Part shown: positions 1-64,000 of the stretch, in pieces
Layout: the number at the start of each line of letters is the position of its first letter
Position numbering within the stretch: position 1 is the stretch's first letter
Assembly: GCF_016767175.1 (NCBI RefSeq)
Contig: NZ_CP068564.1
Location: 1,302,001 to 1,366,000, forward strand
DNA: 64,000 nucleotides
Direction of reading: 5' to 3'
Source: Keratinibaculum paraultunense
GTDB lineage: Bacteria; Bacillota; Clostridia; Tissierellales; Tepidimicrobiaceae
The notes under the pieces: generated by a model
Database searches by the model: none
Told to the model about the DNA's origin: nothing
Seen by the model: only the letters and a program-made list of their open reading frames with translations
Made by a program: the position numbers and the translations under genes

Positions 1-377
1 GAACCTTGTTTATACATAGCTCCAAATATAATAAAAGTTAGCAGTACCTGAGTTAATAAATTAATTAATACAAATGATTTCCAATTTTTCTTTAGACTAA
101 AACCAAATAAAAGTAATATTAGCCCTTCAATTAATAAAGTCGTAGGGTAAGTAGTAAGAAATTGCTTAATATATGCAAGAACAATTGAGTTTTCCCACAA
201 TTTTTTAGTATTATAATCAAAATATACTCTACTATTAAATGCCTTTCTCTTTACAATATTTTCTGACACTATGGTTTCTCCATCTGCAAATTTATCTTTC
301 CAAGCTTGAATGTTTTCGTGAGACAAGTAGAACCGTAAGATTCCGTAGAAAATCCAACAAAATATTGATAAATTATA
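1..377 (-). pseudogene. Partial membrane protein, no visible start codon
   Basis: On the minus strand a reading frame is open from a TAG at 378-380 to the left edge, about 125 codons. It encodes a hydrophobic stretch near CWIFYGILRFYL, a polar segment (AWKDKFADGETIVSENI) and two more membrane-like segments (TLLIEGLILLLFGFSL and VLINLLTQVLLTFIIFGAMY). There is no ATG, and no start with a ribosome-binding site, between the TAG and the conserved-looking part. The frame begins right after the stop of the ABC permease at 400. I read it as the remainder of a membrane protein that has lost its 5' end and continues outside the window. A TTG start near YLSHEN is possible but has no ribosome-binding site. 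The family was not recognised. Confidence 0.4.
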
Positions 378-399
378 CTATAATTCACCTATTTTTATC

Positions 400-1527
400 T
401 TATGCTTTCTGTTTTGCTTTAGAAAAATATAATCCCATCAATATAAATGCCACAGCAAATGACAATTGCATAAATATATTAAAGCTTATATCTGAAAAAG
501 AATTAACTGTAGTACCATTTACTTTAACAAAATAATAGGTTGGGAAAAATTTCGCCAATAATAAAGTCTTCTCTCCTAAAAATTCTTGAGGCACCATTAC
601 TCCTGATATAAAGGAAGTAGCAAGGGATAATACTGTAGCTAATCCACTAATAACAAATTTATTTTTAGTAAAATTATTAATAAAAAAAGTAAAACATAAT
701 ATGGTAAAAGAAAAAACTATAATATTTATTACATATTTAATAAAATCCACTTCTCCAATATATTTTCCCTTTAATACAATACTTCCCAAAATAAAAATCG
801 ATGTGATTATAGCAGCTATGGTCAGTTGTCCTAAATACAACTCCATATTAAAATTTAAAAATTTTTTTGAAGATATTTTCATTCTGCTATCTATATTTTC
901 ATCTGTAAAATCAGTCATTACCATCCCTATTATGGCTATATACATAGCTATAATTACATAACTTGTAAAATTATAATAATTCCTAAACCATTCATTATTG
1001 ATACTGTTATTTTTTTCTCTATTATTATTTGCCAACTTCACCTTTGCCTTTTCTCTTAATGCTAAATTTACATTAGCTAGATTAAACTTTCCATCTTCAT
1101 AAGTAGCATTTGCAAACATAAGGAATTTATTTATTTGATTTTGTATTTGCATAGATTCTATTTTTCTATCATCATTGTAAATTTTAATAGATTTTTCTTT
1201 GTTTATAACTTTTTCTTGAAAATCCTCTGGAATTATTATTATAGCATCTGCTCTTTCTAAAAATATCTGCTCCTTTATATAATCCTCATCATCTATGGTA
1301 TCTACCATATTGTGTTTCCCTTCTAAATAATCTTTTAAGCCAGTGGATAATTCACTATTAGAATTATCTATGATGCCAATATTTAATCTAGTTTCCATAA
1401 ATTTGGGCTCTCTTTCAGTAGCACCTGATCCAGATATTAAAGACATGGAAAAAAATATTATAGTATAGCCAAGAATAGTCCATTTGTTTTTTAATGCTAT
1501 TTTTATAAAATATTTATAAACTGTCAT
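400..1527 (-). CDS. ABC-2 type transporter permease (second permease)
   Basis: This 375-residue protein has the usual layout of an ABC-2 export permease. An N-terminal membrane helix (WTILGYTIIFFSMSLIS) is followed by a large extracytoplasmic domain (about residues 40-190) and then five or six membrane helices (about 190-370). It should form the membrane channel of an exporter with the permease and ATPase encoded just upstream. Its start overlaps the end of the preceding permease gene by 14 bp, so the three genes form one operon (ATPase, permease, permease). The substrate cannot be told from sequence. Such exporters next to a divergent NarL-type two-component system often remove antimicrobials or lipids; that role is inference. 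Confidence 0.85.
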   Translation of the reverse strand: MTVYKYFIKIALKNKWTILGYTIIFFSMSLISGSGATEREPKFMETRLNIGIIDNSNSELSTGLKDYLEGKHNMVDTIDDEDYIKEQIFLERADAIIIIPEDFQEKVINKEKSIKIYNDDRKIESMQIQNQINKFLMFANATYEDGKFNLANVNLALREKAKVKLANNNREKNNSINNEWFRNYYNFTSYVIIAMYIAIIGMVMTDFTDENIDSRMKISSKKFLNFNMELYLGQLTIAAIITSIFILGSIVLKGKYIGEVDFIKYVINIIVFSFTILCFTFFINNFTKNKFVISGLATVLSLATSFISGVMVPQEFLGEKTLLLAKFFPTYYFVKVNGTTVNSFSDISFNIFMQLSFAVAFILMGLYFSKAKQKA

Positions 1528-2569
1528 AGCTTTTCCTCCTTAAAAACATATAGGACAACAAAATTAAGACCCCACAATAACTGAATAAAATCATAATTCC
1601 TTCCCCTACAGTTTTAGTGCTTTCTAAAATATTTATCCTATACAAATTATTGCTAATTATGGATATGGGATTTATCCTAGCTAAAATAGGTACATGTTCA
1701 TCTATTACATCTTTCATCCAAGGCCCCATCATTCCAGATAAAAAGGATAAAAACAAAGTACTAGCAACACCAATTAAAATCTTTGTATTCATACTCTTTT
1801 TATTGGAAACTCCAATAAACATCCCAAGGGATACCCCAAACAAATTTCCAATTATAATAAGAATAATGCTGTATTTTATATTTTTAAGTAAATCAATTTT
1901 TAAAACATATTTTACAAATAAAAGCAGTACTCCATTTGCCAATAGATTCAAAAATAAAGCAACTATCACTCCTGCTAGTAAAAAATTTTTCTTTTTAAGA
2001 GGAGTACTATTGACTCTTACCCCTATATTAGATAAATTAGCTTGAGTTAAACTAGCAGTTGAAATACCCGCATTAATACTATAAGTAGAAAACATGGCAA
2101 TTAAGGAAAAAAATGCTACTATTATGGAATTTGCCTTTTGATTTCTATCTACAATATAATTAGCTTCAAAATCATAATTTTCAATAGGTCTATTTAATTT
2201 TTCCATTTGTTTTATTTGCTCTATTATTTCTTTAATAATTGTTTGATTTATTCCAGATTTCTTCACAGTTAAGTTTAAATCTTCGTCTATAAAACCGTGA
2301 ATTTCTTCATTGTCTAGTTTCTCTATTACTTCCTCATCAGTTATTTTATGAATATTTATAAATTCAATCTCTTCCAAGACCTGTTCAATGGGATTTTCAT
2401 CAACTATTCCTACATCTATATTTGTTAATTCTATATCCATCATTCCACTAAAGGCAATATTAAAAAACATAGCTAAAATTAATGGATATAGCATTACCCA
2501 AAAAGAAAATCCAGCATCTCTAAGTAAGTTTTTCCCTTGATATATTATATTTCTAATTAAATTTTTCAT
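1514..2569 (-). CDS. ABC-2 type transporter permease (first permease)
   Basis: The protein has 351 residues, with one N-terminal membrane helix (FWVMLYPLILAMFFNIAF), an extracytoplasmic segment (about 40-145) and a C-terminal block of about five helices (about 148-345). This is the ABC-2 membrane-domain topology. Its ATG lies directly after the TAG of the ATPase gene with no spacer, and its end overlaps the next permease, which indicates translational coupling across the operon. It is paralogous in layout to the second permease, so the exporter is probably a heterodimer of the two with the single ATPase acting as a dimer. Substrate unknown. Confidence 0.85.
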   Translation of the reverse strand: MKNLIRNIIYQGKNLLRDAGFSFWVMLYPLILAMFFNIAFSGMMDIELTNIDVGIVDENPIEQVLEEIEFINIHKITDEEVIEKLDNEEIHGFIDEDLNLTVKKSGINQTIIKEIIEQIKQMEKLNRPIENYDFEANYIVDRNQKANSIIVAFFSLIAMFSTYSINAGISTASLTQANLSNIGVRVNSTPLKKKNFLLAGVIVALFLNLLANGVLLLFVKYVLKIDLLKNIKYSIILIIIGNLFGVSLGMFIGVSNKKSMNTKILIGVASTLFLSFLSGMMGPWMKDVIDEHVPILARINPISIISNNLYRINILESTKTVGEGIMILFSYCGVLILLSYMFLRRKSYDSL

Positions 2570-3502
2570 CTAATCCCTCAACTCCTTCCCAGTTAATTCT
2601 AGAAATACATCATTTAAAGTAGGTAACTGACTTTGGAGTTTTGTATATACCAATTGATTTTCCTCTATAAAATTCATAAGATTAACTAAATTATTAAATC
2701 CATTTTCAAATTTTATTATATAGTCCTCCCCAGCTTTTTCTATGTCCATTACATGAAGTATATTTTTCATATTCTGAACTGTTTCATCTTCTATTTCTGT
2801 AAATCCAACTACTATTTTTTCAGAAGTACTTATCATAGACTTTAATTCTTCATTTGTACCAGAAACCAAGCCCCTACCTTTATCCATTATAATAATCCTT
2901 TTACAAAGTCTTTCTGCTTCTTCTAAATAATGAGTTGTATATATAATAGTACTGCCTTCATCATTTAACTTCTCTATACCATTTAATATGAAATTACGAC
3001 TTTGAACATCCACTGCAACAGTAGGCTCATCTAAAAATATTAATCTAGGTTTATGTGCTATACCGCAAGCAATATTAAGTCTCCTCTTTAAACCTCCACT
3101 TAATTTTTTAGGATAAAATTTAGTATAATCTTTTAATCCTACAAATTCTATGGCTTCTTCTACATATTGTTTTCTTTTATTTTTATAATCTATATATAGT
3201 CCGCAAAAATAGTCTATGTTTTCTATTACAGTTAAATTTTCAAAAACTGAAACCTCTTGAGGTACTAAACCTATTTCTCTTTTAATATCATAAGAATTGG
3301 GAGTCATCTTTTCCCCAAAAACTCTGATCTCGCCTTTATCATAATTTAATAAAGATAATATACAATTTATAGCTGTAGTTTTGCCACAACCATTTGGACC
3401 TAAAAGGCCTAGGATTTCTCCTTCTTCTACTTCCATATTAAAATGATCAAGGGCGATTAATTCTTTATATCTTTTAACTAAATTTTTTACCTCTACTACC
3501 AT
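2570..3502 (-). CDS. ABC transporter ATP-binding protein (ABC-2 exporter)
   Basis: This 310-residue ATPase carries Walker A (GPNGCGKTT, about residue 35), a Q-loop region (GLVPQEV), the ABC signature LSGGLKRRL, Walker B LIFLDEP and the H-loop in YTTHYLEE. The last 90 residues form the C-terminal extension seen in drug and lipid export ATPases of the CcmA/NatA group. It is the first gene of the exporter operon. The ATG is preceded by GAGGAGG with good spacing. It is divergent from the histidine kinase gene, and the 14-bp palindrome in the shared intergenic region is a candidate control site. It would energise the two downstream permeases. Confidence 0.92.
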   Translation of the reverse strand: MVVEVKNLVKRYKELIALDHFNMEVEEGEILGLLGPNGCGKTTAINCILSLLNYDKGEIRVFGEKMTPNSYDIKREIGLVPQEVSVFENLTVIENIDYFCGLYIDYKNKRKQYVEEAIEFVGLKDYTKFYPKKLSGGLKRRLNIACGIAHKPRLIFLDEPTVAVDVQSRNFILNGIEKLNDEGSTIIYTTHYLEEAERLCKRIIIMDKGRGLVSGTNEELKSMISTSEKIVVGFTEIEDETVQNMKNILHVMDIEKAGEDYIIKFENGFNNLVNLMNFIEENQLVYTKLQSQLPTLNDVFLELTGKELRD

Positions 3503-3581
3503 CTAAATACCTCCTCTATCTCTTAAGATTATTATATAATGGTTAAGGTTTCCATTGTAGTGTCTAAAGTTAGAATCTCGC

Positions 3582-3595
3582 ATGACATTTGTCAT
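3582..3595. promoter_or_regulatory. Perfect palindrome ATGACATTTGTCAT, candidate response-regulator operator
   Basis: The two 6-bp arms ATGACA and TGTCAT are separated by TT and are perfectly complementary. The site lies between the divergent exporter operon and the kinase/regulator operon, 8 bp upstream of the -35 box of the rightward promoter. Dimeric NarL/LuxR-type regulators bind inverted repeats of this size. That the interrupted regulator of this locus binds here is inference. Confidence 0.5.
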
Positions 3596-3603
3596 AAAAT
3601 TAG

Positions 3604-3632
3604 TTGTATTTTAAAAATTTCATTAGTATAAT
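3604..3632 (+). promoter_or_regulatory. Sigma-A-type promoter for the kinase/regulator operon
   Basis: A -35 box TTGTAT (3604-3609) and a -10 box TATAAT (3627-3632) are separated by exactly 17 bp. They sit 21 bp before the preferred ATG of the histidine kinase gene. Confidence 0.6.
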
Positions 3633-3653
3633 GGAATAAAGGTGGGAAATTAT

Positions 3654-4709
3654 ATGAGAAAATTTGCAGAAAAGTTTTTAATCATTCTGTTTTGCCTATA
3701 TAATACATATAAAATAAATCCAGATAAAAACTTAGCTTTTTATTTTCTTATAAGCCTTATTCTTTCTTTGCTTTTAGATTTATTACATACGAAAAAGAGA
3801 AGAATTTCTCTTTACATTTTATTTATAATGCTATGCTTTTTCGATAATTTATTTATTTTTTATTTACCTTTGATTTTATATAATATTTATTTAGATTTTG
3901 GCATATATACTATATTAGTCACACCTTTAGTTCTAATGATTTCCCCCATAACAAATTTAATGGTTTCTATTATTTCTATTTATTTTTCGGAAATGTCTAA
4001 AAAGTATAAAATTATTTTAACTGAAAATAAAATAGTAAGAGATAAACTAACAGAAGATAATATTTATCTAAAAAAATATAATAAACAATTAAAAATAGAT
4101 AAGGAAAAAAATATACAAATTGCCATACTTACAGAAAGAAATCGTATTGCAAGAGAACTTCATGATTCCATAGGTCATGCCATAAGTAGTAGTATACTTC
4201 AAGTAGAAGCCTTAAAGATAATCTCCAATGAAAATGCTGTCATATCTGGTTTAAATACATTACAAAACACCTTATCTAATGGTATGGAAGATATTAGAAA
4301 AAACATACACAATCTTTATAGCGAATCTTTAGAATTAAAATCTCAAATTGAAAAACTTTGTAGAGAAATTCCAAATATAGACACAGAAATTATCTATAAT
4401 TTAGAAGACGATCTAGATTATAATTTGAAATTTGATATTTTATCTATTGTAAAAGAAGCAATAACCAATTGCATTAAACATTCCAACGCTACAAAATTAA
4501 AAATAACTTTACTTAGTCAGCCAAAATTTTATTCTATTGTCATAAAGGATAATGGAAGTATATTTGATGAAAATGTTTTCAAAAACTCTAAAGGTATAGG
4601 ACTTATGTCTATGGAGGATATAGCTAAAAAATATAATGGTTTTTTAAATTATAAATTTGATGATGGTTTTCAACTACATTTAACTTTAATGAAAGGTGAT
4701 ATTGTATGA
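3654..4709 (+). CDS. Sensor histidine kinase, NarL/DesK type (HisKA_3)
   Basis: The ATG at 3654 is preferred over a GTG at 3642 because AAAGGTGGG stands at the right distance before it; this gives 351 residues. About four membrane helices fill residues 5-115, then comes a linker and the dimerisation motif RNRIARELHDSIGHA, with the phosphorylated His near residue 170. The C-terminal HATPase_c domain has KEAITNCIKHS (N box) and GIGLMSMEDI (G box). Its stop overlaps the start of the response-regulator gene by four bases. That partner is broken by a transposon, so the kinase no longer has an intact cognate regulator at this locus. The stimulus may be membrane or envelope stress, as for other small membrane-embedded DesK/LiaS-like sensors, but this is inference. 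Confidence 0.88.
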   Translation: MRKFAEKFLIILFCLYNTYKINPDKNLAFYFLISLILSLLLDLLHTKKRRISLYILFIMLCFFDNLFIFYLPLILYNIYLDFGIYTILVTPLVLMISPITNLMVSIISIYFSEMSKKYKIILTENKIVRDKLTEDNIYLKKYNKQLKIDKEKNIQIAILTERNRIARELHDSIGHAISSSILQVEALKIISNENAVISGLNTLQNTLSNGMEDIRKNIHNLYSESLELKSQIEKLCREIPNIDTEIIYNLEDDLDYNLKFDILSIVKEAITNCIKHSNATKLKITLLSQPKFYSIVIKDNGSIFDENVFKNSKGIGLMSMEDIAKKYNGFLNYKFDDGFQLHLTLMKGDIV

Positions 4710-4908
4710 ATATAATTATTATAGATGATGATCCTTTGGTAGTAGAATCTTTAAAAACAATTATAAATGCCAATGGTATAAATATATTAGCAATAGGATA
4801 CGATGGTCTAGAAGCAGTAAAATTATATGATAAATATAGACCAGATTTAATGCTTATGGATATTAGAATGGAAAAAATGAATGGAATCGAAGCTACTAAA
4901 GAAATTTT
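4706..4908 (+). pseudogene. NarL-family response regulator, 5' fragment (interrupted by transposon)
   Basis: The first 68 codons encode most of a receiver domain: acidic triad DDD at residues 7-9 and the phosphoacceptor in LMLMDIRM (Asp52). The frame then enters the left IS end and stops at 4987 after a short unrelated tail, giving a 93-residue product without a DNA-binding domain. The remainder lies at 11449-11860. Removing the transposon and one target copy restores one frame of 204 codons plus stop, which is the normal size for this family. The gene overlaps the kinase gene, so the pair was an operon. The truncated receiver is not expected to activate transcription. Confidence 0.93.
4901..4908. 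repeat. Target-site duplication GAAATTTT, left copy
   Basis: The same eight bases stand at 11441-11448, just outside the other end of the transposon. Eight bp is the usual duplication length for ISL3-family elements. Confidence 0.93.
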
Positions 4909-6388
4909 GGCTCTTTGTCAATATTTGGGGTGGGATTTTCTTAAATCCCGCTCCATTACTATTTTTACCCTTATTTTTGTGTTATGATTGAGATGGATAG
5001 AATTACATGTATTTTGGGCACACTTAAATAAACCTAGCTAAAATGTAGGCTTCTTACAGGTATTCACTTTTAGAAGTTTAGCTTGTACAGTGAAGTATTC
5101 TATTACGAAATCTATAAAAGTTTTTAAGTCCAAAGGATATTCGTTTTAATACTTTGATTTTATTGTTGAAACCTTCAGTTGGACCATTAGTATAACCATA
5201 TTTAAAGGCATTTTTAATTTCCTTATGCCATCTTCTATATGTAGCTGCACATTTTTCAAACTCTGGTATTCCAGAGCTTTCTGCATTTTGAATCCACTTA
5301 GCTAATTCCCTACATTGGTAGGAATATTTATCGCTTTGACAGATTTCATAAAACCATTCTTTAAGTTTATGGGCAATACGTAGGTCATCATTATATAAAA
5401 GCATTAAATCAACGGCTTCTTTATTCTCATCCTTAAGCTTATGATATCGCGTTAAAATCAGTTTTCTACTCCGTTTATAGTATTTTCTAAGAGTAGCAGT
5501 CATAGATTTTTGTATGCGTTTCCTGACATTTTCAATAGCCCAAGTTACATGCCTAATAAAGTGGTATTTATCGATAACAATTATAGCATTAGGGAAAAAT
5601 ACTTTAGCTAAATCAACGTAAGGCTGCCACATGTCGCATACAAAGAACTTCACCTTATTCCTTTCCTTACGAGAAAATTGCCTAAAGTAGCCTACAAGAT
5701 CACTTTGACACCTGTCAGGAATAATATCTAAAACCTTATTGTTTTCCCCATCAACAAGAATACACTGATACTTTCCAGTCTCTGCATTCCCCTTAAACTC
5801 ATCAATACATAGAACCTTAGGCAGTGTAGGAGTACCATAGTTGACATGATTAAAGATACGAATAACAGTAGAAACAGAGACGTTGGCCACTTTAGCTACA
5901 GAAGTTAGACTAGTTAGCTTGGTAAGCTCTTGGCAAATAAAAAATGCTAAACGGTTAGTCATGCGGTGATAGCGAGGTAAAAAGTCATAAGACTCATAAA
6001 ACCTTTTTCCACAAGAGCAAGCATACCTTCTTTTTCTAAGTACAAGATAGGTATGTTTAAATTGAAAAGGTAAATCCTTAATTGTCTGTTCTCTGTAGTC
6101 ATGAATTTTTTTAGTTTAGCACCACAAGCAGGGCAAATATGCTCTTTTGGATCAGTTGTAATGTAGATTTTAACGAAAGAATCCTCATGCGATATTTTAG
6201 TTACTTTAACCCCTTTTAAATCTAATAATTGTGTGATAAAATTAGATTGCACTTGTGAATAAACCTCCTTTGTATGTTTTTTTAGCCAATTAACATTTTA
6301 GCAGGTTTATTTCACGAGTGCATTTTATTTTTAGAAAAAATAAATGTTAGGGTAAATTATTTTCCACCCCAACATTTATTATAGAACC
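4909..6388 (-). mobile_element. ISL3-family insertion sequence, left copy (1,480 bp)
   Basis: The outer end begins GGCTCTTTGTCAATATTTGG and the inner end, read inward, begins GGTTCTATAATAAATGTTGG; the two are imperfect inverted repeats sharing GG, TCT and TTGGGGTGG. A second, subterminal inverted repeat around AAATAAACCT..GCTAAAATG occurs near 5027 and 6290. The copy is one base shorter than the right copy because a T is missing inside the transposase gene near 6117. Confidence 0.92.
5078..6252 (-). pseudogene. ISL3-family transposase, frameshifted
   Basis: Compared with the intact right copy, one T is missing from a short T run near 6117 (TAGTTTAGC instead of TAGTTTTAGC). The reading frame is split into a 5' part (97 codons, 5959-6252) with the first zinc-finger cysteines CPACG, and a 3' part (294 codons, 5078-5962) with the catalytic DDE residues. 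Other differences from the right copy are a few point changes. The protein is probably inactive unless frameshifting rescues it, but the IS ends remain and could be mobilised in trans by the right-hand transposase. Confidence 0.92.
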
Positions 6389-6580
6389 TTAAAATGAAAG
6401 GGGCTGTTTTATTACAGTATTAACTTTGGAGAACACCATTCATATCTAAAGGATATGTTTAACATAAATTAGCCAAGAAGATTAAAAGAGAGTACTAGGG
6501 ATTGATGGAACTTCTTTGAAGTTTTTGTTTTATTCAATAAAATAAGTTGAAGTATGTCGGAATAAAATGAACGAAAATTC

Positions 6581-6609
6581 TTGAAAATACAATTTATGGA
6601 TGATATAAT
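6581..6609 (+). promoter_or_regulatory. Sigma-A-type promoter for the transposon cargo
   Basis: A -35 box TTGAAA (6581-6586) and a -10 box TATAAT (6604-6609) are spaced by 17 bp. The start would lie near 6616 and give a leader of about 125 nt before the 19-codon ORF. Confidence 0.6.
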
Positions 6610-6660
6610 AAACGATGAGAAATATTATATACATAATAGATACAATAATTGGAAATAAAT

Positions 6661-6711
6661 AGTCTTCCACAGAGCTATTATCTTTCAATTATTCTCTGTG
6701 ATGAGGACTAG
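6661..6711 (+). promoter_or_regulatory. Structured 5' leader (two-part hairpin) in cargo transcript
   Basis: TAGTC (6661-6665) pairs with GACTA (6707-6711), and CACAGAG (6669-6675) pairs with CTCTGTG (6695-6701). An asymmetric internal loop separates the two helices. No U-tract follows, so this is not a plain terminator. It lies between the promoter at 6581 and the ribosome-binding site near 6730. Its function is unknown. The rest of 6389-6742 holds no other ORF I can support. Confidence 0.4.
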
Positions 6712-6742
6712 ATTATTATAAATAAAGGGGGGAATAGAGGAA

Positions 6743-6802
6743 ATGACAAAGTATATTGGAAATGCCTACATACCTACTATGGCAGAATCTTTAAATATGT
6801 AG
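6743..6802 (+). CDS. Possible 19-residue peptide in transposon cargo
   Basis: The ORF reads MTKYIGNAYIPTMAESLNM. A purine-rich ribosome-binding stretch (GGGGGGAATAGAGG) precedes the ATG. It is the first ORF after a good promoter and leader, and lies 32 bp before the next gene. It has no cysteine, signal peptide or Gly-Gly cleavage site. It could be a leader peptide, a truncated precursor of the neighbouring peptide-maturation genes, or chance. I do not recognise a family. Confidence 0.3.
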   Translation: MTKYIGNAYIPTMAESLNM

Positions 6803-6834
6803 GTTAGCTGTTTTGAGAAAATGGAGGTGGTTTA

Positions 6835-7296
6835 GTGGTTCTTGTAGATACTCCTTGGGAAAGACTTCCTAAGTTTATTTTGTTTGTATTTGGTATCCCA
6901 ATTTTCTTGATAGGGGTTATATTACTGGTAGTAAGCGAAATTTGGGCTATTATTTTAATTGGTTCTATATGGATTATCTTTGGAATAGGGCTCAAAATTA
7001 AAAGCATTTATAATAGCCGAAAACTTGAGACTTTAAAAAGAAAAGGTATTTATTATGAAGGTTCTGTGGTAAAAATAATTCCAGTACCCTGGATTAGGAT
7101 TGGAAGCTTTATAACAGCGCGTGTTGAATGCCTCTATAAAACTAAAGGAGGAGATTTTATAACCAGAAGTGGCTATTATCTTTTACTACCTTCTGATAGA
7201 AGAGAAGATTTATATGCAAGAATCTATATTGATCAAAACAATTCAGGTACACACATGGTTGAACTATTTCGAAAGGATTATGGCGTTTCAATTTAA
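6835..7296 (+). CDS. Two-helix membrane protein of unknown function (DUF3592-like)
   Basis: The GTG start at 6835 is chosen because GGAGGTGG precedes it by four bases. The 153-residue product has two adjacent membrane helices (about residues 13-35 and 39-56; FILFVFGIPIFLIGVILLV and IWAIILIGSIWIIFGIGL). A soluble C-terminal part of about 95 residues follows, predicted to be rich in beta strands. This resembles the layout of DUF3592-type proteins, but I see no diagnostic motif. As cargo of the composite transposon it lies upstream of the maturase remnant and may be an accessory or immunity-like protein; that is inference. Confidence 0.6.
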   Translation: MVLVDTPWERLPKFILFVFGIPIFLIGVILLVVSEIWAIILIGSIWIIFGIGLKIKSIYNSRKLETLKRKGIYYEGSVVKIIPVPWIRIGSFITARVECLYKTKGGDFITRSGYYLLLPSDRREDLYARIYIDQNNSGTHMVELFRKDYGVSI

Positions 7297-7453
7297 TATT
7301 AGATTTGACTAGAATAACATGCTAATTGATCCATAATTTCTTTTTTGTTTTGGAAAATGTTAAGATGTATAAAATGCAATGACATATTTATAGTCCAGAA
7401 ACATAAATATTTAGAATTTTTTTAAAATATACAAGGTCTGAGGTGGTTATTTA

Positions 7454-7977
7454 ATGAAATTGTCAAAATATAATTTGTTGGTCCAGAGTGTTTTTCTGAA
7501 AGTGAGATTGGTGATGTATTGTACAATCTATGGAATTTTGCGGAAAAACAGGGATTCAAATACAAGATACGTCCTATGAGAAAGACCATGTATTGTGGGT
7601 TGTATAGCAACAACCAATTCACAGTTGCACCAAACTGTGATGTTTATAAATGTTGGGAACATGTGGGGCAGGAGGAACATCTAATGGGGAAAATAGATGA
7701 GAATGGAAATTTGAGAGTGACTTATGCATATTACGATTGGATGTCAGTAGATCCCCTTAAAAACGCGGAATGTAGTGAATGTGTATACCTTCCAGTTTGT
7801 GGTGGAGGATGTGGTGTAGTAAGCTATAACGAAACAGGTACTTATCATGCAAAGGGTTGCTTTAAGGTTAAAGGTACTATCGAAAAGCAGGTTCTAAAAT
7901 ATGTAGAAGAAATAACTAAAGCCAATATTGATCCTCTAAATTATTGCGATTGCAAAGGTGGTTGTGGTAAAGAGTGA
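7454..7977 (+). pseudogene. Radical SAM/SPASM peptide maturase, internally deleted
   Basis: A GAGGTGG site leads to an ATG whose frame begins MKLSKYN, a typical N-terminus of RiPP radical SAM maturases. From about 7474 the homologous sequence continues in another frame and contains only the C-terminal SPASM region. The auxiliary-cluster cysteines are all there: CGLYSN, NCDVYKC, CSECVYLPVCGGGC (the CX2CX5CX3C signature), KGC and a terminal NYCDCKGGCGKE. The radical SAM core with its CxxxCxxC motif, some 250-300 residues, is absent. The intact enzyme would use S-adenosylmethionine to form thioether or other crosslinks in a peptide. The TTG at 7519 could start a SPASM-only fragment. Its stop overlaps the ABC exporter start (GTGA). 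Confidence 0.8.
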
Positions 7978-9791
7978 TTCGAAAAATAATTAAGAACTTT
8001 AATATTATTATTAAGAATAATATATTTGTTTTAGGAATTGTTTGGCGCCTTTCAAAACTGCGATTTTTGATAAAAATAATTGTTACAGTTATTTCGTCAA
8101 TCTTACCAACAATCAATATTATAATTGTAAGATATATAATATCCTTATTAGAAAGCGATATACCTAGAACGGATACTATGCTGCGGCAGTTGTTTATTGT
8201 CATCATAGGGTTAACAAGTATGCAGCTTATACCTAAACTTTTCTTAGCTTTTAATAGTGCGTTAATAGAGCCTTTTCTGGCTTCTAAAATTAACAATTAT
8301 ATGAACGAAATGTTTTTTGACAAAGCACAGCTGTTTGAATATAAAAACTTTGAAGACCCGAACTTTTATGATAAGTACACAAGGGCTCTGGCACAAACAG
8401 AGAATATTCCACATATGGTTTTTAATTCTTTCTTTCAACTTTTTGGAAGTATAATCTCTATTTTATCTTTGTCAGCACTTATAATTTCGATGGATTGGGT
8501 AGTCATTATGTTCACTATGTTTGTAGTTCTAGTGAATTTTATCCAATCCATTATTTCAGGCAAGCTTGATTTTAATATGGCACAGGTACTTACTCCAATT
8601 TCTAGGAGGCAAAACTATCTTAAAAGAGTATTGTATAATGCTGCTTATGCAAAAGAAATACAGTGTAATGATGTTATAGGTACAGGCAAAAGATATTATT
8701 TTGAAGCCTTTGAGAAATTATTAAAAATATTGAAAAGGTATGGTATCAAATCGGTTGGTTTGAATGTTGTTTCAATACTGTTGACAACCGCATCATCAAC
8801 TACAATGATGTTATATCTTTTTTCACGGGTGTGGCTTGGAGTTTATTCTATAGCTGATTATTCTGCTCTTATGAGTTCTTCAGGTCAATTTGAAGGTACA
8901 TTAAAAGCATTTTTTGAGAGTCTGTCCAATTTTTATAGAAATAGTCTTGAAATCGATAATTTAAAGTTTATCTATTTTTACAAAAGAGAAAGCACTGATG
9001 GTCACTTAACATTAAATGCTGAAAGACCATATACATTGGAAGTAAAAAACTTATATTTTAAGTATCCTAATTCCGATAAGTACGCCTTAAAGAATATATC
9101 TTTTAAAATTAATGCAGGAGAAAAGGTTTTGCTTGTTGGATTAAACGGATCTGGAAAAACAACTCTAATAAAAATACTATTGGGTTTGTATCAGCCACAA
9201 AGGGGAGAAATATTAATTAATGGGATTAATTTAAAAGAATATAAAAGAGAAGAAATATTAAAAAAAATGGGCGTAGTATTTCAGGATTATCAAACTTTTG
9301 CTTTTACTATTAAAGAAAATATATCTTTTGAAGAAGAAATGAATACAAGAGTTTATGATATACTTGAAGAATTAGATTTAACACCTGTAATAAAGGCATT
9401 ACCAAATGGCATGCATACATCTTTATCAAAGGAATTTGATACCATAGGGACTCTTTTATCTGGTGGTGAAGCTCAAAAAATATGTATTGCAAGAGCATTA
9501 AATAAGGAGACAGGACTCTACATATTTGATGAACCTTCAAGTGCCTTGGATCCTATTTCAGAATACAAGTTGAATAAACTACTAGATAAAATAACAAATA
9601 AGACTGTTATTATTATTTCACATCGACTGACTACGGCGATAACGGCTGATAATATTTTATTTTTAAAATCTGGGGAATTAGTAGAACAAGGAACTCACAA
9701 AGAGCTGATGAAAAGAAAGGGCTATTACTTTGATTTGTTTACAAAGCAGGCTGAAAAATATGGTACTGAGTACTTAATTAGCAGTTTTTAA
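7974..9791 (+). CDS. ABC exporter (fused membrane and ATPase domains), probable peptide exporter
   Basis: The GTG at 7974 overlaps the TGA of the maturase remnant, so translation was coupled. The 605-residue protein has an N-terminal six-helix membrane domain (about residues 20-310) and a C-terminal ATPase (about 350-590). The ATPase has Walker A GLNGSGKTTLIK, signature LSGGEAQKICIARAL, Walker B LYIFDEPSSALD and H-loop ISHRLTT. There is no N-terminal C39 peptidase domain. Placed directly after a SPASM maturase, it most likely exported the modified peptide; this is inference from context. The ORF is intact, so the exporter may outlive the loss of the maturase. Confidence 0.85.
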   Translation: MIRKIIKNFNIIIKNNIFVLGIVWRLSKLRFLIKIIVTVISSILPTINIIIVRYIISLLESDIPRTDTMLRQLFIVIIGLTSMQLIPKLFLAFNSALIEPFLASKINNYMNEMFFDKAQLFEYKNFEDPNFYDKYTRALAQTENIPHMVFNSFFQLFGSIISILSLSALIISMDWVVIMFTMFVVLVNFIQSIISGKLDFNMAQVLTPISRRQNYLKRVLYNAAYAKEIQCNDVIGTGKRYYFEAFEKLLKILKRYGIKSVGLNVVSILLTTASSTTMMLYLFSRVWLGVYSIADYSALMSSSGQFEGTLKAFFESLSNFYRNSLEIDNLKFIYFYKRESTDGHLTLNAERPYTLEVKNLYFKYPNSDKYALKNISFKINAGEKVLLVGLNGSGKTTLIKILLGLYQPQRGEILINGINLKEYKREEILKKMGVVFQDYQTFAFTIKENISFEEEMNTRVYDILEELDLTPVIKALPNGMHTSLSKEFDTIGTLLSGGEAQKICIARALNKETGLYIFDEPSSALDPISEYKLNKLLDKITNKTVIIISHRLTTAITADNILFLKSGELVEQGTHKELMKRKGYYFDLFTKQAEKYGTEYLISSF

Positions 9792-9879
9792 ATGGTAGAG
9801 CAAGCTAGGAAGAAAATTTACATATGGACAAGCACTCTATATATAAGAATCTAGCTTCACCATATACATAACCTTATTT

Positions 9880-9917
9880 AGCTCTATTCTTATAGGGAAT
9901 TAAGAGCTGTTTTTTTC
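9880..9917 (+). terminator. Rho-independent terminator of the cargo operon
   Basis: AGCTCT (9880-9885) pairs with AGAGCT (9904-9909), with an inner ATTC/GAAT pairing, and a run of Ts follows. It lies about 90 bp after the ABC exporter stop and before the right IS copy. Confidence 0.65.
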
Positions 9918-9959
9918 TATTTTTAGTTACTTTTCTCAGATATTTAGGTTTGGTTTTTC

Positions 9960-11440
9960 GGCTCTTTGTCAATAGTTGGGGTGGGATTTTCTTAAATCCC
10001 GCTCCATTACTATTTTTACCCTTATTTTTGTGTTATGATTGAGATGGATAGAATTACATGTATTTTGGGCACACTTAAATAAACCTAGCTAAAATGTAGG
10101 CTTCTTACAGGTATTCACTTTTAGAAGTTTAGCTTGTACAGTGAAGTATTCTATTACGAAATCTATAAAAGTTTTTAAGTCCAAAGGATATTCGTTTTAA
10201 TACTTTGATTTTATTGTTGAAACCTTCAGTTGGACCATTAGTATAACCATATTTAAAGGCATTTTTAATTTCCTTATGCCATCTTCTATATGTAGCTGCA
10301 CATTTTTCAAACTCTGGTATTCCAGAGCTTTCTGCATTTTGAATCCACTTAGCTAATTCCCTACATTGGTAGGAATATTTATCGCTTTGACAGATTTCAT
10401 AAAACCATTCTTTAAGTTTATGGGCAATACGTAGGTCATCATTATATAAAAGCATTAAATCAACGGCTTCTTTATTCTCATCCTTAAGCTTATGATATCG
10501 CGTTAAAATCAGTTTTCTACTCCGTTTATAGTATTTTCTAAGAGTAGCAGTCATAGATTTTTGTATGCGTTTCCTGACATTTTCAATAGCCCAAGTTACA
10601 TGCCTAATAAAGTGGTATTTATCGATAACAATTATAGCATTAGGGAAAAATACTTTAGCTAAATCAACGTAAGGCTGCCACATGTCGCATACAAAGAACT
10701 TCACCTTATTCCTTTCCTTACGAGAAAATTGCCTAAAGTAGCTTACAAGATCACTTTGACACCTGTCAGGAATAATATCTAAAACCTTATTGTTTTCCCC
10801 ATCAACAAGAATACACTGATACTTTCCAGTCTCTGCATTCCCCTTAAACTCATCAATACATAGAACCTTAGGTAGTGTAGGAGTACCATAATTAACATGA
10901 TTAAAGATACGAATAACAGTAGAAACAGAGACGTTGGCCACTTTAGCTACAGAAGTTAGACTAGTTAGCTTGGTAAGCTCTTGGCAAATAAAAAATGCTA
11001 AACGGTTAGTCATGCGATGATAACGAGGTAGAAAGTCATAAGACTCATAAAACCTCTTTCCACAAGAGCAAGCATACCTTCTTTTTCGAAGTACAAGATA
11101 TGTGTGCTTAAATTGAAAAGGTAAATCCTTAATTGTCTGTTCTCTGTAGTCATGAATTTTTTTAGTTTTAGCACCACAAGCAGGGCAAGTATGCTCTTTT
11201 GGATCAGTTGTAATGTAGATTTTAACGAAAGAATCCTCATGCGATATTTTAGTTACTTTAACCCCTTTTAAATCTAATAATTGTGTGATAAAATTAGATT
11301 GCACTTGTGAATAAACCTCCTTTCTATGTTTTTTTAGCCAATTAACATTTTAGCAGGTTTATTTCACGAGTGCATTTTATTTTTAGAAAAAATAAATGTT
11401 AGGGTAAATTATTTTCCACCCCAACATTTATTATAGAACC
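9960..11440 (-). mobile_element. ISL3-family insertion sequence, right copy (1,481 bp)
   Basis: It begins GGCTCTTTGTCAATAGTTGG and ends TTATTATAGAACC, directly before the second GAAATTTT. It matches the left copy almost base for base, apart from one extra T that keeps the transposase gene open and a few substitutions. It is in the same orientation as the left copy. Confidence 0.93.
10129..11304 (-). CDS. ISL3-family transposase, intact
   Basis: This 391-residue DDE transposase has an N-terminal zinc-ribbon (CPACGAKTKK and CSCGKRF, about residues 39-85), a helix-turn-helix region (LTSLTSVAKVANVSVSTVIRI, about 112-132) and an RNase H-like catalytic core. The acidic residues lie in LCIDEFKG, FVCDMWQPY and GPTEGFNNK. 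Length and motifs fit the ISL3 family. A strong AAGGAGG lies about 16 bases before the ATG, somewhat far for a ribosome-binding site. It is the only intact transposase of the composite transposon and could act on all four IS ends. Confidence 0.93.
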   Translation of the reverse strand: MQSNFITQLLDLKGVKVTKISHEDSFVKIYITTDPKEHTCPACGAKTKKIHDYREQTIKDLPFQFKHTYLVLRKRRYACSCGKRFYESYDFLPRYHRMTNRLAFFICQELTKLTSLTSVAKVANVSVSTVIRIFNHVNYGTPTLPKVLCIDEFKGNAETGKYQCILVDGENNKVLDIIPDRCQSDLVSYFRQFSRKERNKVKFFVCDMWQPYVDLAKVFFPNAIIVIDKYHFIRHVTWAIENVRKRIQKSMTATLRKYYKRSRKLILTRYHKLKDENKEAVDLMLLYNDDLRIAHKLKEWFYEICQSDKYSYQCRELAKWIQNAESSGIPEFEKCAATYRRWHKEIKNAFKYGYTNGPTEGFNNKIKVLKRISFGLKNFYRFRNRILHCTS

Positions 11441-11448
11441 GAAATTTT
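11441..11448. repeat. Target-site duplication GAAATTTT, right copy
   Basis: Identical to 4901-4908. It is in frame with the rest of the response regulator, so precise loss of the transposon plus one copy restores the gene. Confidence 0.93.
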
Positions 11449-11860
11449 AAAAATAGATTCGAATGCTAAGATTTTATTAATCACTACTTTTCAAGATGAA
11501 GAGTATATATACCATGCTATCAATTTAGGCTGTAAAGGTTATATATTAAAGCAAAACATTAAGGGAATTATTCCAGCTATTAATGCAGTATACTCAGGGA
11601 ATATGGTCTTTGATTCTAAAATTGTAACTAATATTAAAAAATACACTAAAAAAAATGTAGCCATAGATTTATCTGATAGAGAATATGAAATTTTACTTCT
11701 AGTAGCAGAAGGATTGAATAACAAGGAGATTGCTGAAAAGCTATATTTAAGTGAAGGAACTGTTAGAAATTATATTTCTAATATACTAGATAAACTAGAA
11801 CTTCGGGATAGAACCCAACTTGCTATATATTATTATAAGATGAAATTTGATATAGAATAA
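11449..11860 (+). pseudogene. NarL-family response regulator, 3' fragment
   Basis: The frame continues the regulator from Leu68. It contains the rest of the receiver domain (KILLITTFQD with the conserved Thr, and GCKGYILKQ with the conserved Lys) and a C-terminal LuxR-type helix-turn-helix (LSDREYEILLLVAEGLNNKE, then EIAEKLYLSEGTVRNYI). Separated from its promoter and start codon by the transposon, it is probably silent. An internal ATG at 11603 has no clear ribosome-binding site. The isolated HTH part would be the DNA-binding module for the exporter/kinase intergenic region. Confidence 0.92.
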
Positions 11861-11878
11861 AAAATAGATAAACTTTAC

Positions 11879-14260
11879 TTATTTTTTTAAATACACCTTT
11901 TCTGCAATTTTAACTGCTTCCCTTGCATCTTTAGCATAGTAGTCAGCATTTATCATATTAGCATAATTTTTATTAAGAACTGCTCCTCCTACCATTATTT
12001 CACAATCAATTCCTTTATCCTTTATAGCCTTAATTGTTTTTTCCATATTTACAACTGTAGTAGTCATAAGGGCACTTAAACCTACAAGCTTTACATCATG
12101 CTTTAGTATAGCATCTATGATAGTTTCTGTAAGTACATCTTTGCCTAAATCAATTACTTCAAATCCATAGTTTTCTAACAAAATTTTAACTATATTTTTT
12201 CCTATATCATGTATATCCCCTTTTACAGTTGCTAAAACTATTTTTCCTCTATCTATCTTTTCCTCTCCCTTAGATTTCATATGAGATTTTATTACTTCAA
12301 AGGATTTTTTTACAGTTTCTGCAGATTGAATTAATTGGGGTAAAAATATATCTCCCCTTTCATATTTTTCTCCAACTTCATCTAATGCTGGTATAATATG
12401 ACAATCAATAATATCTAAAGGCTCTAAGGTTTCTAATAATTTTTCTGTACTTTTAACTACTTCTCCCTTTAGTCCATCAAATATTATGGTTTTAATATCC
12501 TTCTCATCTAATGAATCCAGCTTGAGTTCACTTTTCTCCTTTGGTTGAGATTTATAAAAACTAATATATTTTTTTGCCTTCTTATCAGAATTAGATAATA
12601 CTCTAAAAGCTCTAATGGAATCCATCATTTCTTCATCCTTAGGATCTAAAATTGGTATATCCAAACCATAAGTTAAAGCCATAGTTAAAAAAGTCCTATT
12701 TAACAATTTCCTATTGGGCAATCCAAAGGATATATTGCTTACTCCAAGTAGAGTCTTAACTCCATATAGTTCCTTTATCTGTTTTATAGCATTTAAAGTT
12801 TCAAAAACCTGGGATTGATTTACTGATGCTGTTAGGGTAAGACAATCTATTATTATATTGTTTTTTTCTATGCCATAGCTTTCAGCTACATCTAATATCT
12901 TTTTACAAATTTTAACTCTTTCTTCACAATTTGAAGGTAGCCCCTTTTCATCCATAGTCAATCCAATTACATTTGCACCATATTTTTTAGCTATTGGAAA
13001 TATACTCTCCATGGTAGCCATATCCCCTGTGACAGAATTTATTATAGGCTTTCCATTGTAAATCCTTACAGCTTTTTCTATTGTTTCTGGATTTGAACTA
13101 TCTATTTGTAGGGGAACATCCAAAATTCCTTGAATTTCCTTTATCATCTTTTCCATAATTAAAGATTCATCTATCTCAGGTATTCCTGCATTTATATCCA
13201 ATATATCTGCACCAAGTTTTTGTTGTTCTATTGCTTCCCTCAATACATAATTCATATCCTCATTTATCAATGCATTTTTAAGGGTTTCTTTGCCTGTGGG
13301 ATTTATCCTCTCTCCTACTACTTGTATACTTCCATCAATAAATATAGTGTTGGTGGCTGAACAAACAGTAGTATAATCTTTAGGTAAAATATTTAAAGGT
13401 TTCATGTATTGTAATTTATGGGAAACAGCTTTTATATAATTAGGATTTGTACCACAACAACCTCCAAATATTGAAACACCTCTATTTGCCATATTGACAA
13501 TTTCTTTTGAAAATTCCTCTGGTGTTATATTATATATGGTATTTCCATCCTTATATATTGGAAGTCCAGCATTAGGTCTAGCTATAACTGGAATGGAAGC
13601 ATATTTTAATATTTCATCTATTATAGGGTGAAATTCATTAGGTCCTAGGGAGCAGTTAATTCCCAATGCATCTACTCCCAATGCCTCCAGCACAAATACC
13701 ATAGTTTTAGGATCTGTACCCATCAATGTCCTTTTATTATCCTGAAAAGTCATAGTTGCAAAAATAGGTAAATTGCTATTTTCTTTTGCAGCTAATATGG
13801 CTGCTTTCATTTCATACAAATCGGACATGGTTTCTATTAGTATTAAATCCACACCCATACTATTGCCTACTATTATTTGTCTTTTAAATACTTCATATGC
13901 CTTTTCAAATTCCAATGTTCCTATGGGCTTTAAAATCTGCCCTGTAGGTCCTATATCCAATGCAATAAATTTATCTTTTGCTGCTTTTCTTCCAATATCT
14001 ATCCCTCTTTTTATAATTTCCTCTACAGAATATCTACTATCTTTTAATTTTAATTCATTAGCCCCAAAGGTATTGGTAGTTATAATATCAGCTCCTGCAT
14101 CTATGTAGCTTTTATGTATATCCAATATAATATCTGGTTTTTCAATATTAAATATTTCTGGATTATCTCCAGGCTTTAATCCTCTCTGCTGTAGCATAGT
14201 GCCCATGGCTCCATCAAATAATAAAAATTTTCTACCTATAATATCTATTATATTTCCCAT
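11879..14260 (-). CDS. metH: Cobalamin-dependent methionine synthase (no activation domain)
   Basis: The ATG at 14260 is chosen because GGAGGTGAAGAAT precedes it; a longer frame from 14305 overlaps the gene before. The 793-residue protein has a homocysteine-binding barrel (about 1-290; zinc ligands in GINCSLGP and GGCCGTNP), a pterin-binding barrel (about 320-570; QIDSSNPETIEKA) and cobalamin cap plus binding domains (about 590-790; GDIHDIGKNIV holds the DxHxxG histidine). It transfers the methyl group of methyltetrahydrofolate through cobalamin to homocysteine. The C-terminal reactivation domain of E. coli MetH is missing and is encoded separately just upstream. It is the last gene of the methionine operon. 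Confidence 0.95.
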   Translation of the reverse strand: MGNIIDIIGRKFLLFDGAMGTMLQQRGLKPGDNPEIFNIEKPDIILDIHKSYIDAGADIITTNTFGANELKLKDSRYSVEEIIKRGIDIGRKAAKDKFIALDIGPTGQILKPIGTLEFEKAYEVFKRQIIVGNSMGVDLILIETMSDLYEMKAAILAAKENSNLPIFATMTFQDNKRTLMGTDPKTMVFVLEALGVDALGINCSLGPNEFHPIIDEILKYASIPVIARPNAGLPIYKDGNTIYNITPEEFSKEIVNMANRGVSIFGGCCGTNPNYIKAVSHKLQYMKPLNILPKDYTTVCSATNTIFIDGSIQVVGERINPTGKETLKNALINEDMNYVLREAIEQQKLGADILDINAGIPEIDESLIMEKMIKEIQGILDVPLQIDSSNPETIEKAVRIYNGKPIINSVTGDMATMESIFPIAKKYGANVIGLTMDEKGLPSNCEERVKICKKILDVAESYGIEKNNIIIDCLTLTASVNQSQVFETLNAIKQIKELYGVKTLLGVSNISFGLPNRKLLNRTFLTMALTYGLDIPILDPKDEEMMDSIRAFRVLSNSDKKAKKYISFYKSQPKEKSELKLDSLDEKDIKTIIFDGLKGEVVKSTEKLLETLEPLDIIDCHIIPALDEVGEKYERGDIFLPQLIQSAETVKKSFEVIKSHMKSKGEEKIDRGKIVLATVKGDIHDIGKNIVKILLENYGFEVIDLGKDVLTETIIDAILKHDVKLVGLSALMTTTVVNMEKTIKAIKDKGIDCEIMVGGAVLNKNYANMINADYYAKDAREAVKIAEKVYLKK

Positions 14261-14279
14261 ATTCTTCACCTCCGCAAAT

Positions 14280-14927
14280 TTAACCTTTTTTATATATACA
14301 TTCATCTACCTGAGAACAATTTTCACAACTTATATTAAAAGATTCTAGATCTTCCTTTAATCCAATAATTGCTGTAACAGATTTTCTTGGTATCATTATC
14401 ATCTGTTCTGTTACAGTTAATCCAATCCTATCCCCTTCCAATAATTTTAACAATTTAGGCTGTATGCTTAAAGGAAGATCCCCATATCCTGGACTATATC
14501 TAGATGTTATATTTAATTTGTATTTTTCATTGGCAATATATTGTATCTTATGTTGAACCTCATCACATACCCTTTCCACCAATGCAGTTCCACAAGCATC
14601 TAATACAAAACTTCTGGTTAAATCCCAACTTTTATAGTATTCAATTTTTCTATCAACTAATGGACCTAATGTAACTCCCATCAATGCACATTTAAAACAG
14701 TCCTTTAGGTGCTTTTTTATGCTATTCCCTTCAAGATATACATTAGTTCCTTTTAGCAATATTTTTTCTTCAATAGTATCTATATCCAATAGGGTATACA
14801 TATATTTAGGATAAGCTACTTTTAAGATTTCCTCTATACCATCTTTTACATATGCCCTTAATTTAAAATTGGCTAGTTTAGGATTTACCCCTAAATATCT
14901 TAATACTTCATTTTCATCTATATACAT
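14280..14927 (-). CDS. Methionine synthase activation-domain protein
   Basis: This 215-residue protein matches the AdoMet-binding reactivation domain of MetH as a free-standing polypeptide. The motif RYSPGYGDLPLSIQPKLL carries the conserved AdoMet-binding region, followed by GLTVTEQMIMIPRKSVTAIIG. The C-terminus has a small cysteine cluster (CENCSQVDEC). It should help reductively remethylate cob(II)alamin of the MetH encoded 19 bp downstream. Splitting the domain into its own gene next to metH is common in clostridia. It lies between metF and metH in the operon. Confidence 0.88.
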   Translation of the reverse strand: MYIDENEVLRYLGVNPKLANFKLRAYVKDGIEEILKVAYPKYMYTLLDIDTIEEKILLKGTNVYLEGNSIKKHLKDCFKCALMGVTLGPLVDRKIEYYKSWDLTRSFVLDACGTALVERVCDEVQHKIQYIANEKYKLNITSRYSPGYGDLPLSIQPKLLKLLEGDRIGLTVTEQMIMIPRKSVTAIIGLKEDLESFNISCENCSQVDECIYKKG

Positions 14928-14943
14928 CTATATCACCTAACTT

Positions 14944-15837
14944 TTATATGATACACTCCTTTTCTTCTGTGACAGCACATCTTATCTTAGAAATACCACC
15001 TATTATCCTATTGGCAACATCAGGTTTATTCATAGTATATAAGTGGATGCCTTCTACTCCCCAGGATAGTAAATCAATTATTTGTTCTGCTGCATATATA
15101 ATTCCGGCTTCTTTTAATGCTTCTGGTTGATATTCATATTTATCTATAATTCTAATAAATTTTTTAGGTAGAGAAGAGCCAGATAAATACACCATCTTTT
15201 TAATTTGATTTTTATTAAGTACAGGCATTATACCAGCCATAATAGGGATATCTATGCCTTTTTTTATCAATTTATCTCTATAGTTATAAAATTTCTCATT
15301 GTCAAAAAACAATTGAGTAATTAAAAAATCAACTCCACAAGAAACCTTTTGTTTTAAATTTTCAATATCTTTATCTAAACTATCACATTCTATATGCCCT
15401 TCTGGATAACAAGCAGCCCCTATTGAAAAATCTCCAAATTCCTTTATATGCTTTATCAAATCCTTAGCATATTCATAATCTTTTTTATATTCAAATCCAT
15501 GGGCAGGTGGATCTCCTCTTAAAGCCAATATATTGTTTACATTATTTATTTTTAATTCTTTTAATATCGATTCAGTTTCAGCTCTAGTAGAAGTATAACA
15601 TGTTAAATGAGCTAATGCTTCTATTTTATATTCATTTTTTATTTTAGAAGCTATTTCTATAGTTCTATCTTTACTACTTCCTCCAGCACCATAGGTAACA
15701 CTTATAAAATCTGGATTTAATTCTTCTAACCCTTCTATAGTATCATACACTACTTCAATAGGATATTCTTTTTTTGGAGGAAATATCTCAAAGGATATAA
15801 CTGGACTTTTAATTGAAAAAAGATCTCTTATAAACAT
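14944..15837 (-). CDS. metF: Methylenetetrahydrofolate reductase
   Basis: The 297-residue length equals that of E. coli MetF. Family motifs include SFEIFPPK near the N-terminus (catalytic Glu), VTYGAGGS, LAHLTC, LALRGDPP, ACYPEGH and ITQLFFDN. The FAD enzyme reduces methylene-THF to methyl-THF, the methyl donor for MetH two genes downstream. GGGGGAG precedes the ATG. The gene sits between hom and the activation protein with gaps of 12 and 16 bp, so it is part of the SAM-riboswitch-controlled operon. Confidence 0.95.
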   Translation of the reverse strand: MFIRDLFSIKSPVISFEIFPPKKEYPIEVVYDTIEGLEELNPDFISVTYGAGGSSKDRTIEIASKIKNEYKIEALAHLTCYTSTRAETESILKELKINNVNNILALRGDPPAHGFEYKKDYEYAKDLIKHIKEFGDFSIGAACYPEGHIECDSLDKDIENLKQKVSCGVDFLITQLFFDNEKFYNYRDKLIKKGIDIPIMAGIMPVLNKNQIKKMVYLSGSSLPKKFIRIIDKYEYQPEALKEAGIIYAAEQIIDLLSWGVEGIHLYTMNKPDVANRIIGGISKIRCAVTEEKECII

Positions 15838-15849
15838 ATAACTCCCCCT

Positions 15850-17082
15850 TTATCCATCTATTCTTGAATAAAAATAATCTACACCTAATCCTTGAGCTTT
15901 ATTAATTATTTCATCTACATTTTTTCTTGAAAGCCATTCAAATATTGCTATTACATTTTTATTCTCTTTAATTAATTTACATTGACTATATTGAACTATG
16001 TCTTCTAATAACAGATCAATATCCTTTACATCTTTAAAAGTAAATCTAAAATAATATTTTCCATCAAATCCTAAAGGTTTATACTCCTGTGTATTATCAT
16101 CAATATTTATATTTTCACTCTCATAAATTCCTTTTATAATATTTATTACATCCAATATTATAGAATTTGCTGTAGGATTTTTCCCTGCTCCTTGACCATA
16201 AAAATGTAATTCTCCAGTATTTAATCCATTTAATAAAATTAAATTAAATGCATCCTTTACACTAAAAAAAGAAGAATCCTTACTAACCAATACTGGTTCT
16301 ACTGCTGCATAGATGTTCCCATCTTTAATTTTAGATTTCCCAATGAGCTTAGGGGTTAAATCCATTTCTTTAAAAGCATATATATCTTCAACTGCTATTT
16401 TATCTATCCCATAACAATCAATATAATCAAAATTTACCTTTTGCCCATAAGCAACAGTAGACAATATGGATAATTTTCGAGCTGTATCATAACCTTTGAT
16501 ATCATCTGTAGGGTCTAATTCTGCATAGCCTTTATGTTGGGCATCCTTCAAAGCTACATAAAAAGGTAGTTCTTCTTCATACATTTTTGTCAAAATATAA
16601 TTTGTAGTCCCATTCAATATTCCTTCTATTTGCACTATATTATCCACTTCTATCATCTGTTTCAATGGATTTATGATGGGGATTCCCCCTCCTACACTAG
16701 CTTCAAATAAAAATGCTTTTCTTTTTTGTTTTGCTAAATATTGAAGTTCACATAGATTAGGAGCTACCACAGCTTTGCTAGCCGTTACCACATGTTTATT
16801 GTTTTCTAAAGCATTTTTTATACAATTATATGCAACTTCTCTATCACTCAAAGCATCTATAACAATGTCTATTTCTTCATCATCTAATATCTCTTTAGGA
16901 TTTAAAGTTAGTAAATTATCATCTATATCCACAAATCTTTCCTTTTCCTTATGTTTTATTAATACCTTTTTAATTTTAATATCTTCATTCCATTGATTTT
17001 TAAAAAACAAACCTTGTTGATTAATAATTTCATATACTCCAGAACCCACAGTACCTAAACCTAAAAGTCCAATATTTATCAT
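15850..17082 (-). CDS. hom: Homoserine dehydrogenase
   Basis: This 410-residue protein begins with a Rossmann motif (GLLGLGTVGSGV, about residues 5-16). It then has the catalytic domain with EASVGGGIPII, GILNGTTNYIL and DPTDDIKGYDTARK (about 125-215). A C-terminal region of about 80 residues may be an ACT-like regulatory domain. It reduces aspartate semialdehyde to homoserine, the branch point for methionine and threonine. The start overlaps the metA stop (ATGA). Its place between metA and metF suggests it serves methionine synthesis. Confidence 0.94.
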   Translation of the reverse strand: MINIGLLGLGTVGSGVYEIINQQGLFFKNQWNEDIKIKKVLIKHKEKERFVDIDDNLLTLNPKEILDDEEIDIVIDALSDREVAYNCIKNALENNKHVVTASKAVVAPNLCELQYLAKQKRKAFLFEASVGGGIPIINPLKQMIEVDNIVQIEGILNGTTNYILTKMYEEELPFYVALKDAQHKGYAELDPTDDIKGYDTARKLSILSTVAYGQKVNFDYIDCYGIDKIAVEDIYAFKEMDLTPKLIGKSKIKDGNIYAAVEPVLVSKDSSFFSVKDAFNLILLNGLNTGELHFYGQGAGKNPTANSIILDVINIIKGIYESENINIDDNTQEYKPLGFDGKYYFRFTFKDVKDIDLLLEDIVQYSQCKLIKENKNVIAIFEWLSRKNVDEIINKAQGLGVDYFYSRIDG

Positions 17083-17903
17083 TTACATTCTCCTTTCCTC
17101 AATAAACATTCTAAAACCCAATTTGTAAAAAATAATATACGATGAGCTTTCCATTTCATTTTAGGAACTTCATCTACCTCATCATCAAAATAATTCTTAG
17201 GAATATTAATAGATTTACCTAGTATGATATCCCGCTTATATTCCTTTTTTAAAGTATCCCTATCATATTCAAAATGTCCTGTTAAATATATCTCCTTTAA
17301 ATCTTTACTTGCTATTAAAAAAGCTCCTATTTCGTCGTTCGTTGCCAATATATCCAATTTATCTTCATATCCTTTTATATGTTTTTCATGGATTGAGAAA
17401 TATCTTGAATGGGGAACTAAAAATTCATCATCAAATCCCTTTAAAAGTTTATGATCTTTTCTAACAATATAATGAGGGAATATACCAAATATCTTATTGT
17501 TCACATTGTTTTTTGGTATATTATAATGATGATATAAACCAGCTAAAGCTCCCCAACAGATATATATAGTTGATTTAATATTGTTTTTAGAAAATTCCAT
17601 TATGGATTTAAGTTCTTCCCAATACTTCACTTGATGAAATTCCTTTAATTCTAAAGGAGCTCCTGTTATTATCAATCCATCTAAAAAGTTCTCATCTATA
17701 TCATTAAAAGTGATATAATTTTCTTTTAAATATTCAATATCACAATTTTTAGGAATATAAGTTTCTAATCTAAAAAAATGTAAATTAACTTCTATTAAAA
17801 TTTCAGAAAATATGGTGAAAAACTGCTTTTCTGTTTCAATTTTGTTAGGCATTAAATTTAATATACCTATATTAGGAACTTTAATTTCATCTTTAAAATC
17901 CAT
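17079..17903 (-). CDS. metA: Homoserine O-acyltransferase, probably O-acetyltransferase
   Basis: This 274-residue member of the MetA family has catalytic Cys116 (YICWGALAGL), the HSRY motif and the His-Glu pair in TGHFEYD. At the position that sets acyl-CoA choice it has Glu85 (TGAPLELKEF) where E. coli MetA has Gly (TGAPLGLVEF). Glu there is known to favour acetyl-CoA. This fits the O-acetylhomoserine sulfhydrylase encoded next to it. The N-terminus is about 25-30 residues shorter than E. coli MetA and starts just before ILNLMPNKIETE. A ribosome-binding site (AAGGGTGATG) supports this start, and no homologous sequence lies upstream. It overlaps hom by four bases. Confidence 0.93.
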   Translation of the reverse strand: MDFKDEIKVPNIGILNLMPNKIETEKQFFTIFSEILIEVNLHFFRLETYIPKNCDIEYLKENYITFNDIDENFLDGLIITGAPLELKEFHQVKYWEELKSIMEFSKNNIKSTIYICWGALAGLYHHYNIPKNNVNNKIFGIFPHYIVRKDHKLLKGFDDEFLVPHSRYFSIHEKHIKGYEDKLDILATNDEIGAFLIASKDLKEIYLTGHFEYDRDTLKKEYKRDIILGKSINIPKNYFDDEVDEVPKMKWKAHRILFFTNWVLECLLRKGECK

Positions 17904-17916
17904 ATTAACATCACCC

Positions 17917-19200
17917 TTATACTAAACTAAATGCCCTTTCAAAATCTTGAATAATATCCTCTATATTTTCTATACCTACAGATACCCTTATCATATCTTC
18001 CGAGATTCCTGATTTTTTTAGCTCTTCCGTATTTAATTGTCTATGAGTAGTTGAAGCAGGATGAAGTACGGATGTTCTTACATCTCCTAAATGTACCACT
18101 AATGAAACCAATTCTAAATTTCTCATAAACTTTTCAGCTACATCTTTACCTCCCTTTATTCCAAATGTAAGTACTCCACTTCCCCCTAAAGGTAAGTATT
18201 TTTTACTCAATTCATAGTCAGGATGTTCCTTTAATTTTGGATAATTGACCCATGATACTTTTTCATGCCCCTTTAAGTATTCTGCTAATTTTAATGCATT
18301 TTCACTATGCCTTTCCATTCTCAAATGTAAAGTTTCAGTTCCAAGATTTAACATAAATGCATTAAAAGGACTTAAGGTACATCCAATATCTCTAAGGAGC
18401 TGACTTCTAGCCTTAGTTATATAAGCCTTCTCTTTAAATTGTTCATAATATCTTATACCATGATAACTTTCATCAGGTTCTGTTAATTCTGGGTATTTGC
18501 CATTATCCCAATTAAAATTACCTCCATCTACTATTACTCCCCCTACATTATTAGCATGACCATCTATATATTTGGTGGCTGAATGTACTACAATATTTGC
18601 TCCATATTTAAAAGGCTGACATAAATAAGGTGTAGGAAAAGTATTGTCAACAATTAATGGTACATCTAGTATTTTTGCAATAGTTGAATACTTTTCAAAA
18701 TCAAGCACGTTTAATGCAGGATTTCCTATAGTTTCTGTATAAACAGCTCTTGTGTTAGGTTTTGCATAAGAAAGTATCTCCTCTATATCTAAATTAGGCT
18801 CTACAAAGGTAACTTCTATCCCGTATTTTTTTAAAGTTGTAGATAAAAGAGTATGAGTACCTCCATATAATGTAGATGTAGCAAGTATATGTTGCCCTTT
18901 AGTACATATATTGAGTATTGCAATAGTTATAGCTGCTTGACCTGATGAAGTAGCTAATCCCCCTACTCCACCTTCTAATTGATTTATTTTTTCTTCAAAA
19001 GCTGCTACTGTAGGATTGCTAATCCTAGAATACATATGTCCTTCTTCCTTTAAATCAAAAATATCTGCTAATCTACCTGGATCATCATACTTATATGTAG
19101 TGCTTTGATAAATAGGAAGCACTCGTGGTTCTCCTGCTTTTGGATCATATCCTCCTTGTACACATATTGTTGCTTTTTTCCAATTTCTTTTCATTTTCAT
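17917..19200 (-). CDS. metY: O-acetylhomoserine sulfhydrylase (aminocarboxypropyltransferase)
   Basis: This 427-residue PLP enzyme belongs to the Cys/Met metabolism family. Motifs include SSGQAAITIAILN, TLYGGTHTLL, VDNTFPTPYLCQPF and SATKYIDGH with the PLP lysine; the length fits MetY. It condenses O-acetylhomoserine with sulfide to make homocysteine. It is the first gene of the methionine operon, and its leader carries two riboswitch-terminator units. With metA, hom, metF and metH downstream, the operon holds all steps from aspartate semialdehyde and sulfide to methionine. Confidence 0.95.
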   Translation of the reverse strand: MKMKRNWKKATICVQGGYDPKAGEPRVLPIYQSTTYKYDDPGRLADIFDLKEEGHMYSRISNPTVAAFEEKINQLEGGVGGLATSSGQAAITIAILNICTKGQHILATSTLYGGTHTLLSTTLKKYGIEVTFVEPNLDIEEILSYAKPNTRAVYTETIGNPALNVLDFEKYSTIAKILDVPLIVDNTFPTPYLCQPFKYGANIVVHSATKYIDGHANNVGGVIVDGGNFNWDNGKYPELTEPDESYHGIRYYEQFKEKAYITKARSQLLRDIGCTLSPFNAFMLNLGTETLHLRMERHSENALKLAEYLKGHEKVSWVNYPKLKEHPDYELSKKYLPLGGSGVLTFGIKGGKDVAEKFMRNLELVSLVVHLGDVRTSVLHPASTTHRQLNTEELKKSGISEDMIRVSVGIENIEDIIQDFERAFSLV

Positions 19201-19218
19201 ATCCCCTTTCTAAAAATA

Positions 19219-19250
19219 AAAAACACTTCTAAGAAATAAGAAGTGTTTGT
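19219..19250 (-). terminator. Terminator of the SAM-I riboswitch upstream of metY
   Basis: On the minus strand ACACTTCT and AGAAGTGT form the stem, followed by TTTTTTATTTTT just before the metY ribosome-binding site. Part of the 5' arm (CTTCTTATTT) is complementary to the 3' strand of aptamer helix P1 (AGATAAGAAG), so the two structures exclude each other. Confidence 0.85.
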
Positions 19251-19263
19251 AATATAAAACAAA

Positions 19264-19370
19264 TCTTCTTATCTCTCAGCTTATAGCTGCAGGATTTAGC
19301 ACATCACCAGTATATACTGGCTGTTGCTGGGCTTCATTGGGCCAGTCCCTCCACCTCTCTTGATAAGAAT
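19264..19370 (-). promoter_or_regulatory. SAM-I (S-box) riboswitch, metY operon
   Basis: On the minus strand it shows the S-box core: TTCTTATCAAGAGAGG, TGGAGGGACTGGCCC, ATGAAGCCCAGCAACAGCC and a P1-closing AGATAAGAA. SAM binding would stabilise P1 and let the terminator at 19219-19250 form, switching off the methionine operon. One core stretch reads CCCAGCAAC rather than the usual CCCGGCAACC. Confidence 0.93.
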
Positions 19371-19371
19371 T

Positions 19372-19409
19372 AAAAAAATCCTCCCTAACATCTTAGGAAG
19401 GATTTTATC
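19372..19409 (-). terminator. Terminator between the two tandem riboswitch elements
   Basis: On the minus strand AAAATCCTTCCTAA and TTAGGGAGGATTTT form a 14-bp stem with loop GATG, followed by Ts. Its loop and 3' arm contain GATGTTAG, which is exactly complementary to CTAACATC at the 3' side of the upstream aptamer-like element. This gives a ready antiterminator. Confidence 0.85.
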
Positions 19410-19419
19410 TCAATATCCA

Positions 19420-19510
19420 ACTTATCGATGTTAGCAGAACCACCTTGTTAAAAACAACAGGTTGGTGTAGGATCAACGAGCTAACTCTCTCCCCTAACTC
19501 TGGATAAGAA
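19420..19510 (-). promoter_or_regulatory. Divergent S-box-like riboswitch element (first of two in series)
   Basis: On the minus strand it starts TTCTTATCCAGAG, as S-boxes do, and closes with GATAAG (P1). Inside are GTTAG/CTAAC, GAG..CTC and a CAACCTGTTG..CAACAAGGTG helix placed like the S-box P4 region. The stretch TGATCCTACACCAACC replaces the usual TGAAACCCGGCAACC, and the GGAGGGACTGGCCC box is changed. A terminator with a complementary GATGTTAG follows. It is probably a SAM-clan variant. A T-box was considered because of GGTGGTTCTGC, but there is no room for a normal stem I. The ligand is uncertain. Confidence 0.55.
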
Positions 19511-19586
19511 CATATTTAATTTTCAAATGTACTAAATAGTATATTATCATTAAGTATAAAATATGTCAACAATTTTTTTAATAATT

Positions 19587-20039
19587 TTATAAATTCTCTA
19601 AAAGTTCACTAACTTTCTTTTTTAAAATAGGATGAACAAAGTCTGGACATATTTCACACAATGGCTTAAGAACAAAATATCTATTTTGCATATCTGGATG
19701 AGGAACTATTAAATCCTCCTCGTTATATACCTCATCATTAAAAAACAAAATATCCAAATCTATAAGTCTTGGTCCCCATTTGAATTTTCTAACTCGTCCC
19801 ACTTCTTTTTCTATTTGAAGAAGTCTTTCTAATACTTCTCTACAGCTTAATTCTGTTTCTACCTCTATTACTCCATTTAAAAAAGTAGGTTGTTCTGTAT
19901 ATCCATAAGGTTCTGTTTCTATTATGCTCGATTTATTGGTTATCCTCATTTCGTTTTGATTTACCAAATTTAATGCATCTTCTATGGCTTTTTCCCTATC
20001 ACCAATATTACTTCCAAAACTAATATACACTATATTCAT
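19587..20039 (-). CDS. folK: 2-amino-4-hydroxy-6-hydroxymethyldihydropteridine pyrophosphokinase
   Basis: The 150-residue protein has the family motifs YISFGSNIGDRE (N-terminus), ETEPYGYTEQPTFLNGVIEV and KWGPRLIDLDILFF, and ends with the HPDMQNRYFVLKPL block. It transfers pyrophosphate from ATP to 6-hydroxymethyl-dihydropterin, giving the substrate of FolP. Its start overlaps the folP stop by four bases. It is the last gene of the folate set, and the methionine riboswitches begin about 75 bp after its stop. Confidence 0.95.
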   Translation of the reverse strand: MNIVYISFGSNIGDREKAIEDALNLVNQNEMRITNKSSIIETEPYGYTEQPTFLNGVIEVETELSCREVLERLLQIEKEVGRVRKFKWGPRLIDLDILFFNDEVYNEEDLIVPHPDMQNRYFVLKPLCEICPDFVHPILKKKVSELLENL

Positions 20040-20872
20040 TTTAATACCTCTATCATATCTACAGCTCTCTTGTTTTCTAATACATCATGAACCCTTACAA
20101 TATCTACGTCTTTCATGGCTGCATAACAAGAAATAGCCATAGTCCCTTCCAAACGTTCATCAACTGGCAGTCCACCTAAAGCTTCGCCTATAGAAGTTTT
20201 TCTTGATACTGCAAGAAGTATTGGCAAATTGAATATAAAAAATCTATCTATATTCCTTATAAGTTCCATATTGTGTTGAAAATTTTTCCCAAATCCTATT
20301 CCTGGATCAAGTATTATTTTCTCTTCTTTAATTCCCTTATCTTTAGCATATTGTATTCTTTCTTTAAAATAATCCTGTACTTCCTTTACAACATCATCAT
20401 AATGAGGATTTTTTTGCATATTTTTAGGGGTTCCCTTTATATGCATAAGTATAACTGGTACATTATATTTTTTAACTACATTTGCCATATTTTCATCAAA
20501 AGTCATAGCCGATATATCATTTATTATATCTGCTCCAGCTTTTATAGCTTCTTCTGCAGTTTTACTTCTATAAGTATCTACAGAAATCAGTATATCTTTG
20601 CCCTTTTCTCTAATTCCCTTAATAATAGGGACTACTCTATCTATTTCTTCATCAACAGTTATAGGGTCAGAACCAGGTCTAGTAGATTCTCCTCCTATAT
20701 CTAATATATCTGCACCATCTTCTATCATTTTCATAGCCCTATTTACTGCATTTTCTACATTACCTACCCTTGATTTAGGATAAAAAGAATTGTCAGTTGC
20801 ATTCAATATACCCATTATTTTCATGTTTTCAAATTTATATATACTTCCATCTTTTAATTCAATATATCTCAT
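20036..20872 (-). CDS. folP: Dihydropteroate synthase
   Basis: The 278-residue TIM barrel shows MGILNATDNSFYPKSR near the N-terminus, DGADILDIGGESTRPGSDPI, ISVDTYRSKTAEEAIKAG, INDISA, ILDPGIGFGKN and LAVSRKTSIGE. These are the pterin- and pABA-site motifs of the family. It condenses hydroxymethyl-dihydropterin pyrophosphate with p-aminobenzoate to dihydropteroate. It is in one operon with folK (four-base overlap) and lies 19 bp after folE2. Confidence 0.95.
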   Translation of the reverse strand: MRYIELKDGSIYKFENMKIMGILNATDNSFYPKSRVGNVENAVNRAMKMIEDGADILDIGGESTRPGSDPITVDEEIDRVVPIIKGIREKGKDILISVDTYRSKTAEEAIKAGADIINDISAMTFDENMANVVKKYNVPVILMHIKGTPKNMQKNPHYDDVVKEVQDYFKERIQYAKDKGIKEEKIILDPGIGFGKNFQHNMELIRNIDRFFIFNLPILLAVSRKTSIGEALGGLPVDERLEGTMAISCYAAMKDVDIVRVHDVLENKRAVDMIEVLK

Positions 20873-20891
20873 TTGAATTTCCCCCTATATA

Positions 20892-21662
20892 CTATAATAT
20901 GTAGCCCTTTTCTGTATAAGCAAAAGCAGTATGATTATGAATACTTTCTATACTCTCCACCTTTACACTATACCAATCAATCCTTTTATTTCTCTCAAGT
21001 CTTAAGGCTACTTCTCTTACCACATCTTCAACAAATCTTGGTTTTAAATAGGATTGTTCTGTAACATGTTTTTCATCTTTCCTTTTAAGAAGAGGATAAA
21101 CAGGCGAGCTAGCGCTTTCTTCAGCTATTTCAACCATTTCTTCAATCCAAACTAAGCTATTCATATCCACTAGGATATCTACAATTGCTCTTTGATTATG
21201 AGCACCAAATTTACTTATGGCTTTAGAACAAGGACATAGGGTAATTACAGGTATAGTAACTCCCATTAAAAGCTTGAATTGTTCCTCTTTTGATGCTTCA
21301 TATCGACATTTTATATCTGATAAAGCTTCTATTTCAGTAACAGGCGATACTTTTTTAATAAAATAATCAAACTCTATTTTCATATAAGCTGATTTAGAAT
21401 CTAATTTCACCATCATATTCTCTAAAATTTCCTCAATAGTTTTAGGTGAAACTTCTTTTATTTCTTTAATAATCTCCACAAATCTGCTCATATGAGTTCC
21501 TTTTATATTATGACAAAGCCCTACAGATGCATCTATATTAGCAATGGTTCTTTGATTTTTATTTTCTCTATCTAAAACCAATATAGGCCATTTGAAATCT
21601 TTAATACCTACATTTTTAAGTGCGATATCTCTTGTATCTATTTCCTTTTGTATATCTATCAT
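20892..21662 (-). CDS. folE2: GTP cyclohydrolase IB (FolE2 type)
   Basis: The ATG at 21662 follows AGAGGTGAGTAAA and gives 256 residues; a longer frame from 21719 would overlap the PTPS gene. FolE2 motifs include SVGLCHNIKGTHMSRFVE, VTLCPCSKAISKFGAHNQR with the metal-ligand Cys, and HNHTAFAY near the end. It converts GTP to dihydroneopterin triphosphate, the first step of folate synthesis, using metals other than zinc as cofactor in many bacteria. Its start lies next to the stop of the PTPS-like gene, so the two are coupled. Confidence 0.93.
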   Translation of the reverse strand: MIDIQKEIDTRDIALKNVGIKDFKWPILVLDRENKNQRTIANIDASVGLCHNIKGTHMSRFVEIIKEIKEVSPKTIEEILENMMVKLDSKSAYMKIEFDYFIKKVSPVTEIEALSDIKCRYEASKEEQFKLLMGVTIPVITLCPCSKAISKFGAHNQRAIVDILVDMNSLVWIEEMVEIAEESASSPVYPLLKRKDEKHVTEQSYLKPRFVEDVVREVALRLERNKRIDWYSVKVESIESIHNHTAFAYTEKGYIL

Positions 21663-21663
21663 T

Positions 21664-22020
21664 TTACTCACCTCTATATACAATACCACTAGTTTTTGTT
21701 TCCCATACTTGAACTTCATAAAGTCTACAATTATTTCTATCTATATGTTCTTTAAGATTATTCCAAGTATATATGGCTATATTTTCAGCTGTAGGTTGAG
21801 GAATAATATTGTTTAAATAGGAATGGTCAAATATATTTATTATTTTTTCATTTACTAATTTTTTAAGCTCTACAAAATCATATACCATACCCTCATGATC
21901 TGGTTTTCCTTCTAATTTTATCACTAGTTTATAAGTATGACCATGTAAATTTTCACATTTTCCATGATAATTAACAAGGTTATGAGCTGCATCAAACTCA
22001 AATTCCTTTACTAAAATCAT
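21664..22020 (-). CDS. 6-pyruvoyltetrahydropterin synthase-like protein with CExxHGH motif (QueD/PTPS-III type)
   Basis: The 118-residue protein has zinc ligands His13 (DAAHNL) and His26/His28 in CENLHGH. Cys22 is the QueD/PTPS-type catalytic residue, and Glu23 is at the place used by PTPS-III enzymes that replace dihydroneopterin aldolase. The CExxHGH form has been linked to dual PTPS-I/III activity. It starts an operon with folE2, folP and folK, and no folB is present. The simplest reading is that it makes 6-hydroxymethyl-dihydropterin for folate; a QueD role in queuosine synthesis remains possible. The start is the ATG after AAGGAGATGAT. Confidence 0.85.
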   Translation of the reverse strand: MILVKEFEFDAAHNLVNYHGKCENLHGHTYKLVIKLEGKPDHEGMVYDFVELKKLVNEKIINIFDHSYLNNIIPQPTAENIAIYTWNNLKEHIDRNNCRLYEVQVWETKTSGIVYRGE

Positions 22021-22042
22021 AAAATCATCTCCTTGAAAAATA

Positions 22043-22636
22043 CTATCTATGAATATAAAAATTTTTAATTTCCCCTATATTATAACCTATTTCATATAAT
22101 TCGTCTCTAATATCTTCCCTTTCCCATACAGGTAAAGTATCTGTATCTGATACTAAATAATTGCCCACATAATCTGCATTTATGGCTTTAAAAAATAAAT
22201 CAATCGTTGGAATAGCATGGGAAAAATGATCGTGAGAATATTTAGCACCTCCCACTGCTAAAAATATACCTTTTCTTTCAAAATGCCTTTTATAATCTTC
22301 TCCTAATTTATATTTAATTGACCAATATCTTTGGCATCTATCTATTAAATTTTTAGTAATACCACTTACAGAATTAAAATACAAGGGAGAAGCCAATATA
22401 AATATATCTCCACTATCAAACTTATTATACAGCTTTTCCATATCATCTTTTATTACACATTCCCCTGTACTACCACAATAATTACATCCTCTACAAGGTA
22501 AAATATTTTCCTCTTTAATATAAATTTTATTTATTTCATATCTCTTATCTTCTATTCCCTTTAATACCCAATCTAACAATATATCGGTATTTTTTTTAAT
22601 TCTGGGGCTCCCCATTAAAGCTAATACCTTTTTCAT
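22043..22636 (-). CDS. Flavodoxin-family NAD(P)H-dependent FMN reductase
   Basis: This 197-residue flavodoxin-fold protein starts LALMGSPRIKKNTDILLD, the FMN phosphate-binding loop. A cysteine-rich segment CRGCNYCGSTGEC (about residues 49-61) follows, as in iron-sulfur flavoproteins, and then SPLYFNSVSGITKNLIDR at the flavin-binding face. The cysteine spacing could bind an Fe-S cluster. It probably transfers electrons in an anaerobic redox reaction; the partner is unknown. It lies 22 bp upstream of the PTPS gene and 8 bp after the MATE gene, so it may share their transcript. Confidence 0.85.
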   Translation of the reverse strand: MKKVLALMGSPRIKKNTDILLDWVLKGIEDKRYEINKIYIKEENILPCRGCNYCGSTGECVIKDDMEKLYNKFDSGDIFILASPLYFNSVSGITKNLIDRCQRYWSIKYKLGEDYKRHFERKGIFLAVGGAKYSHDHFSHAIPTIDLFFKAINADYVGNYLVSDTDTLPVWEREDIRDELYEIGYNIGEIKNFYIHR

Positions 22637-22644
22637 AAGACCTC

Positions 22645-24030
22645 CTACTTTCTTTTATTATCTATCAATAATTCACTTCCATATATATCCTTAGATTTAT
22701 AAATTAAACAACTAGTTATGAGTCTTGTAGCCATATCTATACCAATAATTATCCATATTGCCATAATGCTTTTTTTAAAATAATATGTCATTAATAAACA
22801 AAGGGGAACTCTAATACCCCAAAGACCTATTCCTGCTACAATCATAGGAACTTTGGTATAACCTGCTCCTCTCAATGCACCATTGATTACACCTGCTATA
22901 TTAAGAGGTAATTGAGCAAATCCCATAACAAACAAATAGCCAATACCTATTTTTATAACTTCTTCTTCATCAGTCAATATTCTCATAACCTGTTCTGGAA
23001 ATAGTATCAATATTCCTGCTGTAAATATAGTGATAATAATTGTTCCTACTATTAATTGCTTTAGATATTTCTTCCCTAGCTCTTTTTCTCCAGAACCTAG
23101 AGTTTGTCCTATAAAAGTAGTAGCTGCTACACCAAAACCTGCAGCTGGCATATAGGATATGGACTCTGCCTGTAATCCTAATTGGTAAGCTGCAAGAGCC
23201 ACCTCTCCATGACTAAGGATTATTTTAGTAATTATTATAGCTGCTATCTGCCAAAATATTGACTCAAAAGAAGAAGGTAAACCTACTTTATATATGGAAA
23301 CTACTTCTTCTTTATCCAACTTAAATGAATTTTTACCAGTAGAATAGCTTAAAATTCCTCTTTGACTAAATAAAACCCATAATCCTAATAAAGACGCAAT
23401 AATTTGAGCTAATACTGTAGAGATAGCAGCTCCTTTAAGCCCCATAGGCTTAAAACCAAAATGTCCAAATATCAAAGCATAGCTAAAACCTAAATTTAAT
23501 AGATTCATTATAAATGCAATTCGCATAGGAGTTTTAGCATTTCCTGTTCCTTGAAGTATTCCTGCTACAATTAAAATTATAGTTAAAAATGGCAATCCCC
23601 ATGAAGCTATTTTTAAATGTATAGTTGCATTTTCCAAAAGAGCAGAACTTGGATCAAACATTTTTAAGAAAAAAGGTGCATTCCAAAATATCAGCTGTTG
23701 AAGAATGAATGCTAAAATAAGAGAAGATATAATTGTCTGCAAGGTCACCTTTCTCATCTTTTCATGATCATTAGCTCCATAAGCTTGTGCCACAAAAACT
23801 GAAGCACCTGTAGCAATGCCTTTAAAAAGTGCCCACACTATATTGATAATTCTATTACTAATACCTAAAGAACTTATAGCTATAGTACTTATTCTCCCTA
23901 TCATAGCCATAGATACAAATCCTGCCAACATTTCAAGAAGATTTTCCATAGTTATTGGTAATATCATTGATAATATTTTTTTTCTTATTATTGCATTTTC
24001 ATTATTAGATATATTTTTTCCCATACGCAT
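22645..24030 (-). CDS. MATE-family multidrug efflux protein
   Basis: The 461-residue protein has about twelve membrane helices in two similar halves, each beginning with a MATE-type segment (ILPITMENLLEMLAGFVSMAMIG at the N-terminus; VGLPSSFESIFWQIAAIIITK near residue 240). It should export cationic compounds in exchange for Na+ or H+. It follows a heterodimeric ABC exporter by 22 bp and precedes a flavodoxin-like reductase by 8 bp. The substrate cannot be told from sequence. Confidence 0.92.
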   Translation of the reverse strand: MRMGKNISNNENAIIRKKILSMILPITMENLLEMLAGFVSMAMIGRISTIAISSLGISNRIINIVWALFKGIATGASVFVAQAYGANDHEKMRKVTLQTIISSLILAFILQQLIFWNAPFFLKMFDPSSALLENATIHLKIASWGLPFLTIILIVAGILQGTGNAKTPMRIAFIMNLLNLGFSYALIFGHFGFKPMGLKGAAISTVLAQIIASLLGLWVLFSQRGILSYSTGKNSFKLDKEEVVSIYKVGLPSSFESIFWQIAAIIITKIILSHGEVALAAYQLGLQAESISYMPAAGFGVAATTFIGQTLGSGEKELGKKYLKQLIVGTIIITIFTAGILILFPEQVMRILTDEEEVIKIGIGYLFVMGFAQLPLNIAGVINGALRGAGYTKVPMIVAGIGLWGIRVPLCLLMTYYFKKSIMAIWIIIGIDMATRLITSCLIYKSKDIYGSELLIDNKRK

Positions 24031-24052
24031 TCTCCTCTTATATATTGTTAGT

Positions 24053-25876
24053 TTATCCTACATCTACAAACTGACTAGTATATAGATTATAATAAATACC
24101 TTTTTGAGACAATAGCTCTTTATGATTTCCTTTTTCTATAATTTGTCCCTTATCTATCACCATAATCATATCTGCATCTCTTATAGTGCTTAGTCGATGG
24201 GCTATCATAAAAGTGGTTCTATTTTCCATGAGCTTTTCCATTGCTTTTTGTATTTTAAATTCTGTCCTTGTATCTATATTGGAAGTAGCTTCATCTAATA
24301 TTAAAATAGATGGCTCAGCTAATACAACTCTAGCTATGGCTATTAATTGTCTCTGTCCTTCACTTAAATTCATCCCTCCCTCATATAGCATTGTATTGTA
24401 ACCATGAGATAATCTATTTATAAAATCATCAGCCCCTGCTATTTTAGCTGCCCTTTTAATTTCATCATCCGTAGCATCTAATCTCCCATATTTTATATTT
24501 TCTTTTATAGTACCTGAAAACAAGTAAGTATCCTGTAATACTATTCCAAATATCTCCCTTAAACTATCTTTTTTATATTTTTTAATGTTTATTCCATCTA
24601 TGAGTATTTCTCCCTTTTCCACTTCGTAAAAACCTGTCAATAAATTTACTATTGTGGTCTTTCCAGCACCAGTTGGTCCCACCAATGCAACAGTATCCCC
24701 TGGCTTTACTTTAAAGGATATATTTTTAAGTACAGGTTTGCCTTCTTCATATTGAAAACTAACATTTTTAAATTCTACCTCTCCTTTAATATCCTTTGCA
24801 GCTATTGCATCCTCAAAATCCTTTCTTTCCTCTTGTTCATCTAATATTTCAAATACCCTTTCAGCACCAGCTATTCCTGACTGTAATGTATTAAAGGTAC
24901 TGGCTAATTCATTTAAAGGTTTAGTAAATTGTTTAGAATAAGAAATAAAACTAGCAATTACCCCTACAGATATCTTTCCTTTTACTGAGAGAATACCACC
25001 AAAAATAGCTACAACTGTAAATCCAAAATTACTTATTACATTCATAAGAGGCATTATAAAACCTGACCAAATTTGTGCTTGTACTCCTACTTCCTTTAAC
25101 ACTTTATTATTTTGTATAAACTCATCTATTACTTTATCTTCCTTATTAAATATCTTAACCTCATAAATTCCACCTATGGTTTCCTCTATATGTCCATTTA
25201 AAACTCCCAAAGCATCCTGCTGTTCTTTAAATAATATTTTGGTTTTATTGGCTATGGTTTTAGTAAGAACATAAACCATAGGTACTGTTATCAAACTAAC
25301 TACAGTCATAATTGGGCTTAAATATATCATCATAATTAACGAACCAACTATATTTACCACTGAACTCATAAGTTGTATGATGGATTGAGATATAGTAACG
25401 CTTATATTATCCACATCATTGGTTAGTCTACTCATAAGTTCTCCATGGGTATGGGTATCAAAAAATACAAGGGATAATTTTTGAAGTTTGCTAAATATAC
25501 TTTCCCTTATGTTATAAACAACCCTCTGAGATAACCCAGCAACCATATATTCTTGCAAAAAAATTAATAAGCTGTTTAACATATATATGGATATTAATAA
25601 TATGATAATTTTTTTCAATTTGACAAATTCAACAAAACCTTTCCCAGGAAATATAAAATCTACAGCTTTCCCAATGAGAAAAGGAGCTGTTAAATTTAAT
25701 AATCCTGATACTATCACTAACATAAATACAATAAAAAGTTTAAATTTTTCATATTTAAAATATTCCCAAAGTCTTTTTAATGTATGCTTCATATCTTTAG
25801 GCTTCTCTACGGGAACTATTGCTCTTCTACCCCCAGAAATTCCTGCAGGTCTTTTAGAATTATGTTTATGACCCAA
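24053..25876 (-). CDS. ABC exporter half, second subunit (catalytic Walker B)
   Basis: This 607-residue half-transporter has a basic N-terminal extension of about 30 residues, six membrane helices (about 45-330) and an ATPase (about 365-600). Motifs are Walker A GPTGAGKTTIVN, Walker B LILDEATSNID with the catalytic Glu, H-loop IAHRLST, and an altered signature LSEGQRQ. Its partner, encoded upstream with an 11-bp overlap, has the opposite pattern (normal LSGGQ, altered Walker B). Together they give one standard and one degenerate ATP site, as in heterodimeric BmrCD/TM287-288-type multidrug exporters. Confidence 0.93.
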   Translation of the reverse strand: MGHKHNSKRPAGISGGRRAIVPVEKPKDMKHTLKRLWEYFKYEKFKLFIVFMLVIVSGLLNLTAPFLIGKAVDFIFPGKGFVEFVKLKKIIILLISIYMLNSLLIFLQEYMVAGLSQRVVYNIRESIFSKLQKLSLVFFDTHTHGELMSRLTNDVDNISVTISQSIIQLMSSVVNIVGSLIMMIYLSPIMTVVSLITVPMVYVLTKTIANKTKILFKEQQDALGVLNGHIEETIGGIYEVKIFNKEDKVIDEFIQNNKVLKEVGVQAQIWSGFIMPLMNVISNFGFTVVAIFGGILSVKGKISVGVIASFISYSKQFTKPLNELASTFNTLQSGIAGAERVFEILDEQEERKDFEDAIAAKDIKGEVEFKNVSFQYEEGKPVLKNISFKVKPGDTVALVGPTGAGKTTIVNLLTGFYEVEKGEILIDGINIKKYKKDSLREIFGIVLQDTYLFSGTIKENIKYGRLDATDDEIKRAAKIAGADDFINRLSHGYNTMLYEGGMNLSEGQRQLIAIARVVLAEPSILILDEATSNIDTRTEFKIQKAMEKLMENRTTFMIAHRLSTIRDADMIMVIDKGQIIEKGNHKELLSQKGIYYNLYTSQFVDVG

Positions 25877-27608
25877 TGTTTAAACCCTCCTCTCCAATCT
25901 GAGAACGATATATATCTGAATAAATTTTTGAACTATTTAAAAGTTCATTATGTTTTCCAATATTGACTATTTTCCCCTTATCCATCACTAAAATTTTATC
26001 TGCATCCATTACAGATGTAATCCTTTGAGCTATCATTATAACAGTAGTATCTTCAAGATGCTCTTTTAAACCTTTCTTTATCTTCTTTTCTGTAATCATA
26101 TCTACTGCAGAAGTACTGTCATCTAGTATTAAAAATTTAGCTTTTCTTACCAAAGCTCGTGCTATAGCTATGCGCTGTTTTTGCCCTCCTGACAAATTTA
26201 CTCCTCCTTGCCCCAAATAAGTGTCGTATCCTTCATTAAAAGATATTATGAAATCATGAGCTTGGGCAATCTTAGCTGCTTTTATTATCTCTTCCTCTGT
26301 AGCATCTTCCTTACCCCATTTTATATTTTCTTTTATGGTACCTGTAAATAACAATATATTTTGAGGAACTATAGCTATACTTTCTCTTAATTCTCTAATT
26401 TCTAGATCTTTAATATCTATACCATCTATTTTTATAACTCCTTTTGATGGATCATATAATCTAGGTATTAAATTTATCAAAGTACTTTTTCCTGAACCTG
26501 TAGAACCTATAATAGCTAAAAATTCCCCTGAATTTATAGAAAAATTTATATCTTCTAACACATATCTGCTATTTTCATGGTATTTAAAATATACATTTGC
26601 AAACTCTAAATTACCTTCTACTTTATCTAAAGAAATAGGATTTTCCTTCACCACTATAGGATTTTCTATACTAAATATTTCCCCTATTCTTTCAGCAGAA
26701 GCTTTAGCTCTAACATACATATTAAATATTCTTATAACCATTACAAGAGAAAATAAAAGTTGAGTCATATAGTTTATTAGAGCTATTATTTTCCCTACTT
26801 CTAAGTTTCCTGCATTAACCCTTATTCCTCCTATCCATAAAATCAATACAATACCAATATTTACTATTAAGGATACTATAGGGCTAAATAATGCTAATTT
26901 TCTTATTCCTTCTGTTGTCACATCTTTTAATTCTTCATTCACCTTTTTAAATCTAGCTTCTTCATATTTAAATCTATTAAAGGCTTTAACCACCCTTATC
27001 CCTGATAAATATTCTCTTATAACTCCATTAACCTTATCTATGGCTTTTTGAATATTTACAAATATGGGATAAGAAACTTTAAGATTTATGAATACTACAA
27101 TACCAACTATTGGAATAATTCCCAATAATATAAGCCCCATTTTAAAATCCAATATAAATGCCATTATTACAGAACCTATACCCAATATAGGTGCTTTTAC
27201 AAATACCCTCATAAGTCCATGAGCAAAGTTTTGCATTTGATTTACATCATTAGTAAGTCTTGTAATCAATGTGGCATCTTGAATTTCATTTATATCTTCA
27301 AGGGATAATCTTTGTATCTTTATATACAAATCTTCTCGTAAATCTGCACCAAAATTTTGAGATACTTTAGAGGATTTTATATTCCTAGTGACTGCAAATA
27401 TTGCTCCTAAAAATGTTATAAAAAGCATTAATCCCCCTAACTTAAATACATAATTTATATCCCTATTTTTTACACCAACATCTACTATCTTTGACATAAT
27501 AGTAGGTTGGATTAAATCCACCACAGCTTCAAGAATTAAAAAAATCAACGCTGTTATAAACTGTACTTTATATCTTTGTATATATTTTTTTAAATAAGCT
27601 AAATTCAT
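25866..27608 (-). CDS. ABC exporter half, first subunit (degenerate Walker B and H-loop)
   Basis: This 580-residue half-transporter has six membrane helices (about 15-305) and an ATPase (about 340-575) with Walker A GSTGSGKSTLIN and signature LSGGQKQRIAIARAL. The Walker B catalytic residue is Asp (LILDDSTSAVD) instead of Glu, and the H-loop histidine is Gln (IAQRITS). These changes mark the non-hydrolysing site of a heterodimer and are complemented by the downstream subunit. It is the first gene of the exporter operon. Confidence 0.93.
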   Translation of the reverse strand: MNLAYLKKYIQRYKVQFITALIFLILEAVVDLIQPTIMSKIVDVGVKNRDINYVFKLGGLMLFITFLGAIFAVTRNIKSSKVSQNFGADLREDLYIKIQRLSLEDINEIQDATLITRLTNDVNQMQNFAHGLMRVFVKAPILGIGSVIMAFILDFKMGLILLGIIPIVGIVVFINLKVSYPIFVNIQKAIDKVNGVIREYLSGIRVVKAFNRFKYEEARFKKVNEELKDVTTEGIRKLALFSPIVSLIVNIGIVLILWIGGIRVNAGNLEVGKIIALINYMTQLLFSLVMVIRIFNMYVRAKASAERIGEIFSIENPIVVKENPISLDKVEGNLEFANVYFKYHENSRYVLEDINFSINSGEFLAIIGSTGSGKSTLINLIPRLYDPSKGVIKIDGIDIKDLEIRELRESIAIVPQNILLFTGTIKENIKWGKEDATEEEIIKAAKIAQAHDFIISFNEGYDTYLGQGGVNLSGGQKQRIAIARALVRKAKFLILDDSTSAVDMITEKKIKKGLKEHLEDTTVIMIAQRITSVMDADKILVMDKGKIVNIGKHNELLNSSKIYSDIYRSQIGEEGLNIGS

Positions 27609-27813
27609 ATGTATTTTCCTTTCTAAATTTTAAAAATTATATTTTAATTATATCACATTAATAAACTATTTCGAGTTCCTAATTTTAAATTTTTTACTTA
27701 TTCAATTTATTAAAACAAAAGTATTTAACATAATTTTTAGAAAGATATTAATATTTTTTTAACAATGTGATATAATTTATATGAGGTATATACCATAAAA
27801 GAGGAGGGATACC

Positions 27814-28167
27814 ATGACAACTAATCATGTTGAAGAATTAAAATGCTTGCAAGAATCCTATGGGAATTTGTCCAAAAATTGTCCTGATGTTATGAAAGCT
27901 TTTGGTGCACTTCATGATGCAAGTACAAAAGATGGAGCACTATCATTAAAAACTAAAGAACTAATTGCTTTAGGAATTGCTATTGTAGTTAAATGTACAG
28001 GATGCATACAAAGCCACGTAAAAACTGCTATTGACGCTGGAGCTACTCGTGAAGAAATAGCTGAAACTGTGGGTGTTGCTATTCTAATGGGTGGAGGACC
28101 TGGAACTGTTTATGGTGCTATGGCTTTAGATGCTATGGAACAATATTTAGCTGAAAATAATAAATAA
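27814..28167 (+). CDS. Carboxymuconolactone decarboxylase/AhpD-like protein
   Basis: The 117-residue all-helical protein has the AhpD-type redox motif CTGCIQSHVKTAIDAGATREEIAE (CxxC followed by His three residues on). It then has GGGPGTVYGAMAL. Members of this group act as small thiol peroxidase or disulfide-exchange proteins. GAGGAGGG precedes the ATG. It is monocistronic, ending at a strong terminator shared with the opposing oxidoreductase gene. A role in peroxide defence next to a flavoprotein is plausible but not shown. Confidence 0.88.
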   Translation: MTTNHVEELKCLQESYGNLSKNCPDVMKAFGALHDASTKDGALSLKTKELIALGIAIVVKCTGCIQSHVKTAIDAGATREEIAETVGVAILMGGGPGTVYGAMALDAMEQYLAENNK

Positions 28168-28196
28168 TCCATTGAACAAACTTTATCTCTATTATT

Positions 28197-28230
28197 AAAG
28201 CTCTCCCACTTAAATAAGTGGGAGAGCTTT
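28197..28230. terminator. Bidirectional terminator between convergent genes
   Basis: AAAGCTCTCCCACTTA and TAAGTGGGAGAGCTTT form a 16-bp perfect stem with a two-base loop. A- and T-rich ends on both sides serve the AhpD-like gene and the oppositely oriented oxidoreductase gene. Confidence 0.85.
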
Positions 28231-28250
28231 AATAATTAACTTTACTATTA

Positions 28251-29420
28251 CTATTCTAAATAAGAATCTATATCCATATTTTCAATAATAGCCTTTCTTA
28301 ATTTACCCATATCCTTTATATCTCCAAATAATATACCACCAGTAATTTTCCCATCAGTTGTAAATATCTTATGATGTATGTTTCCATTATCTTCTTTGTG
28401 TTCATAAACTTTATCATATTCATCTACATTTCCCATTGAAAATATGTTTATATCATCTCCTAAACGTAATGTAGTAAATGGTTTAGCTTCAGTATGTTCT
28501 ACAATTTTCCCTGCCATATTGCTGCCAGCAACTTTACCTTGTTCATTGCTAGACGTCCAAAGTCCTATTATTCTTCCATCTACTTCTGCCACATCTCCTG
28601 CAGCATATATATTATCAATATTTGTTTTAAATTTATTGTCTACTATTATACCTCTATTAAATTTAATTGGAGTATCCCTTACTATATCAATATTAGGAAC
28701 TATTCCTGTAGAAAATAGTACTCCATCTGCTTTTATATGTTCTCCATTATCTAATTTTATGCCATCTGCTTTAGCTTTTCCAAGTATCTCCTCAGTATTG
28801 GAATTTAAGTAAATATTTATACCATTTTCAATTAATTTTTCTTCTAATTTTTTACTAATTTCTTCATCTAGCTGTTTATTCATCAAATAAGAACTTCTTA
28901 CAACTAATGATATATTTTTTCCTAAAATATTTAAATGCCAAGCTGCCTCTAAGGATAAAGGTCCTCCCCCTATTATAACTATGTCTTTACATTCATCAAA
29001 ATAGGATTTAATATATTTTAAATCCTCAAGAGTTCTTAAAGCCAATACTCCCTGTTTAAATTTACCTGGGATTGGTGGAATAAAAGGTCTGCTTCCCATT
29101 GCTAATAATAGTTTTTCATATTTTATTGTACTTCCATCATCTAATTTTACTTCGTTTTTATCTACATCTAAACTTTCAACTATCATATTCAACAATACTT
29201 TAATATTTTTTTCTTTATACCAATCTTCACTATTTACTAAAAGCTCTTCGTCTTTAAAATCCTTACTTAAGTATTCTGTTAATTTAAGTCTATAATAAGT
29301 TAAATAAGGTTCATTGGTAATCATCATCATGCTACCTTTATCATCTATTTTTCTTATCTCCCTAGCAGCAGAGAGCCCTGCAATACCATTTCCTATTATT
29401 AAATATTTTACATTATCCAT
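28251..29420 (-). CDS. FAD-dependent NAD(P)H oxidoreductase (rubredoxin/nitrite reductase-like)
   Basis: The 389-residue protein has an N-terminal FAD-binding motif IIGNGIAGLSAAREI, a NAD(P)-binding segment VIIGGGPLSLEAAWHL (about residues 146-161) and the second FAD motif NIYAAGDVAEVDG (about 268-280). A short C-terminal dimerisation region follows. This is the layout of NADH:rubredoxin oxidoreductases and the flavoprotein part of nitrite reductases. It has no redox-active CxxC. It probably passes electrons from NAD(P)H to a small carrier; the carrier is not encoded nearby. Confidence 0.88.
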   Translation of the reverse strand: MDNVKYLIIGNGIAGLSAAREIRKIDDKGSMMMITNEPYLTYYRLKLTEYLSKDFKDEELLVNSEDWYKEKNIKVLLNMIVESLDVDKNEVKLDDGSTIKYEKLLLAMGSRPFIPPIPGKFKQGVLALRTLEDLKYIKSYFDECKDIVIIGGGPLSLEAAWHLNILGKNISLVVRSSYLMNKQLDEEISKKLEEKLIENGINIYLNSNTEEILGKAKADGIKLDNGEHIKADGVLFSTGIVPNIDIVRDTPIKFNRGIIVDNKFKTNIDNIYAAGDVAEVDGRIIGLWTSSNEQGKVAGSNMAGKIVEHTEAKPFTTLRLGDDINIFSMGNVDEYDKVYEHKEDNGNIHHKIFTTDGKITGGILFGDIKDMGKLRKAIIENMDIDSYLE

Positions 29421-29530
29421 CTAGTTTGTCCCTCCTATTTATACACTTTAATACACTTCATATGACTTATACCCACATTGTTTATAACTTATCATGTTTT
29501 TTAAATAATATGTAAAAAAGAAAGGGGAAA

Positions 29531-30067
29531 TTAGGCACTTGTACTTGTAGTGGTAATCTTTCCATCTACTTTGTACAGATCTTTAATTTTTAAAGTAGGA
29601 TTTTTTATGCCATATTCTTTTAATATATGTTTAAACGTATCAAATTCTTTTCTAGCTACAACAACTTCTATCTTGTATCGTTTATTACCATTATTTCCCC
29701 TTCCAGAATAGTTATTCACTGTGTATCCTACTTCTCTTAGTCTATCAGCTAATTGAATCATCTTATGTTTATTATTTAAAAACAAATCTATCTCCAATAC
29801 ACCAAGGGCCAAACGATCTTCTAATTTATCCCCTATAAAAACTCCTACGGATCTACCCAAGGCATATGAAATTATAAATTGAATGCCATCGCCACTAGTT
29901 ACTTTACTAACTATGGTTGCAAATATTATAGCATCTACAAACACTAACAAATATACTGGCTTCATAATCTTTTTAGACATAAATATGGTTTTCAATGTAG
30001 ATAAAACATTTGTAAATGCAGTTATTACAAATAAAACAATTAGCGAAATTATCATTTCTTTTGTCAT
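29531..30067 (-). CDS. DUF5698/DUF2179 membrane protein (UPF0316 type)
   Basis: The 178-residue protein has three N-terminal membrane helices (about 5-25, 35-55 and 63-83) and a cytosolic C-terminal domain (about 90-165). The latter contains GYTVNNYSGRGNNGNKRYKIEVVVAR, typical of DUF2179. This matches the UPF0316 family of unknown function. GGAGGTG precedes the ATG. A terminator-like hairpin lies 40 bp upstream of the start in the same orientation, so expression may be controlled by attenuation. Confidence 0.85.
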   Translation of the reverse strand: MTKEMIISLIVLFVITAFTNVLSTLKTIFMSKKIMKPVYLLVFVDAIIFATIVSKVTSGDGIQFIISYALGRSVGVFIGDKLEDRLALGVLEIDLFLNNKHKMIQLADRLREVGYTVNNYSGRGNNGNKRYKIEVVVARKEFDTFKHILKEYGIKNPTLKIKDLYKVDGKITTTSTSA

Positions 30068-30106
30068 TATAACACCTCCTCGAATTTAATTTTATGAAAT
30101 AAAAAA

Positions 30107-30130
30107 CTAACACAAATCCGCCTGTGTTAG
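30107..30130 (-). terminator. Terminator-like hairpin in the leader of the DUF2179 gene
   Basis: On the minus strand CTAACACA and TGTGTTAG form an 8-bp stem followed by TTTTTTATTT. It sits 40 bp before the ATG of the downstream gene. The coat-protein operon already ends at its own terminator at 30269-30304, so this looks like a leader attenuator or the end of a short RNA. No known aptamer was recognised in 30131-30268. Confidence 0.55.
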
Positions 30131-30268
30131 CAAATAGTCTTAATATAAATTTTAATTTACTTCTTTTGGAAAATTTAAAATTGAATATTAATAAAGACTT
30201 GGTTTTTATTGCATCAACAATTTTTATATTATATCATATGTTATATTGTTTTGCAAATATTAAGAGAA

Positions 30269-30304
30269 AAATGGATAGGACTTTATGTAAAGTCCTATCC
30301 ATTT
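30269..30304 (-). terminator. Terminator of the coat-protein operon
   Basis: AAATGGATAGGACTTTA and TAAAGTCCTATCCATTT form a 17-bp stem just after the stop of the second coat gene. A T-rich stretch follows on the minus strand. Confidence 0.8.
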
Positions 30305-30312
30305 GTTTTTTA

Positions 30313-30576
30313 TTAACCTATAGTCGTACCGCCACCAGTTAAACCAGATTTAACTTGTTGAATATCATTAGAATTAGCTGGAGGTGCTGGTTTATAATAT
30401 CCTTTTTGTTCAGCAATTTGAAATAATTGATATTGTAATTGTTCTGCCTCATTTCTCAATTGCTGTAAAGTACTTCTTAGTTGTTGATTTGCACATTCAG
30501 TTATGGCTTTTGTATAGCTGTCTATACTAGCCTTAGTCCCAGTTAATATATCGCTTACCATATCCTTCTCTTGCAT
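30313..30576 (-). CDS. Spore coat protein, CotF family
   Basis: The 87-residue protein fits the CotF family: an acidic start (QEKDMVSDILTG), SYTKAITECANQQLRSTLQQ and a Gln-rich helix, then KGYYKPAP and a Gly/Thr-rich tail. It should be placed in the spore coat. It follows a second, similar small protein gene by 11 bp and ends at a strong terminator. It supports a spore-forming host. Confidence 0.85.
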   Translation of the reverse strand: MQEKDMVSDILTGTKASIDSYTKAITECANQQLRSTLQQLRNEAEQLQYQLFQIAEQKGYYKPAPPANSNDIQQVKSGLTGGGTTIG

Positions 30577-30587
30577 AATATTCCCTC

Positions 30588-30797
30588 CTATTTTAATGAA
30601 TTTAATAAATTAGTCGCAGTCGTTTGAGCATCTTGACTTGATTGTTTAAATAATTGTTTTATTTGTTGATCCTGACATTGATTAGCGTAACAATCAAATT
30701 TACTTGCCATAGTTTGGTGATTTCCAATTATCTCTCTAAGATGTTGTAACTCCATTTGATTTATATTTCCTAAATTGATGGAATTTTTTAATGCCAT
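30588..30797 (-). CDS. Small CotF-like spore coat protein
   Basis: This 69-residue, helical, Gln-rich protein (ELQHLREIIGNHQTMASKF, and QCQDQQIKQLFKQSSQDAQT) resembles the helical part of CotF-type coat proteins. It is the first gene of a two-gene coat operon. AAGGAGACAT precedes the ATG. It is probably expressed in the mother cell during sporulation; a SigK or SigE promoter was not identified. Confidence 0.75.
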   Translation of the reverse strand: MALKNSINLGNINQMELQHLREIIGNHQTMASKFDCYANQCQDQQIKQLFKQSSQDAQTTATNLLNSLK

Positions 30798-30937
30798 AAT
30801 ATGTCTCCTTTCGTATAGATTATTAATTAACTACATTTATATTTTGGCATTATACTTATGGATTTATTCATGGTAAAAAGCTCATAAATATTCTCAAAAA
30901 ATAAGGATATACTATTTTTATATGGGAGGTGATTATT

Positions 30938-31201
30938 TTGAAAAATAAAATTGTAGTAGAAAATACTTTAACACCTTATATAGAGTATCTAAAATCCTGT
31001 GGCTATGATGTACACACTTTATATAGAAATGATAATATAAATAATATTATGTCTGATGAATATAAAGCTATTATAGTTTCTGGATTAGATGTACTAGGTA
31101 CTAGAGATGCTAACTATAAAAATCCTCCAATACCCATAATAGAGGCAAAAGGTTTTACTCCTGAAGAAATCCATAATATGCTAGAAAATAGATATAGTTA
31201 A
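30938..31201 (+). CDS. YkuS-like protein (UPF0180)
   Basis: The TTG at 30938 is preferred because GGGAGGTGATT stands just before it; a GTG at 30929 lies inside that site. The 87-residue product matches the UPF0180/YkuS family: NTLTPYIEYLKSCGYDVHTL near the N-terminus, then AIIVSGLDVLGTRD and a C-terminal helix (TPEEIHNMLENR). The function is unknown. It is followed by the promoter of the metNIQ operon. Confidence 0.82.
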   Translation: MKNKIVVENTLTPYIEYLKSCGYDVHTLYRNDNINNIMSDEYKAIIVSGLDVLGTRDANYKNPPIPIIEAKGFTPEEIHNMLENRYS

Positions 31202-31219
31202 CCTCTATTTTTTAAACCC

Positions 31220-31248
31220 TTGACAAAAAAAGATAATCTATATATAAT
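31220..31248 (+). promoter_or_regulatory. Consensus sigma-A promoter of metNIQ
   Basis: TTGACA (31220-31225) and TATAAT (31243-31248) are both perfect and spaced by 17 bp. The riboswitch starts about 26 bp after the -10 box. Confidence 0.9.
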
Positions 31249-31273
31249 TGATATCAATACGAAAATAAATAAC

Positions 31274-31374
31274 ATGCTCTTATCAAGAGTGGTGGAGGGA
31301 CTGGCCCTATGAAACCCGGCAACCTGTTACTACAAGGTGCCAAATCCAGCGGTATAAACCGAAAGATAAGAGAG
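31274..31374 (+). promoter_or_regulatory. SAM-I (S-box) riboswitch, metNIQ operon
   Basis: It has the full S-box core: GCTCTTATCAAGAGTGG, TGGAGGGACTGGCCC, ATGAAACCCGGCAACC, AAGGTGCCAAATCC and a closing GATAAGAG. SAM binding would permit the following terminator and shut off methionine uptake. Confidence 0.96.
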
Positions 31375-31381
31375 GATAAAG

Positions 31382-31407
31382 CCTCTTTCTTTCGAAGAGG
31401 TTTTTTT
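31382..31407 (+). terminator. Terminator of the metNIQ riboswitch
   Basis: CCTCTT and AAGAGG pair around TCTTTCG, followed by seven Ts, directly after the S-box aptamer. Confidence 0.9.
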
Positions 31408-31452
31408 ATTTAAAATATTACATTATAAATCAATTATAAAGGAGGTCAGCAA

Positions 31453-32457
31453 TTGATTGAAATTAAAAATCTATCTAAAAAATTTACAACTGGAAATAAT
31501 GAAATATGGGCAATAAAAGATGTTAACCTACATATCGAAAAGGGTGAAATATTTGGAATTATAGGTTTAAGTGGTGCTGGAAAATCTACTTTGATTAGAT
31601 GCTTGAATAGATTAGAAGAACCTACTAATGGTCAAATTATCATAGATGGTGTAGATATAACAAATTTAAATAAAAGTAAACTTAGAAATATTAGAAAAAA
31701 AATAGGAATGATATTTCAGCATTTCAACTTATTATCTCAAAAAACTGTATTTCAAAATATAGCATTCCCATTGGAATTAGAAAAACAAGATAAACAAATA
31801 ATAAAAACCAAAGTAAATAAACTTTTAGATTTTGTTGAACTAACAGATAAAAAGGATGCTTATCCTTCTGAATTAAGTGGCGGTCAAAAGCAAAGAGTGG
31901 CCATTGCAAGAGCACTAGTCAACAATCCTAAAATATTATTAAGTGATGAAGCCACCTCTGCATTAGATCCCCAAACTACTGATTCCATATTAAAACTACT
32001 GAAAAGAATTAGAGATGAATTTGGATTAACAATTGTACTCATCACCCATCAAATGGAAGTAGTTAAGGATATATGTGATAAGGTAGCAGTCATGGAAAAT
32101 GGTAAGATTATCGAAACCAATACTGCCATAGAACTTTTTAGAAACCCAAAGACTAAAACAGCTAAATCCTTTATAAATAGCCTACATTCTAATATTGAAG
32201 ATGAACTTATATATAAAGAAAACTTTGATGGTAAAATTATAAGATTAAGTTTTTTAGGCGAAAGTGCCAAAAAACCAATAGTATCAAAAATGATTAAACA
32301 ATTTGATATCGAAGCTAATATATTGTCAGGTAATATAAATAATCTAGTAAGTACCAGTGTTGGACATCTAATACTTGAATTATCCGGAAATGATAATGAA
32401 ATACAAAAAGCCATAAATTTCCTAAATGAACAAAACGTAAACGTGGAGGTGATATAA
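31453..32457 (+). CDS. metN: Methionine ABC transporter ATP-binding protein
   Basis: The TTG start is preceded by AAAGGAGGTC. The 334-residue ATPase has Walker A GLSGAGKSTLIR, signature LSGGQKQRVAIARAL, Walker B ILLSDEATSALD and the H-loop THQMEV. A C-terminal NIL domain (about 260-334) binds methionine and inhibits transport in known MetNI systems. Its stop overlaps the metI ATG by one base. Together with MetI and MetQ, and under a SAM-I riboswitch, it imports methionine. Confidence 0.96.
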   Translation: MIEIKNLSKKFTTGNNEIWAIKDVNLHIEKGEIFGIIGLSGAGKSTLIRCLNRLEEPTNGQIIIDGVDITNLNKSKLRNIRKKIGMIFQHFNLLSQKTVFQNIAFPLELEKQDKQIIKTKVNKLLDFVELTDKKDAYPSELSGGQKQRVAIARALVNNPKILLSDEATSALDPQTTDSILKLLKRIRDEFGLTIVLITHQMEVVKDICDKVAVMENGKIIETNTAIELFRNPKTKTAKSFINSLHSNIEDELIYKENFDGKIIRLSFLGESAKKPIVSKMIKQFDIEANILSGNINNLVSTSVGHLILELSGNDNEIQKAINFLNEQNVNVEVI

Positions 32458-33098
32458 TGGCTAAACTAATTATTCCTTCATTGCTAGAAACATTATATAT
32501 GGTATTTTTCTCTACTATATTTTCATTGGCTTTGGGTTTCCCATTAGGAATATTATTGGTTATAACTGAAAAGGATGGCATATGGGAAAAACCAGCTTTT
32601 TATAAGATATTAGATGGTATCATAAATGTTCTACGTTCTTTTCCTTTTTTAATACTAATGATTCTACTATTTCCATTATCTAGAATCATCGTTGGAAAAA
32701 CCATTGGTACCACAGCAACTATAGTACCTTTATCCATTGCTGCAGCACCTTTTGTAGCGAGAGTTATAGAAAGTTCTTTAAAAGAAGTAGATAAAGGAGT
32801 AATTGAATTAAGCCTATCTATGGGAGCCACTGTACCACAAATTATATTTAAAGTACTAATCCCTGAGGCTATGCCCTCTTTAATATTAGGTATAACCTTA
32901 ACCATAATAAATATTATAGGTTATTCCGCTATGGCTGGAGCTATTGGTGGTGGTGGATTAGGAGATTTAGCTATTAGATATGGATTATATGGGTTTAAAA
33001 CAGATATAATGATAACTTCTGTTGTAGTAATAATTTTATTAGTACAAGGTATACAATTTTTAGGCAACAGATTAGCTACAATGATAAATAAGAAATAA
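32457..33098 (+). CDS. metI: Methionine ABC transporter permease
   Basis: The 213-residue permease has about five membrane helices and the coupling-loop motif SLKEVDKGVIELSLSMGAT. AMAGAIGGGGLGDLAIRYG is also typical of MetI. It is translationally coupled to metN and lies 17 bp before metQ. It forms the channel of the D/L-methionine importer. Confidence 0.96.
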   Translation: MAKLIIPSLLETLYMVFFSTIFSLALGFPLGILLVITEKDGIWEKPAFYKILDGIINVLRSFPFLILMILLFPLSRIIVGKTIGTTATIVPLSIAAAPFVARVIESSLKEVDKGVIELSLSMGATVPQIIFKVLIPEAMPSLILGITLTIINIIGYSAMAGAIGGGGLGDLAIRYGLYGFKTDIMITSVVVIILLVQGIQFLGNRLATMINKK

Positions 33099-33115
33099 AA
33101 CAAGGGGGAATTAAA

Positions 33116-33916
33116 TTGAAAAAATTTATATCAATTATCGGGATACTCATTTTGTCTTTAAGCTTATTAACTGCTTGTAATCGAAAAAATGTTGATGAAA
33201 ATTTAATTAGAATAGGGGTTTCTCCAAAGCCCCATAGAGAAATAATTGAATTAGTTAAAGAAGACTTAGAAAAAGAAGGCATAAAAATAGAAATTATAGA
33301 GTTCACTGATTATATAAAACCAAACTTAGCACTAGCAGAAGGAGAATTAGATGCTAATTTCTTTCAACATGAACCTTATATGAAAGAATTTAGAGAAGAA
33401 AAAAATATTGATATTATATCTATTGGTGGAGTTCACATAGAACCTATGGGGCTTTACTCATCAAAATATGATAGTATAGACGAATTAAAAGATGGTAGTG
33501 AAATAGCTATACCTAATGATCCTACTAATGGCGGTAGAGCATTATTATTACTTGAAAAACATGGCTTAATTAAATTAAAAAACAATGATAGTATATTAGT
33601 CACAGAAAATGATATTGAAGAAAATCCTAAAAATTTGAAGATTACTCCTTTAGAAGCTGCATCTCTTCCAAGAATACTAAAGGATGTAGACGGTGCTGTA
33701 ATAAATGGCAATTATGCTTTAGAAGCAGGTCTTATTCCAACTAGAGATGCTCTTATTATAGAGGATAAGGATTCACCTTATGCAAATATTATAGCCATAA
33801 GAAAAGGAGAAGAAAATCAAGAAAGATTCATTAAGCTAATGGAAGCACTAAGAAGCGATAAAGTTCGAGCTTTCATTGAAAAAGAATATGAAGGAGGAGT
33901 TATACCAGCTTTTTAA
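33116..33916 (+). CDS. metQ: Methionine-binding lipoprotein
   Basis: The TTG start follows AAGGGGGAATTAAA. The N-terminus is a lipoprotein signal (FISIIGILILSLSLLTAC, lipobox LLTAC with Cys21). The mature NlpA/MetQ domain has IRIGVSPKPHREIIELVK, EGELDANFFQHEPYM, IGGVHIEPMGLYSSK, IPNDPTNGGRALLLL and VINGNYALEAGL. It captures methionine outside the cell for MetNI. The length of 266 residues is normal. Confidence 0.96.
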   Translation: MKKFISIIGILILSLSLLTACNRKNVDENLIRIGVSPKPHREIIELVKEDLEKEGIKIEIIEFTDYIKPNLALAEGELDANFFQHEPYMKEFREEKNIDIISIGGVHIEPMGLYSSKYDSIDELKDGSEIAIPNDPTNGGRALLLLEKHGLIKLKNNDSILVTENDIEENPKNLKITPLEAASLPRILKDVDGAVINGNYALEAGLIPTRDALIIEDKDSPYANIIAIRKGEENQERFIKLMEALRSDKVRAFIEKEYEGGVIPAF

Positions 33917-33926
33917 TAAACTTATA

Positions 33927-33960
33927 TAAGGCGGACTTTTATCCGCCTTATGTTTTATTT
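33927..33960 (+). terminator. Terminator of metNIQ
   Basis: TAAGGCGGA and TCCGCCTTA form the stem, followed by TGTTTTATTT, 10 bp after the metQ stop. It may also serve the convergent HD-domain gene. Confidence 0.85.
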
Positions 33961-33968
33961 AAAATCAG

Positions 33969-34562
33969 CTATTCCCTAAGTATATAACCCCTATCATAAG
34001 CATCTTCTATCATGTTTTTAGTAAAATTCCACAATATATTCGAAGATTCCTTTAATGGAGCAATTCTTTTGTATATATCCTTTTTTGATACATTAAACTT
34101 TTTCCAAGTTCCTCCATCTGAAAAATAATTGTTTAAAAAAGGTTGTAATCTATCCATAGAAGCTGCAAACAATGCTTCATTGGTCTTCATCTCCTCAAAT
34201 TCTTCCCAAAGTTTTCTTAATTCTCTACCTTTATCTTCATCTAACATTCCAAAAATTTTATAAGCAGCCTTAGTTTCTCTTTCCTTTTTATCTTTATTTC
34301 CCTCTACATCATAACAAAAAGTGTCTCCTGCATATATTTCTACCAAATCATGAATTAACAACATTTTTATTACTTTGCATACATCTATTTCTTCATTGGC
34401 ATATTCAGACAGTATCATTGCCATCACAGAAATATGCCATGAATGTTCTGCATCATTCTCCCTTTTTGATTTATCAATCAATGTAGTTTGTCTTAAAATA
34501 GTTTTCATCTTATCCAATTCTACAATAAATTCTATATCTTTCAATAATCTATCATTATTCAA
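33969..34562 (-). CDS. HD-domain phosphohydrolase (YfbR-like nucleotidase)
   Basis: The TTG start follows GGGAGATGATATT. The 197-residue protein shows the HD metal ligands in order: AEHSWHISVMA (His), LLIHDLVEIYAGD (His-Asp) and SMDRLQPFLNNY (Asp). This is the arrangement of HD_3 proteins related to 5'-deoxynucleotidase YfbR. It probably removes phosphate from a nucleoside monophosphate; the substrate is not known. It stands alone between two terminators. Confidence 0.85.
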   Translation of the reverse strand: MNNDRLLKDIEFIVELDKMKTILRQTTLIDKSKRENDAEHSWHISVMAMILSEYANEEIDVCKVIKMLLIHDLVEIYAGDTFCYDVEGNKDKKERETKAAYKIFGMLDEDKGRELRKLWEEFEEMKTNEALFAASMDRLQPFLNNYFSDGGTWKKFNVSKKDIYKRIAPLKESSNILWNFTKNMIEDAYDRGYILRE

Positions 34563-34661
34563 AATATCATCTCCCTATAATTTTATTAAATATATTATTA
34601 CCATATTAGTGTAACATATTTTTATAAATTGCGTAAATAATAAATAAAAGGAGGGATTTTT

Positions 34662-34865
34662 GTGGATAATAAAAATTGTAAGCAAAAACCCATTATTAAA
34701 ACTAATATAGGCTACCAAATGTATAGAGAACCTAAAAATTTAAATACAACCACCGATGCTTTTTATAATGTAGAAAAAAGAAAACCTAATACCAATGTAG
34801 CTATTCCTACATTAGATGCTATTATTGAAGCTAAGGAATGGGTAGATGATATCAATAGAAAATGA
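34662..34865 (+). CDS. DUF3787-type small protein
   Basis: The GTG start is preceded by GGAGGG with a 6-base gap. The 67-residue protein ends NTNVAIPTLDAIIEAKEWVD, resembling the short conserved block of DUF3787 proteins found in clostridia (an IPxxxxxxxAKxWVD pattern). It has no membrane segment. The function is unknown. It converges on PEP synthase and shares a terminator with it. Confidence 0.7.
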   Translation: MDNKNCKQKPIIKTNIGYQMYREPKNLNTTTDAFYNVEKRKPNTNVAIPTLDAIIEAKEWVDDINRK

Positions 34866-34883
34866 TATTGAGAAAAACAGTAA

Positions 34884-34914
34884 AAACAGTGTGGTAAATT
34901 CATCCACACTGTTT
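34884..34914. terminator. Terminator between the DUF3787 gene and PEP synthase
   Basis: AAACAGTGTGG and CCACACTGTTT form an 11-bp stem with a 9-base loop. A T-rich stretch follows on the minus strand, and the hairpin lies between two converging genes. Confidence 0.75.
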
Positions 34915-34961
34915 CCAAGTTTACTTGAGTCACTTTTTACAAAATCTATTAATGATTTTGT

Positions 34962-37310
34962 TTATAGACTTCTAATTTTATTTAAAATCATCCTTTGCTC
35001 AACAGAAGCAACTAACCTTCTAGTATAAGCCACTGTATCTGGATTTACACTTATACTATCTATACCTTCTTGAACTAAAAACTCTGCAAATTCTGGGTAT
35101 TGAGAAGGTCCTTGCCCACATATGGATATGGTCTTTCCATATTTATGTGCTGCTTTTATTAATATAGATATGGCTCTTTTAACTGCTTCATTTCTTTCAT
35201 CAAAATATCCCATATTATTTAAAATACCCGAATCTCTATCTGCACCCATTATCAACTGAGTTAAATCATTGCTTCCAATACTGAATCCATCTACCATTTG
35301 AGCAAACTCTTCGGCTTCAAATACAACTGAAGGCACTTCTGCCATTATCCATATTTTAAAGTTGTTATCTTGTACCAATCCCTCTTCAGCCATTATTTCT
35401 TTAACCTTTTCAAGCTCCCATGTAGTCCTAACAAAAGGAAGCATAGCCCATACATTAGTTAAGCCATATTCTTCCCTTACTTTTTTCAAAGCTCTACATT
35501 CTAGCCTAAATCCTTCTTCATAATCAGGAGAAATATAACGAGAAACTCCTCTCCAGCCTATCATTGGATTATTCTCTATTGGCTCTACCTCTTCCCCACC
35601 TTTTAATCCTCTAAATTCGTTAGTTCTAAAATCTGATAATCTAACCACTATAGGTTTTGGATATATTTCCTGAGCAACCATCATAATACCTTCTGCCATT
35701 TTATCTATTAAAAGTTGCCCTTGATTAGTTTTTACTAAGTACATAGGATGAGCTCCTACCATGTTGGTAAATATAAACTCTGTTCTCATAAGCCCTATTC
35801 CATCAAAAGGTAAATTTTTATATCTACCAATTATAGATGGTTCTCCTAAATTCATATATATCTTTGTAGCTGTAACTGGAGCCAATTGATTTATTATGCC
35901 TTCATCTATAATGCCTTGTGAAACAGTTGCTTTCTTTTCTTCTTCTTGTAAAACTACACCTTCATATACTACACCTCTAGTTGCATCTACCGTAACTTCC
36001 ATATCTTCTTTTAATACTTGACTAGCATCTTTAGCTCCTACTATACAAGGAATACCTAGTTCTCTAGAAACTATAGCTGCATGACAAGTTCTACCACCTT
36101 CATCAGTCACTACTGCACTAGCCCTTCTCATAGCAGGTACCATATCAGGATTGGTCATTATTGTAACCAATACATCTCCTTCTTCTACTCTTGATATTTC
36201 AGATATATCTTTAATGTTTTTAACTTTTCCACTAGCAATTCCTGGTGATGCTGGCAAACCTCTAACTAACATTTTTAGTTCCTTTTCTTGTTCCATTTTT
36301 TCCACCTTAGTATCTCCTTTCAAAGTAGTTATTGGTCTTGATTGAAGTATATATAATTTATTTGTATCTTCATCAAATCCCCATTCTATATCTTGAGAAC
36401 TACCATACATATTTTCAATCCTTATTCCATATTCAGCTAATAGTATAATTTCATCATCTTCTAAACACTGTTTGGTGATATACTCATGCCCTAAATAATC
36501 CCCTACATTAACTTCAACAGTACCTATTCCATCTTCTTTTTTTACTACCATTACAATTTTTTCAGCAATATGCTTTTCTATTATTTCTTTTTTGTTTTTA
36601 TCAACTATATACTCATCAGGAGTTACCGCTCCAGAAACTATCGCTTCTCCCAAACCCCAACTTGCATTTATCATAATTTCATCAGTATTGTTGTTTATTG
36701 GATTTGCAGTAAACATTACCCCTGATTTTCGACTATTTACCATTTTCTGTACTACAGCAGATAAACTAACTTCAAAATGGTCAAATCCATGATTTTCTCT
36801 ATAATAAATAGCCCTTGCTGTCCATAGAGAAGCCCAACATTTTCTTACATGATTTAATAATTCTTCGCCTCCTTTTATATGAAGATAAGTATCCTGTTGC
36901 CCTGCAAAAGAAGCTTCTGGTAAATCTTCAGCTGTAGCGGAGGATCTAACAGCAACTTCTGCATTTTCCACTCCAATTTTTTTATTTAACATATCGTATG
37001 CAGATATTATTTCCTCAGCCAAATCTTTAGGAATTTGAGATTCCTTTATAATCTTTTGTATTTGAGAACTGGCTTTTTGTAATTCTATAGAATCTTCTAC
37101 ATCTAAATTTTCAATATTTGCTTTTATTTTATTGCCTAAATCTTCTGCCTTTATAAAATAATTATAAGCTTCAGCAGTTACACAAAATCCTGGTGGAACA
37201 TCTAAGCCTTGTTGAGTAAGTTCTCCTAAATTAGCTCCTTTACCTCCTACTATCGGTATATCTTCTTTTCCAATTTCATCAAACCATTTAATATACTTAA
37301 ATTTTCCCAT
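34962..37310 (-). CDS. ppsA: Phosphoenolpyruvate synthase
   Basis: The ATG at 37310 is chosen over 37325 because GGGAGGTATATAT precedes it; this gives 782 residues, the usual length. Domains: N-terminal ATP-grasp (about 1-330; VGGKGANLGEL, VRSSATAEDLPEASFAGQQD), central phosphohistidine domain (about 350-450; GGRTCHAAIVSRELGIPCIV with the catalytic His) and a C-terminal PEP-binding barrel (about 470-780; GLMRTEFIF, GSNDLTQLIMGADRDSG, ICGQGPSQYPEF). It makes PEP from pyruvate and ATP (with AMP and Pi) for gluconeogenesis. It appears monocistronic. Confidence 0.96.
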   Translation of the reverse strand: MGKFKYIKWFDEIGKEDIPIVGGKGANLGELTQQGLDVPPGFCVTAEAYNYFIKAEDLGNKIKANIENLDVEDSIELQKASSQIQKIIKESQIPKDLAEEIISAYDMLNKKIGVENAEVAVRSSATAEDLPEASFAGQQDTYLHIKGGEELLNHVRKCWASLWTARAIYYRENHGFDHFEVSLSAVVQKMVNSRKSGVMFTANPINNNTDEIMINASWGLGEAIVSGAVTPDEYIVDKNKKEIIEKHIAEKIVMVVKKEDGIGTVEVNVGDYLGHEYITKQCLEDDEIILLAEYGIRIENMYGSSQDIEWGFDEDTNKLYILQSRPITTLKGDTKVEKMEQEKELKMLVRGLPASPGIASGKVKNIKDISEISRVEEGDVLVTIMTNPDMVPAMRRASAVVTDEGGRTCHAAIVSRELGIPCIVGAKDASQVLKEDMEVTVDATRGVVYEGVVLQEEEKKATVSQGIIDEGIINQLAPVTATKIYMNLGEPSIIGRYKNLPFDGIGLMRTEFIFTNMVGAHPMYLVKTNQGQLLIDKMAEGIMMVAQEIYPKPIVVRLSDFRTNEFRGLKGGEEVEPIENNPMIGWRGVSRYISPDYEEGFRLECRALKKVREEYGLTNVWAMLPFVRTTWELEKVKEIMAEEGLVQDNNFKIWIMAEVPSVVFEAEEFAQMVDGFSIGSNDLTQLIMGADRDSGILNNMGYFDERNEAVKRAISILIKAAHKYGKTISICGQGPSQYPEFAEFLVQEGIDSISVNPDTVAYTRRLVASVEQRMILNKIRSL

Positions 37311-37404
37311 ATATATACCTCCCATATTCGTATTTGTATGTATTTATTATAGCATATTTATAGAAATGTGCTATACTTTTTAATATTTTTTTTATAAAAA
37401 AGAA

Positions 37405-37427
37405 AATCCCGCAATAAACACGGGATT
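37405..37427 (-). terminator. Terminator overlapping the stop codon of the 67-residue protein gene
   Basis: AATCCCG and CGGGATT pair, followed on the minus strand by TTCTTTTTT. The first arm overlaps the TAA of the gene at 37426. Confidence 0.75.
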
Positions 37428-37629
37428 AAAATGTACCACAATTACATAACAAAATTACCAATAATAGGAAGAAAAACAGTATAGAATCATCGCTTCTATT
37501 AGACCAACATTCATTATTAAATAAAATTATTAACAACAGAAAAAAGAACAAAAACTCATCATTTATTCCTCCTAGAATACCTCCAAAACAATCTCTCCTA
37601 TCACCCATTACATTAGCATTCTCTACCAT
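37426..37629 (-). CDS. Small hydrophobic protein with two FFFLLL(I/V)ILL segments
   Basis: The 67-residue protein has a polar start (MVENANVMGDRRDCFGG) and two very similar hydrophobic segments, EFLFFFLLLIILFNNECW and ILFFFLLLVILLCNCG. A polar NRSDDS stretch joins them. AAGGGGGTTATTTA precedes the ATG. Tiny glycine/cysteine-tinged hydrophobic proteins of this kind are frequent in spore formers and are often spore-associated (compare YjcZ-like proteins), but I cannot assign a family. A similar gene follows at 37737. Confidence 0.65.
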   Translation of the reverse strand: MVENANVMGDRRDCFGGILGGINDEFLFFFLLLIILFNNECWSNRSDDSILFFFLLLVILLCNCGTF

Positions 37630-37713
37630 TAAATAACCCCCTTATAATTATACTCTCAATGTATACTATGATAGGAATTTATTTATTGTGACTCTTTTAT
37701 TGGTAAATTTTAT

Positions 37714-37745
37714 AAAAAATAGATAGCATATGCTATCTATTTTTT
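37714..37745. terminator. Palindromic terminator overlapping the stop codon of the 55-residue protein gene
   Basis: The stretch is a perfect palindrome centred at GCATATGC, with arms ATAGATAGCAT and ATGCTATCTAT flanked by A6 and T6. The TAG stop of the gene at 37737 lies inside the first arm as read on the minus strand. Confidence 0.75.
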
Positions 37746-37904
37746 CCTTGAAAACCCTCCTATTAATAATATTATCGGGAATATGAATAATATATCCATA
37801 TCAAAGCCTTTTTTACATCCATCTCCAAATAATAATATTAATATAAGTAGCAAGAGTATATAACCACTATCTTTATAAATAAATCCTTGTGATAGTTCTC
37901 CCAC
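37737..37904 (-). CDS. Small hydrophobic protein (55 residues, GTG start)
   Basis: A GTG at 37904 follows GGAGGGATTATT and opens a 55-codon frame. The product has a polar N-terminus (MGELSQGFIYKDSG), a first helix (YILLLLILILLFGDGC), a short basic link (KKGFDMD) and a second helix (ILFIFPIILLIGGF), ending SRKK. It shares the two-helix hydrophobic layout of the neighbouring 67-residue protein and also ends in a terminator. The family is unknown; spore association is a guess. Confidence 0.6.
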   Translation of the reverse strand: MGELSQGFIYKDSGYILLLLILILLFGDGCKKGFDMDILFIFPIILLIGGFSRKK

Positions 37905-37959
37905 AATAATCCCTCCTAAAATCTACTTTAATATATAATATTCAGTAAATAGTTTTAGG

Positions 37960-38496
37960 TTACAAATTTTGTTGAAGTCCAACTATGGATTTTGTGGAAA
38001 TATTATTTCTATCTATCTTAAGAAACTCTATAGCTTTCCTTAAATCCTCTTCTTTCTCTACTTCTATTTCCATGTAAGGATAAGGATAAGTATTTTCATC
38101 CCATCTATCTAAATCAAATCTTATACCTTCGTACATATAAGAGGTTCTATATTTAGACCCTTTTCCTATTTCATAATATCTTAATCTTTCAAGAATTGAT
38201 ATCATGGCATATTTATTATCTATCTCAGTAGTAGTTTCTATGTTTTGCCTAGTATTTTTATTACCTATATTTTGCTTCAAAGTCAAATTAATATGAACTT
38301 CATCTGTCAATAAATCCTTAATCTCTCTTATCCTTAAATAGCCATTTAGACAATTGTAAATATATTTATCCTTAGAATCAAATATAGTATTAATTTGATA
38401 TTCTTTTGCAACTAATTTAGCCCCTAGTTTTAATAACCTTTCTTCCATTTCATCTAAATCAACATTTAAAACTTTAACTTCTATTTCTTTTGCCAT
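37960..38496 (-). CDS. CYTH-domain protein (triphosphate tunnel enzyme)
   Basis: The 178-residue protein begins with the CYTH signature EIEVKV (ExExK). It continues with alternating basic and acidic strands (YLRIREI, INLTLKQN, RFDLDRW, YMEIEVEKEEDLRKAI) that line the triphosphate tunnel. Members act as adenylate cyclase class IV, thiamine triphosphatase or inorganic triphosphatase; the substrate cannot be decided here. Its start overlaps the nagA stop by 16 bp, so it is in the nag operon or coupled to it. Confidence 0.88.
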   Translation of the reverse strand: MAKEIEVKVLNVDLDEMEERLLKLGAKLVAKEYQINTIFDSKDKYIYNCLNGYLRIREIKDLLTDEVHINLTLKQNIGNKNTRQNIETTTEIDNKYAMISILERLRYYEIGKGSKYRTSYMYEGIRFDLDRWDENTYPYPYMEIEVEKEEDLRKAIEFLKIDRNNISTKSIVGLQQNL

Positions 38497-39641
38497 ATTA
38501 TATTACCTCCTATTATAGAGGCTCTAATATTCATATTTTTATCCATCAAAAGTAAATCTGCATCTTTGCCTATTTCTATACTTCCTTTATGTTTATCGAA
38601 GCCTAATGCCTTAGCTGGTATTAAGCTAGCCATTCTTATAGCATGATGAATTGGTATATTTAATATATGAACCATATTATATACTGCATCCCTTAAATTA
38701 AGGGTAGAGCCTGCTAAACTTCCATTTTCCAATCGGGCAGCACCATTCTTTACTATTACTTTCTGCCCTCCCAATTCATAATCTCCATCTTCTAAACCAG
38801 CAGCTCTCATAGCATCAGAAATCAATATTATTTTATCTATTCCCTTCATTTTTATAGCCATATTAACTGCAGCATCATGTAAATGAATCCTATCATAGAT
38901 TAATTCACAATATACCCTATCATCTATCAATGCAGCTCCTATAATTCCTGGTTCTCTATGGGTAAAACTTCTCATACCATTGTATAAATGAGTAGCCACA
39001 GTTGCACCATGATTTATCGCCATTTTAGTTTCTTCAAAAGTTCCATTACTATGGGCCATAGCTACAATTATACCTTTGGATTTTAAATAGGATATAATAT
39101 TAAGGGATCCTTTTTTTTCAGGGGCTAAAGATACCATCTTCAGTTTTCCTTTAGATACTTCAATTATTTTTTTAATATCATCTACATTAGGTTCTTTTAT
39201 ATATTTAGCTGGTTGGGCGCCTTTTTTTTCCATGGAAAAAAAAGGTCCTTCTAAATGAATTCCTAATAGTTGAGATTTATCTTTCTTGTTTTTATATTGA
39301 ACCATATTTTCACAAGCTTTAATCATGTTTTCATAGGAAGATGTAATTATAGTGCCTAAAAAGGATGTAACTCCATTTTTTATATGAAATTCTGCCATCT
39401 TATCTAAAGCCTCTTCAGTACCATCCATTACATCATAACCTGAATTACCATGATTGTGGATATCTATAAAGCCAGGAGTTAAAAACTGTCCTTTCCCATC
39501 AATTATTTCATTAGATTCCACTTCATTTAATCCATTTTTTTGATCAATATTTTTAATTATACCTTCTTCTATTAAAACTTCTCCTTCATATATAACATCA
39601 AAAGGTGTAATTATATTTACATTTTTTATGATAGTTTTCAT
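38481..39641 (-). CDS. nagA: N-acetylglucosamine-6-phosphate deacetylase
   Basis: The 386-residue amidohydrolase has the family motifs PGFIDIHNHGNSGYDVMDGT, LGIHLEGPFF, VAMAHSNGTFEETK, ATHLYNGMR and LISDAMRAAG with the metal-binding His and catalytic Asp. It removes acetate from GlcNAc-6-phosphate to give glucosamine-6-phosphate, the substrate of NagB encoded 25 bp upstream in the same operon. The length is typical. Confidence 0.95.
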   Translation of the reverse strand: MKTIIKNVNIITPFDVIYEGEVLIEEGIIKNIDQKNGLNEVESNEIIDGKGQFLTPGFIDIHNHGNSGYDVMDGTEEALDKMAEFHIKNGVTSFLGTIITSSYENMIKACENMVQYKNKKDKSQLLGIHLEGPFFSMEKKGAQPAKYIKEPNVDDIKKIIEVSKGKLKMVSLAPEKKGSLNIISYLKSKGIIVAMAHSNGTFEETKMAINHGATVATHLYNGMRSFTHREPGIIGAALIDDRVYCELIYDRIHLHDAAVNMAIKMKGIDKIILISDAMRAAGLEDGDYELGGQKVIVKNGAARLENGSLAGSTLNLRDAVYNMVHILNIPIHHAIRMASLIPAKALGFDKHKGSIEIGKDADLLLMDKNMNIRASIIGGNIIWQKK

Positions 39642-39666
39642 AATATCTCCTTCTTAATTACATTTT

Positions 39667-40392
39667 TTACCCATTATAAGCTTCTTTATCAACAATAACA
39701 GTAACGTCTGAATGTAATAGTAGCATACTTGCTGGTAAATATGTTGTTATTTTATCACCTTTTAATAATTTTTTTATAACTTCTGATTTTCTTTTACCAT
39801 TAGCTAACAAAATTATCTTTTTAGCTTTCATAATAGTACCAATTCCCATGGAAATAGCCTTAGTAGGCACTTCATCTATGGAATCAAAAAATCTAGAGTT
39901 AGCTTCAATAGTAGATTGAGTCAAATTAACTACACTTGTTCCTACATTTAATTCCTTATCCGGCTCATTAAAAGCAATATGTCCATTTTCTCCGATACCT
40001 AATATTTGAACATCTATACCTCCTTTTTTCTCTATTAATTTATCATATTCTTTACAATGCCTTTCCAAATCTTCAGCTTTACCATTAGGTATAAAAGTAT
40101 TATCCATATTTATATTTACATGATTAAAGAATATATCCTTCATAAAGTAATGATAGCTATTAGGATGGTTCTCATCTAATCCCACATATTCATCTAAATT
40201 AAATGTGGTTACTTTAGAAAAATCCAATCCTTCTTCTTTATGCATTCTAATTAGTTCCTTATACATACCAACAGGGGTACTACCAGTTGCTAAACCTAGT
40301 ACTATATTAGGTTTTTTATTTATCTCTTCTTTTATCATATTTGCTGCTTCTTTACTCATTTTTTCATAATCATCTTTAACAATTACCTTCAT
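39667..40392 (-). CDS. nagB: Glucosamine-6-phosphate deaminase
   Basis: The 241-residue protein has LGLATGSTPVGMYKELIRMH (substrate loop), TTFNLDEYVGLDENHPNSYH (catalytic Asp, with His in the HPNS region), and ILGIGENGHIAFNEP. It converts glucosamine-6-phosphate to fructose-6-phosphate and ammonia. TAGGAGGTAATACTT precedes the ATG. It precedes nagA; no GntR-type regulator or GlcNAc PTS permease is seen in this window. Confidence 0.95.
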   Translation of the reverse strand: MKVIVKDDYEKMSKEAANMIKEEINKKPNIVLGLATGSTPVGMYKELIRMHKEEGLDFSKVTTFNLDEYVGLDENHPNSYHYFMKDIFFNHVNINMDNTFIPNGKAEDLERHCKEYDKLIEKKGGIDVQILGIGENGHIAFNEPDKELNVGTSVVNLTQSTIEANSRFFDSIDEVPTKAISMGIGTIMKAKKIILLANGKRKSEVIKKLLKGDKITTYLPASMLLLHSDVTVIVDKEAYNG

Positions 40393-40408
40393 AAGTATTA
40401 CCTCCTAA

Positions 40409-41092
40409 TTATAATATTTTTTTAGGTACAAAATTTATATAATCACTAGAAACACAATAAAATTGTATTCCTTGGATAATATCTTCAACTACAAATCTAT
40501 GCCCTTCTGCATGAAGATGACCATATACGCAAATATCTACATCATATCTTGCCATTAAATCTACAAATTCATTAGGACTCAAATCCATATTAAATGGAGG
40601 ATAGTGTAGCATAGCAATCTTTATATCTACATTTTTATTTATAGTGTCTAATGATAACTTTAGTCTATTTAATTCCCTATTAAATATTTTTTTATCATGA
40701 TCATCAAAATCTTCTGCATCTTCTGATATCCATCCCCTAGTTCCTCCTATACCAATGTTTTGGTATATAAAACTTGTATTTTGCAGAAAAGTTATAGTAT
40801 TTAAATTTAACTCCTTTAATTTTTTAGGACCCTCCCACCAATAATCATGATTTCCCTTAATAATTATTTTTTGCCCTGGCAACTCATCTATTTTTCTTAA
40901 ATCTTTATAAGCCTCATCCAATTTTAATGCCCAAGATATATCTCCTGGTAAAAGTACCAAATCTTCTTCATCTATCAATTTAATCCAATTGTTAAATATC
41001 TTTTCTTCATGATCAATCCACTTTGCTCCAAATATATCCATGGGCTTTTCTTTTGAATGATCCAAATGTAAATCTCCTATTGCGTATATCAA
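40409..41092 (-). CDS. Calcineurin-like metallophosphoesterase
   Basis: The TTG at 41092 is preferred because GAGGTGATG stands five bases before it; a GTG at 41101 and ATG at 41098 overlap that site. The roughly 227-residue protein has the metal-binding blocks GDLHLDHSK, LPGDISWAL, IKGNHDYWW, AMLHYPPF and VYGHLHAEGH. It is a dinuclear-metal phosphoesterase of unknown substrate. It is close to nagB (16 bp), possibly by chance. Confidence 0.85.
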   Translation of the reverse strand: MIYAIGDLHLDHSKEKPMDIFGAKWIDHEEKIFNNWIKLIDEEDLVLLPGDISWALKLDEAYKDLRKIDELPGQKIIIKGNHDYWWEGPKKLKELNLNTITFLQNTSFIYQNIGIGGTRGWISEDAEDFDDHDKKIFNRELNRLKLSLDTINKNVDIKIAMLHYPPFNMDLSPNEFVDLMARYDVDICVYGHLHAEGHRFVVEDIIQGIQFYCVSSDYINFVPKKIL

Positions 41093-41174
41093 ATGCATCA
41101 CCTCATTGATGTTAAAGTTTAACTTTAAGCTTCCAATGGCTTATATACTGTTTTCTAACACTTAATGTTATAGA

Positions 41175-43610
41175 TTAACTCAATTCAATTAAATTATAAT
41201 CTATATCTAATTCATCTAATATTTCTTTCTCTCTATTTTGGCAAGTAAATAACAATATTTGTTTTTCATTACTTACATTCTTTAAATACAAGAGTATATT
41301 CTTAAGTCTATCATTATCATATTGAATAAAACAATCATCTAATATCAAAGGAAAATGCCCATCTTCCATAGAGGAACTTACACTAAATCTTAATGCAAAA
41401 TATAGCTGATCTATAGTTCCTCCACTTAAACTATCTATATTAATTATTTCTTTAGTCATAGGATTTTCTACAGCAATATTTAAATCATCGTTTATTCTAA
41501 CCTGGTCATATTTTCCATTAGTTATAAAGTCCATAATACTGCTTACCTTTTTATTTATAGTAGGTGCAAATTGTTTATGTATCTCTTGAGAGATACTCTC
41601 TATGGTGTCTTTAGCTATTTCTATTGATTCTATTTTATTTTCATACTCCTTAATCAAACCATTTATTCTAACTATTTCCTCCTCTATTATCATCAATTGT
41701 TTCACATACTGATTTAAACTTATAATTCTTTCCTCTAATCTAACCTTTTCATTAATCTTTTGAGATAATATTTCTTCCATTTCTAATGTCTCTTGAGATA
41801 TATCTTCTATATCAATTTCTTTTATATCCTTAAAATAATCATCATCATAACCTTCTATACTACTTTTTAACTCATCTAAATTAAAATCCCCTAATATCTT
41901 ATCTAAAATATTAATTTTATTTTCTCTATCAATAATCAATGTATCATGTAATTTCTTATTCTCTAATCCCTCATTAAATTCATCTATAGTTTTAACATCA
42001 TTTTTAATTAAAATTTCATCTCTTTCTTTTACCCATGTCTGTATGTTCATGGTTTTATTGTTTATTTTTTCTAATATATCTTCTCTACTTTTAATTAATC
42101 TATGTTTTTTATCCAATCTATTTGTTTGGTTCATATACTTAAAATATATATTATCTTTTAATCTATTTAATTGAGATTTAGATTCACAATCATATTTGGA
42201 TAGTATAATCTGTTGCTCTTTTTCTATATTATGAATTTCTTTTTTCCTATCCTCTTCCCTTTTAGATAAATCATTTAATTGTCTTTCTAATTCATCTATT
42301 TCTTCATTTAATTTCTTTTTAAGGGATCTTGTATATAGAATCCCTCCAAATAAAGGAAGGGCTAAAAAAAACAATACTGCATTTACAAATCCTAATCCTA
42401 AACTCCCCAAAGTAAAAATTATAAATAGTATATTAGCTGTCTTTATCCTATTTTTCCTTTCTATTTTATCATTTATTTGAGTGTTTAAATTATCCAATCT
42501 ATTTTGATCGTTATTTAAAACAAGAAAATTTTTCTTTTCTTCCAATTCATCAAATAATTCCACATCTTCATATAGCTCATCTGGTACAACCCCTTCTATT
42601 ACCTCTCCTTTATCTTCTAATTTTAAAGCATTTATCTCTTTTTCCAGATGAGTTAAATCTTTGTTTAAATTTCTAATTTCTTCTGATACATGCTCTATAT
42701 TGGTCTCCAATTTCAAAACTTTAGAATAGTCATCAATGGATAATTGAGAATAAGGTTTAAGTTCGTCAATTTTTTTATCTATTGATTCTAATTCAGCTTT
42801 TATTTTTAAAGCCTCTTCATAATTTCTTTTTACATTTAATAGTTTTGCCTTTTTTAGTAGCTCTTTTAATTGATTTATTTCTTCAATCTTAGCTTTTATT
42901 TCTTTTTCTAACGTAGAAAATTTATCTAAACAATCCTGGTATTCTTCTTGTCTTATAAGTAAATACTTCCTCTCATCTTTTAGCTTTTCTAAATCCTTTA
43001 TAGCTTTTCCATAGGGCTTAGTATAAGCCTTCTTAGTACCAATTTGATCTAACTGCTTTTCTAAATATTCTATAGCATTTTTCACAGAAATATCATCATC
43101 TAAACTTGTACTTATATTAGCCAATCTATCCTTTACTTCTTTTGCTAAATTTGAATCCACTTGATTTCCCAACTGCTTTATGGATATGGTATTTCTATAT
43201 ACTAGATTGTTAAACCCAAAAAAATATATGCCTGGCAGATGAACCTTTATTCTTTCACCATTGTCTATATGATCTGTAATATCTTTTCCTGTTATATCAT
43301 CATAAACTATTACTTCACCTTTATTAAAATCCCTTTGAATTCTATAAGCTCTATCATTCTTATTAAACTTTATTACTCCTACATATTCTTCTCTATTCCA
43401 AGGCTTATATTTTTCAAGTTCCTCAAGATAAATTCTTCTTTTAACATAAGGCTTTAAAAATCCATAGAACATTCCATCTATAAAATTATGTATTGTAGTT
43501 TTCCCTGATTCATTACCTCCATATATAATATTTAATCCCTCTTGAAGGTAAATTACCTTCCTTTCAAATTTTCCAAAGGAAATTAAATTTAATTCTTGTA
43601 ATATCATCAT
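41175..43610 (-). CDS. SbcC/Rad50-like ATPase with central membrane segment (YhaN type)
   Basis: The 811-residue protein has an N-terminal ATPase half (IIYGGNESGKTTIHNFIDGM, Walker A near residue 35), long coiled coils (about 200-360 and 420-640), and a C-terminal half (LSGGTIDQLYFALRF signature and LILDDCFIQYD Walker B). A hydrophobic stretch near residues 390-430 (ILFIIFTLGSLGLGFVNAVL) interrupts the coiled coil, as in B. subtilis YhaN. There is no zinc-hook CxxC. With the nuclease-like YhaO protein encoded upstream (stop/start overlap) it should form a DNA-processing complex. Confidence 0.85.
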   Translation of the reverse strand: MMILQELNLISFGKFERKVIYLQEGLNIIYGGNESGKTTIHNFIDGMFYGFLKPYVKRRIYLEELEKYKPWNREEYVGVIKFNKNDRAYRIQRDFNKGEVIVYDDITGKDITDHIDNGERIKVHLPGIYFFGFNNLVYRNTISIKQLGNQVDSNLAKEVKDRLANISTSLDDDISVKNAIEYLEKQLDQIGTKKAYTKPYGKAIKDLEKLKDERKYLLIRQEEYQDCLDKFSTLEKEIKAKIEEINQLKELLKKAKLLNVKRNYEEALKIKAELESIDKKIDELKPYSQLSIDDYSKVLKLETNIEHVSEEIRNLNKDLTHLEKEINALKLEDKGEVIEGVVPDELYEDVELFDELEEKKNFLVLNNDQNRLDNLNTQINDKIERKNRIKTANILFIIFTLGSLGLGFVNAVLFFLALPLFGGILYTRSLKKKLNEEIDELERQLNDLSKREEDRKKEIHNIEKEQQIILSKYDCESKSQLNRLKDNIYFKYMNQTNRLDKKHRLIKSREDILEKINNKTMNIQTWVKERDEILIKNDVKTIDEFNEGLENKKLHDTLIIDRENKINILDKILGDFNLDELKSSIEGYDDDYFKDIKEIDIEDISQETLEMEEILSQKINEKVRLEERIISLNQYVKQLMIIEEEIVRINGLIKEYENKIESIEIAKDTIESISQEIHKQFAPTINKKVSSIMDFITNGKYDQVRINDDLNIAVENPMTKEIINIDSLSGGTIDQLYFALRFSVSSSMEDGHFPLILDDCFIQYDNDRLKNILLYLKNVSNEKQILLFTCQNREKEILDELDIDYNLIELS

Positions 43611-44704
43611 CCCACCTTACCTTTCATTAAAGCCTCTAACCCTATGTACAAAGCTTCTCTAACTACTTTATTCTCCAGATCCTTATTTTTCATAGCTTTT
43701 ATAAAGTATCCGATGATATTATCTTCATTTTCTTTTTCTAAACTATCTAAATCATAATCCATTACTGTATTATCTATTATCTCTATATAATAAAAATATT
43801 CTTCTAAGCTACTAACCATATCCTTTATATCTATTTCTAATTCACTATTAAGTATTCCTTCTAATTTTATTCTATATAGGTTCTTATTTAATCTAGCTTC
43901 ATCATCACAGTTTTTTATTTCATTGATTATATCAACATAGCCATAATTAGGATCTATTTTCAAAGTCTTTTCTAAAAACACTCTGTTACTAAAAGGAATA
44001 AATTCAATATTAGTCCCTTGTCCATCTATTTGACCTTGAATGATACCATGTTCACCTTGTTCTCCAAAATGCAAAGGCTCTGGGCTGCCACAATAAGCCA
44101 TTTTAGAAGATATGATATTGGGTTTATGTATATGACCTAATCCAATATAATCAAAGCCTAAATTGTTTAAATAATTTTTATCCAAAGGAAGGTATACACT
44201 TTCACTATCAAATATATCTCCATGTAGCAGTAATATATTTATATTTCCTTCCTCCACTCCCTCAAAAGAATCCAATATGTTTTCCTTGCATTCTGTTTTA
44301 TCCCAACTATAACCATAAATGCATGTGTTCTTTTCTGGAAATTCTATCTTTTCTATACCTGTTGTATTGAATATATTTACATTTTCAGACCATTCAATCT
44401 TTTTATACAAAGAAATGCTATTTATTGGATCATGATTCCCTGCTATAATCATTATATTTATATCCTTTGCTTGGCTTAAAATATCTCTAACTCTTTTTAT
44501 ATCTCCTAATGTAAAATATTTCTCCTCATAAAGATCTCCTGTTATAAATAAAAAATCCACTTTATCATCTATAGCTTTATCAACTATTCTTTCAAAAGTA
44601 TTCCATAGCTCTACTCTTCTATTTGAAGCTATATCTGTTGGAAAAGAATCATCTCTAAATTGTAATCCTAAATGTATATCTCCTGTATGAATGAATTTTA
44701 TCAT
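43607..44704 (-). CDS. SbcD/Mre11-like phosphoesterase (YhaO type)
   Basis: The 365-residue protein has all Mre11-family metal blocks: HTGDIHLGLQF, ITGDLYEEKY, IAGNHDP, LLLHGDIFD and IGLGHIHKPN. A C-terminal accessory part (about 260-365) follows. TGGAGGTATTAGA precedes the ATG. It is paired with a YhaN-type ATPase whose start overlaps its stop. Together they resemble Rad50/Mre11 and SbcCD and should cut abnormal DNA ends or hairpins; the substrate is not shown. Confidence 0.88.
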   Translation of the reverse strand: MIKFIHTGDIHLGLQFRDDSFPTDIASNRRVELWNTFERIVDKAIDDKVDFLFITGDLYEEKYFTLGDIKRVRDILSQAKDINIMIIAGNHDPINSISLYKKIEWSENVNIFNTTGIEKIEFPEKNTCIYGYSWDKTECKENILDSFEGVEEGNINILLLHGDIFDSESVYLPLDKNYLNNLGFDYIGLGHIHKPNIISSKMAYCGSPEPLHFGEQGEHGIIQGQIDGQGTNIEFIPFSNRVFLEKTLKIDPNYGYVDIINEIKNCDDEARLNKNLYRIKLEGILNSELEIDIKDMVSSLEEYFYYIEIIDNTVMDYDLDSLEKENEDNIIGYFIKAMKNKDLENKVVREALYIGLEALMKGKVG

Positions 44705-44767
44705 TCTAATACCTCCATAATTTCACTAATTTATTAAAATTATATCACATATTTATGAATTAAAAAA

Positions 44768-44823
44768 TAACAAGTCCCACAGAAAACGTTATTAATTCAC
44801 AATTTCCCATGGAACTTGAAAAG
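44768..44823 (-). terminator. Terminator of the downstream EIIA gene
   Basis: On the minus strand CAAGTTCCAT and GTGGGACTTG form a 10-bp stem with a 26-base loop, followed by TTATTTTTT. Confidence 0.6.
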
Positions 44824-44829
44824 TTTATA

Positions 44830-45312
44830 CTAAATTAATTCTATTGTCATTATAATTTGATTCCCTCTTTCTACATCCCCAGTATTTTTCTCCATCTTTT
44901 TTACTTTATCCATATTAGTAATTATTATAGGTGTAATTGGAGATTTGCCTTTTTCTTCTACTAATTTAGGATCAAATTCCATCAATGGATCTCCTTTTTT
45001 TACTTTTGCATCCTTTTTCGTAAGCCTTTTAAATCCTAATCCATTCAATTCAACAGTATCTAATCCAATGTGTATGAGTATTTCCAAACCTTCCTTTGTA
45101 ATTAATCCAATAGCATGATTGGTAGGAAATATAGTAGCAACTTTCCCATCTATAGGCGACACTATTTCCCCATCCACTGGTTCTATGGCTACTCCATCTC
45201 CAACCATCTTATCTGAAAAAACTTTATCTGGTACTTCTTCTATGGGGATTATCTTTCCTGTCATAGGTGATGTTAATTCTACTATTTTGTTTTTTTTGAA
45301 GAAATTTAACAT
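44830..45312 (-). CDS. PTS glucose-type EIIA protein (copy 2)
   Basis: The 160-residue single-domain protein has the EIIA-Glc fold motifs SPMTGKIIPIEEVPDKVFSD, GDGVAIEP, TNHAIGLITKEGLEILIHIG (first His helper, second His phosphorylated) and PITPIIITNMD. It accepts phosphate from HPr and passes it to a PTS permease. No EIIB or EIIC gene is in the window. It is a paralog of the EIIA encoded 135 bp upstream, with its own start region and terminator. Confidence 0.92.
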   Translation of the reverse strand: MLNFFKKNKIVELTSPMTGKIIPIEEVPDKVFSDKMVGDGVAIEPVDGEIVSPIDGKVATIFPTNHAIGLITKEGLEILIHIGLDTVELNGLGFKRLTKKDAKVKKGDPLMEFDPKLVEEKGKSPITPIIITNMDKVKKMEKNTGDVERGNQIIMTIELI

Positions 45313-45412
45313 TTTACTTCTCCTCTCCTATATTTAATTTCATTGAACTTACACACTCAAGTTTATTAATTTATTATATCATGTATTATACCATTAATAA
45401 CTATTAAACATA

Positions 45413-45446
45413 AAAATAAGGCAGGGAAAATATCCTTGCCTTATTT
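45413..45446 (-). terminator. Terminator of the upstream EIIA gene
   Basis: AAATAAGGCA and TTGCCTTATTT form the stem around a GGGAAAATATCC loop that can also pair internally. T-rich sequence follows on the minus strand, directly after the stop at 45448. Confidence 0.75.
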
Positions 45447-45447
45447 A

Positions 45448-45951
45448 CTAATATTTACTTTTCTTTAAAGTTACAGTCATTATATTAGAAATACCTTTTT
45501 CAACCTCTCCTTCAGCTTTTTCTAATGTTTCCACTCTACCCATATTAGTTATAACTACCGGTGAAATTATGGACTTTCCTTTTTCTTTTAATATTTCCAA
45601 ATCTGCTTCTAATATAATATCTCCTTTTTTTACCTTTTCCATGAGAGCAACATGTTGAGTAAATCCTTCACCTTTTAATTTTATTGTATCTAACCCTATA
45701 TGTATCAATAATTCTATACCTTCTTCAGATCTGATAACTAAACAATGATTAGCTTTATACGTACTTGTTATCTCTCCATCAAAGGGTGCTATCACCTTAC
45801 CATCTGTTGGCTCAATTGCCACACCATCTCCTAATCGTTTAGTAGAAAAACCTTCATCATCTATTTCCTCCAATGGTATTATTTTACCTGATATTGGTGA
45901 GACTATTTCTATAGGTTTATTCTTTCTAAAAAAATTTAACATATAACCCAC
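45448..45951 (-). CDS. PTS glucose-type EIIA protein (copy 1)
   Basis: The 167-residue protein has SPISGKIIPLEEIDDEGFST, GDGVAIEPTDGKVIAPFDGE, ANHCLVIRSEEGIELLIHIG and SPVVITNMG, the complete EIIA-Glc core with both histidines. It and the second copy each carry an N-terminal LNFF(R/K)KNK segment before the core, so they are recent paralogs rather than domains of a split permease. A terminator separates them, implying separate transcripts. The cognate permeases must be elsewhere. Confidence 0.92.
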   Translation of the reverse strand: MGYMLNFFRKNKPIEIVSPISGKIIPLEEIDDEGFSTKRLGDGVAIEPTDGKVIAPFDGEITSTYKANHCLVIRSEEGIELLIHIGLDTIKLKGEGFTQHVALMEKVKKGDIILEADLEILKEKGKSIISPVVITNMGRVETLEKAEGEVEKGISNIMTVTLKKSKY

Positions 45952-46041
45952 CTCTTTCCCCTTTATTATAGTTATTATAACATATTTATATATGTAAAAA
46001 TAATTTAAAATAAGATTATTACATATTTACAACAGATTATT

Positions 46042-46755
46042 CTATTTTTCAGCTTTACATAAATTAGCTATATATAAATTCATAAAAGCTTGATAAAGAC
46101 TAATTATAAAAACTCCTAAACCGAAAACTATCCTATTGGTTTCTGCTGCTTCCATATTAGGTAATTGCCCTACTAAGGACGCAACTATTAATAATCCTAA
46201 TAACTTAAATACATGTTTTTTACCTATCTTAAATCCGCCTTTTATGGAATTTATAATATTGTCATCATTATATACCAAAAAATTTTGAGCTATATTTGTT
46301 AACATACTTAAAAAAATCATTGCAATTAAATATAATATTAAATTAAATATCATAAATTCAAAGTTTGTTGTTGATAATACAAAATGTCTAATTAAAAAAG
46401 ATAATACTAAGATTATTAAAATATAAAGTAAATTTAATCCTAATATTCTAAAATAAAAAGAAAAAGTATTGATAAATAAATTACCAATATCTATGCTTTC
46501 ATTTCTTATAACTTTCTTAGCAAGTACAAAACCATAAGTACCTATGTACGTTTCTAATAATATAAATATTAAAAATATAATTGCATTTTTAATATTTAAA
46601 ACTTCTTCTAGACTATCACTTATACCAATATTATCTAATATAAGAGTAACAACATTTGAATCTTTTATTACAAATGCCAAAATTATAGATAATATAAAAA
46701 ATAATATAAAATACTTGAAATTACCTATATATTTTTCAAATACTTCATCTAGCAT
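46042..46755 (-). CDS. Multi-pass membrane protein of unknown function
   Basis: The 237-residue protein has about six hydrophobic helices (for example YFILFFILSIILAFVI, NAIIFLIFILLETYIGTYGF, LLYILIILVLSFLIRHF). The SIKGGFKIGKKHVFKLLGL segment resembles membrane proteins with a glycerophosphoryl- or YciC-like helical fold. No catalytic motif is visible. Its start overlaps the end of the zinc-peptidase-like gene by 11 bp, so the two are translated together and may work as a pair. Confidence 0.7.
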   Translation of the reverse strand: MLDEVFEKYIGNFKYFILFFILSIILAFVIKDSNVVTLILDNIGISDSLEEVLNIKNAIIFLIFILLETYIGTYGFVLAKKVIRNESIDIGNLFINTFSFYFRILGLNLLYILIILVLSFLIRHFVLSTTNFEFMIFNLILYLIAMIFLSMLTNIAQNFLVYNDDNIINSIKGGFKIGKKHVFKLLGLLIVASLVGQLPNMEAAETNRIVFGLGVFIISLYQAFMNLYIANLCKAEK

Positions 46756-47704
46756 AAAAATCCTCCTTATTTATTAATATCTTTTCAACTTCACAATCAA
46801 ATCCAGATACTATATCATCATTATTACATATTTCTATATATTTTTGTATTATCCTTCTATGTTTTAAATTTTTTGTCCAATCATCTAAAATTAATACTCC
46901 TTCTTTATCATAAATAGTAGTTATAATATGATAGCCTATAGTATATATGTTTAATTTCTCTATATTTTTTGGTTCCTTAATACCTTTATATTCTTTTAAT
47001 ATTATCTGATTTAATATTTCAAATTCATTTTTTAATAATAATAAACTTCTTTTAGTTAATGTTCCAGTGGGATCATCAGATATTAAATATGGACCATGTT
47101 GCACTAAACAAGCAATACCTTCTTCTATTATTTTTGATATAGTCTTATGAGCTAATACATTAGCAGTAAATAATGTTTCTATAAAAAAAATAAATCTATT
47201 TTTAAAACTAATATTTCTACTATGATACAATTCATGACTAATGATTTTTATAAATTCATTAATATTTCCTATATACTTAGCATAATTGATATATATTTTC
47301 TTTCTGCCAAGGGTAAATCCTCCATCATTTCCTCCAATATATAAGTATATATTAATATTTAAAGACATATCACTAGGTACTATTTTATATGTTTTATCTA
47401 TAGCTTTATCTAATATATTTCGTTTATTTGTTTCTATATATTTTATATCATCTCTTAGTTGAAATAAGTTATCCCTTACTTTATAAAATCCATACCTGTC
47501 CTTATAGTTTTGAAATTTCATCATATTTTTTATTTCTTCATTAACACTTTTAGCATTTGTTTCCATATTATTAATTAAGCACTCATGTTCCAAAAATCCT
47601 CTAAATCCTTTTGTACTTGTAAATTTTTTGAACTTTTTGTTATCAAATGTATTCTCTCTTATTAATTCTTCAAAAGCTATTAAACTATCCATATTTAATT
47701 TCAC
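46745..47704 (-). CDS. Putative zinc-dependent peptidase (HExxH), DUF5700-like
   Basis: The GTG start follows AGGGGGAAAAAA. The 319-residue protein has a zincin motif HELYHSRN (HExxH, about residue 157). A downstream EEGIACLVQHGPY (about 190-202) could supply the third zinc ligand. The order resembles predicted zinc peptidases of the DUF5700/DUF2268 kind. No signal peptide or membrane helix is evident, so it may be cytosolic. It is the first gene of a pair with a multi-pass membrane protein. The substrate is unknown. Confidence 0.7.
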   Translation of the reverse strand: MKLNMDSLIAFEELIRENTFDNKKFKKFTSTKGFRGFLEHECLINNMETNAKSVNEEIKNMMKFQNYKDRYGFYKVRDNLFQLRDDIKYIETNKRNILDKAIDKTYKIVPSDMSLNINIYLYIGGNDGGFTLGRKKIYINYAKYIGNINEFIKIISHELYHSRNISFKNRFIFFIETLFTANVLAHKTISKIIEEGIACLVQHGPYLISDDPTGTLTKRSLLLLKNEFEILNQIILKEYKGIKEPKNIEKLNIYTIGYHIITTIYDKEGVLILDDWTKNLKHRRIIQKYIEICNNDDIVSGFDCEVEKILINKEDFYAR

Positions 47705-47789
47705 TTTTTTCCCCCTATTCCTAAAAATTCTATATTAAATATTTACGCATATTAGGAATAGAATATGATAAACTACATTATTTTAAATT

Positions 47790-48668
47790 TTAATTTTCCC
47801 CTTCTATATTTTTTAACCAATTTTTAAACTTATCCATTTGCTCCATTGTTTCTCTGTAACCTTGTTCATATAAATCATTTAATTTATTAACATCCTTTTC
47901 TAGTCTACCTACCTTTATTTCATCTATAGGTCTAAATGCATATACAAGACCCTCTTTTTCTAATTTCTCAATTTTTTCTAAGGTTTTATTATATTTAATA
48001 TGCCTTACCTCAATAGCATGTAATACTTTGGGATATTTTTTAAGATAAAGTTTTGAAAATGGTCCTAATTTCTGTGGCTCTTTCCTATACCCTTTGTTCC
48101 TAGTTAAAACCACTACATTATATTTATTTCCATCTTCTATGGATTTTTCAATTGGAATAGAATCTGTAATTCCACCATCAAAATATAATTTCCCATCAAT
48201 TTCTACAGGCGGAGATAATATAGGTAAACTGCTTGATGCTCTAAGAATTCTACCCATAAGTTCTACGCCCTTAAATTGGGACTTCTCAAAATAAGCTGGT
48301 TTACCTGTTGAACATTCTGTAACACACACCTTAAAAACAGTTGGAGATTTTTCAAAAGTTTCATAATCAAAAGGTACTAAATCATTAGGTAATGTATCAA
48401 ATAAGAAATCCATATTAAAAAAACTTTTACCTATTATCCAATGCTTTAGACCTGAATAATCCTTGTGGTTTACATAGTCTACAAATACTTTTTTGTTTCT
48501 CTCACGCTGTTCAGCTACAAAATTAGCTCCATTGTTAGCACCAGCTGATACTCCTATTACGTATGGAAATTTAATATTTTCATCCATAAGGGCAGCAAGA
48601 ACCCCTGATGTATATGCTCCTCTCATACCGCCACCTTCAAGAACTAAACCTATTTTAGCATTTATCAT
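47790..48668 (-). CDS. Patatin-like phospholipase
   Basis: The 292-residue protein has the oxyanion loop EGGGMRGAYTSGVLAAL, the nucleophile elbow GVSAGANNG (GxSxG) and the second catalytic residue in FDGGITDSIPIEKS (DGG). This is the bacterial YjjU-like patatin group. It should hydrolyse acyl esters of lipids in the cytosol. It is monocistronic, about 270 bp after the amidase gene. Confidence 0.92.
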   Translation of the reverse strand: MINAKIGLVLEGGGMRGAYTSGVLAALMDENIKFPYVIGVSAGANNGANFVAEQRERNKKVFVDYVNHKDYSGLKHWIIGKSFFNMDFLFDTLPNDLVPFDYETFEKSPTVFKVCVTECSTGKPAYFEKSQFKGVELMGRILRASSSLPILSPPVEIDGKLYFDGGITDSIPIEKSIEDGNKYNVVVLTRNKGYRKEPQKLGPFSKLYLKKYPKVLHAIEVRHIKYNKTLEKIEKLEKEGLVYAFRPIDEIKVGRLEKDVNKLNDLYEQGYRETMEQMDKFKNWLKNIEGEN

Positions 48669-48821
48669 ATCTTCATCACCTCTATATGAATTTTAACATA
48701 TTTTCTATAAAATTTTTACACCTTTTTCCCTTTTTGAATAATAAGTTGAATCTATATCTTATAAAACTAAAACTACTGCTTTTACTAAAATTATTGGTAA
48801 TATATAACTCTTAATCTGTAG

Positions 48822-48860
48822 TGTGAAAAAGAACCCACTGAATATAGGTTCTTTTTCACA
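48822..48860 (-). terminator. Terminator of the CwlD-type amidase gene
   Basis: TGTGAAAAAGAACC and GGTTCTTTTTCACA form a 14-bp perfect stem with an 11-base loop about 75 bp after the amidase stop. Otherwise 48669-48935 holds nothing I can assign. Confidence 0.65.
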
Positions 48861-48935
48861 TTATCTAGTTTATTGATTTTATGTATTTTCTTATATCTTC
48901 TTGTCCGCTAAAAATTCTATAATATTTTAATTATA

Positions 48936-49589
48936 CTACTTAATATAACATCTTAATCCTTCAACTATTCCATCTACTATCTTGTTTTGGTATTCATCTT
49001 CTGTCAGCAGATTTGCTTCATTCCCATTAGATAAAAATCCACATTCTACTATTATGGCAGGCATTTTCGTTTGATTTAATACTATTAAATCTTCCCTTTC
49101 CACTATCCCCTTATTGTTAGCTCCAGTACTTATCAAGAGCTGATCTAATATCATCTGAGCTAATGTCTCATTAGCATTACTTTCCCTATTAGGAAAATAT
49201 AAAACTTGGGCACCATTAGTATTGCTGTTATCTTCAATAGAATTACAGTGAATACTAATAAATACTCTAGCTCTTTTTCTATTTGCAAATCTAGCCCTAT
49301 CTCTATTATCCACATATTCATCTACATTCCTAGTTAAGAGTACTTTATAATCCATAGATTTTAATCTTTCATATAATTTTTTGGATATATCCAAATTTAT
49401 ATCTTTTTCATAACTACCGTTAATACCAATGGTTCCAGGATCATACCCACCATGTCCAGGATCTATTACTATAATATTACTTGTCCCAAAAATTCTTCCT
49501 ATTAAAGAAGAGGATCGATGAAATATTTGTAAAACAATAAATACTAAAAGGATTAATAAAAGTAAAAACCTCAATCGTTTAAATTTCAT
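48936..49589 (-). CDS. cwlD: N-acetylmuramoyl-L-alanine amidase, CwlD-like
   Basis: The ATG at 49589 follows GGAGGAATTCTAT and gives 217 residues. An N-terminal signal or anchor helix (FLLLLILLVFIVLQIF) precedes an Amidase_3 domain. The domain has zinc ligands in IDPGHGGYDPG, YEKDINLDI (Glu), ISIHCNS, and the catalytic Glu in IVECGFLSN. Size and single-domain layout fit CwlD, which removes peptides from cortex muramic acid so that muramic delta-lactam can form. It could also be another small amidase. Confidence 0.82.
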   Translation of the reverse strand: MKFKRLRFLLLLILLVFIVLQIFHRSSSLIGRIFGTSNIIVIDPGHGGYDPGTIGINGSYEKDINLDISKKLYERLKSMDYKVLLTRNVDEYVDNRDRARFANRKRARVFISIHCNSIEDNSNTNGAQVLYFPNRESNANETLAQMILDQLLISTGANNKGIVEREDLIVLNQTKMPAIIVECGFLSNGNEANLLTEDEYQNKIVDGIVEGLRCYIK

Positions 49590-49650
49590 ATAGAATTCCT
49601 CCATTCATTATTGCTATATTTTTATTCATTTAATTCCCCCCATAAATAAT

Positions 49651-49706
49651 AAAAAACTATGTCTAAATCTCAATAATATAATATCAAGATTTAAAACATA
49701 GTTTTT
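49651..49706 (-). terminator. Terminator of the two-component operon
   Basis: AAAAACTATGT and ACATAGTTTTT pair, with an inner AAATCT/AGATTT helix. Ts follow on the minus strand after the kinase stop. Confidence 0.75.
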
Positions 49707-49757
49707 CCGTTTTTTCTTAATGAAAGCTTACGATTTTCTTACAATTTCCTAAAAATT

Positions 49758-50831
49758 CTATGCAGGCAATTTTACAACCATCTCTGTTGTTTCATTTTCA
49801 CTTTTTGCATCAATACTTCCATTATGTGCTACCACTATGGATTTTGCAATTGCAAGTCCAAGTCCTGCAGAACCTGTTTTAGCATCTCTTGAAGGGTCCA
49901 TCCTAAAAAATTCATCAAAAATATGTTCTAACTTCTCAGCTGGTATTGTAGGTCCTTTATTAATAACACGAATATTAATAAAGCTTTCATCATCTTTATT
50001 TACTGTAACATCTATAGTATTCTTCGTATATGAATAATTAATTGCATTTCTAATTATATTGTCAATAACTCTTTCGATTTTATTTGGATCAATAGACAAT
50101 ATAATTTCAGGCTCAATATCACTATTTATATTTAATTTTTTCTCCTTCAATAATGGCTTAAATTCATATATTATTTGCTCCATCATAAAACTAAAATCTA
50201 CTGGAGTTTTTTCCAGTACTATATCCTTAAGATTATAGCGAGTAATATCAAAAAATTCATTTATTAATTCTTCAAGCCTTAGTGCTTTGTCATAGCAAAT
50301 CTGTAGATATTTCTTTTTAAATCTTTCACTTAGGTCATCTTCCTCTTTAAGAATATTTAAATAGCCTAAAATTGATGTCAGTGGTGTCTTTAAATCATGG
50401 GCTAAGTATACTATTAAATCTTCTTTTCTTTTTTCTGATTCCCTGGCTATCCTCTCATTTTCTCTTAGATTAAATTTGATCCTATTCATGTACTCATTTA
50501 CTTCTTCTAAATCTCTAGACAGAAATATTGGCTTATCATCTTTTACATGTATTTCCTCCATTGCAGCCAAAATCTCATCCATATACTTTAATGTCTTTTT
50601 AAAATATATTAAAATTATAGTAAAATATCCAAGTATTAAAATTAAAAATACTACAAAAACCTTATTGTTATTGGCCCAATGATAAAATGGATAAAAAAAT
50701 TCATCTCCATAATAAATCCTTGTACCCAATACCGATTTGAATACAAAAAACATGAATATTATAAATATAGTATATAATGCAGACCAAATTAAGCATTTTT
50801 TCTTAATTTTATTTTTTATATGCTCACTCAA
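49758..50831 (-). CDS. Sensor histidine kinase, VanS-like
   Basis: The 357-residue protein has two membrane helices (about 15-33 and 58-76) around a short extracytoplasmic loop. The HisKA motif YLAHDLKTPLTSILGYL (phosphorylated His near residue 145) and a HATPase domain with NIIRNAINYS and SAGLGLAIAKSIV follow. Its start overlaps the regulator gene by eight bases. Short-loop, two-helix sensors of this kind include VanS. No vanHAX or other resistance genes are near, so the signal is open; envelope sensing is inferred. Confidence 0.88.
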   Translation of the reverse strand: MSEHIKNKIKKKCLIWSALYTIFIIFMFFVFKSVLGTRIYYGDEFFYPFYHWANNNKVFVVFLILILGYFTIILIYFKKTLKYMDEILAAMEEIHVKDDKPIFLSRDLEEVNEYMNRIKFNLRENERIARESEKRKEDLIVYLAHDLKTPLTSILGYLNILKEEDDLSERFKKKYLQICYDKALRLEELINEFFDITRYNLKDIVLEKTPVDFSFMMEQIIYEFKPLLKEKKLNINSDIEPEIILSIDPNKIERVIDNIIRNAINYSYTKNTIDVTVNKDDESFINIRVINKGPTIPAEKLEHIFDEFFRMDPSRDAKTGSAGLGLAIAKSIVVAHNGSIDAKSENETTEMVVKLPA

Positions 50832-51510
50832 TTATGTAACCTACCCCCCAAACAGTTTTAATAAATTTTGGATTTCTAGCATCTTCCGACATCTTTTCTC
50901 TTAACCTAGCAATATGTGCCATAACAGTATTGTTATTTCCCAGATATCTTTCATTCCATATATTGGTAAATAATTCTTCAGAAGATATTATCCTTCCTTT
51001 ATTTTTAGCTAAATATAATAATATATCATATTCCAATGGTGTAAGATCTATTTCCTTTTCATTTATGCTCACCTTGTGGGAAGCTAATTCTATATGTAAT
51101 CCATTAATATCTATAAATTCTAATTCCTGTGTTTTATTATAGGATTTTGTTCTACGAAGTTGAGCTTTTACCCTAGCAACTACTTCTAAGGGATTAAAAG
51201 GTTTAGTAATATAATCATCTGCCCCAATTGTAAGACCCTTTATCTTATCAATGTCCTCTATCCTTGCCGTTACCATGATTACTGGGAAAAAACTATTTTC
51301 CCTTATCGTTTTTAAAACAGTGAAACCATCAATATCTGGAAGCATAATATCTAATAAAGCTAAATCTATATTATCGCTACTATTTTCAACTACATGGATT
51401 GCATCTTCACCTGTATTTGCTATTATTACTCCATATCCTTCATTATTAAGATAAAACTCTAATAAATCTGCTATTTCATTTTCATCATCTACAATAAGAA
51501 TCTTTCCCAT
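50824..51510 (-). CDS. Response regulator, OmpR/VanR family
   Basis: The ATG at 51510 is used because AAAGGATGAT precedes it; a TTG frame begins at 51528. The 228-residue protein has a receiver domain (VDDENEIADL, phosphoacceptor in LALLDIMLPDIDG, Lys in ADDYITKPF) and a winged-helix DNA-binding domain (about 130-228; DLTPLEYDILLYLAKNKG, TVMAHIARLREKM, KTVWGVGYIIE). GADDYITKPFNPLEVVARVK and ARVKAQLRRTK are close to VanR. It should be activated by the kinase encoded downstream. Confidence 0.9.
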   Translation of the reverse strand: MGKILIVDDENEIADLLEFYLNNEGYGVIIANTGEDAIHVVENSSDNIDLALLDIMLPDIDGFTVLKTIRENSFFPVIMVTARIEDIDKIKGLTIGADDYITKPFNPLEVVARVKAQLRRTKSYNKTQELEFIDINGLHIELASHKVSINEKEIDLTPLEYDILLYLAKNKGRIISSEELFTNIWNERYLGNNNTVMAHIARLREKMSEDARNPKFIKTVWGVGYIIE

Positions 51511-51658
51511 AATATCATCCTTTGTCAATTATTTAGAAATTTTTATTCTCCTATTATTAGTTACTATTAACTCCTAACTTAAATTTTATCTTTGATTAAT
51601 TGTATTATATCATTTCTTTAGATCTTTTTTAGTAATACGCATAAATTAAAAAATAAAA

Positions 51659-51704
51659 AAATACTGTATAAATAAACGATCTTATTTATACAGTATTTTT
51701 TATC
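51659..51704. terminator. Strong bidirectional-type hairpin with T-tract
   Basis: AATACTGTATAAATAA and TTATTTATACAGTATT form a 16-bp stem with loop ACGATC, followed by Ts. It lies downstream of the coiled-coil protein gene (minus strand) and upstream of the two-component operon. Confidence 0.8.
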
Positions 51705-51720
51705 ACTTAATAATATCTTA

Positions 51721-52167
51721 TTATATTATTTTTCTTTTCAATCTTCTAATATCTACTTCATGTCTACCACTTATCTCTTTCAATATCTCATTTTCTTCAA
51801 TTAATACATCTAATTTTTCATTAATCTCTTGCCTAAATTCACTTAAATAAGCAGTTTGTTCAATTACAGCATCTAAACAATCCCTTATTTCATTTTGCCC
51901 TTCTTCTAACTTCATTTGTCCTTGTTCTAATTTCATTTGCCCTTCTTCTAACTTCATTTGCCTTTCTTCTAATTTCATCTGCCCTTGTTCTAATTTCATT
52001 TGCCCTTCTTCTAATTTCATCTGCCCTTCTTCTAACTTCATCTGCCCTTCTTCTAACTTCATCTGCCCTTCTTCTAACTTCATCTGCCCTTGTTTTAATT
52101 CTACTAACTCTTCTCTTAATGATTTAATTTCAGTTAATACTATTTTTTGAAACTCTTCATTGGTCAT
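51721..52167 (-). CDS. Coiled-coil protein with heptad repeats GQMKLEE
   Basis: The 148-residue protein is almost entirely helical. After a 26-residue start it has nine 7-residue units of the form (G/R)QMKLE(E/Q) (residues 27-89). A second coiled-coil region (about 95-140) follows, ending in basic RRLKRKII. A heptad period is what a coiled coil requires. There is no signal peptide or membrane helix. It is probably a cytosolic or structural coiled coil; the function is unknown. At DNA level the units are 21-bp tandem repeats, so copy number may vary between strains. Confidence 0.8.
   Translation of the reverse strand: MTNEEFQKIVLTEIKSLREELVELKQGQMKLEEGQMKLEEGQMKLEEGQMKLEEGQMKLEQGQMKLEERQMKLEEGQMKLEQGQMKLEEGQNEIRDCLDAVIEQTAYLSEFRQEINEKLDVLIEENEILKEISGRHEVDIRRLKRKII
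51901..52089 (-). repeat. Nine 21-bp tandem repeats inside the coiled-coil gene
   Basis: Each unit encodes (G/R)QMKLE(E/Q) and reads, on the plus strand, close to TTCTTCTAACTTCATCTGCC. Units differ by a few third-position changes and one Gly-to-Arg change. The repeat length keeps the reading frame whatever the copy number. Confidence 0.92.
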
Positions 52168-52248
52168 ATTAATACCCCCTATACTCTATCGTATTAACAT
52201 TATATCATAAAATAAATTTATAATAGTAAAAAATAGTCAAAAATATTT

Positions 52249-52518
52249 TCATAATCTGTTTATTCGTTTAATTTCATATTCAAGATCATTTATTTTATAT
52301 TCCAATGCTATTATAGGATTTATGCCATATGTAACCAATAACTCCTTAATATATCTAATATTTTCATCATCCGGTTTAAGATGAAGGAGAATATATTCTA
52401 CATATTCTCCTAATTCTTTTATCCACTTTTTCAATGGGGTATTGGTTCTAATACATTTTTTATAACTTATTCTTCTAATATCTTTATCCTGACTAGCAGA
52501 TTTTAAATCTAAAAAAGG
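52249..52518 (-). pseudogene. Remnant of an unrecognised protein gene (C-terminal part)
   Basis: A frame of 89 codons is open from just after a TGA at 52519 to the stop at 52249. It has no ATG. A TTG at 52434 would give 61 residues (KKWIKELGEYVEYILLHLKP and following), but no ribosome-binding site precedes it. Upstream in-frame sequence (KDIRRISYKKCIRTNTPLKK) looks like real protein, so I favour the 3' end of a gene whose start has been lost. The sequence is helical and charged, with no known motif. On the opposite strand, 52518-52582 carries another short protein-like end (YNSRDFKRAVPYEKVIF). Confidence 0.35.
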
Positions 52519-52667
52519 TCAACGTTATTTATAATTCGAGGGATTTTAAGCGAGCTGTTCCTTATGAGAAGGTGATTTTTTGAATAGAATATGGTATAAA
52601 AGAAATATACTAGAATGTTTAAATTTTAAAGCAAAAAAACTATCTCTCCCCAAAAGAGGTGAATAAC

Positions 52668-53183
52668 ATGAACAATCTTTTTTTAACAGGAAAAAAAGGT
52701 ATAGGAAAATCCACTCTTTTAAATAAAATAATTAAAGAAGTTGATCTTTCTATAGGAGGATATATTACAGAAAAGAAAATTGAAGAACATATAAAAACCT
52801 TTACCATAGTATCCTTATATGACTATACAGAAAAATATCCTATAGCAAAAATAAATATAAAAAAATATTCAAAAGAAGTATTTATAGATAATTTCAAATA
52901 TCCCATCGTAACTCTTTTAGATAAAAGTCTAAAAAATAGAGACTTAATAGTAATGGACGAATTAGGATTTATGGAAAACAATATTGAACCCTTTACTTCT
53001 AAAGTGTATGAAATATTAGATAGCAATAAAATTGTATTTGGAGTTTTAAAGGATTTTGATTGTGAATTTTTAAATAATATTAGAACTAGGAAAAATGTTT
53101 GTATAATAGAAGTCACTAAAGATAATAGGAATTACTTACATAAAGAAATAATAGATATAATACAAAAGCAGAATTTAAAGTAA
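52668..53183 (+). CDS. THEP1-type nucleoside-triphosphatase
   Basis: The ATG at 52668 follows AAGAGGTGAATAAC; a GTG at 52659 lies in that site. The 171-residue protein has a P-loop GKKGIGKSTLLNKII, GGYITEKK (typical of NTPase_1/THEP1) and a Walker B-like LIVMDELGFMEN. Members are P-loop NTPases with broad nucleotide use, of uncertain cell role. It converges on the PfkB-type kinase gene with a 16-bp gap. Confidence 0.85.
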   Translation: MNNLFLTGKKGIGKSTLLNKIIKEVDLSIGGYITEKKIEEHIKTFTIVSLYDYTEKYPIAKINIKKYSKEVFIDNFKYPIVTLLDKSLKNRDLIVMDELGFMENNIEPFTSKVYEILDSNKIVFGVLKDFDCEFLNNIRTRKNVCIIEVTKDNRNYLHKEIIDIIQKQNLK

Positions 53184-53199
53184 TTTCCAAATTTAAATT

Positions 53200-54135
53200 C
53201 TACCATATTTTTCTTTTTTCAATCTCTATTTCATTCATTATCCCTTTCATAAGTGTCATATTTAACTTCCCTGCATCTGCTTCCATAGCATTAGCTGCAC
53301 CACAAGCAGCTGCTATTTTTAATATATATTCAAAATCATAATCTCTAAATAAAGAAACAGCAAAACCAGCTATCATTGCACTTCCAGCTCCTGAAGAATT
53401 TACAATTTCTACGCTTGGGACCTTAACTTTATAATAATAATCTTCTTTAAGCATCAATACTCCTGCCTTACCTAGGGAAATAACTACTATTTTCACTCCA
53501 TTTTCAACTATATATTTTGCAGCTCTGACCATCTCCGTTTCAGAGGTCATTATAAATCCCATTAATTCTTCTAATTCATTCCTATTGACTCTTATTAGAA
53601 AAGGCGATGCTTTAATTCCAAGTTTTAGTGCTGCACCACTAGTATCTAATATAAATTTTTTCCCTTCTTCTTTAGCCATAACTATTAAATCCCTATATAT
53701 ATCTACTGGTAATCCTCTAGGTAAGTCTCCAGATGCACATATTATATCCGCATCCCTTACTAACTTTCTATATAATTTATAAAACTCAAGTACCTCTTCA
53801 CTAGATATAGAAGGACTTCTTTCTATTATTTCAGTTTGAATTCCGAAATCCGATAATACAGCTATTCGGCTTCTTGTTTCATCATTAATATTAGTAAATT
53901 CATGCTCTATACCTAAACAATCTAATGATTCCTTCACATATTCACCACTTCGCCCTCCACAAAAACCTGTAACTTTTATAGGTTCATTAAATGTTTTAAT
54001 TATTTTAGCAACATTAAGACCATCGCCTCCAGGGGTATATTCCACTTCATATGCTTTATAACTTTTGCCTACTTCAAAATTATTAATAAAATATCTTCTA
54101 TCAATGGAAGGGTTCAAAGCCACAGTTAAAATCAA
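53200..54135 (-). CDS. PfkB-family sugar kinase (1-phosphofructokinase-like) with altered active site
   Basis: The TTG at 54135 is preferred: AAAGGGGGAATTTAAA precedes it and the product then begins MILTVALNPSIDR, as family members do (311 residues). The fold is complete, but two conserved residues differ. The N-terminal GGKGxN motif reads GGDGLN (Asp38 for Lys), and the C-terminal GAGD motif with the catalytic Asp reads GAGSAMIAGF (Ser252). It lies alone, without fruA or lac genes. It may have lost kinase activity or act on another ligand. The annotation as 1-phosphofructokinase would rest on overall similarity only. Confidence 0.8.
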   Translation of the reverse strand: MILTVALNPSIDRRYFINNFEVGKSYKAYEVEYTPGGDGLNVAKIIKTFNEPIKVTGFCGGRSGEYVKESLDCLGIEHEFTNINDETRSRIAVLSDFGIQTEIIERSPSISSEEVLEFYKLYRKLVRDADIICASGDLPRGLPVDIYRDLIVMAKEEGKKFILDTSGAALKLGIKASPFLIRVNRNELEELMGFIMTSETEMVRAAKYIVENGVKIVVISLGKAGVLMLKEDYYYKVKVPSVEIVNSSGAGSAMIAGFAVSLFRDYDFEYILKIAAACGAANAMEADAGKLNMTLMKGIMNEIEIEKRKIW

Positions 54136-54205
54136 TTTAAATTCCCCCTTTACACAGTAAATAAAGTGCATATTCCGTAATTTTTATAACTTTTTATATT
54201 ATTTC

Positions 54206-54766
54206 TCAATAATTCTTTTTATCTAAATAGGAATACGCTTTTCCTGGTAATAAATTTTCAAACACTACATAATCCCTTTTTGTAAAAAACATAAAATGTT
54301 TCTCACCTTTTACAGCATAAACTAAAACCGTAAATTTATCAGATTTTATAGAATAATATTCTATATCATCAATTGCTATTTGCAGTAAAAATATATTTTT
54401 CTCTATATCCATACTTATACTATTGGCTCCATCAATAGATGCAATAAAAGGAAAAAAACATAAGTTTTTATCTTGTACCCACATATGAAGACTTCCCTTC
54501 AATATATTGGAATCACCTTTTATGTAATGTACAATATGAGTTTCAATGGGAAAATTTATCATAGATTTTATTTCATTATATTTTCTCCATACTCTATCTT
54601 TTGCTTTAATTGTTTTTTTCTCTTTATCAGTCAATTGATTATAAGCTCTTGTGCTTTTTATAAATAATATTCCTCCAATTACTAATATGACTGGAATAAA
54701 TATGTTGGGATAATCAACAATAAATATGAATATTATAAGTAAGAGAACTATACCGAGACTTGACAA
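54206..54766 (-). CDS. Membrane-anchored protein of unknown function
   Basis: A TTG start follows GAGGAGGGG. The 186-residue protein has two closely spaced N-terminal membrane helices (residues 4-35, GIVLLLIIFIFIVDYPNIFI and the following VILVIGGILFI). A cytosolic part of about 140 residues follows, rich in beta strands, which could be a PH-like domain (for example YYSIKSDKFTVLVYAVKGEK and HFMFFTKRDYVVFENLL). No enzyme motif is seen. It lies 70 bp upstream of the sugar kinase gene. Confidence 0.65.
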   Translation of the reverse strand: MSSLGIVLLLIIFIFIVDYPNIFIPVILVIGGILFIKSTRAYNQLTDKEKKTIKAKDRVWRKYNEIKSMINFPIETHIVHYIKGDSNILKGSLHMWVQDKNLCFFPFIASIDGANSISMDIEKNIFLLQIAIDDIEYYSIKSDKFTVLVYAVKGEKHFMFFTKRDYVVFENLLPGKAYSYLDKKNY

Positions 54767-54923
54767 ATATACCCCTCCTCAATAATTAGTCTCTATATTA
54801 CATTTTTCTACATTAAATTTAAAATTCCTCTTTTATTTATAAATAAAATTAAAATAGAATCTTGAAAATAACTATTGTTTAGTTTATAATGAAAAAGATT
54901 GTATTATAAGGAGGTTTTAAAAA

Positions 54924-55517
54924 TTGAAAGATATATATTTAATATCAGATACCCATTTTGGTCATTGGTTTGCTGTATGGTTTTGGAACAGACCTTTTGA
55001 AAATATAAAAGAGATGAATAATGCATTGATTTATAATTGGAATAATAGGATAAAAGAAGATGATATAATTATAGTGCTAGGAGATTTTTTCGCAGGAAAT
55101 AGATTGTTCTTAAAATATCTTTTAAATAATTTAAATGGAGAAAAGATTTTAATCAAAGGCAACCATGATTTCAAATTCAGATATAAAAAATTATTAACGG
55201 AAAAAGAAGTGAGCTTTTATAATAGAATGGAGTTCTCACTGGATGAATATCACTTTTTATTAACTCATAAACCCATGAAGAAATTACCAGATAAAACTAT
55301 AAATATTCATGGTCACCACCATAAAAAATTAATACCTCCTAAATATGAAAAACATAAATACTTTAATGTAGCTGTGGAACATAATAATTATAAACCTGTA
55401 GCATTAGAGGAAATAATAGAAGATAAATTAGGCAAAAAGAAACTGGATAATTTAAAAATAATAGAGCAAATAAAATACTCTAGCTTAAATAAAAAATATG
55501 CTATCGCTTTTACTTAA
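54924..55517 (+). CDS. Metallophosphoesterase
   Basis: The TTG start follows AAGGAGG. The 197-residue protein has ISDTHFGHWFA, VLGDFFAGN, IKGNHDFK, LLTHKP and INIHGHHHK, the complete calcineurin-like metal set, and is close to YfcE-like phosphoesterases. The substrate is unknown. It ends in a strong terminator that also stands between it and the convergent YkuK gene. Confidence 0.88.
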   Translation: MKDIYLISDTHFGHWFAVWFWNRPFENIKEMNNALIYNWNNRIKEDDIIIVLGDFFAGNRLFLKYLLNNLNGEKILIKGNHDFKFRYKKLLTEKEVSFYNRMEFSLDEYHFLLTHKPMKKLPDKTINIHGHHHKKLIPPKYEKHKYFNVAVEHNNYKPVALEEIIEDKLGKKKLDNLKIIEQIKYSSLNKKYAIAFT

Positions 55518-55551
55518 AATACCAGGGGATAATCCCTGGTATTTTAATTAA
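55518..55551. terminator. Terminator between phosphoesterase and YkuK genes
   Basis: AAAATACCAGGG and CCCTGGTATTTT form a 12-bp stem with loop GATAAT, directly after the phosphoesterase stop. Confidence 0.85.
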
Positions 55552-55565
55552 TTTTAAAATATCAA

Positions 55566-56027
55566 TCATTTCGTATATTTATCCGCTATAGAAGAAGCTG
55601 CATAAGAATTAGGCTTGGTTTCACAACCAAATCCACAAGCTTTTATCCAACCTACTATTTCTGGTATTAACTTATAAGTTTGACCATTATTTCCAGCATC
55701 TACGTGAATACTTATGCCAAAATCTATACCTTCTTTTTCTAATACTTCTGATAATTTCATAGCTACAGATAAGCTATTACTTGTTTCATAAAATAATTTT
55801 TGACTTATGCCAGATATTTTCTTCACAGTTTTAATATCATAAAAAAATATTCCTCCATGTCCTACCCTATGGACAGCTACAACTACCACAACTTTTGTAT
55901 AATCAAAATTTTGGCTATCTGTACCTACGGAAATGTTATAAATACTATTTGGCGATTTATTTATAAAGCTTTTGATTATATCTATCATTTCCTTATAATT
56001 TACTTTTCCATAAGTTGGACTATACAT
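55566..56027 (-). CDS. YkuK-like protein (DUF458, RNase H fold)
   Basis: The 153-residue protein matches the DUF458/YkuK family: NISVGTDSQNFDYTKVVVVVAV at the first RNase H-like strand (acidic D), GISIHVDAGNNGQTYKLIPEI in the middle and KPNSYAASSIADKYTK at the end. The acidic residues suggest a metal-dependent nuclease-like fold. The function is unknown. Its ATG overlaps the end of a small upstream frame, suggesting it was second in an operon. Confidence 0.85.
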   Translation of the reverse strand: MYSPTYGKVNYKEMIDIIKSFINKSPNSIYNISVGTDSQNFDYTKVVVVVAVHRVGHGGIFFYDIKTVKKISGISQKLFYETSNSLSVAMKLSEVLEKEGIDFGISIHVDAGNNGQTYKLIPEIVGWIKACGFGCETKPNSYAASSIADKYTK

Positions 56028-56179
56028 AATCTCCCTTCCTTCTTTCTATATTTTCTATATATTTATTATATTCATTATCTATCAATCTTTCAAATATATA
56101 TTTATTTTTATCTTTAACCAATTTTCCACATATTCTTTTTTTCAACTGTAGCATATATAAATTTTTCTGCATCTAACAT
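56020..56179 (-). pseudogene. Small gene upstream of ykuK, apparently frameshifted at an A7 run
   Basis: An ATG at 56179 opens MLDAEKFIYATVEKK. After a run of seven As (56136-56142) the protein-like sequence continues in another frame as RICGKLVKDKNKYIFERLID and on to a stop at 56020, which overlaps the ykuK start region. One A fewer would join the two into about 52 codons. The AAGGGAG before ykuK lies inside this frame. No family was recognised. It may be a pseudogene, a sequence error, or a site of slippage. The rest of 56180-56360 holds no gene I can support. Confidence 0.35.
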
Positions 56180-56360
56180 TTTATCCAATATTTTATTTTC
56201 ATTATACTATATTTTCAACATAGGTGGCTCCTGTAAAGTTTGCTTAATTTCAGATAAATTTGTAAGTTCACCTGCTCCCTTAACTCTAATATTATATATT
56301 TTCCTCTTTTGTTTAAACTTACTTTAAAGTGATATAATAAATATATGGGAGGGATTATAT

Positions 56361-57059
56361 ATGATCAGCATGTTAAGTATTGACTGGGATTATTTTATAC
56401 CTTTAAAAAAAGAATGGCAAGGCTCATATATTGAAAATGAAAGAAACAGAAATTTCCTATGGTATCAAAGATATTTTAATGGAAAAGCAAAAGGAGAAGA
56501 TATAGAATCCTCCATAAAACATAATACTCAGCTAATAAATAACTTTAAAAAAGTCTTATCTATTAAATTTAATATAGAAAAAGATGCAAAACTATATGTA
56601 TCTGACTCCCATAGTTTAAGCTATCATTTAGCTAAGTATTACAATTGTAAAAATATCTATTCGTTTGATGCCCATACCGATTTAGGCTACGGAGGATTAA
56701 AATCTCTTCAATTTGAAGTAAATTGTGCTAACTGGTTAGGAAAAATTTTAGATGATTCCATCACACAAACTGCTTACATAATTTTAAGCCCTTTCTCATT
56801 TGAAAATAGTAATCAATTTGATGAAATAAATAATAAATTTAATATAAAATATATAAATACAAATAATATATCTAATTCCCCTAAAATATCTATTATACAC
56901 ATAGCACGGTCTGGAGTTTGGACCCCACCCTGGTTAGATTATGCCTTTTTTGAATTAGTAGATAGTTTTAATAGACCATATATGGTAATAAATCTTAAGC
57001 ATAGAAATTGGAACCCCAAAGATATATCATTATCAGAAATATTACCTAATATTGTATAA
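56361..57059 (+). CDS. Uncharacterised arginase-fold-like protein (UPF0489-like)
   Basis: The 232-residue protein starts MLSIDWDYFIPL, and residues near 113 read YSFDAHTDLGYGG. These DxDxF and DAHxD patterns resemble the metal-binding motifs of the arginase/UPF0489 superfamily. Later segments (IHIARSGVWTPPWLDYAFFE, and VINLKHRNWNPKD) are unlike any enzyme I know. GGGAGGG precedes the ATG. A hydrolase on a guanidino or amide group is possible but not shown. Confidence 0.6.
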   Translation: MISMLSIDWDYFIPLKKEWQGSYIENERNRNFLWYQRYFNGKAKGEDIESSIKHNTQLINNFKKVLSIKFNIEKDAKLYVSDSHSLSYHLAKYYNCKNIYSFDAHTDLGYGGLKSLQFEVNCANWLGKILDDSITQTAYIILSPFSFENSNQFDEINNKFNIKYINTNNISNSPKISIIHIARSGVWTPPWLDYAFFELVDSFNRPYMVINLKHRNWNPKDISLSEILPNIV

Positions 57060-57090
57060 AGAACACCTTTTAAGATGTTCTTTATACAAT
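57058..57090. terminator. Terminator between the arginase-like gene and the peroxiredoxin gene
   Basis: ATAAAGAACA and TGTTCTTTAT form a 10-bp stem immediately after the stop, between two convergent genes. Confidence 0.7.
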
Positions 57091-57094
57091 TAAA

Positions 57095-57736
57095 CTATAT
57101 ATTTTTATAACACAAATACCAATCTACACAACAATATCCTTCTTCTCCACTTACTCTTCGTAATAATTCTTCGTAAGTTTGAGGTGCTGGTACTACCACT
57201 GGATCTCCTGGGAACCAATTAGCAGGTGTAGCTACTTTTTCCTTATCTGATGTTTGTAAAGCTGTTAATAGCCTTATTATTTCAGGAATATACCTTCCAT
57301 TAGTTAATGGGTATACGAGAATAGCTCTTATTATTTGTTTATCATCAATTATAAATACATTTCTAACTGTGGTATTTGTACTAATATCTGGAGCAATCAT
57401 ACCATACATATTAGCTATACTCATATCCTTGTCCGCTATTATAGGAAAAGGAATTTGAATACCTGTGTTTTGATAAATATTATAAACCCAAGCTAAATGT
57501 GAAGAATTACTATCTAAACTTAAACCTATCAATTGAGCATTTCTTTCTACGAAAGAACTGTATTGCTCTGCAAAAGCAATAAATTCAGTAGTTCACACAG
57601 GAGTAAAATCCCCTGGATGGGAAAATAAAACCACCCATTTCCCAGCAAAATCAGATAACTTCAGAGGTCCAAAAGTAGATTGAGCATAAAAATCTGGTGC
57701 TTTCATCCCTAAAGTTAAACATCTATTTTCATTCAT
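57095..57736 (-). CDS. Selenocysteine-containing peroxiredoxin (in-frame TGA at the peroxidatic site)
   Basis: The ATG at 57736 (after GGTGGTGAAAATT) opens a frame with one in-frame TGA at 57593-57595. Read through, it gives a 213-residue Prx6/AhpC-TSA-type protein. The TGA is residue 48 in the motif PGDFTPV-U-TTEF, exactly where peroxiredoxins have the peroxidatic Cys (PVCTTE). The frame continues with good homology ([44 protein letters not shown]). A hairpin just after the UGA fits a bacterial SECIS. Selenocysteine peroxiredoxins (PrxU) are known in anaerobic clostridia. The enzyme should reduce peroxides with thiol reductants. An automatic caller would truncate it to 145 residues from 57532. 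Confidence 0.93.
57555..57594 (-). promoter_or_regulatory. Candidate bacterial SECIS element
   Basis: On the minus strand GAACT (starting in the UGA codon) pairs with AGTTC. Inside it ATTGCT and AGCAAT form a perfect 6-bp stem closed by the loop TTTGCAG. The loop lies 19-25 nt after the UGA, within the usual distance for SelB-dependent recoding. Confidence 0.7.
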
Positions 57737-57811
57737 AATTTTCACCACCAATATATATTGTTTAATATTATAATATTAATCTAAATCTAAAATGGTGAAA
57801 ATTATATTATT

Positions 57812-58945
57812 TTATTTAGTTAAAATCTTATGAGCATCCTTCAAATATTTGATAATTTCAATGTTTTGTGGGCATGCTGCTTCGCATCTTCCACATTCTA
57901 TACATTTAGAAGCATCTATTCCCTTTTCTATAAAAGAACTATATGCTTTTTTAGAGTTTTCTTCTGTGCCAAATGCATATAAATCATTATAAATTTGAAA
58001 AATATCTGGTATACTGACCCCTTGTTCACATGGAAGACAATATTCACATCCAGTACACCCAACTTTTATCTTTTCATTATAAACATCTGTAACCTTATCT
58101 ATTAATTTTAATTCCTCTTCACTTAAAGAATTTGCTTTAGCATTAGAAACAGTTTTTATATTTTCTTTTACTTGTTCAATATTATTCATACCACTTAATA
58201 CTACAGACACTTCTCTATGATTTAGTACCCATCTAAGAGCCCATTCAGCAGGAGTTCTTTTTTCCTCATATAAATTCCATATAGATTTAATTTCCTCTGA
58301 TGGATTTGCTAATTTTCCACCTTTAATAGGCTCCATTATAACTACTGATATGCCTTTATTATAAGCATATTTTAATCCTTCTTCTCCAGCTTGATAATCC
58401 CTATCAACATAGTTTAATTGTATTTGACAAAAATCCCAATCATAGGAATCAATAATCTCTTTAAATACATCTAGTTCATCATGAAATGAAAATCCTATAT
58501 ATTTAACTTTTCCACTTTTTTTGACTTCATCAGCAAATTTTAATACACCTATTTTTTTAATCTTATCCCATCTTTCCTTATTCAATGCATGCATAAGGTA
58601 AAAATCAATATAATCAGTATCTAATTTTTTTAATTGCTCATCTAAAAGTTCATTAAAATCATTATAAGATTCAACTTTCCAAACTGGAAGCTTTGTAGCA
58701 AGATAAACCTTTTTTCTATAACCATCTTTTAAAGCTTTCCCTACTACATATTCACTATTGCCTTGATGGTAATTATAAGCTGTATCAATATAATTTACTC
58801 CATTATCTATAGCATATCTAAGCATTTCTATAGTTTTTTCTTCATCTATTTTACTAGAATCATTATCCAGTATTGGAAAACGCATACATCCAAACCCAAG
58901 AGCTGATACTTTAATATTGTCTTTAGTAAAATTCCTATATTGCAT
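57812..58945 (-). CDS. Aldo/keto reductase with C-terminal 4Fe-4S ferredoxin domain
   Basis: The 377-residue protein has an aldo/keto reductase barrel (about 1-285; ALGFGCMRFP, NYIDTAYNYHQGNSE with catalytic Asp and Tyr, DFYLMHAL). It also has a C-terminal region with CTGCEYCLPC and CIECGRCEAACPQNI, two cysteine sets that can hold Fe-S clusters. This fused architecture is common in anaerobes. Electrons could pass between the barrel and a ferredoxin-like partner. The substrate is unknown. It is upstream of the selenocysteine peroxiredoxin on the same strand, 75 bp away. Confidence 0.93.
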   Translation of the reverse strand: MQYRNFTKDNIKVSALGFGCMRFPILDNDSSKIDEEKTIEMLRYAIDNGVNYIDTAYNYHQGNSEYVVGKALKDGYRKKVYLATKLPVWKVESYNDFNELLDEQLKKLDTDYIDFYLMHALNKERWDKIKKIGVLKFADEVKKSGKVKYIGFSFHDELDVFKEIIDSYDWDFCQIQLNYVDRDYQAGEEGLKYAYNKGISVVIMEPIKGGKLANPSEEIKSIWNLYEEKRTPAEWALRWVLNHREVSVVLSGMNNIEQVKENIKTVSNAKANSLSEEELKLIDKVTDVYNEKIKVGCTGCEYCLPCEQGVSIPDIFQIYNDLYAFGTEENSKKAYSSFIEKGIDASKCIECGRCEAACPQNIEIIKYLKDAHKILTK

Positions 58946-59025
58946 AAAATTCCCCCTTAAATATTATACTGTATATAGAATATTCTACAAATATTTTGTT
59001 TTTCCTTCAATTTTAATGAAAAAAA

Positions 59026-59985
59026 TTATATTTTTTTTGCCTTATGACAAGCGACAAAATGATCTTTTTCTATTTCCTCTAATTTTGGGGAAAATTTTCT
59101 GCACACTTTTACAGCATAAGGACATCTATCAACAAATCTACAATTATCTTCAGGATCTACAGGGCTTGGTACATCTCCTTCCAATATTATCCTGTGTCTA
59201 TTTCTTTGAATTTCTGGGTCTGGAATAGGTATGGCTGAAAGCAAAGCTTTTGTATATGGATGAATTGGATTATCATAAAGTTCCTCTGAGCTTGCAATTT
59301 CAACTAAATGTCCTAAATACATAACCCCTACTCTATCAGAAATATATCTAACCATAGATAAATCATGAGCTATAAACAAATAAGTTAACCCTAACTCATC
59401 CTGCAATCTTTTTAAAAAATTAACCACTTGAGCCTGTATAGATACATCTAATGCAGATATAGGCTCATCACATATTATAAATTTAGGATTTAATGCAAGT
59501 GCCCTTGCAATCCCTATCCTTTGACGTTGCCCTCCAGAAAATTCATGAGGAAATCTTAAAGAATGTTCTTCATTTAAACCTACAAGTTCTAATAATTCAA
59601 TTACTCTATCATGACATTTCTTAGAGTTATCATACATATGATGAACTTTCAAAGGTTCAGCTACAATTTCTTCAACTGTCATCCTAGGATTTAATGATGC
59701 ATAAGGATCTTGAAATATCATTTGAAAATTTCTACGCATATCCTGCATTTCATGTCTAGATAATTCGTATATATTTACTCCTTCAAAAAACATCTGCCCA
59801 TCTGTAGGTTCATAAAGTCTAATCATTGTTCTAGCAGCGGTAGACTTACCACATCCAGATTCTCCCACAAGCCCAAATGTTTCCCTAGGATATATATCAA
59901 AACTAATACCATCCACAGCCTTTAATTTTCCTTCTCCAACATCAAAATATTTTTTTATATTCCTCACAGAAACTAAAGGTTCCAT
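59026..59985 (-). CDS. oppF: Oligopeptide/dipeptide ABC transporter ATP-binding protein (second)
   Basis: The ATG at 59985, just after the oppD stop, gives 319 residues; a longer frame from 60042 overlaps oppD by 55 bp. Motifs: Walker A GESGCGKSTAART, signature FSGGQRQRIGIARAL, Walker B FIICDEPISALD, H-loop IAHDLSM. The C-terminal Opp-type region carries cysteines (NCRFVDRCPYAVKVCRKF and a later Cys). It energises uptake of peptides with OppD, OppB and OppC. Confidence 0.93.
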   Translation of the reverse strand: MEPLVSVRNIKKYFDVGEGKLKAVDGISFDIYPRETFGLVGESGCGKSTAARTMIRLYEPTDGQMFFEGVNIYELSRHEMQDMRRNFQMIFQDPYASLNPRMTVEEIVAEPLKVHHMYDNSKKCHDRVIELLELVGLNEEHSLRFPHEFSGGQRQRIGIARALALNPKFIICDEPISALDVSIQAQVVNFLKRLQDELGLTYLFIAHDLSMVRYISDRVGVMYLGHLVEIASSEELYDNPIHPYTKALLSAIPIPDPEIQRNRHRIILEGDVPSPVDPEDNCRFVDRCPYAVKVCRKFSPKLEEIEKDHFVACHKAKKI

Positions 59986-59987
59986 AA

Positions 59988-60992
59988 TTATACTACACTC
60001 CCTTCCGCTACACTTTTGGCCATTGGATGATTTAACCAACAACAGCTATAATGTGTATCGGTATGATATTCACGTTCTGGCATGTATTCCTTACAAATAA
60101 CCATAGCCTCATCACATCTATCGAAAAATGGGCAACCCTTAGGAGGAGCATACAAATCAGGAGGCGTTCCCTCAATAGAATGTAGTATTTCAGATCTATC
60201 CATATCTAGACGAGGAACACTACCTAATAACTTTCTAGTATAAGGATGTTTTGGATTTTTAAAAATTTCATATACTGTACCTTCTTCCATCAATTGCCCA
60301 GCATACATTACAATAACTCTATCGCTCATATCAGCAACAACACCTAAATCGTGAGTAATCAAAATAATAGACGTATCAAATTGATTTTGAATCTCCTTCA
60401 TAAGGTCTAATATCTGTGCTTGAACGGTTACATCTAGTGCAGTAGTAGGTTCGTCAGCTATCAAAAGCTTAGGATTTGCAACCATAGCAATTGCTATCAT
60501 AACTCTTTGACGCATACCACCTGAAAATTCATGAGGATATTGCTTAATCCTTTTTTTGGGTTGAGGTACAGACACTAGATTTAACATTTCTATAGCTTTC
60601 TTTTCTGCCTCACTAGAACTTAATTTTTTATTTTTAACTAATCCCTCCACTATTTGTTTTCCAATCTTCATAGTTGGATTTAATGAAGTCATTGGGTCTT
60701 GAAATATCATAGAAATTTGATTTCCACGAATTTGCTGCATTTCTTTTTCACTTTTTTTAACAATATCTTCACCTTCAAATAGAATTTGTCCATTCTTATA
60801 AAATGCAGGTGGCATAGGAAGTAGCTGCATAATAGAACTTGCTGTTACACTCTTACCACAACCTGACTCTCCTACCAAAGCCACAGTTTCTTTTTTATTC
60901 ACATGAAAGCTAACGCCACGCACGGCTTCAACCTCTCCAAAAAAAGTTTGGAAAGATACTGCTAAATTCTTCACTTCTAACAACTTCTCCAT
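59988..60992 (-). CDS. oppD: Oligopeptide/dipeptide ABC transporter ATP-binding protein (first)
   Basis: The 334-residue ATPase has Walker A GESGCGKSVTASS, signature FSGGMRQRVMIAIAM, Walker B LLIADEPTTALD and H-loop THDLGVV. The C-terminal oligopeptide-type extension has clustered cysteines (GCPFFDRC, ICKEYMPE, SCCW) that could bind a metal or Fe-S cluster. It lies 14 bp after oppC and 2 bp before oppF. Confidence 0.93.
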   Translation of the reverse strand: MEKLLEVKNLAVSFQTFFGEVEAVRGVSFHVNKKETVALVGESGCGKSVTASSIMQLLPMPPAFYKNGQILFEGEDIVKKSEKEMQQIRGNQISMIFQDPMTSLNPTMKIGKQIVEGLVKNKKLSSSEAEKKAIEMLNLVSVPQPKKRIKQYPHEFSGGMRQRVMIAIAMVANPKLLIADEPTTALDVTVQAQILDLMKEIQNQFDTSIILITHDLGVVADMSDRVIVMYAGQLMEEGTVYEIFKNPKHPYTRKLLGSVPRLDMDRSEILHSIEGTPPDLYAPPKGCPFFDRCDEAMVICKEYMPEREYHTDTHYSCCWLNHPMAKSVAEGSVV

Positions 60993-61006
60993 TTTCCCAC
61001 CTCTTT

Positions 61007-61951
61007 CTATTTACGTAATCTTGGATCAAGTGCATCCCTTAAGCCATCACCTAATACATTAAATGAAAACATTAAAATAGATATTAACACTGCTGGTATC
61101 AATATTTGATAAAAAAGTCCTATTGGCATAACAGCTAAACCATCGTTAGCTAAAGTTCCAAGACTTGGTTTAGGTGGCTGTAAACCTAATCCTAAAAAAC
61201 CTAAAGTTGCTTCTGAAAATATTGCTACTGGTATAGTTAAAGTTAAATTAACTAGAATAGGTCCTAAGGTATTTGGCACAATATGTTTTCTAAGAATCCA
61301 TCCCTTAGAAGCACCTATAGATTCTGAAGCTAATGAGTATTCTGATTCTCTAAGTTGAAGTACCTGTCCTCTAACTAAATTAGCCATAGGCACCCATCCT
61401 GTTATAGTCATAGCAAGAATTAAAACAAACATGGAAGTTCCCGCTCCTGCCTCTGAAAATACTACAGATAGTAGCACAACAACTAACATATAAGGAATAC
61501 TATAAATAACCTCTGCTATTCGCATCATAATAGAATCTACCTTAGGAGATGCCATTCCAGCAATTCCTCCATATAAAACCCCTATACCAAAGTCAATAAG
61601 AGCTGCAAGTATCCCAATGATTAAAGAATATCTAGTACCCAACCAAGTACGAGAAAATAAGTCCCTGCCTAATTCATCAGTACCAAACCAATGTTCTTTA
61701 TTCGGTTTAACATTGATCTTTTTTAAATTTTGCTCATAATATTTATATCCACTTATTTGCGGTCCTACAATGGACATAATAGTTAAAATTATTAAAAGTA
61801 CTAAGCCAGTCATAGCTAATTTATTTTGTTTTAATCTACGCCATACATCAGCCCAATATTTTATATTAGGCCTTTTTATTTTTTCAGAATCTCTCAATTC
61901 TTGAGGAGCTTTTTCAAACATTTCCTTGGTATATACTATATCGTTTCTCAT
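61007..61951 (-). CDS. oppC: Oligopeptide/dipeptide ABC transporter permease (second)
   Basis: The 314-residue permease has a cytosolic N-terminus (about 40 residues), a first helix near residue 45, the periplasm-facing motif HWFGTDELGRDLFSRTWLGT typical of OppC/DppC, and four or five more helices. The coupling loop reads ASESIGASKGWILRKHIVPN. It forms the channel with OppB. Its start lies two bases after the oppB stop. Confidence 0.93.
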   Translation of the reverse strand: MRNDIVYTKEMFEKAPQELRDSEKIKRPNIKYWADVWRRLKQNKLAMTGLVLLIILTIMSIVGPQISGYKYYEQNLKKINVKPNKEHWFGTDELGRDLFSRTWLGTRYSLIIGILAALIDFGIGVLYGGIAGMASPKVDSIMMRIAEVIYSIPYMLVVVLLSVVFSEAGAGTSMFVLILAMTITGWVPMANLVRGQVLQLRESEYSLASESIGASKGWILRKHIVPNTLGPILVNLTLTIPVAIFSEATLGFLGLGLQPPKPSLGTLANDGLAVMPIGLFYQILIPAVLISILMFSFNVLGDGLRDALDPRLRK

Positions 61952-61953
61952 TT

Positions 61954-62886
61954 TTAGTGTCCCTCCTCAGTAAGTCTAATTCTAGGATCTATTAATGTAT
62001 ATGCAACATCAACAAATAATAACATTACAATTAATATAATTGCATAAAAAACTGTAATTCCCATTATTAAAGTATAGTCCCTGTTATATATTGAAGTTGT
62101 GAAAAACATTCCTAAACCAGGAATACCAAAAATCTTTTCAATAACAAAACTACCTACTAAAAGATTAGAAATTGTAGTCCCTAATATGGATACAATAGGT
62201 AATATTGCATTCCTAACAGCGTGTTTCAAAATAACTGACAATTTAGAAATTCCTTTGGATTTTGCAGTTTTAATATAATCTTGCCCTATTACCTCTAACA
62301 TACTAGAACGCATCAGCCTTGCCATTTGAGCTAATGGCATCATTGCCAAAGCAATAGATGGCAACAAAGTATGTCTCCATTCTCCCCAGCCTCCTATAGG
62401 TATCCAGTTAATTTTCCTAGCAATAAATTGAATTAAAAAAGTTCCCATTACAAAGCTAGGTACAGAAACACCTACAATAGAAATAATCATAGAAATATAA
62501 TCTGGCAATTTATTCTGATATAATGCTGCTATTGCACCAAGAGCAGGTCCAAATATCAAAGCTATGAAAAGAGCTTGTGCTCCTAAATAAGCAGAAACAG
62601 GAAACCCCCTTGCAATCATTTCATTTACAGTTTCAGTATTGGATTTCATGGATTCTCCAAAATCCCCTCTAGCAATATTCTTTAAATACATTAAATACTG
62701 CTGACTATAAGGTTTGTCTAATCCATATTTTCTAAGCAAGTTTTGATAAACTGCCTCAGGTATTCTTTTATTTTCATTAGCAAATGGGTCTCCAGGAACA
62801 GAGTGCATTAAAATAAAAGTAATAGTAATTATTACCCATAAAGTAACTATAGCCATTGCAAGCCTTTTTATAATATATTTACTCAT
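61954..62886 (-). CDS. oppB: Oligopeptide/dipeptide ABC transporter permease (first)
   Basis: The 310-residue permease has the OppB/DppB N-terminus (YIIKRLAMAIVTLWVIITIT and MHSVPGDPF), six helices, the coupling loop KTAKSKGISKLSVILKHAVRN and GSFVIEKIFGIPGLGMFF. It is the first membrane gene after the binding-protein gene, separated from it by a hairpin at 62997-63024. Confidence 0.93.
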   Translation of the reverse strand: MSKYIIKRLAMAIVTLWVIITITFILMHSVPGDPFANENKRIPEAVYQNLLRKYGLDKPYSQQYLMYLKNIARGDFGESMKSNTETVNEMIARGFPVSAYLGAQALFIALIFGPALGAIAALYQNKLPDYISMIISIVGVSVPSFVMGTFLIQFIARKINWIPIGGWGEWRHTLLPSIALAMMPLAQMARLMRSSMLEVIGQDYIKTAKSKGISKLSVILKHAVRNAILPIVSILGTTISNLLVGSFVIEKIFGIPGLGMFFTTSIYNRDYTLIMGITVFYAIILIVMLLFVDVAYTLIDPRIRLTEEGH

Positions 62887-62996
62887 ATTACCTCCCCTTT
62901 TCCTTTATACTAAATATAAAATGAAAGCTTATATTTGTATAAATCGTCTTTTTAAATTTAAATAAACATCAGATTAAACCATACATTATTATTTCA

Positions 62997-63024
62997 TCTG
63001 GGACAGTACTAGTGCTGTCCCAGA
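62997..63024 (-). terminator. Intercistronic hairpin between oppA and oppB
   Basis: TCTGGGACAG and CTGTCCCAGA form a 10-bp perfect stem with an 8-base loop, 11 bp after the oppA stop and about 110 bp before oppB. A hairpin here usually lowers transcription into the permease genes or protects the oppA mRNA end. The T-tract is weak. Confidence 0.65.
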
Positions 63025-63034
63025 AATTTTTAAA

Positions 63035-64000
63035 CTATTTAGTTATATCAGCATAAGTTATTACTGGATATCTTATAGGAACCTTTACAACGCCTTTTAC
63101 TCCATCTCTTAAAACATATGGTTGAGTATAGAAATATACTGAAATAACTGGCATATCTTCCATTACCATCTTCTCTGCTTTTCTCATAGCTTCCATGCGA
63201 ACTTTTTGATCTATTGTTGATTTTGCCTCATCTAATAATGCATCATACTTTGGATTATTGTAATTTACATCATTAAAAGCACTCTTTGACCACCAAAGTT
63301 CCAAAATCGTCATAGGATCCATAAAATCTCCTATCCATCCCCCTCTAGATATGTCATAATCCCCTGCTTTTTCTCTATCAAGTTTTACTTGAAACTCAAC
63401 ATTTTCAAGGCCTATCTCAATCCCTAAAACAGTTCTCCACATTTCTTGAACAGCTTGTGCAATTTTTTTATGGGATTCTGAAGTGTTATAAAGAAGAACA
63501 AAATTACTGTTATTAAAATCTTCAATAGTCATTCCTTCTTCACTTAAACCTTCTTCTAATAATTCTTTTGCTTTTTCTGGATCATATTCAATTAATTTGC
63601 CAACACTATCTCTAAACTCTTTACCATTTTCATCCTTTAGTCCATAAGGAACCACACCTTCAGCTGCTATTTGACCGCCTTGAGTAATATCTTTTACTAT
63701 AGTTTCCCTATCTAATGCCATAGATAAAGCTTTTCTTACCTTTACATTATTAAATGGTTTAACATCTGGATTTACATTATAATAATAAGTGCCAACTTGA
63801 GGTCCTATGTGTAATTGAGGATCATTTTCTGCTTGAAGTTGTGCAACTACCGATGTTGGTATATCTACCAAAATATCATATTCTCCACCTTCATATTTTT
63901 GCCATGCAGTATTTTGGTCTTCTATAATATCCAATTCAATACCATCTAATTTAATCTTATCTGCATTATAGTACAAATCATTCTTTTCCATAGCAATCTT
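63035..64000 (-). CDS. oppA: Oligopeptide-binding protein, C-terminal part (runs off the right edge)
   Basis: The frame is open to the window edge. At least 321 codons of an SBP_bac_5-type binding protein are visible: NVKVRKALSMALDRETIV, VPYGL, YDPEKAKELLEEGL, GGWIGDFMDPMTILELWWSK and YADITK at the end. The signal peptide and N-terminal lobe lie outside. It binds peptides outside the cell for OppBCDF encoded just downstream. A Met at 63991 is internal, not the start. Confidence 0.93.
   Translation of the reverse strand, partial: KIAMEKNDLYYNADKIKLDGIELDIIEDQNTAWQKYEGGEYDILVDIPTSVVAQLQAENDPQLHIGPQVGTYYYNVNPDVKPFNNVKVRKALSMALDRETIVKDITQGGQIAAEGVVPYGLKDENGKEFRDSVGKLIEYDPEKAKELLEEGLSEEGMTIEDFNNSNFVLLYNTSESHKKIAQAVQEMWRTVLGIEIGLENVEFQVKLDREKAGDYDISRGGWIGDFMDPMTILELWWSKSAFNDVNYNNPKYDALLDEAKSTIDQKVRMEAMRKAEKMVMEDMPVISVYFYTQPYVLRDGVKGVVKVPIRYPVITYADITK

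Follow-up and report, generated by a model that had tools for sequence, protein, structure and literature searches.

The window analyzed here, a stretch of 64,000 nucleotides from the genome of Keratinibaculum paraultunense, carries on its minus strand a group of methionine genes preceded by a leader with two riboswitch-like elements. Three of these genes were assigned by family models with scores over the cut-offs: metY, coding for an O-acetylhomoserine sulfhydrylase (17917–19200; NCBIfam TIGR01326), hom, coding for a homoserine dehydrogenase (15850–17082; NF004976), and metF, coding for a methylenetetrahydrofolate reductase (14944–15837; TIGR00676). A metA-like homoserine O-acyltransferase gene (17079–17903) matches NF047918 and TIGR01001, in both cases below the cut-off, and a 215-residue reading frame, known from the open reading frame list alone (14280–14927), separates metF from a metH-like methionine synthase gene (11879–14305), the 808-residue product of which is shorter than the TIGR02082 model and scores 505.5 bits, below the cut-off of 1010.85. 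These genes would form one operon, and the gene ahead of the tandem leader is folK. From position 19569 downwards, the minus strand presents a promoter-like site, an upstream aptamer (element A), a terminator, a second aptamer (element B), a second terminator and metY. The promoter-like site (19541–19569; TTGACA-17-TAATAT with a TG ahead of the second hexamer, 10/12 in a consensus scan) is weak evidence, since five such sites were found between 19100 and 19650 when shuffled sequences give 2.1 (sd 1.4). In the same interval, two terminator-like sites were found, where shuffled sequences give 0.3 on average.

The initial annotation had proposed, from this DNA, two aptamer–terminator units in series ahead of the methionine genes, and both units were indeed located (19510–19375 and 19369–19221). 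The downstream unit, considered a canonical SAM-I riboswitch with its terminator, proved to be exactly that: element B (19266–19369) possesses the P4 helix, scores 91.7 bits with the Rfam model RF00162 and is followed by a 10-pair intrinsic terminator (19221–19248) in a terminator scan. The upstream unit was described as divergent yet related to the S-box, which agrees with the RF00162 score of element A (19419–19510), only narrowly over the gathering cut-off (50.6 vs 44.4 bits; E 1.2e-8). Its own 14-bp terminator was recovered by the terminator scan as 14 pairs closed by a GATG loop (19375–19406; −17.0 kcal/mol). As for the 5′ start that the two elements were said to share, they have TTATCnAGAG in common, but the copies are not identical, the upstream one reading TTATCCAGAG and the downstream one TTATCAAGAG. 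Four RF00162 matches are present in the source genome, elements A and B included. The third (31277–31372, plus strand) is canonical, scores 92.1 bits and is followed by transporter genes called MetN/MetI/MetQ-like from their sequence only, while the fourth stands before a gene likewise named by sequence as metK.

Covariance searches for another known family left only the SAM family over its cut-off, with SAM-I/IV just under. T-box and SAM-IV identities were dropped, as SAM-IV (RF00634) had no match in the source genome at E values up to 10 and T-box was absent both from the three gathering-level Rfam matches of the window and from the 11 matches with E≤10 listed over 18900–19950. The folding energy of the element A aptamer (96 nt) is ordinary, with a z-score of −0.99 and 27/200 shuffles as good. 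In the Rfam alignment of element A, the room for P4 shrinks from 18 consensus positions to 2; similarly, the two alignments described below (A1 and A2) leave no space for this helix, so that the four-way junction with P4 is not found. The missing P4 and the enlarged pseudoknot did not figure in the initial annotation, which had nevertheless flagged CTAACATC, the segment containing the J3 strand of this pseudoknot. By its curated score, element A is a SAM-family riboswitch, and it seems to operate as one, yet it lacks the P4 helix and the G43–C59 pair of textbook SAM-I. It is treated here as a P4-less SAM-I subtype, named V.

Searching 61 related genomes with RF00162 returned 12 low-scoring matches of about 90 nt (28.6–50.7 bits), eight of them directly 5′ of a canonical match. 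Eleven formed alignment A1, the element of genome G001 being omitted because it is identical to that of G000, and A1 was used to build a covariance model, R1. This model gives 100 bits to element A, whose sequence is itself part of the training set, and at most about 39 bits to the canonical SAM-I elements matched between an RF00162 and an R1 scan (e.g. 39.1 in G048 and 38.6 in G013). Applied to three overlapping sets of 249, 291 and 299 genomes, R1 retrieved 43 distinct matches of at least 65 bits, 38 with a V core and five with a SAM-I core. A pattern scan of named genomes yielded 95 stretches, 80 of which were used and, along with two viral contigs, made up 82 loci; R1 matched 81 of them (62 with a V core, five V-like but altered in upper P3, and 14 with a SAM-I, or GC, core). 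Because the scan pattern constrains P2 and L2 in part, the corresponding columns of the resulting alignment are biased; no constraint was placed on the P3 core. Many gram-positive bacteria carry subtype V, among them Tissierella, Anaerosalibacter, Alkaliphilus, Clostridium, Caldicoprobacter, Vallitalea and Erysipelothrix, and in one RF00162 scan six of nine V-core loci fell under the Rfam cut-off. For locus counts, V was defined by the sequence rule CCA[AG][CA]C ... GTGG, which leaves out the five V-like elements and a degraded one in G042 and gives 85 distinct loci, G000 and G001 both included although G001 is absent from A1 and A2.

The five V-like elements belong to metagenome-assembled genomes of Clostridia (L137, L143, L166, L167 and L178) and show CCAAAAC or CCAACAC ... 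GTGG in upper P3. Judging from their sequences, this change beside the SAM-contact loop could possibly reflect a further shift in specificity. Another group (L074, L075, L110, L112 and L102) matches R1 over 85–87 nt with a GCAACC/GGTGC core and a pseudoknot of the CAAGC–GCTTG type; it has other small reading frames downstream, and its best Rfam family is RF00162. SAM-I-like elements with a GC core were also seen in Patescibacteria (L120, L123, L157, L185 and other Nomurabacteria loci), where some precede a gene resembling SAM synthetase by sequence.

The collection of homologs for covariation, which the initial annotation had put forward, led to alignment A2, made of 88 sequences hand-chosen from the loci found, some from sister species, and fitted to the model. 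Its fold comprises three helices, namely P1, P2 (interrupted by an internal loop) and P3 (with the AA internal loop), and a pseudoknot joining L2 to J3, the strand located between P3 and P1; P4 is absent. The structure as a whole has 94.7% of cells in standard pairs vs 86.2% in shuffles (0/500 as high), 16 of the 30 pairs show changes on both sides, and each of five covariation measures outperforms every one of the 500 shuffles and every slid control, although such shuffle-based covariation is inflated by related sequences. The pseudoknot, which was absent from the model used to fit A2, comprises five pairs with 99.3% of cells paired, and two of these pairs are changed on both sides. Among 87 distinct rows, pair 26–113 is GC in 55, UA in 19, AU in 10, CG in one, UG in one and other in one, and pair 29–110 is AU in 69, GC in 16 and GU in two. 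In element A, the strands are GUUAG in L2 (19481–19485) and CUAAC in J3 (19430–19434). P1 is the weakest helix (85.9% paired), and its outer part, with pair 2–126 unpaired in 47/87 rows, counts against the reading favored below. The P3 loop varies in length and sequence, and the P2 internal loop is partly kept.

The highly conserved nucleotides of SAM-I were taken from a published list (PMC3764141, available in part), and their positions were mapped by hand to the columns of A2. U7, A12, A20, G21, C31, A36, C44, A45, U57, G58, A87 and U88 are kept in all 88 rows, A6, G11 and G56 in 87, and A24 and C47 in 85. Counting against the favored reading, U4 (73/88) and G35 (78/88) are less well kept, and G19 (10/88), A61 (29/88), G43 (5/88) and C59 (5/88) are mostly lost. 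The copy in the window departs from the list only at positions 43, 59 and 61, with U4, G19 and G35 present. It thereby has all four bases of the tandem G·A of the k-turn (19–36 and 20–35), for which A2 shows the frequencies given above. The P3 pair 43–59 (A2 columns 46 and 103) is flipped to C–G in 83/88 rows and remains G–C in five; element A is C–G, with C43 at 19465 and G59 at 19440. U7, G11, C44, A45, U57, G58 and U88 are each found in 87–88 of the 88 rows and all seven occur in the window copy; A45, U57 and U88 are presumably SAM contacts. The ligand contacts named in the available part of PMC3764141 are U7, which faces the sulfur, and the G11–C44–G58 triple, and the same source links G43 with stacking and with a ribose zipper that involves A12. 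The flip of pair 43–59 need not, on these grounds, abolish SAM binding.

The expression platform of element A follows the complementarity that had been pointed out between terminator and aptamer. The J3 strand CUAACAUC (19427–19434), the first five bases of which are the pseudoknot strand, is the exact reverse complement of GAUGUUAG (19385–19392), located in the loop and at the start of the 3′ arm of the terminator, and may serve over its eight nucleotides as an antiterminator strand. In 18 leaders of this type, the J3 strand gave 16.56 against its own terminator and 13.76 (sd 0.54) against permuted ones, with 0/5000 permutations as high. These leaders cover 17 of the 20 tandem loci described below and the metF locus; G001, G220 and G581:C1b were dropped since their elements are identical to another member, and close relatives remain. 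The longest J3–terminator run is eight pairs in eight leaders, seven in five, six in four and five in one. The limitation to 5–6 contiguous pairs in 5/18 leaders counts against the favored reading. Compensating changes were observed among leaders (CUAAUGUC/GACAUUAG and GCUAAUGC/GCAUUAGC). When the J3 and P1 3′ strands are taken together in 47 non-redundant V leaders, the values are 15.45 vs 13.94 after swapping (0/5000); the P1 3′ strand, which is the best-matching part in many solo copies, gives by itself 12.77 vs 12.02 (1/5000). When the segment that begins at J3 and ends where the terminator 3′ arm starts is folded, an antiterminator hairpin is obtained in 18/18 leaders, with a mean of −15.3 kcal/mol vs −12.5 for swapped sequences (1/3000 as low). 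With a permissive finder, a terminator was recovered at 76/78 distinct elements; of the two without one, L119 runs off its contig.

In the window, the antiterminator hairpin reaches −13.2 vs −17.0 kcal/mol for the terminator. The full-length RNA folds at −41.8 kcal/mol with the terminator vs −34.2 when the eight-pair antiterminator is forced, a point against the favored reading; antitermination would accordingly require kinetic control. Since the minimum free energy gives the terminator state only, full-transcript folding was dropped as a display of the switch. The pairings of aptamer and terminator are mutually exclusive, as in a classic OFF switch, and this is the direction in which element A would operate.

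Genes at V loci were assigned by motif within 2600 nt. In this way, 26 of the 85 distinct loci have metK downstream, one metF and one metN; 27 are followed by small orphan genes of three families, and no gene was assigned to 10. A canonical SAM-I core lies at most 500 nt downstream in 20 loci and at most 600 nt upstream in none, three loci having less than 300 nt of upstream sequence for this check. The order is thus V first and SAM-I second at 20/20 tandem loci. The known genes assigned at V loci are metK, metY, metA, hom, metF and metN. Family models were run on four representatives beyond the window: two metK and one metF scored over the cut-offs, and the metN one, scanned at 236 residues, was best to MetN, below the cut-off. 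In Erysipelotrichia, the V copy before metK is the only RF00162 match at E≤0.01 in 7/7 genomes searched, two of which carry an identical element; these seven copies score 33.7–39.8 bits, all under the RF00162 cut-off.

The orphan genes behind 27/85 V loci have no known SAM link, which, along with the 10 unassigned loci, counts against the reading favored here. The first family (i) consists of proteins of about 105 residues (M-N-T-x-G ... RSQYIxYCFG) encoded behind solo V or GC-core elements (L146:2638-2949, L174:38-352, L130:6675-6986, L212:628-954 and others). No NCBIfam match was obtained at E≤0.01 for 12 members, one member had no match in phage or plasmid collections, and an AlphaFold model from six sequences (mean pLDDT 89.6) had no PDB match at E≤0.001. 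Two more small families follow solo V copies, one with a GGxxWADAMxR-like motif (family ii; L118:1440-1730, L183:650-958 and L145:2614-2901) and one with an ERYEKFxKPL-like motif (family iii; L196:3758-4036 and L117:6083-6265). Ten representatives of the small reading frames gave no Pfam match over the cut-off, and PHROG matches were weak (best E 0.006).

Collectively, two units in series, the absence of P4, a covarying pseudoknot, the retained contact nucleotides, the mutually exclusive pairings and the gene contexts were observed. Based on these sequence features, element A is very probably a P4-less SAM-I subtype, a SAM-binding OFF switch of transcription that is followed in the methionine leader by the ordinary SAM-I OFF switch of element B. 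Between the two options of the initial annotation, a steeper response to one ligand or control by two inputs, the conserved SAM contacts, along with the solo copies before metK, favor SAM as the ligand of both elements. In the proposed mechanism, SAM binding would stabilize P1, P2, P3 and the L2–J3 pseudoknot, which would hold the J3 and P1 3′ strands; with these strands retained in the aptamer, the 14-pair terminator would form and transcription would stop. Without SAM, CUAACAUC and the following part of the leader would pair with the loop and arms of the terminator as an antiterminator, and the polymerase would continue to element B, where the same decision would be repeated. Two independent SAM checks would be expected to lower leakage and to make the response steeper. 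Ligand binding, the direction of switching and the shape of the response of the tandem leader are all deduced here from the features listed above.

It is unlikely that element A has instead changed its ligand to another methionine-cycle metabolite, a polyamine or a similar compound, which would make the leader a two-input gate. The flipped 43–59 pair, the loss of P4 and the orphan genes would fit such a change, and a spermidine-sensing SAM-I variant is described before metK in Oceanobacillus damuensis (PMC10853860, available in part), so that a metK context alone is no proof of a SAM ligand. Against this, U7 and the G11–C44–G58 triple, as well as A45 and U57, are almost invariant in A2, GC-core relatives precede the same orphan family as V at three loci, and the known genes assigned at V loci are the methionine and SAM genes listed above. 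Identity with the spermidine variant itself was dropped: like V, it has a diverged SAM-I architecture and a terminator-based OFF switch, but the available description gives it four stems and changes in the contacts of J1/2 and the P3 loop, and V has no P4 and keeps these contacts. It is also quite unlikely that the P4-less RNAs form their own class within the SAM clan, with another product of the methionine cycle, not SAM, as ligand. In that case, the tandem leader would integrate two inputs, and the orphan proteins encoded behind solo copies would take part in a yet undescribed response to this metabolite.

That element A is a SAM-I/IV riboswitch appears very unlikely. With RF01725, which belongs to the same clan and shares the SAM core, it reaches 39.9 bits, close under the cut-off of 41.1, when two canonical SAM-I elements listed in the same genome score 28.9 and 27.0, and the match extends about 25 nt beyond the aptamer into the leader. 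Owing to this near-threshold score, element A lies near both families. RF00162 nevertheless fits it better, and SAM-I/IV is described in the available parts of the literature as lacking the P2 internal loop (PMC2864571), which V partly keeps, and as differing in peripheral domains and pseudoknots, with P5 and a second pseudoknot (PMC5393176). No evident conserved partner for such a pseudoknot is apparent in V, since its P3 loop varies in length and sequence. This identity was dropped. Finally, a decayed SAM-I duplicate devoid of its own ligand response, suggested by an RF00162 score far under that of element B, is highly improbable given the recurrence of V in many genomes of Clostridia and Erysipelotrichia, its strong covariation and its solo use before metK.

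Subtype V shares with SAM-I (RF00162) the P1, P2 and P3 helices, the GA of J1/2, the AA internal loop of P3 and the L2–J3 pseudoknot, together with a terminator-based platform and an association with methionine and SAM genes. It differs from SAM-I by the absence of P4, a five-pair pseudoknot, the flipped 43–59 pair, a k-turn position 19 which is usually U (not so in the window copy) and scores that place many members under the Rfam cut-off. Tandem SAM-I leaders as such are already known: 164 doublets and one triplet, thought to be pseudo-cooperative, are reported in the available part of PMC9481103, and SAM–SAM pairs have been described before hom and metN/I/Q in Bacillota (PMC12452182, available in part). 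Ordinary tandems of two high-scoring SAM-I elements were also seen in related genomes (G824:C26:22031-22359, G825:C24:71415-71723 and G048:C1:492191-492447). While both arrangements place two SAM-family units in one leader, the leader described here combines two distinct subtypes, with V ahead of SAM-I at every tandem locus; the reported SAM-I doublets may already include some V copies. The tandem SAM-II/SAM-V arrangement likewise combines two types of SAM aptamers in series but, according to the available text (PMC9481103), with unlike folds and control of both transcription and translation, in contrast to the two terminators found here. Among the titles and abstract beginnings of the matches listed in the open-licence literature, no description of a P4-less SAM-I subtype was found. 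Subtype V itself, its leading position at all tandem loci and, in Erysipelotrichia, its occurrence before metK therefore appear to be new.

If this assignment is true, P4, one of the four textbook helices of SAM-I, would be dispensable in an RNA that retains the SAM pocket and has a longer pseudoknot, and a pre-metK switch missed by the Rfam threshold would be added in Erysipelotrichia. The constant order in which two subtypes from a single aptamer family follow each other would make graded or two-affinity SAM control directly testable. In addition, the solo V copies, as read from their sequences, point to orphan proteins which appear to be under SAM-type control.
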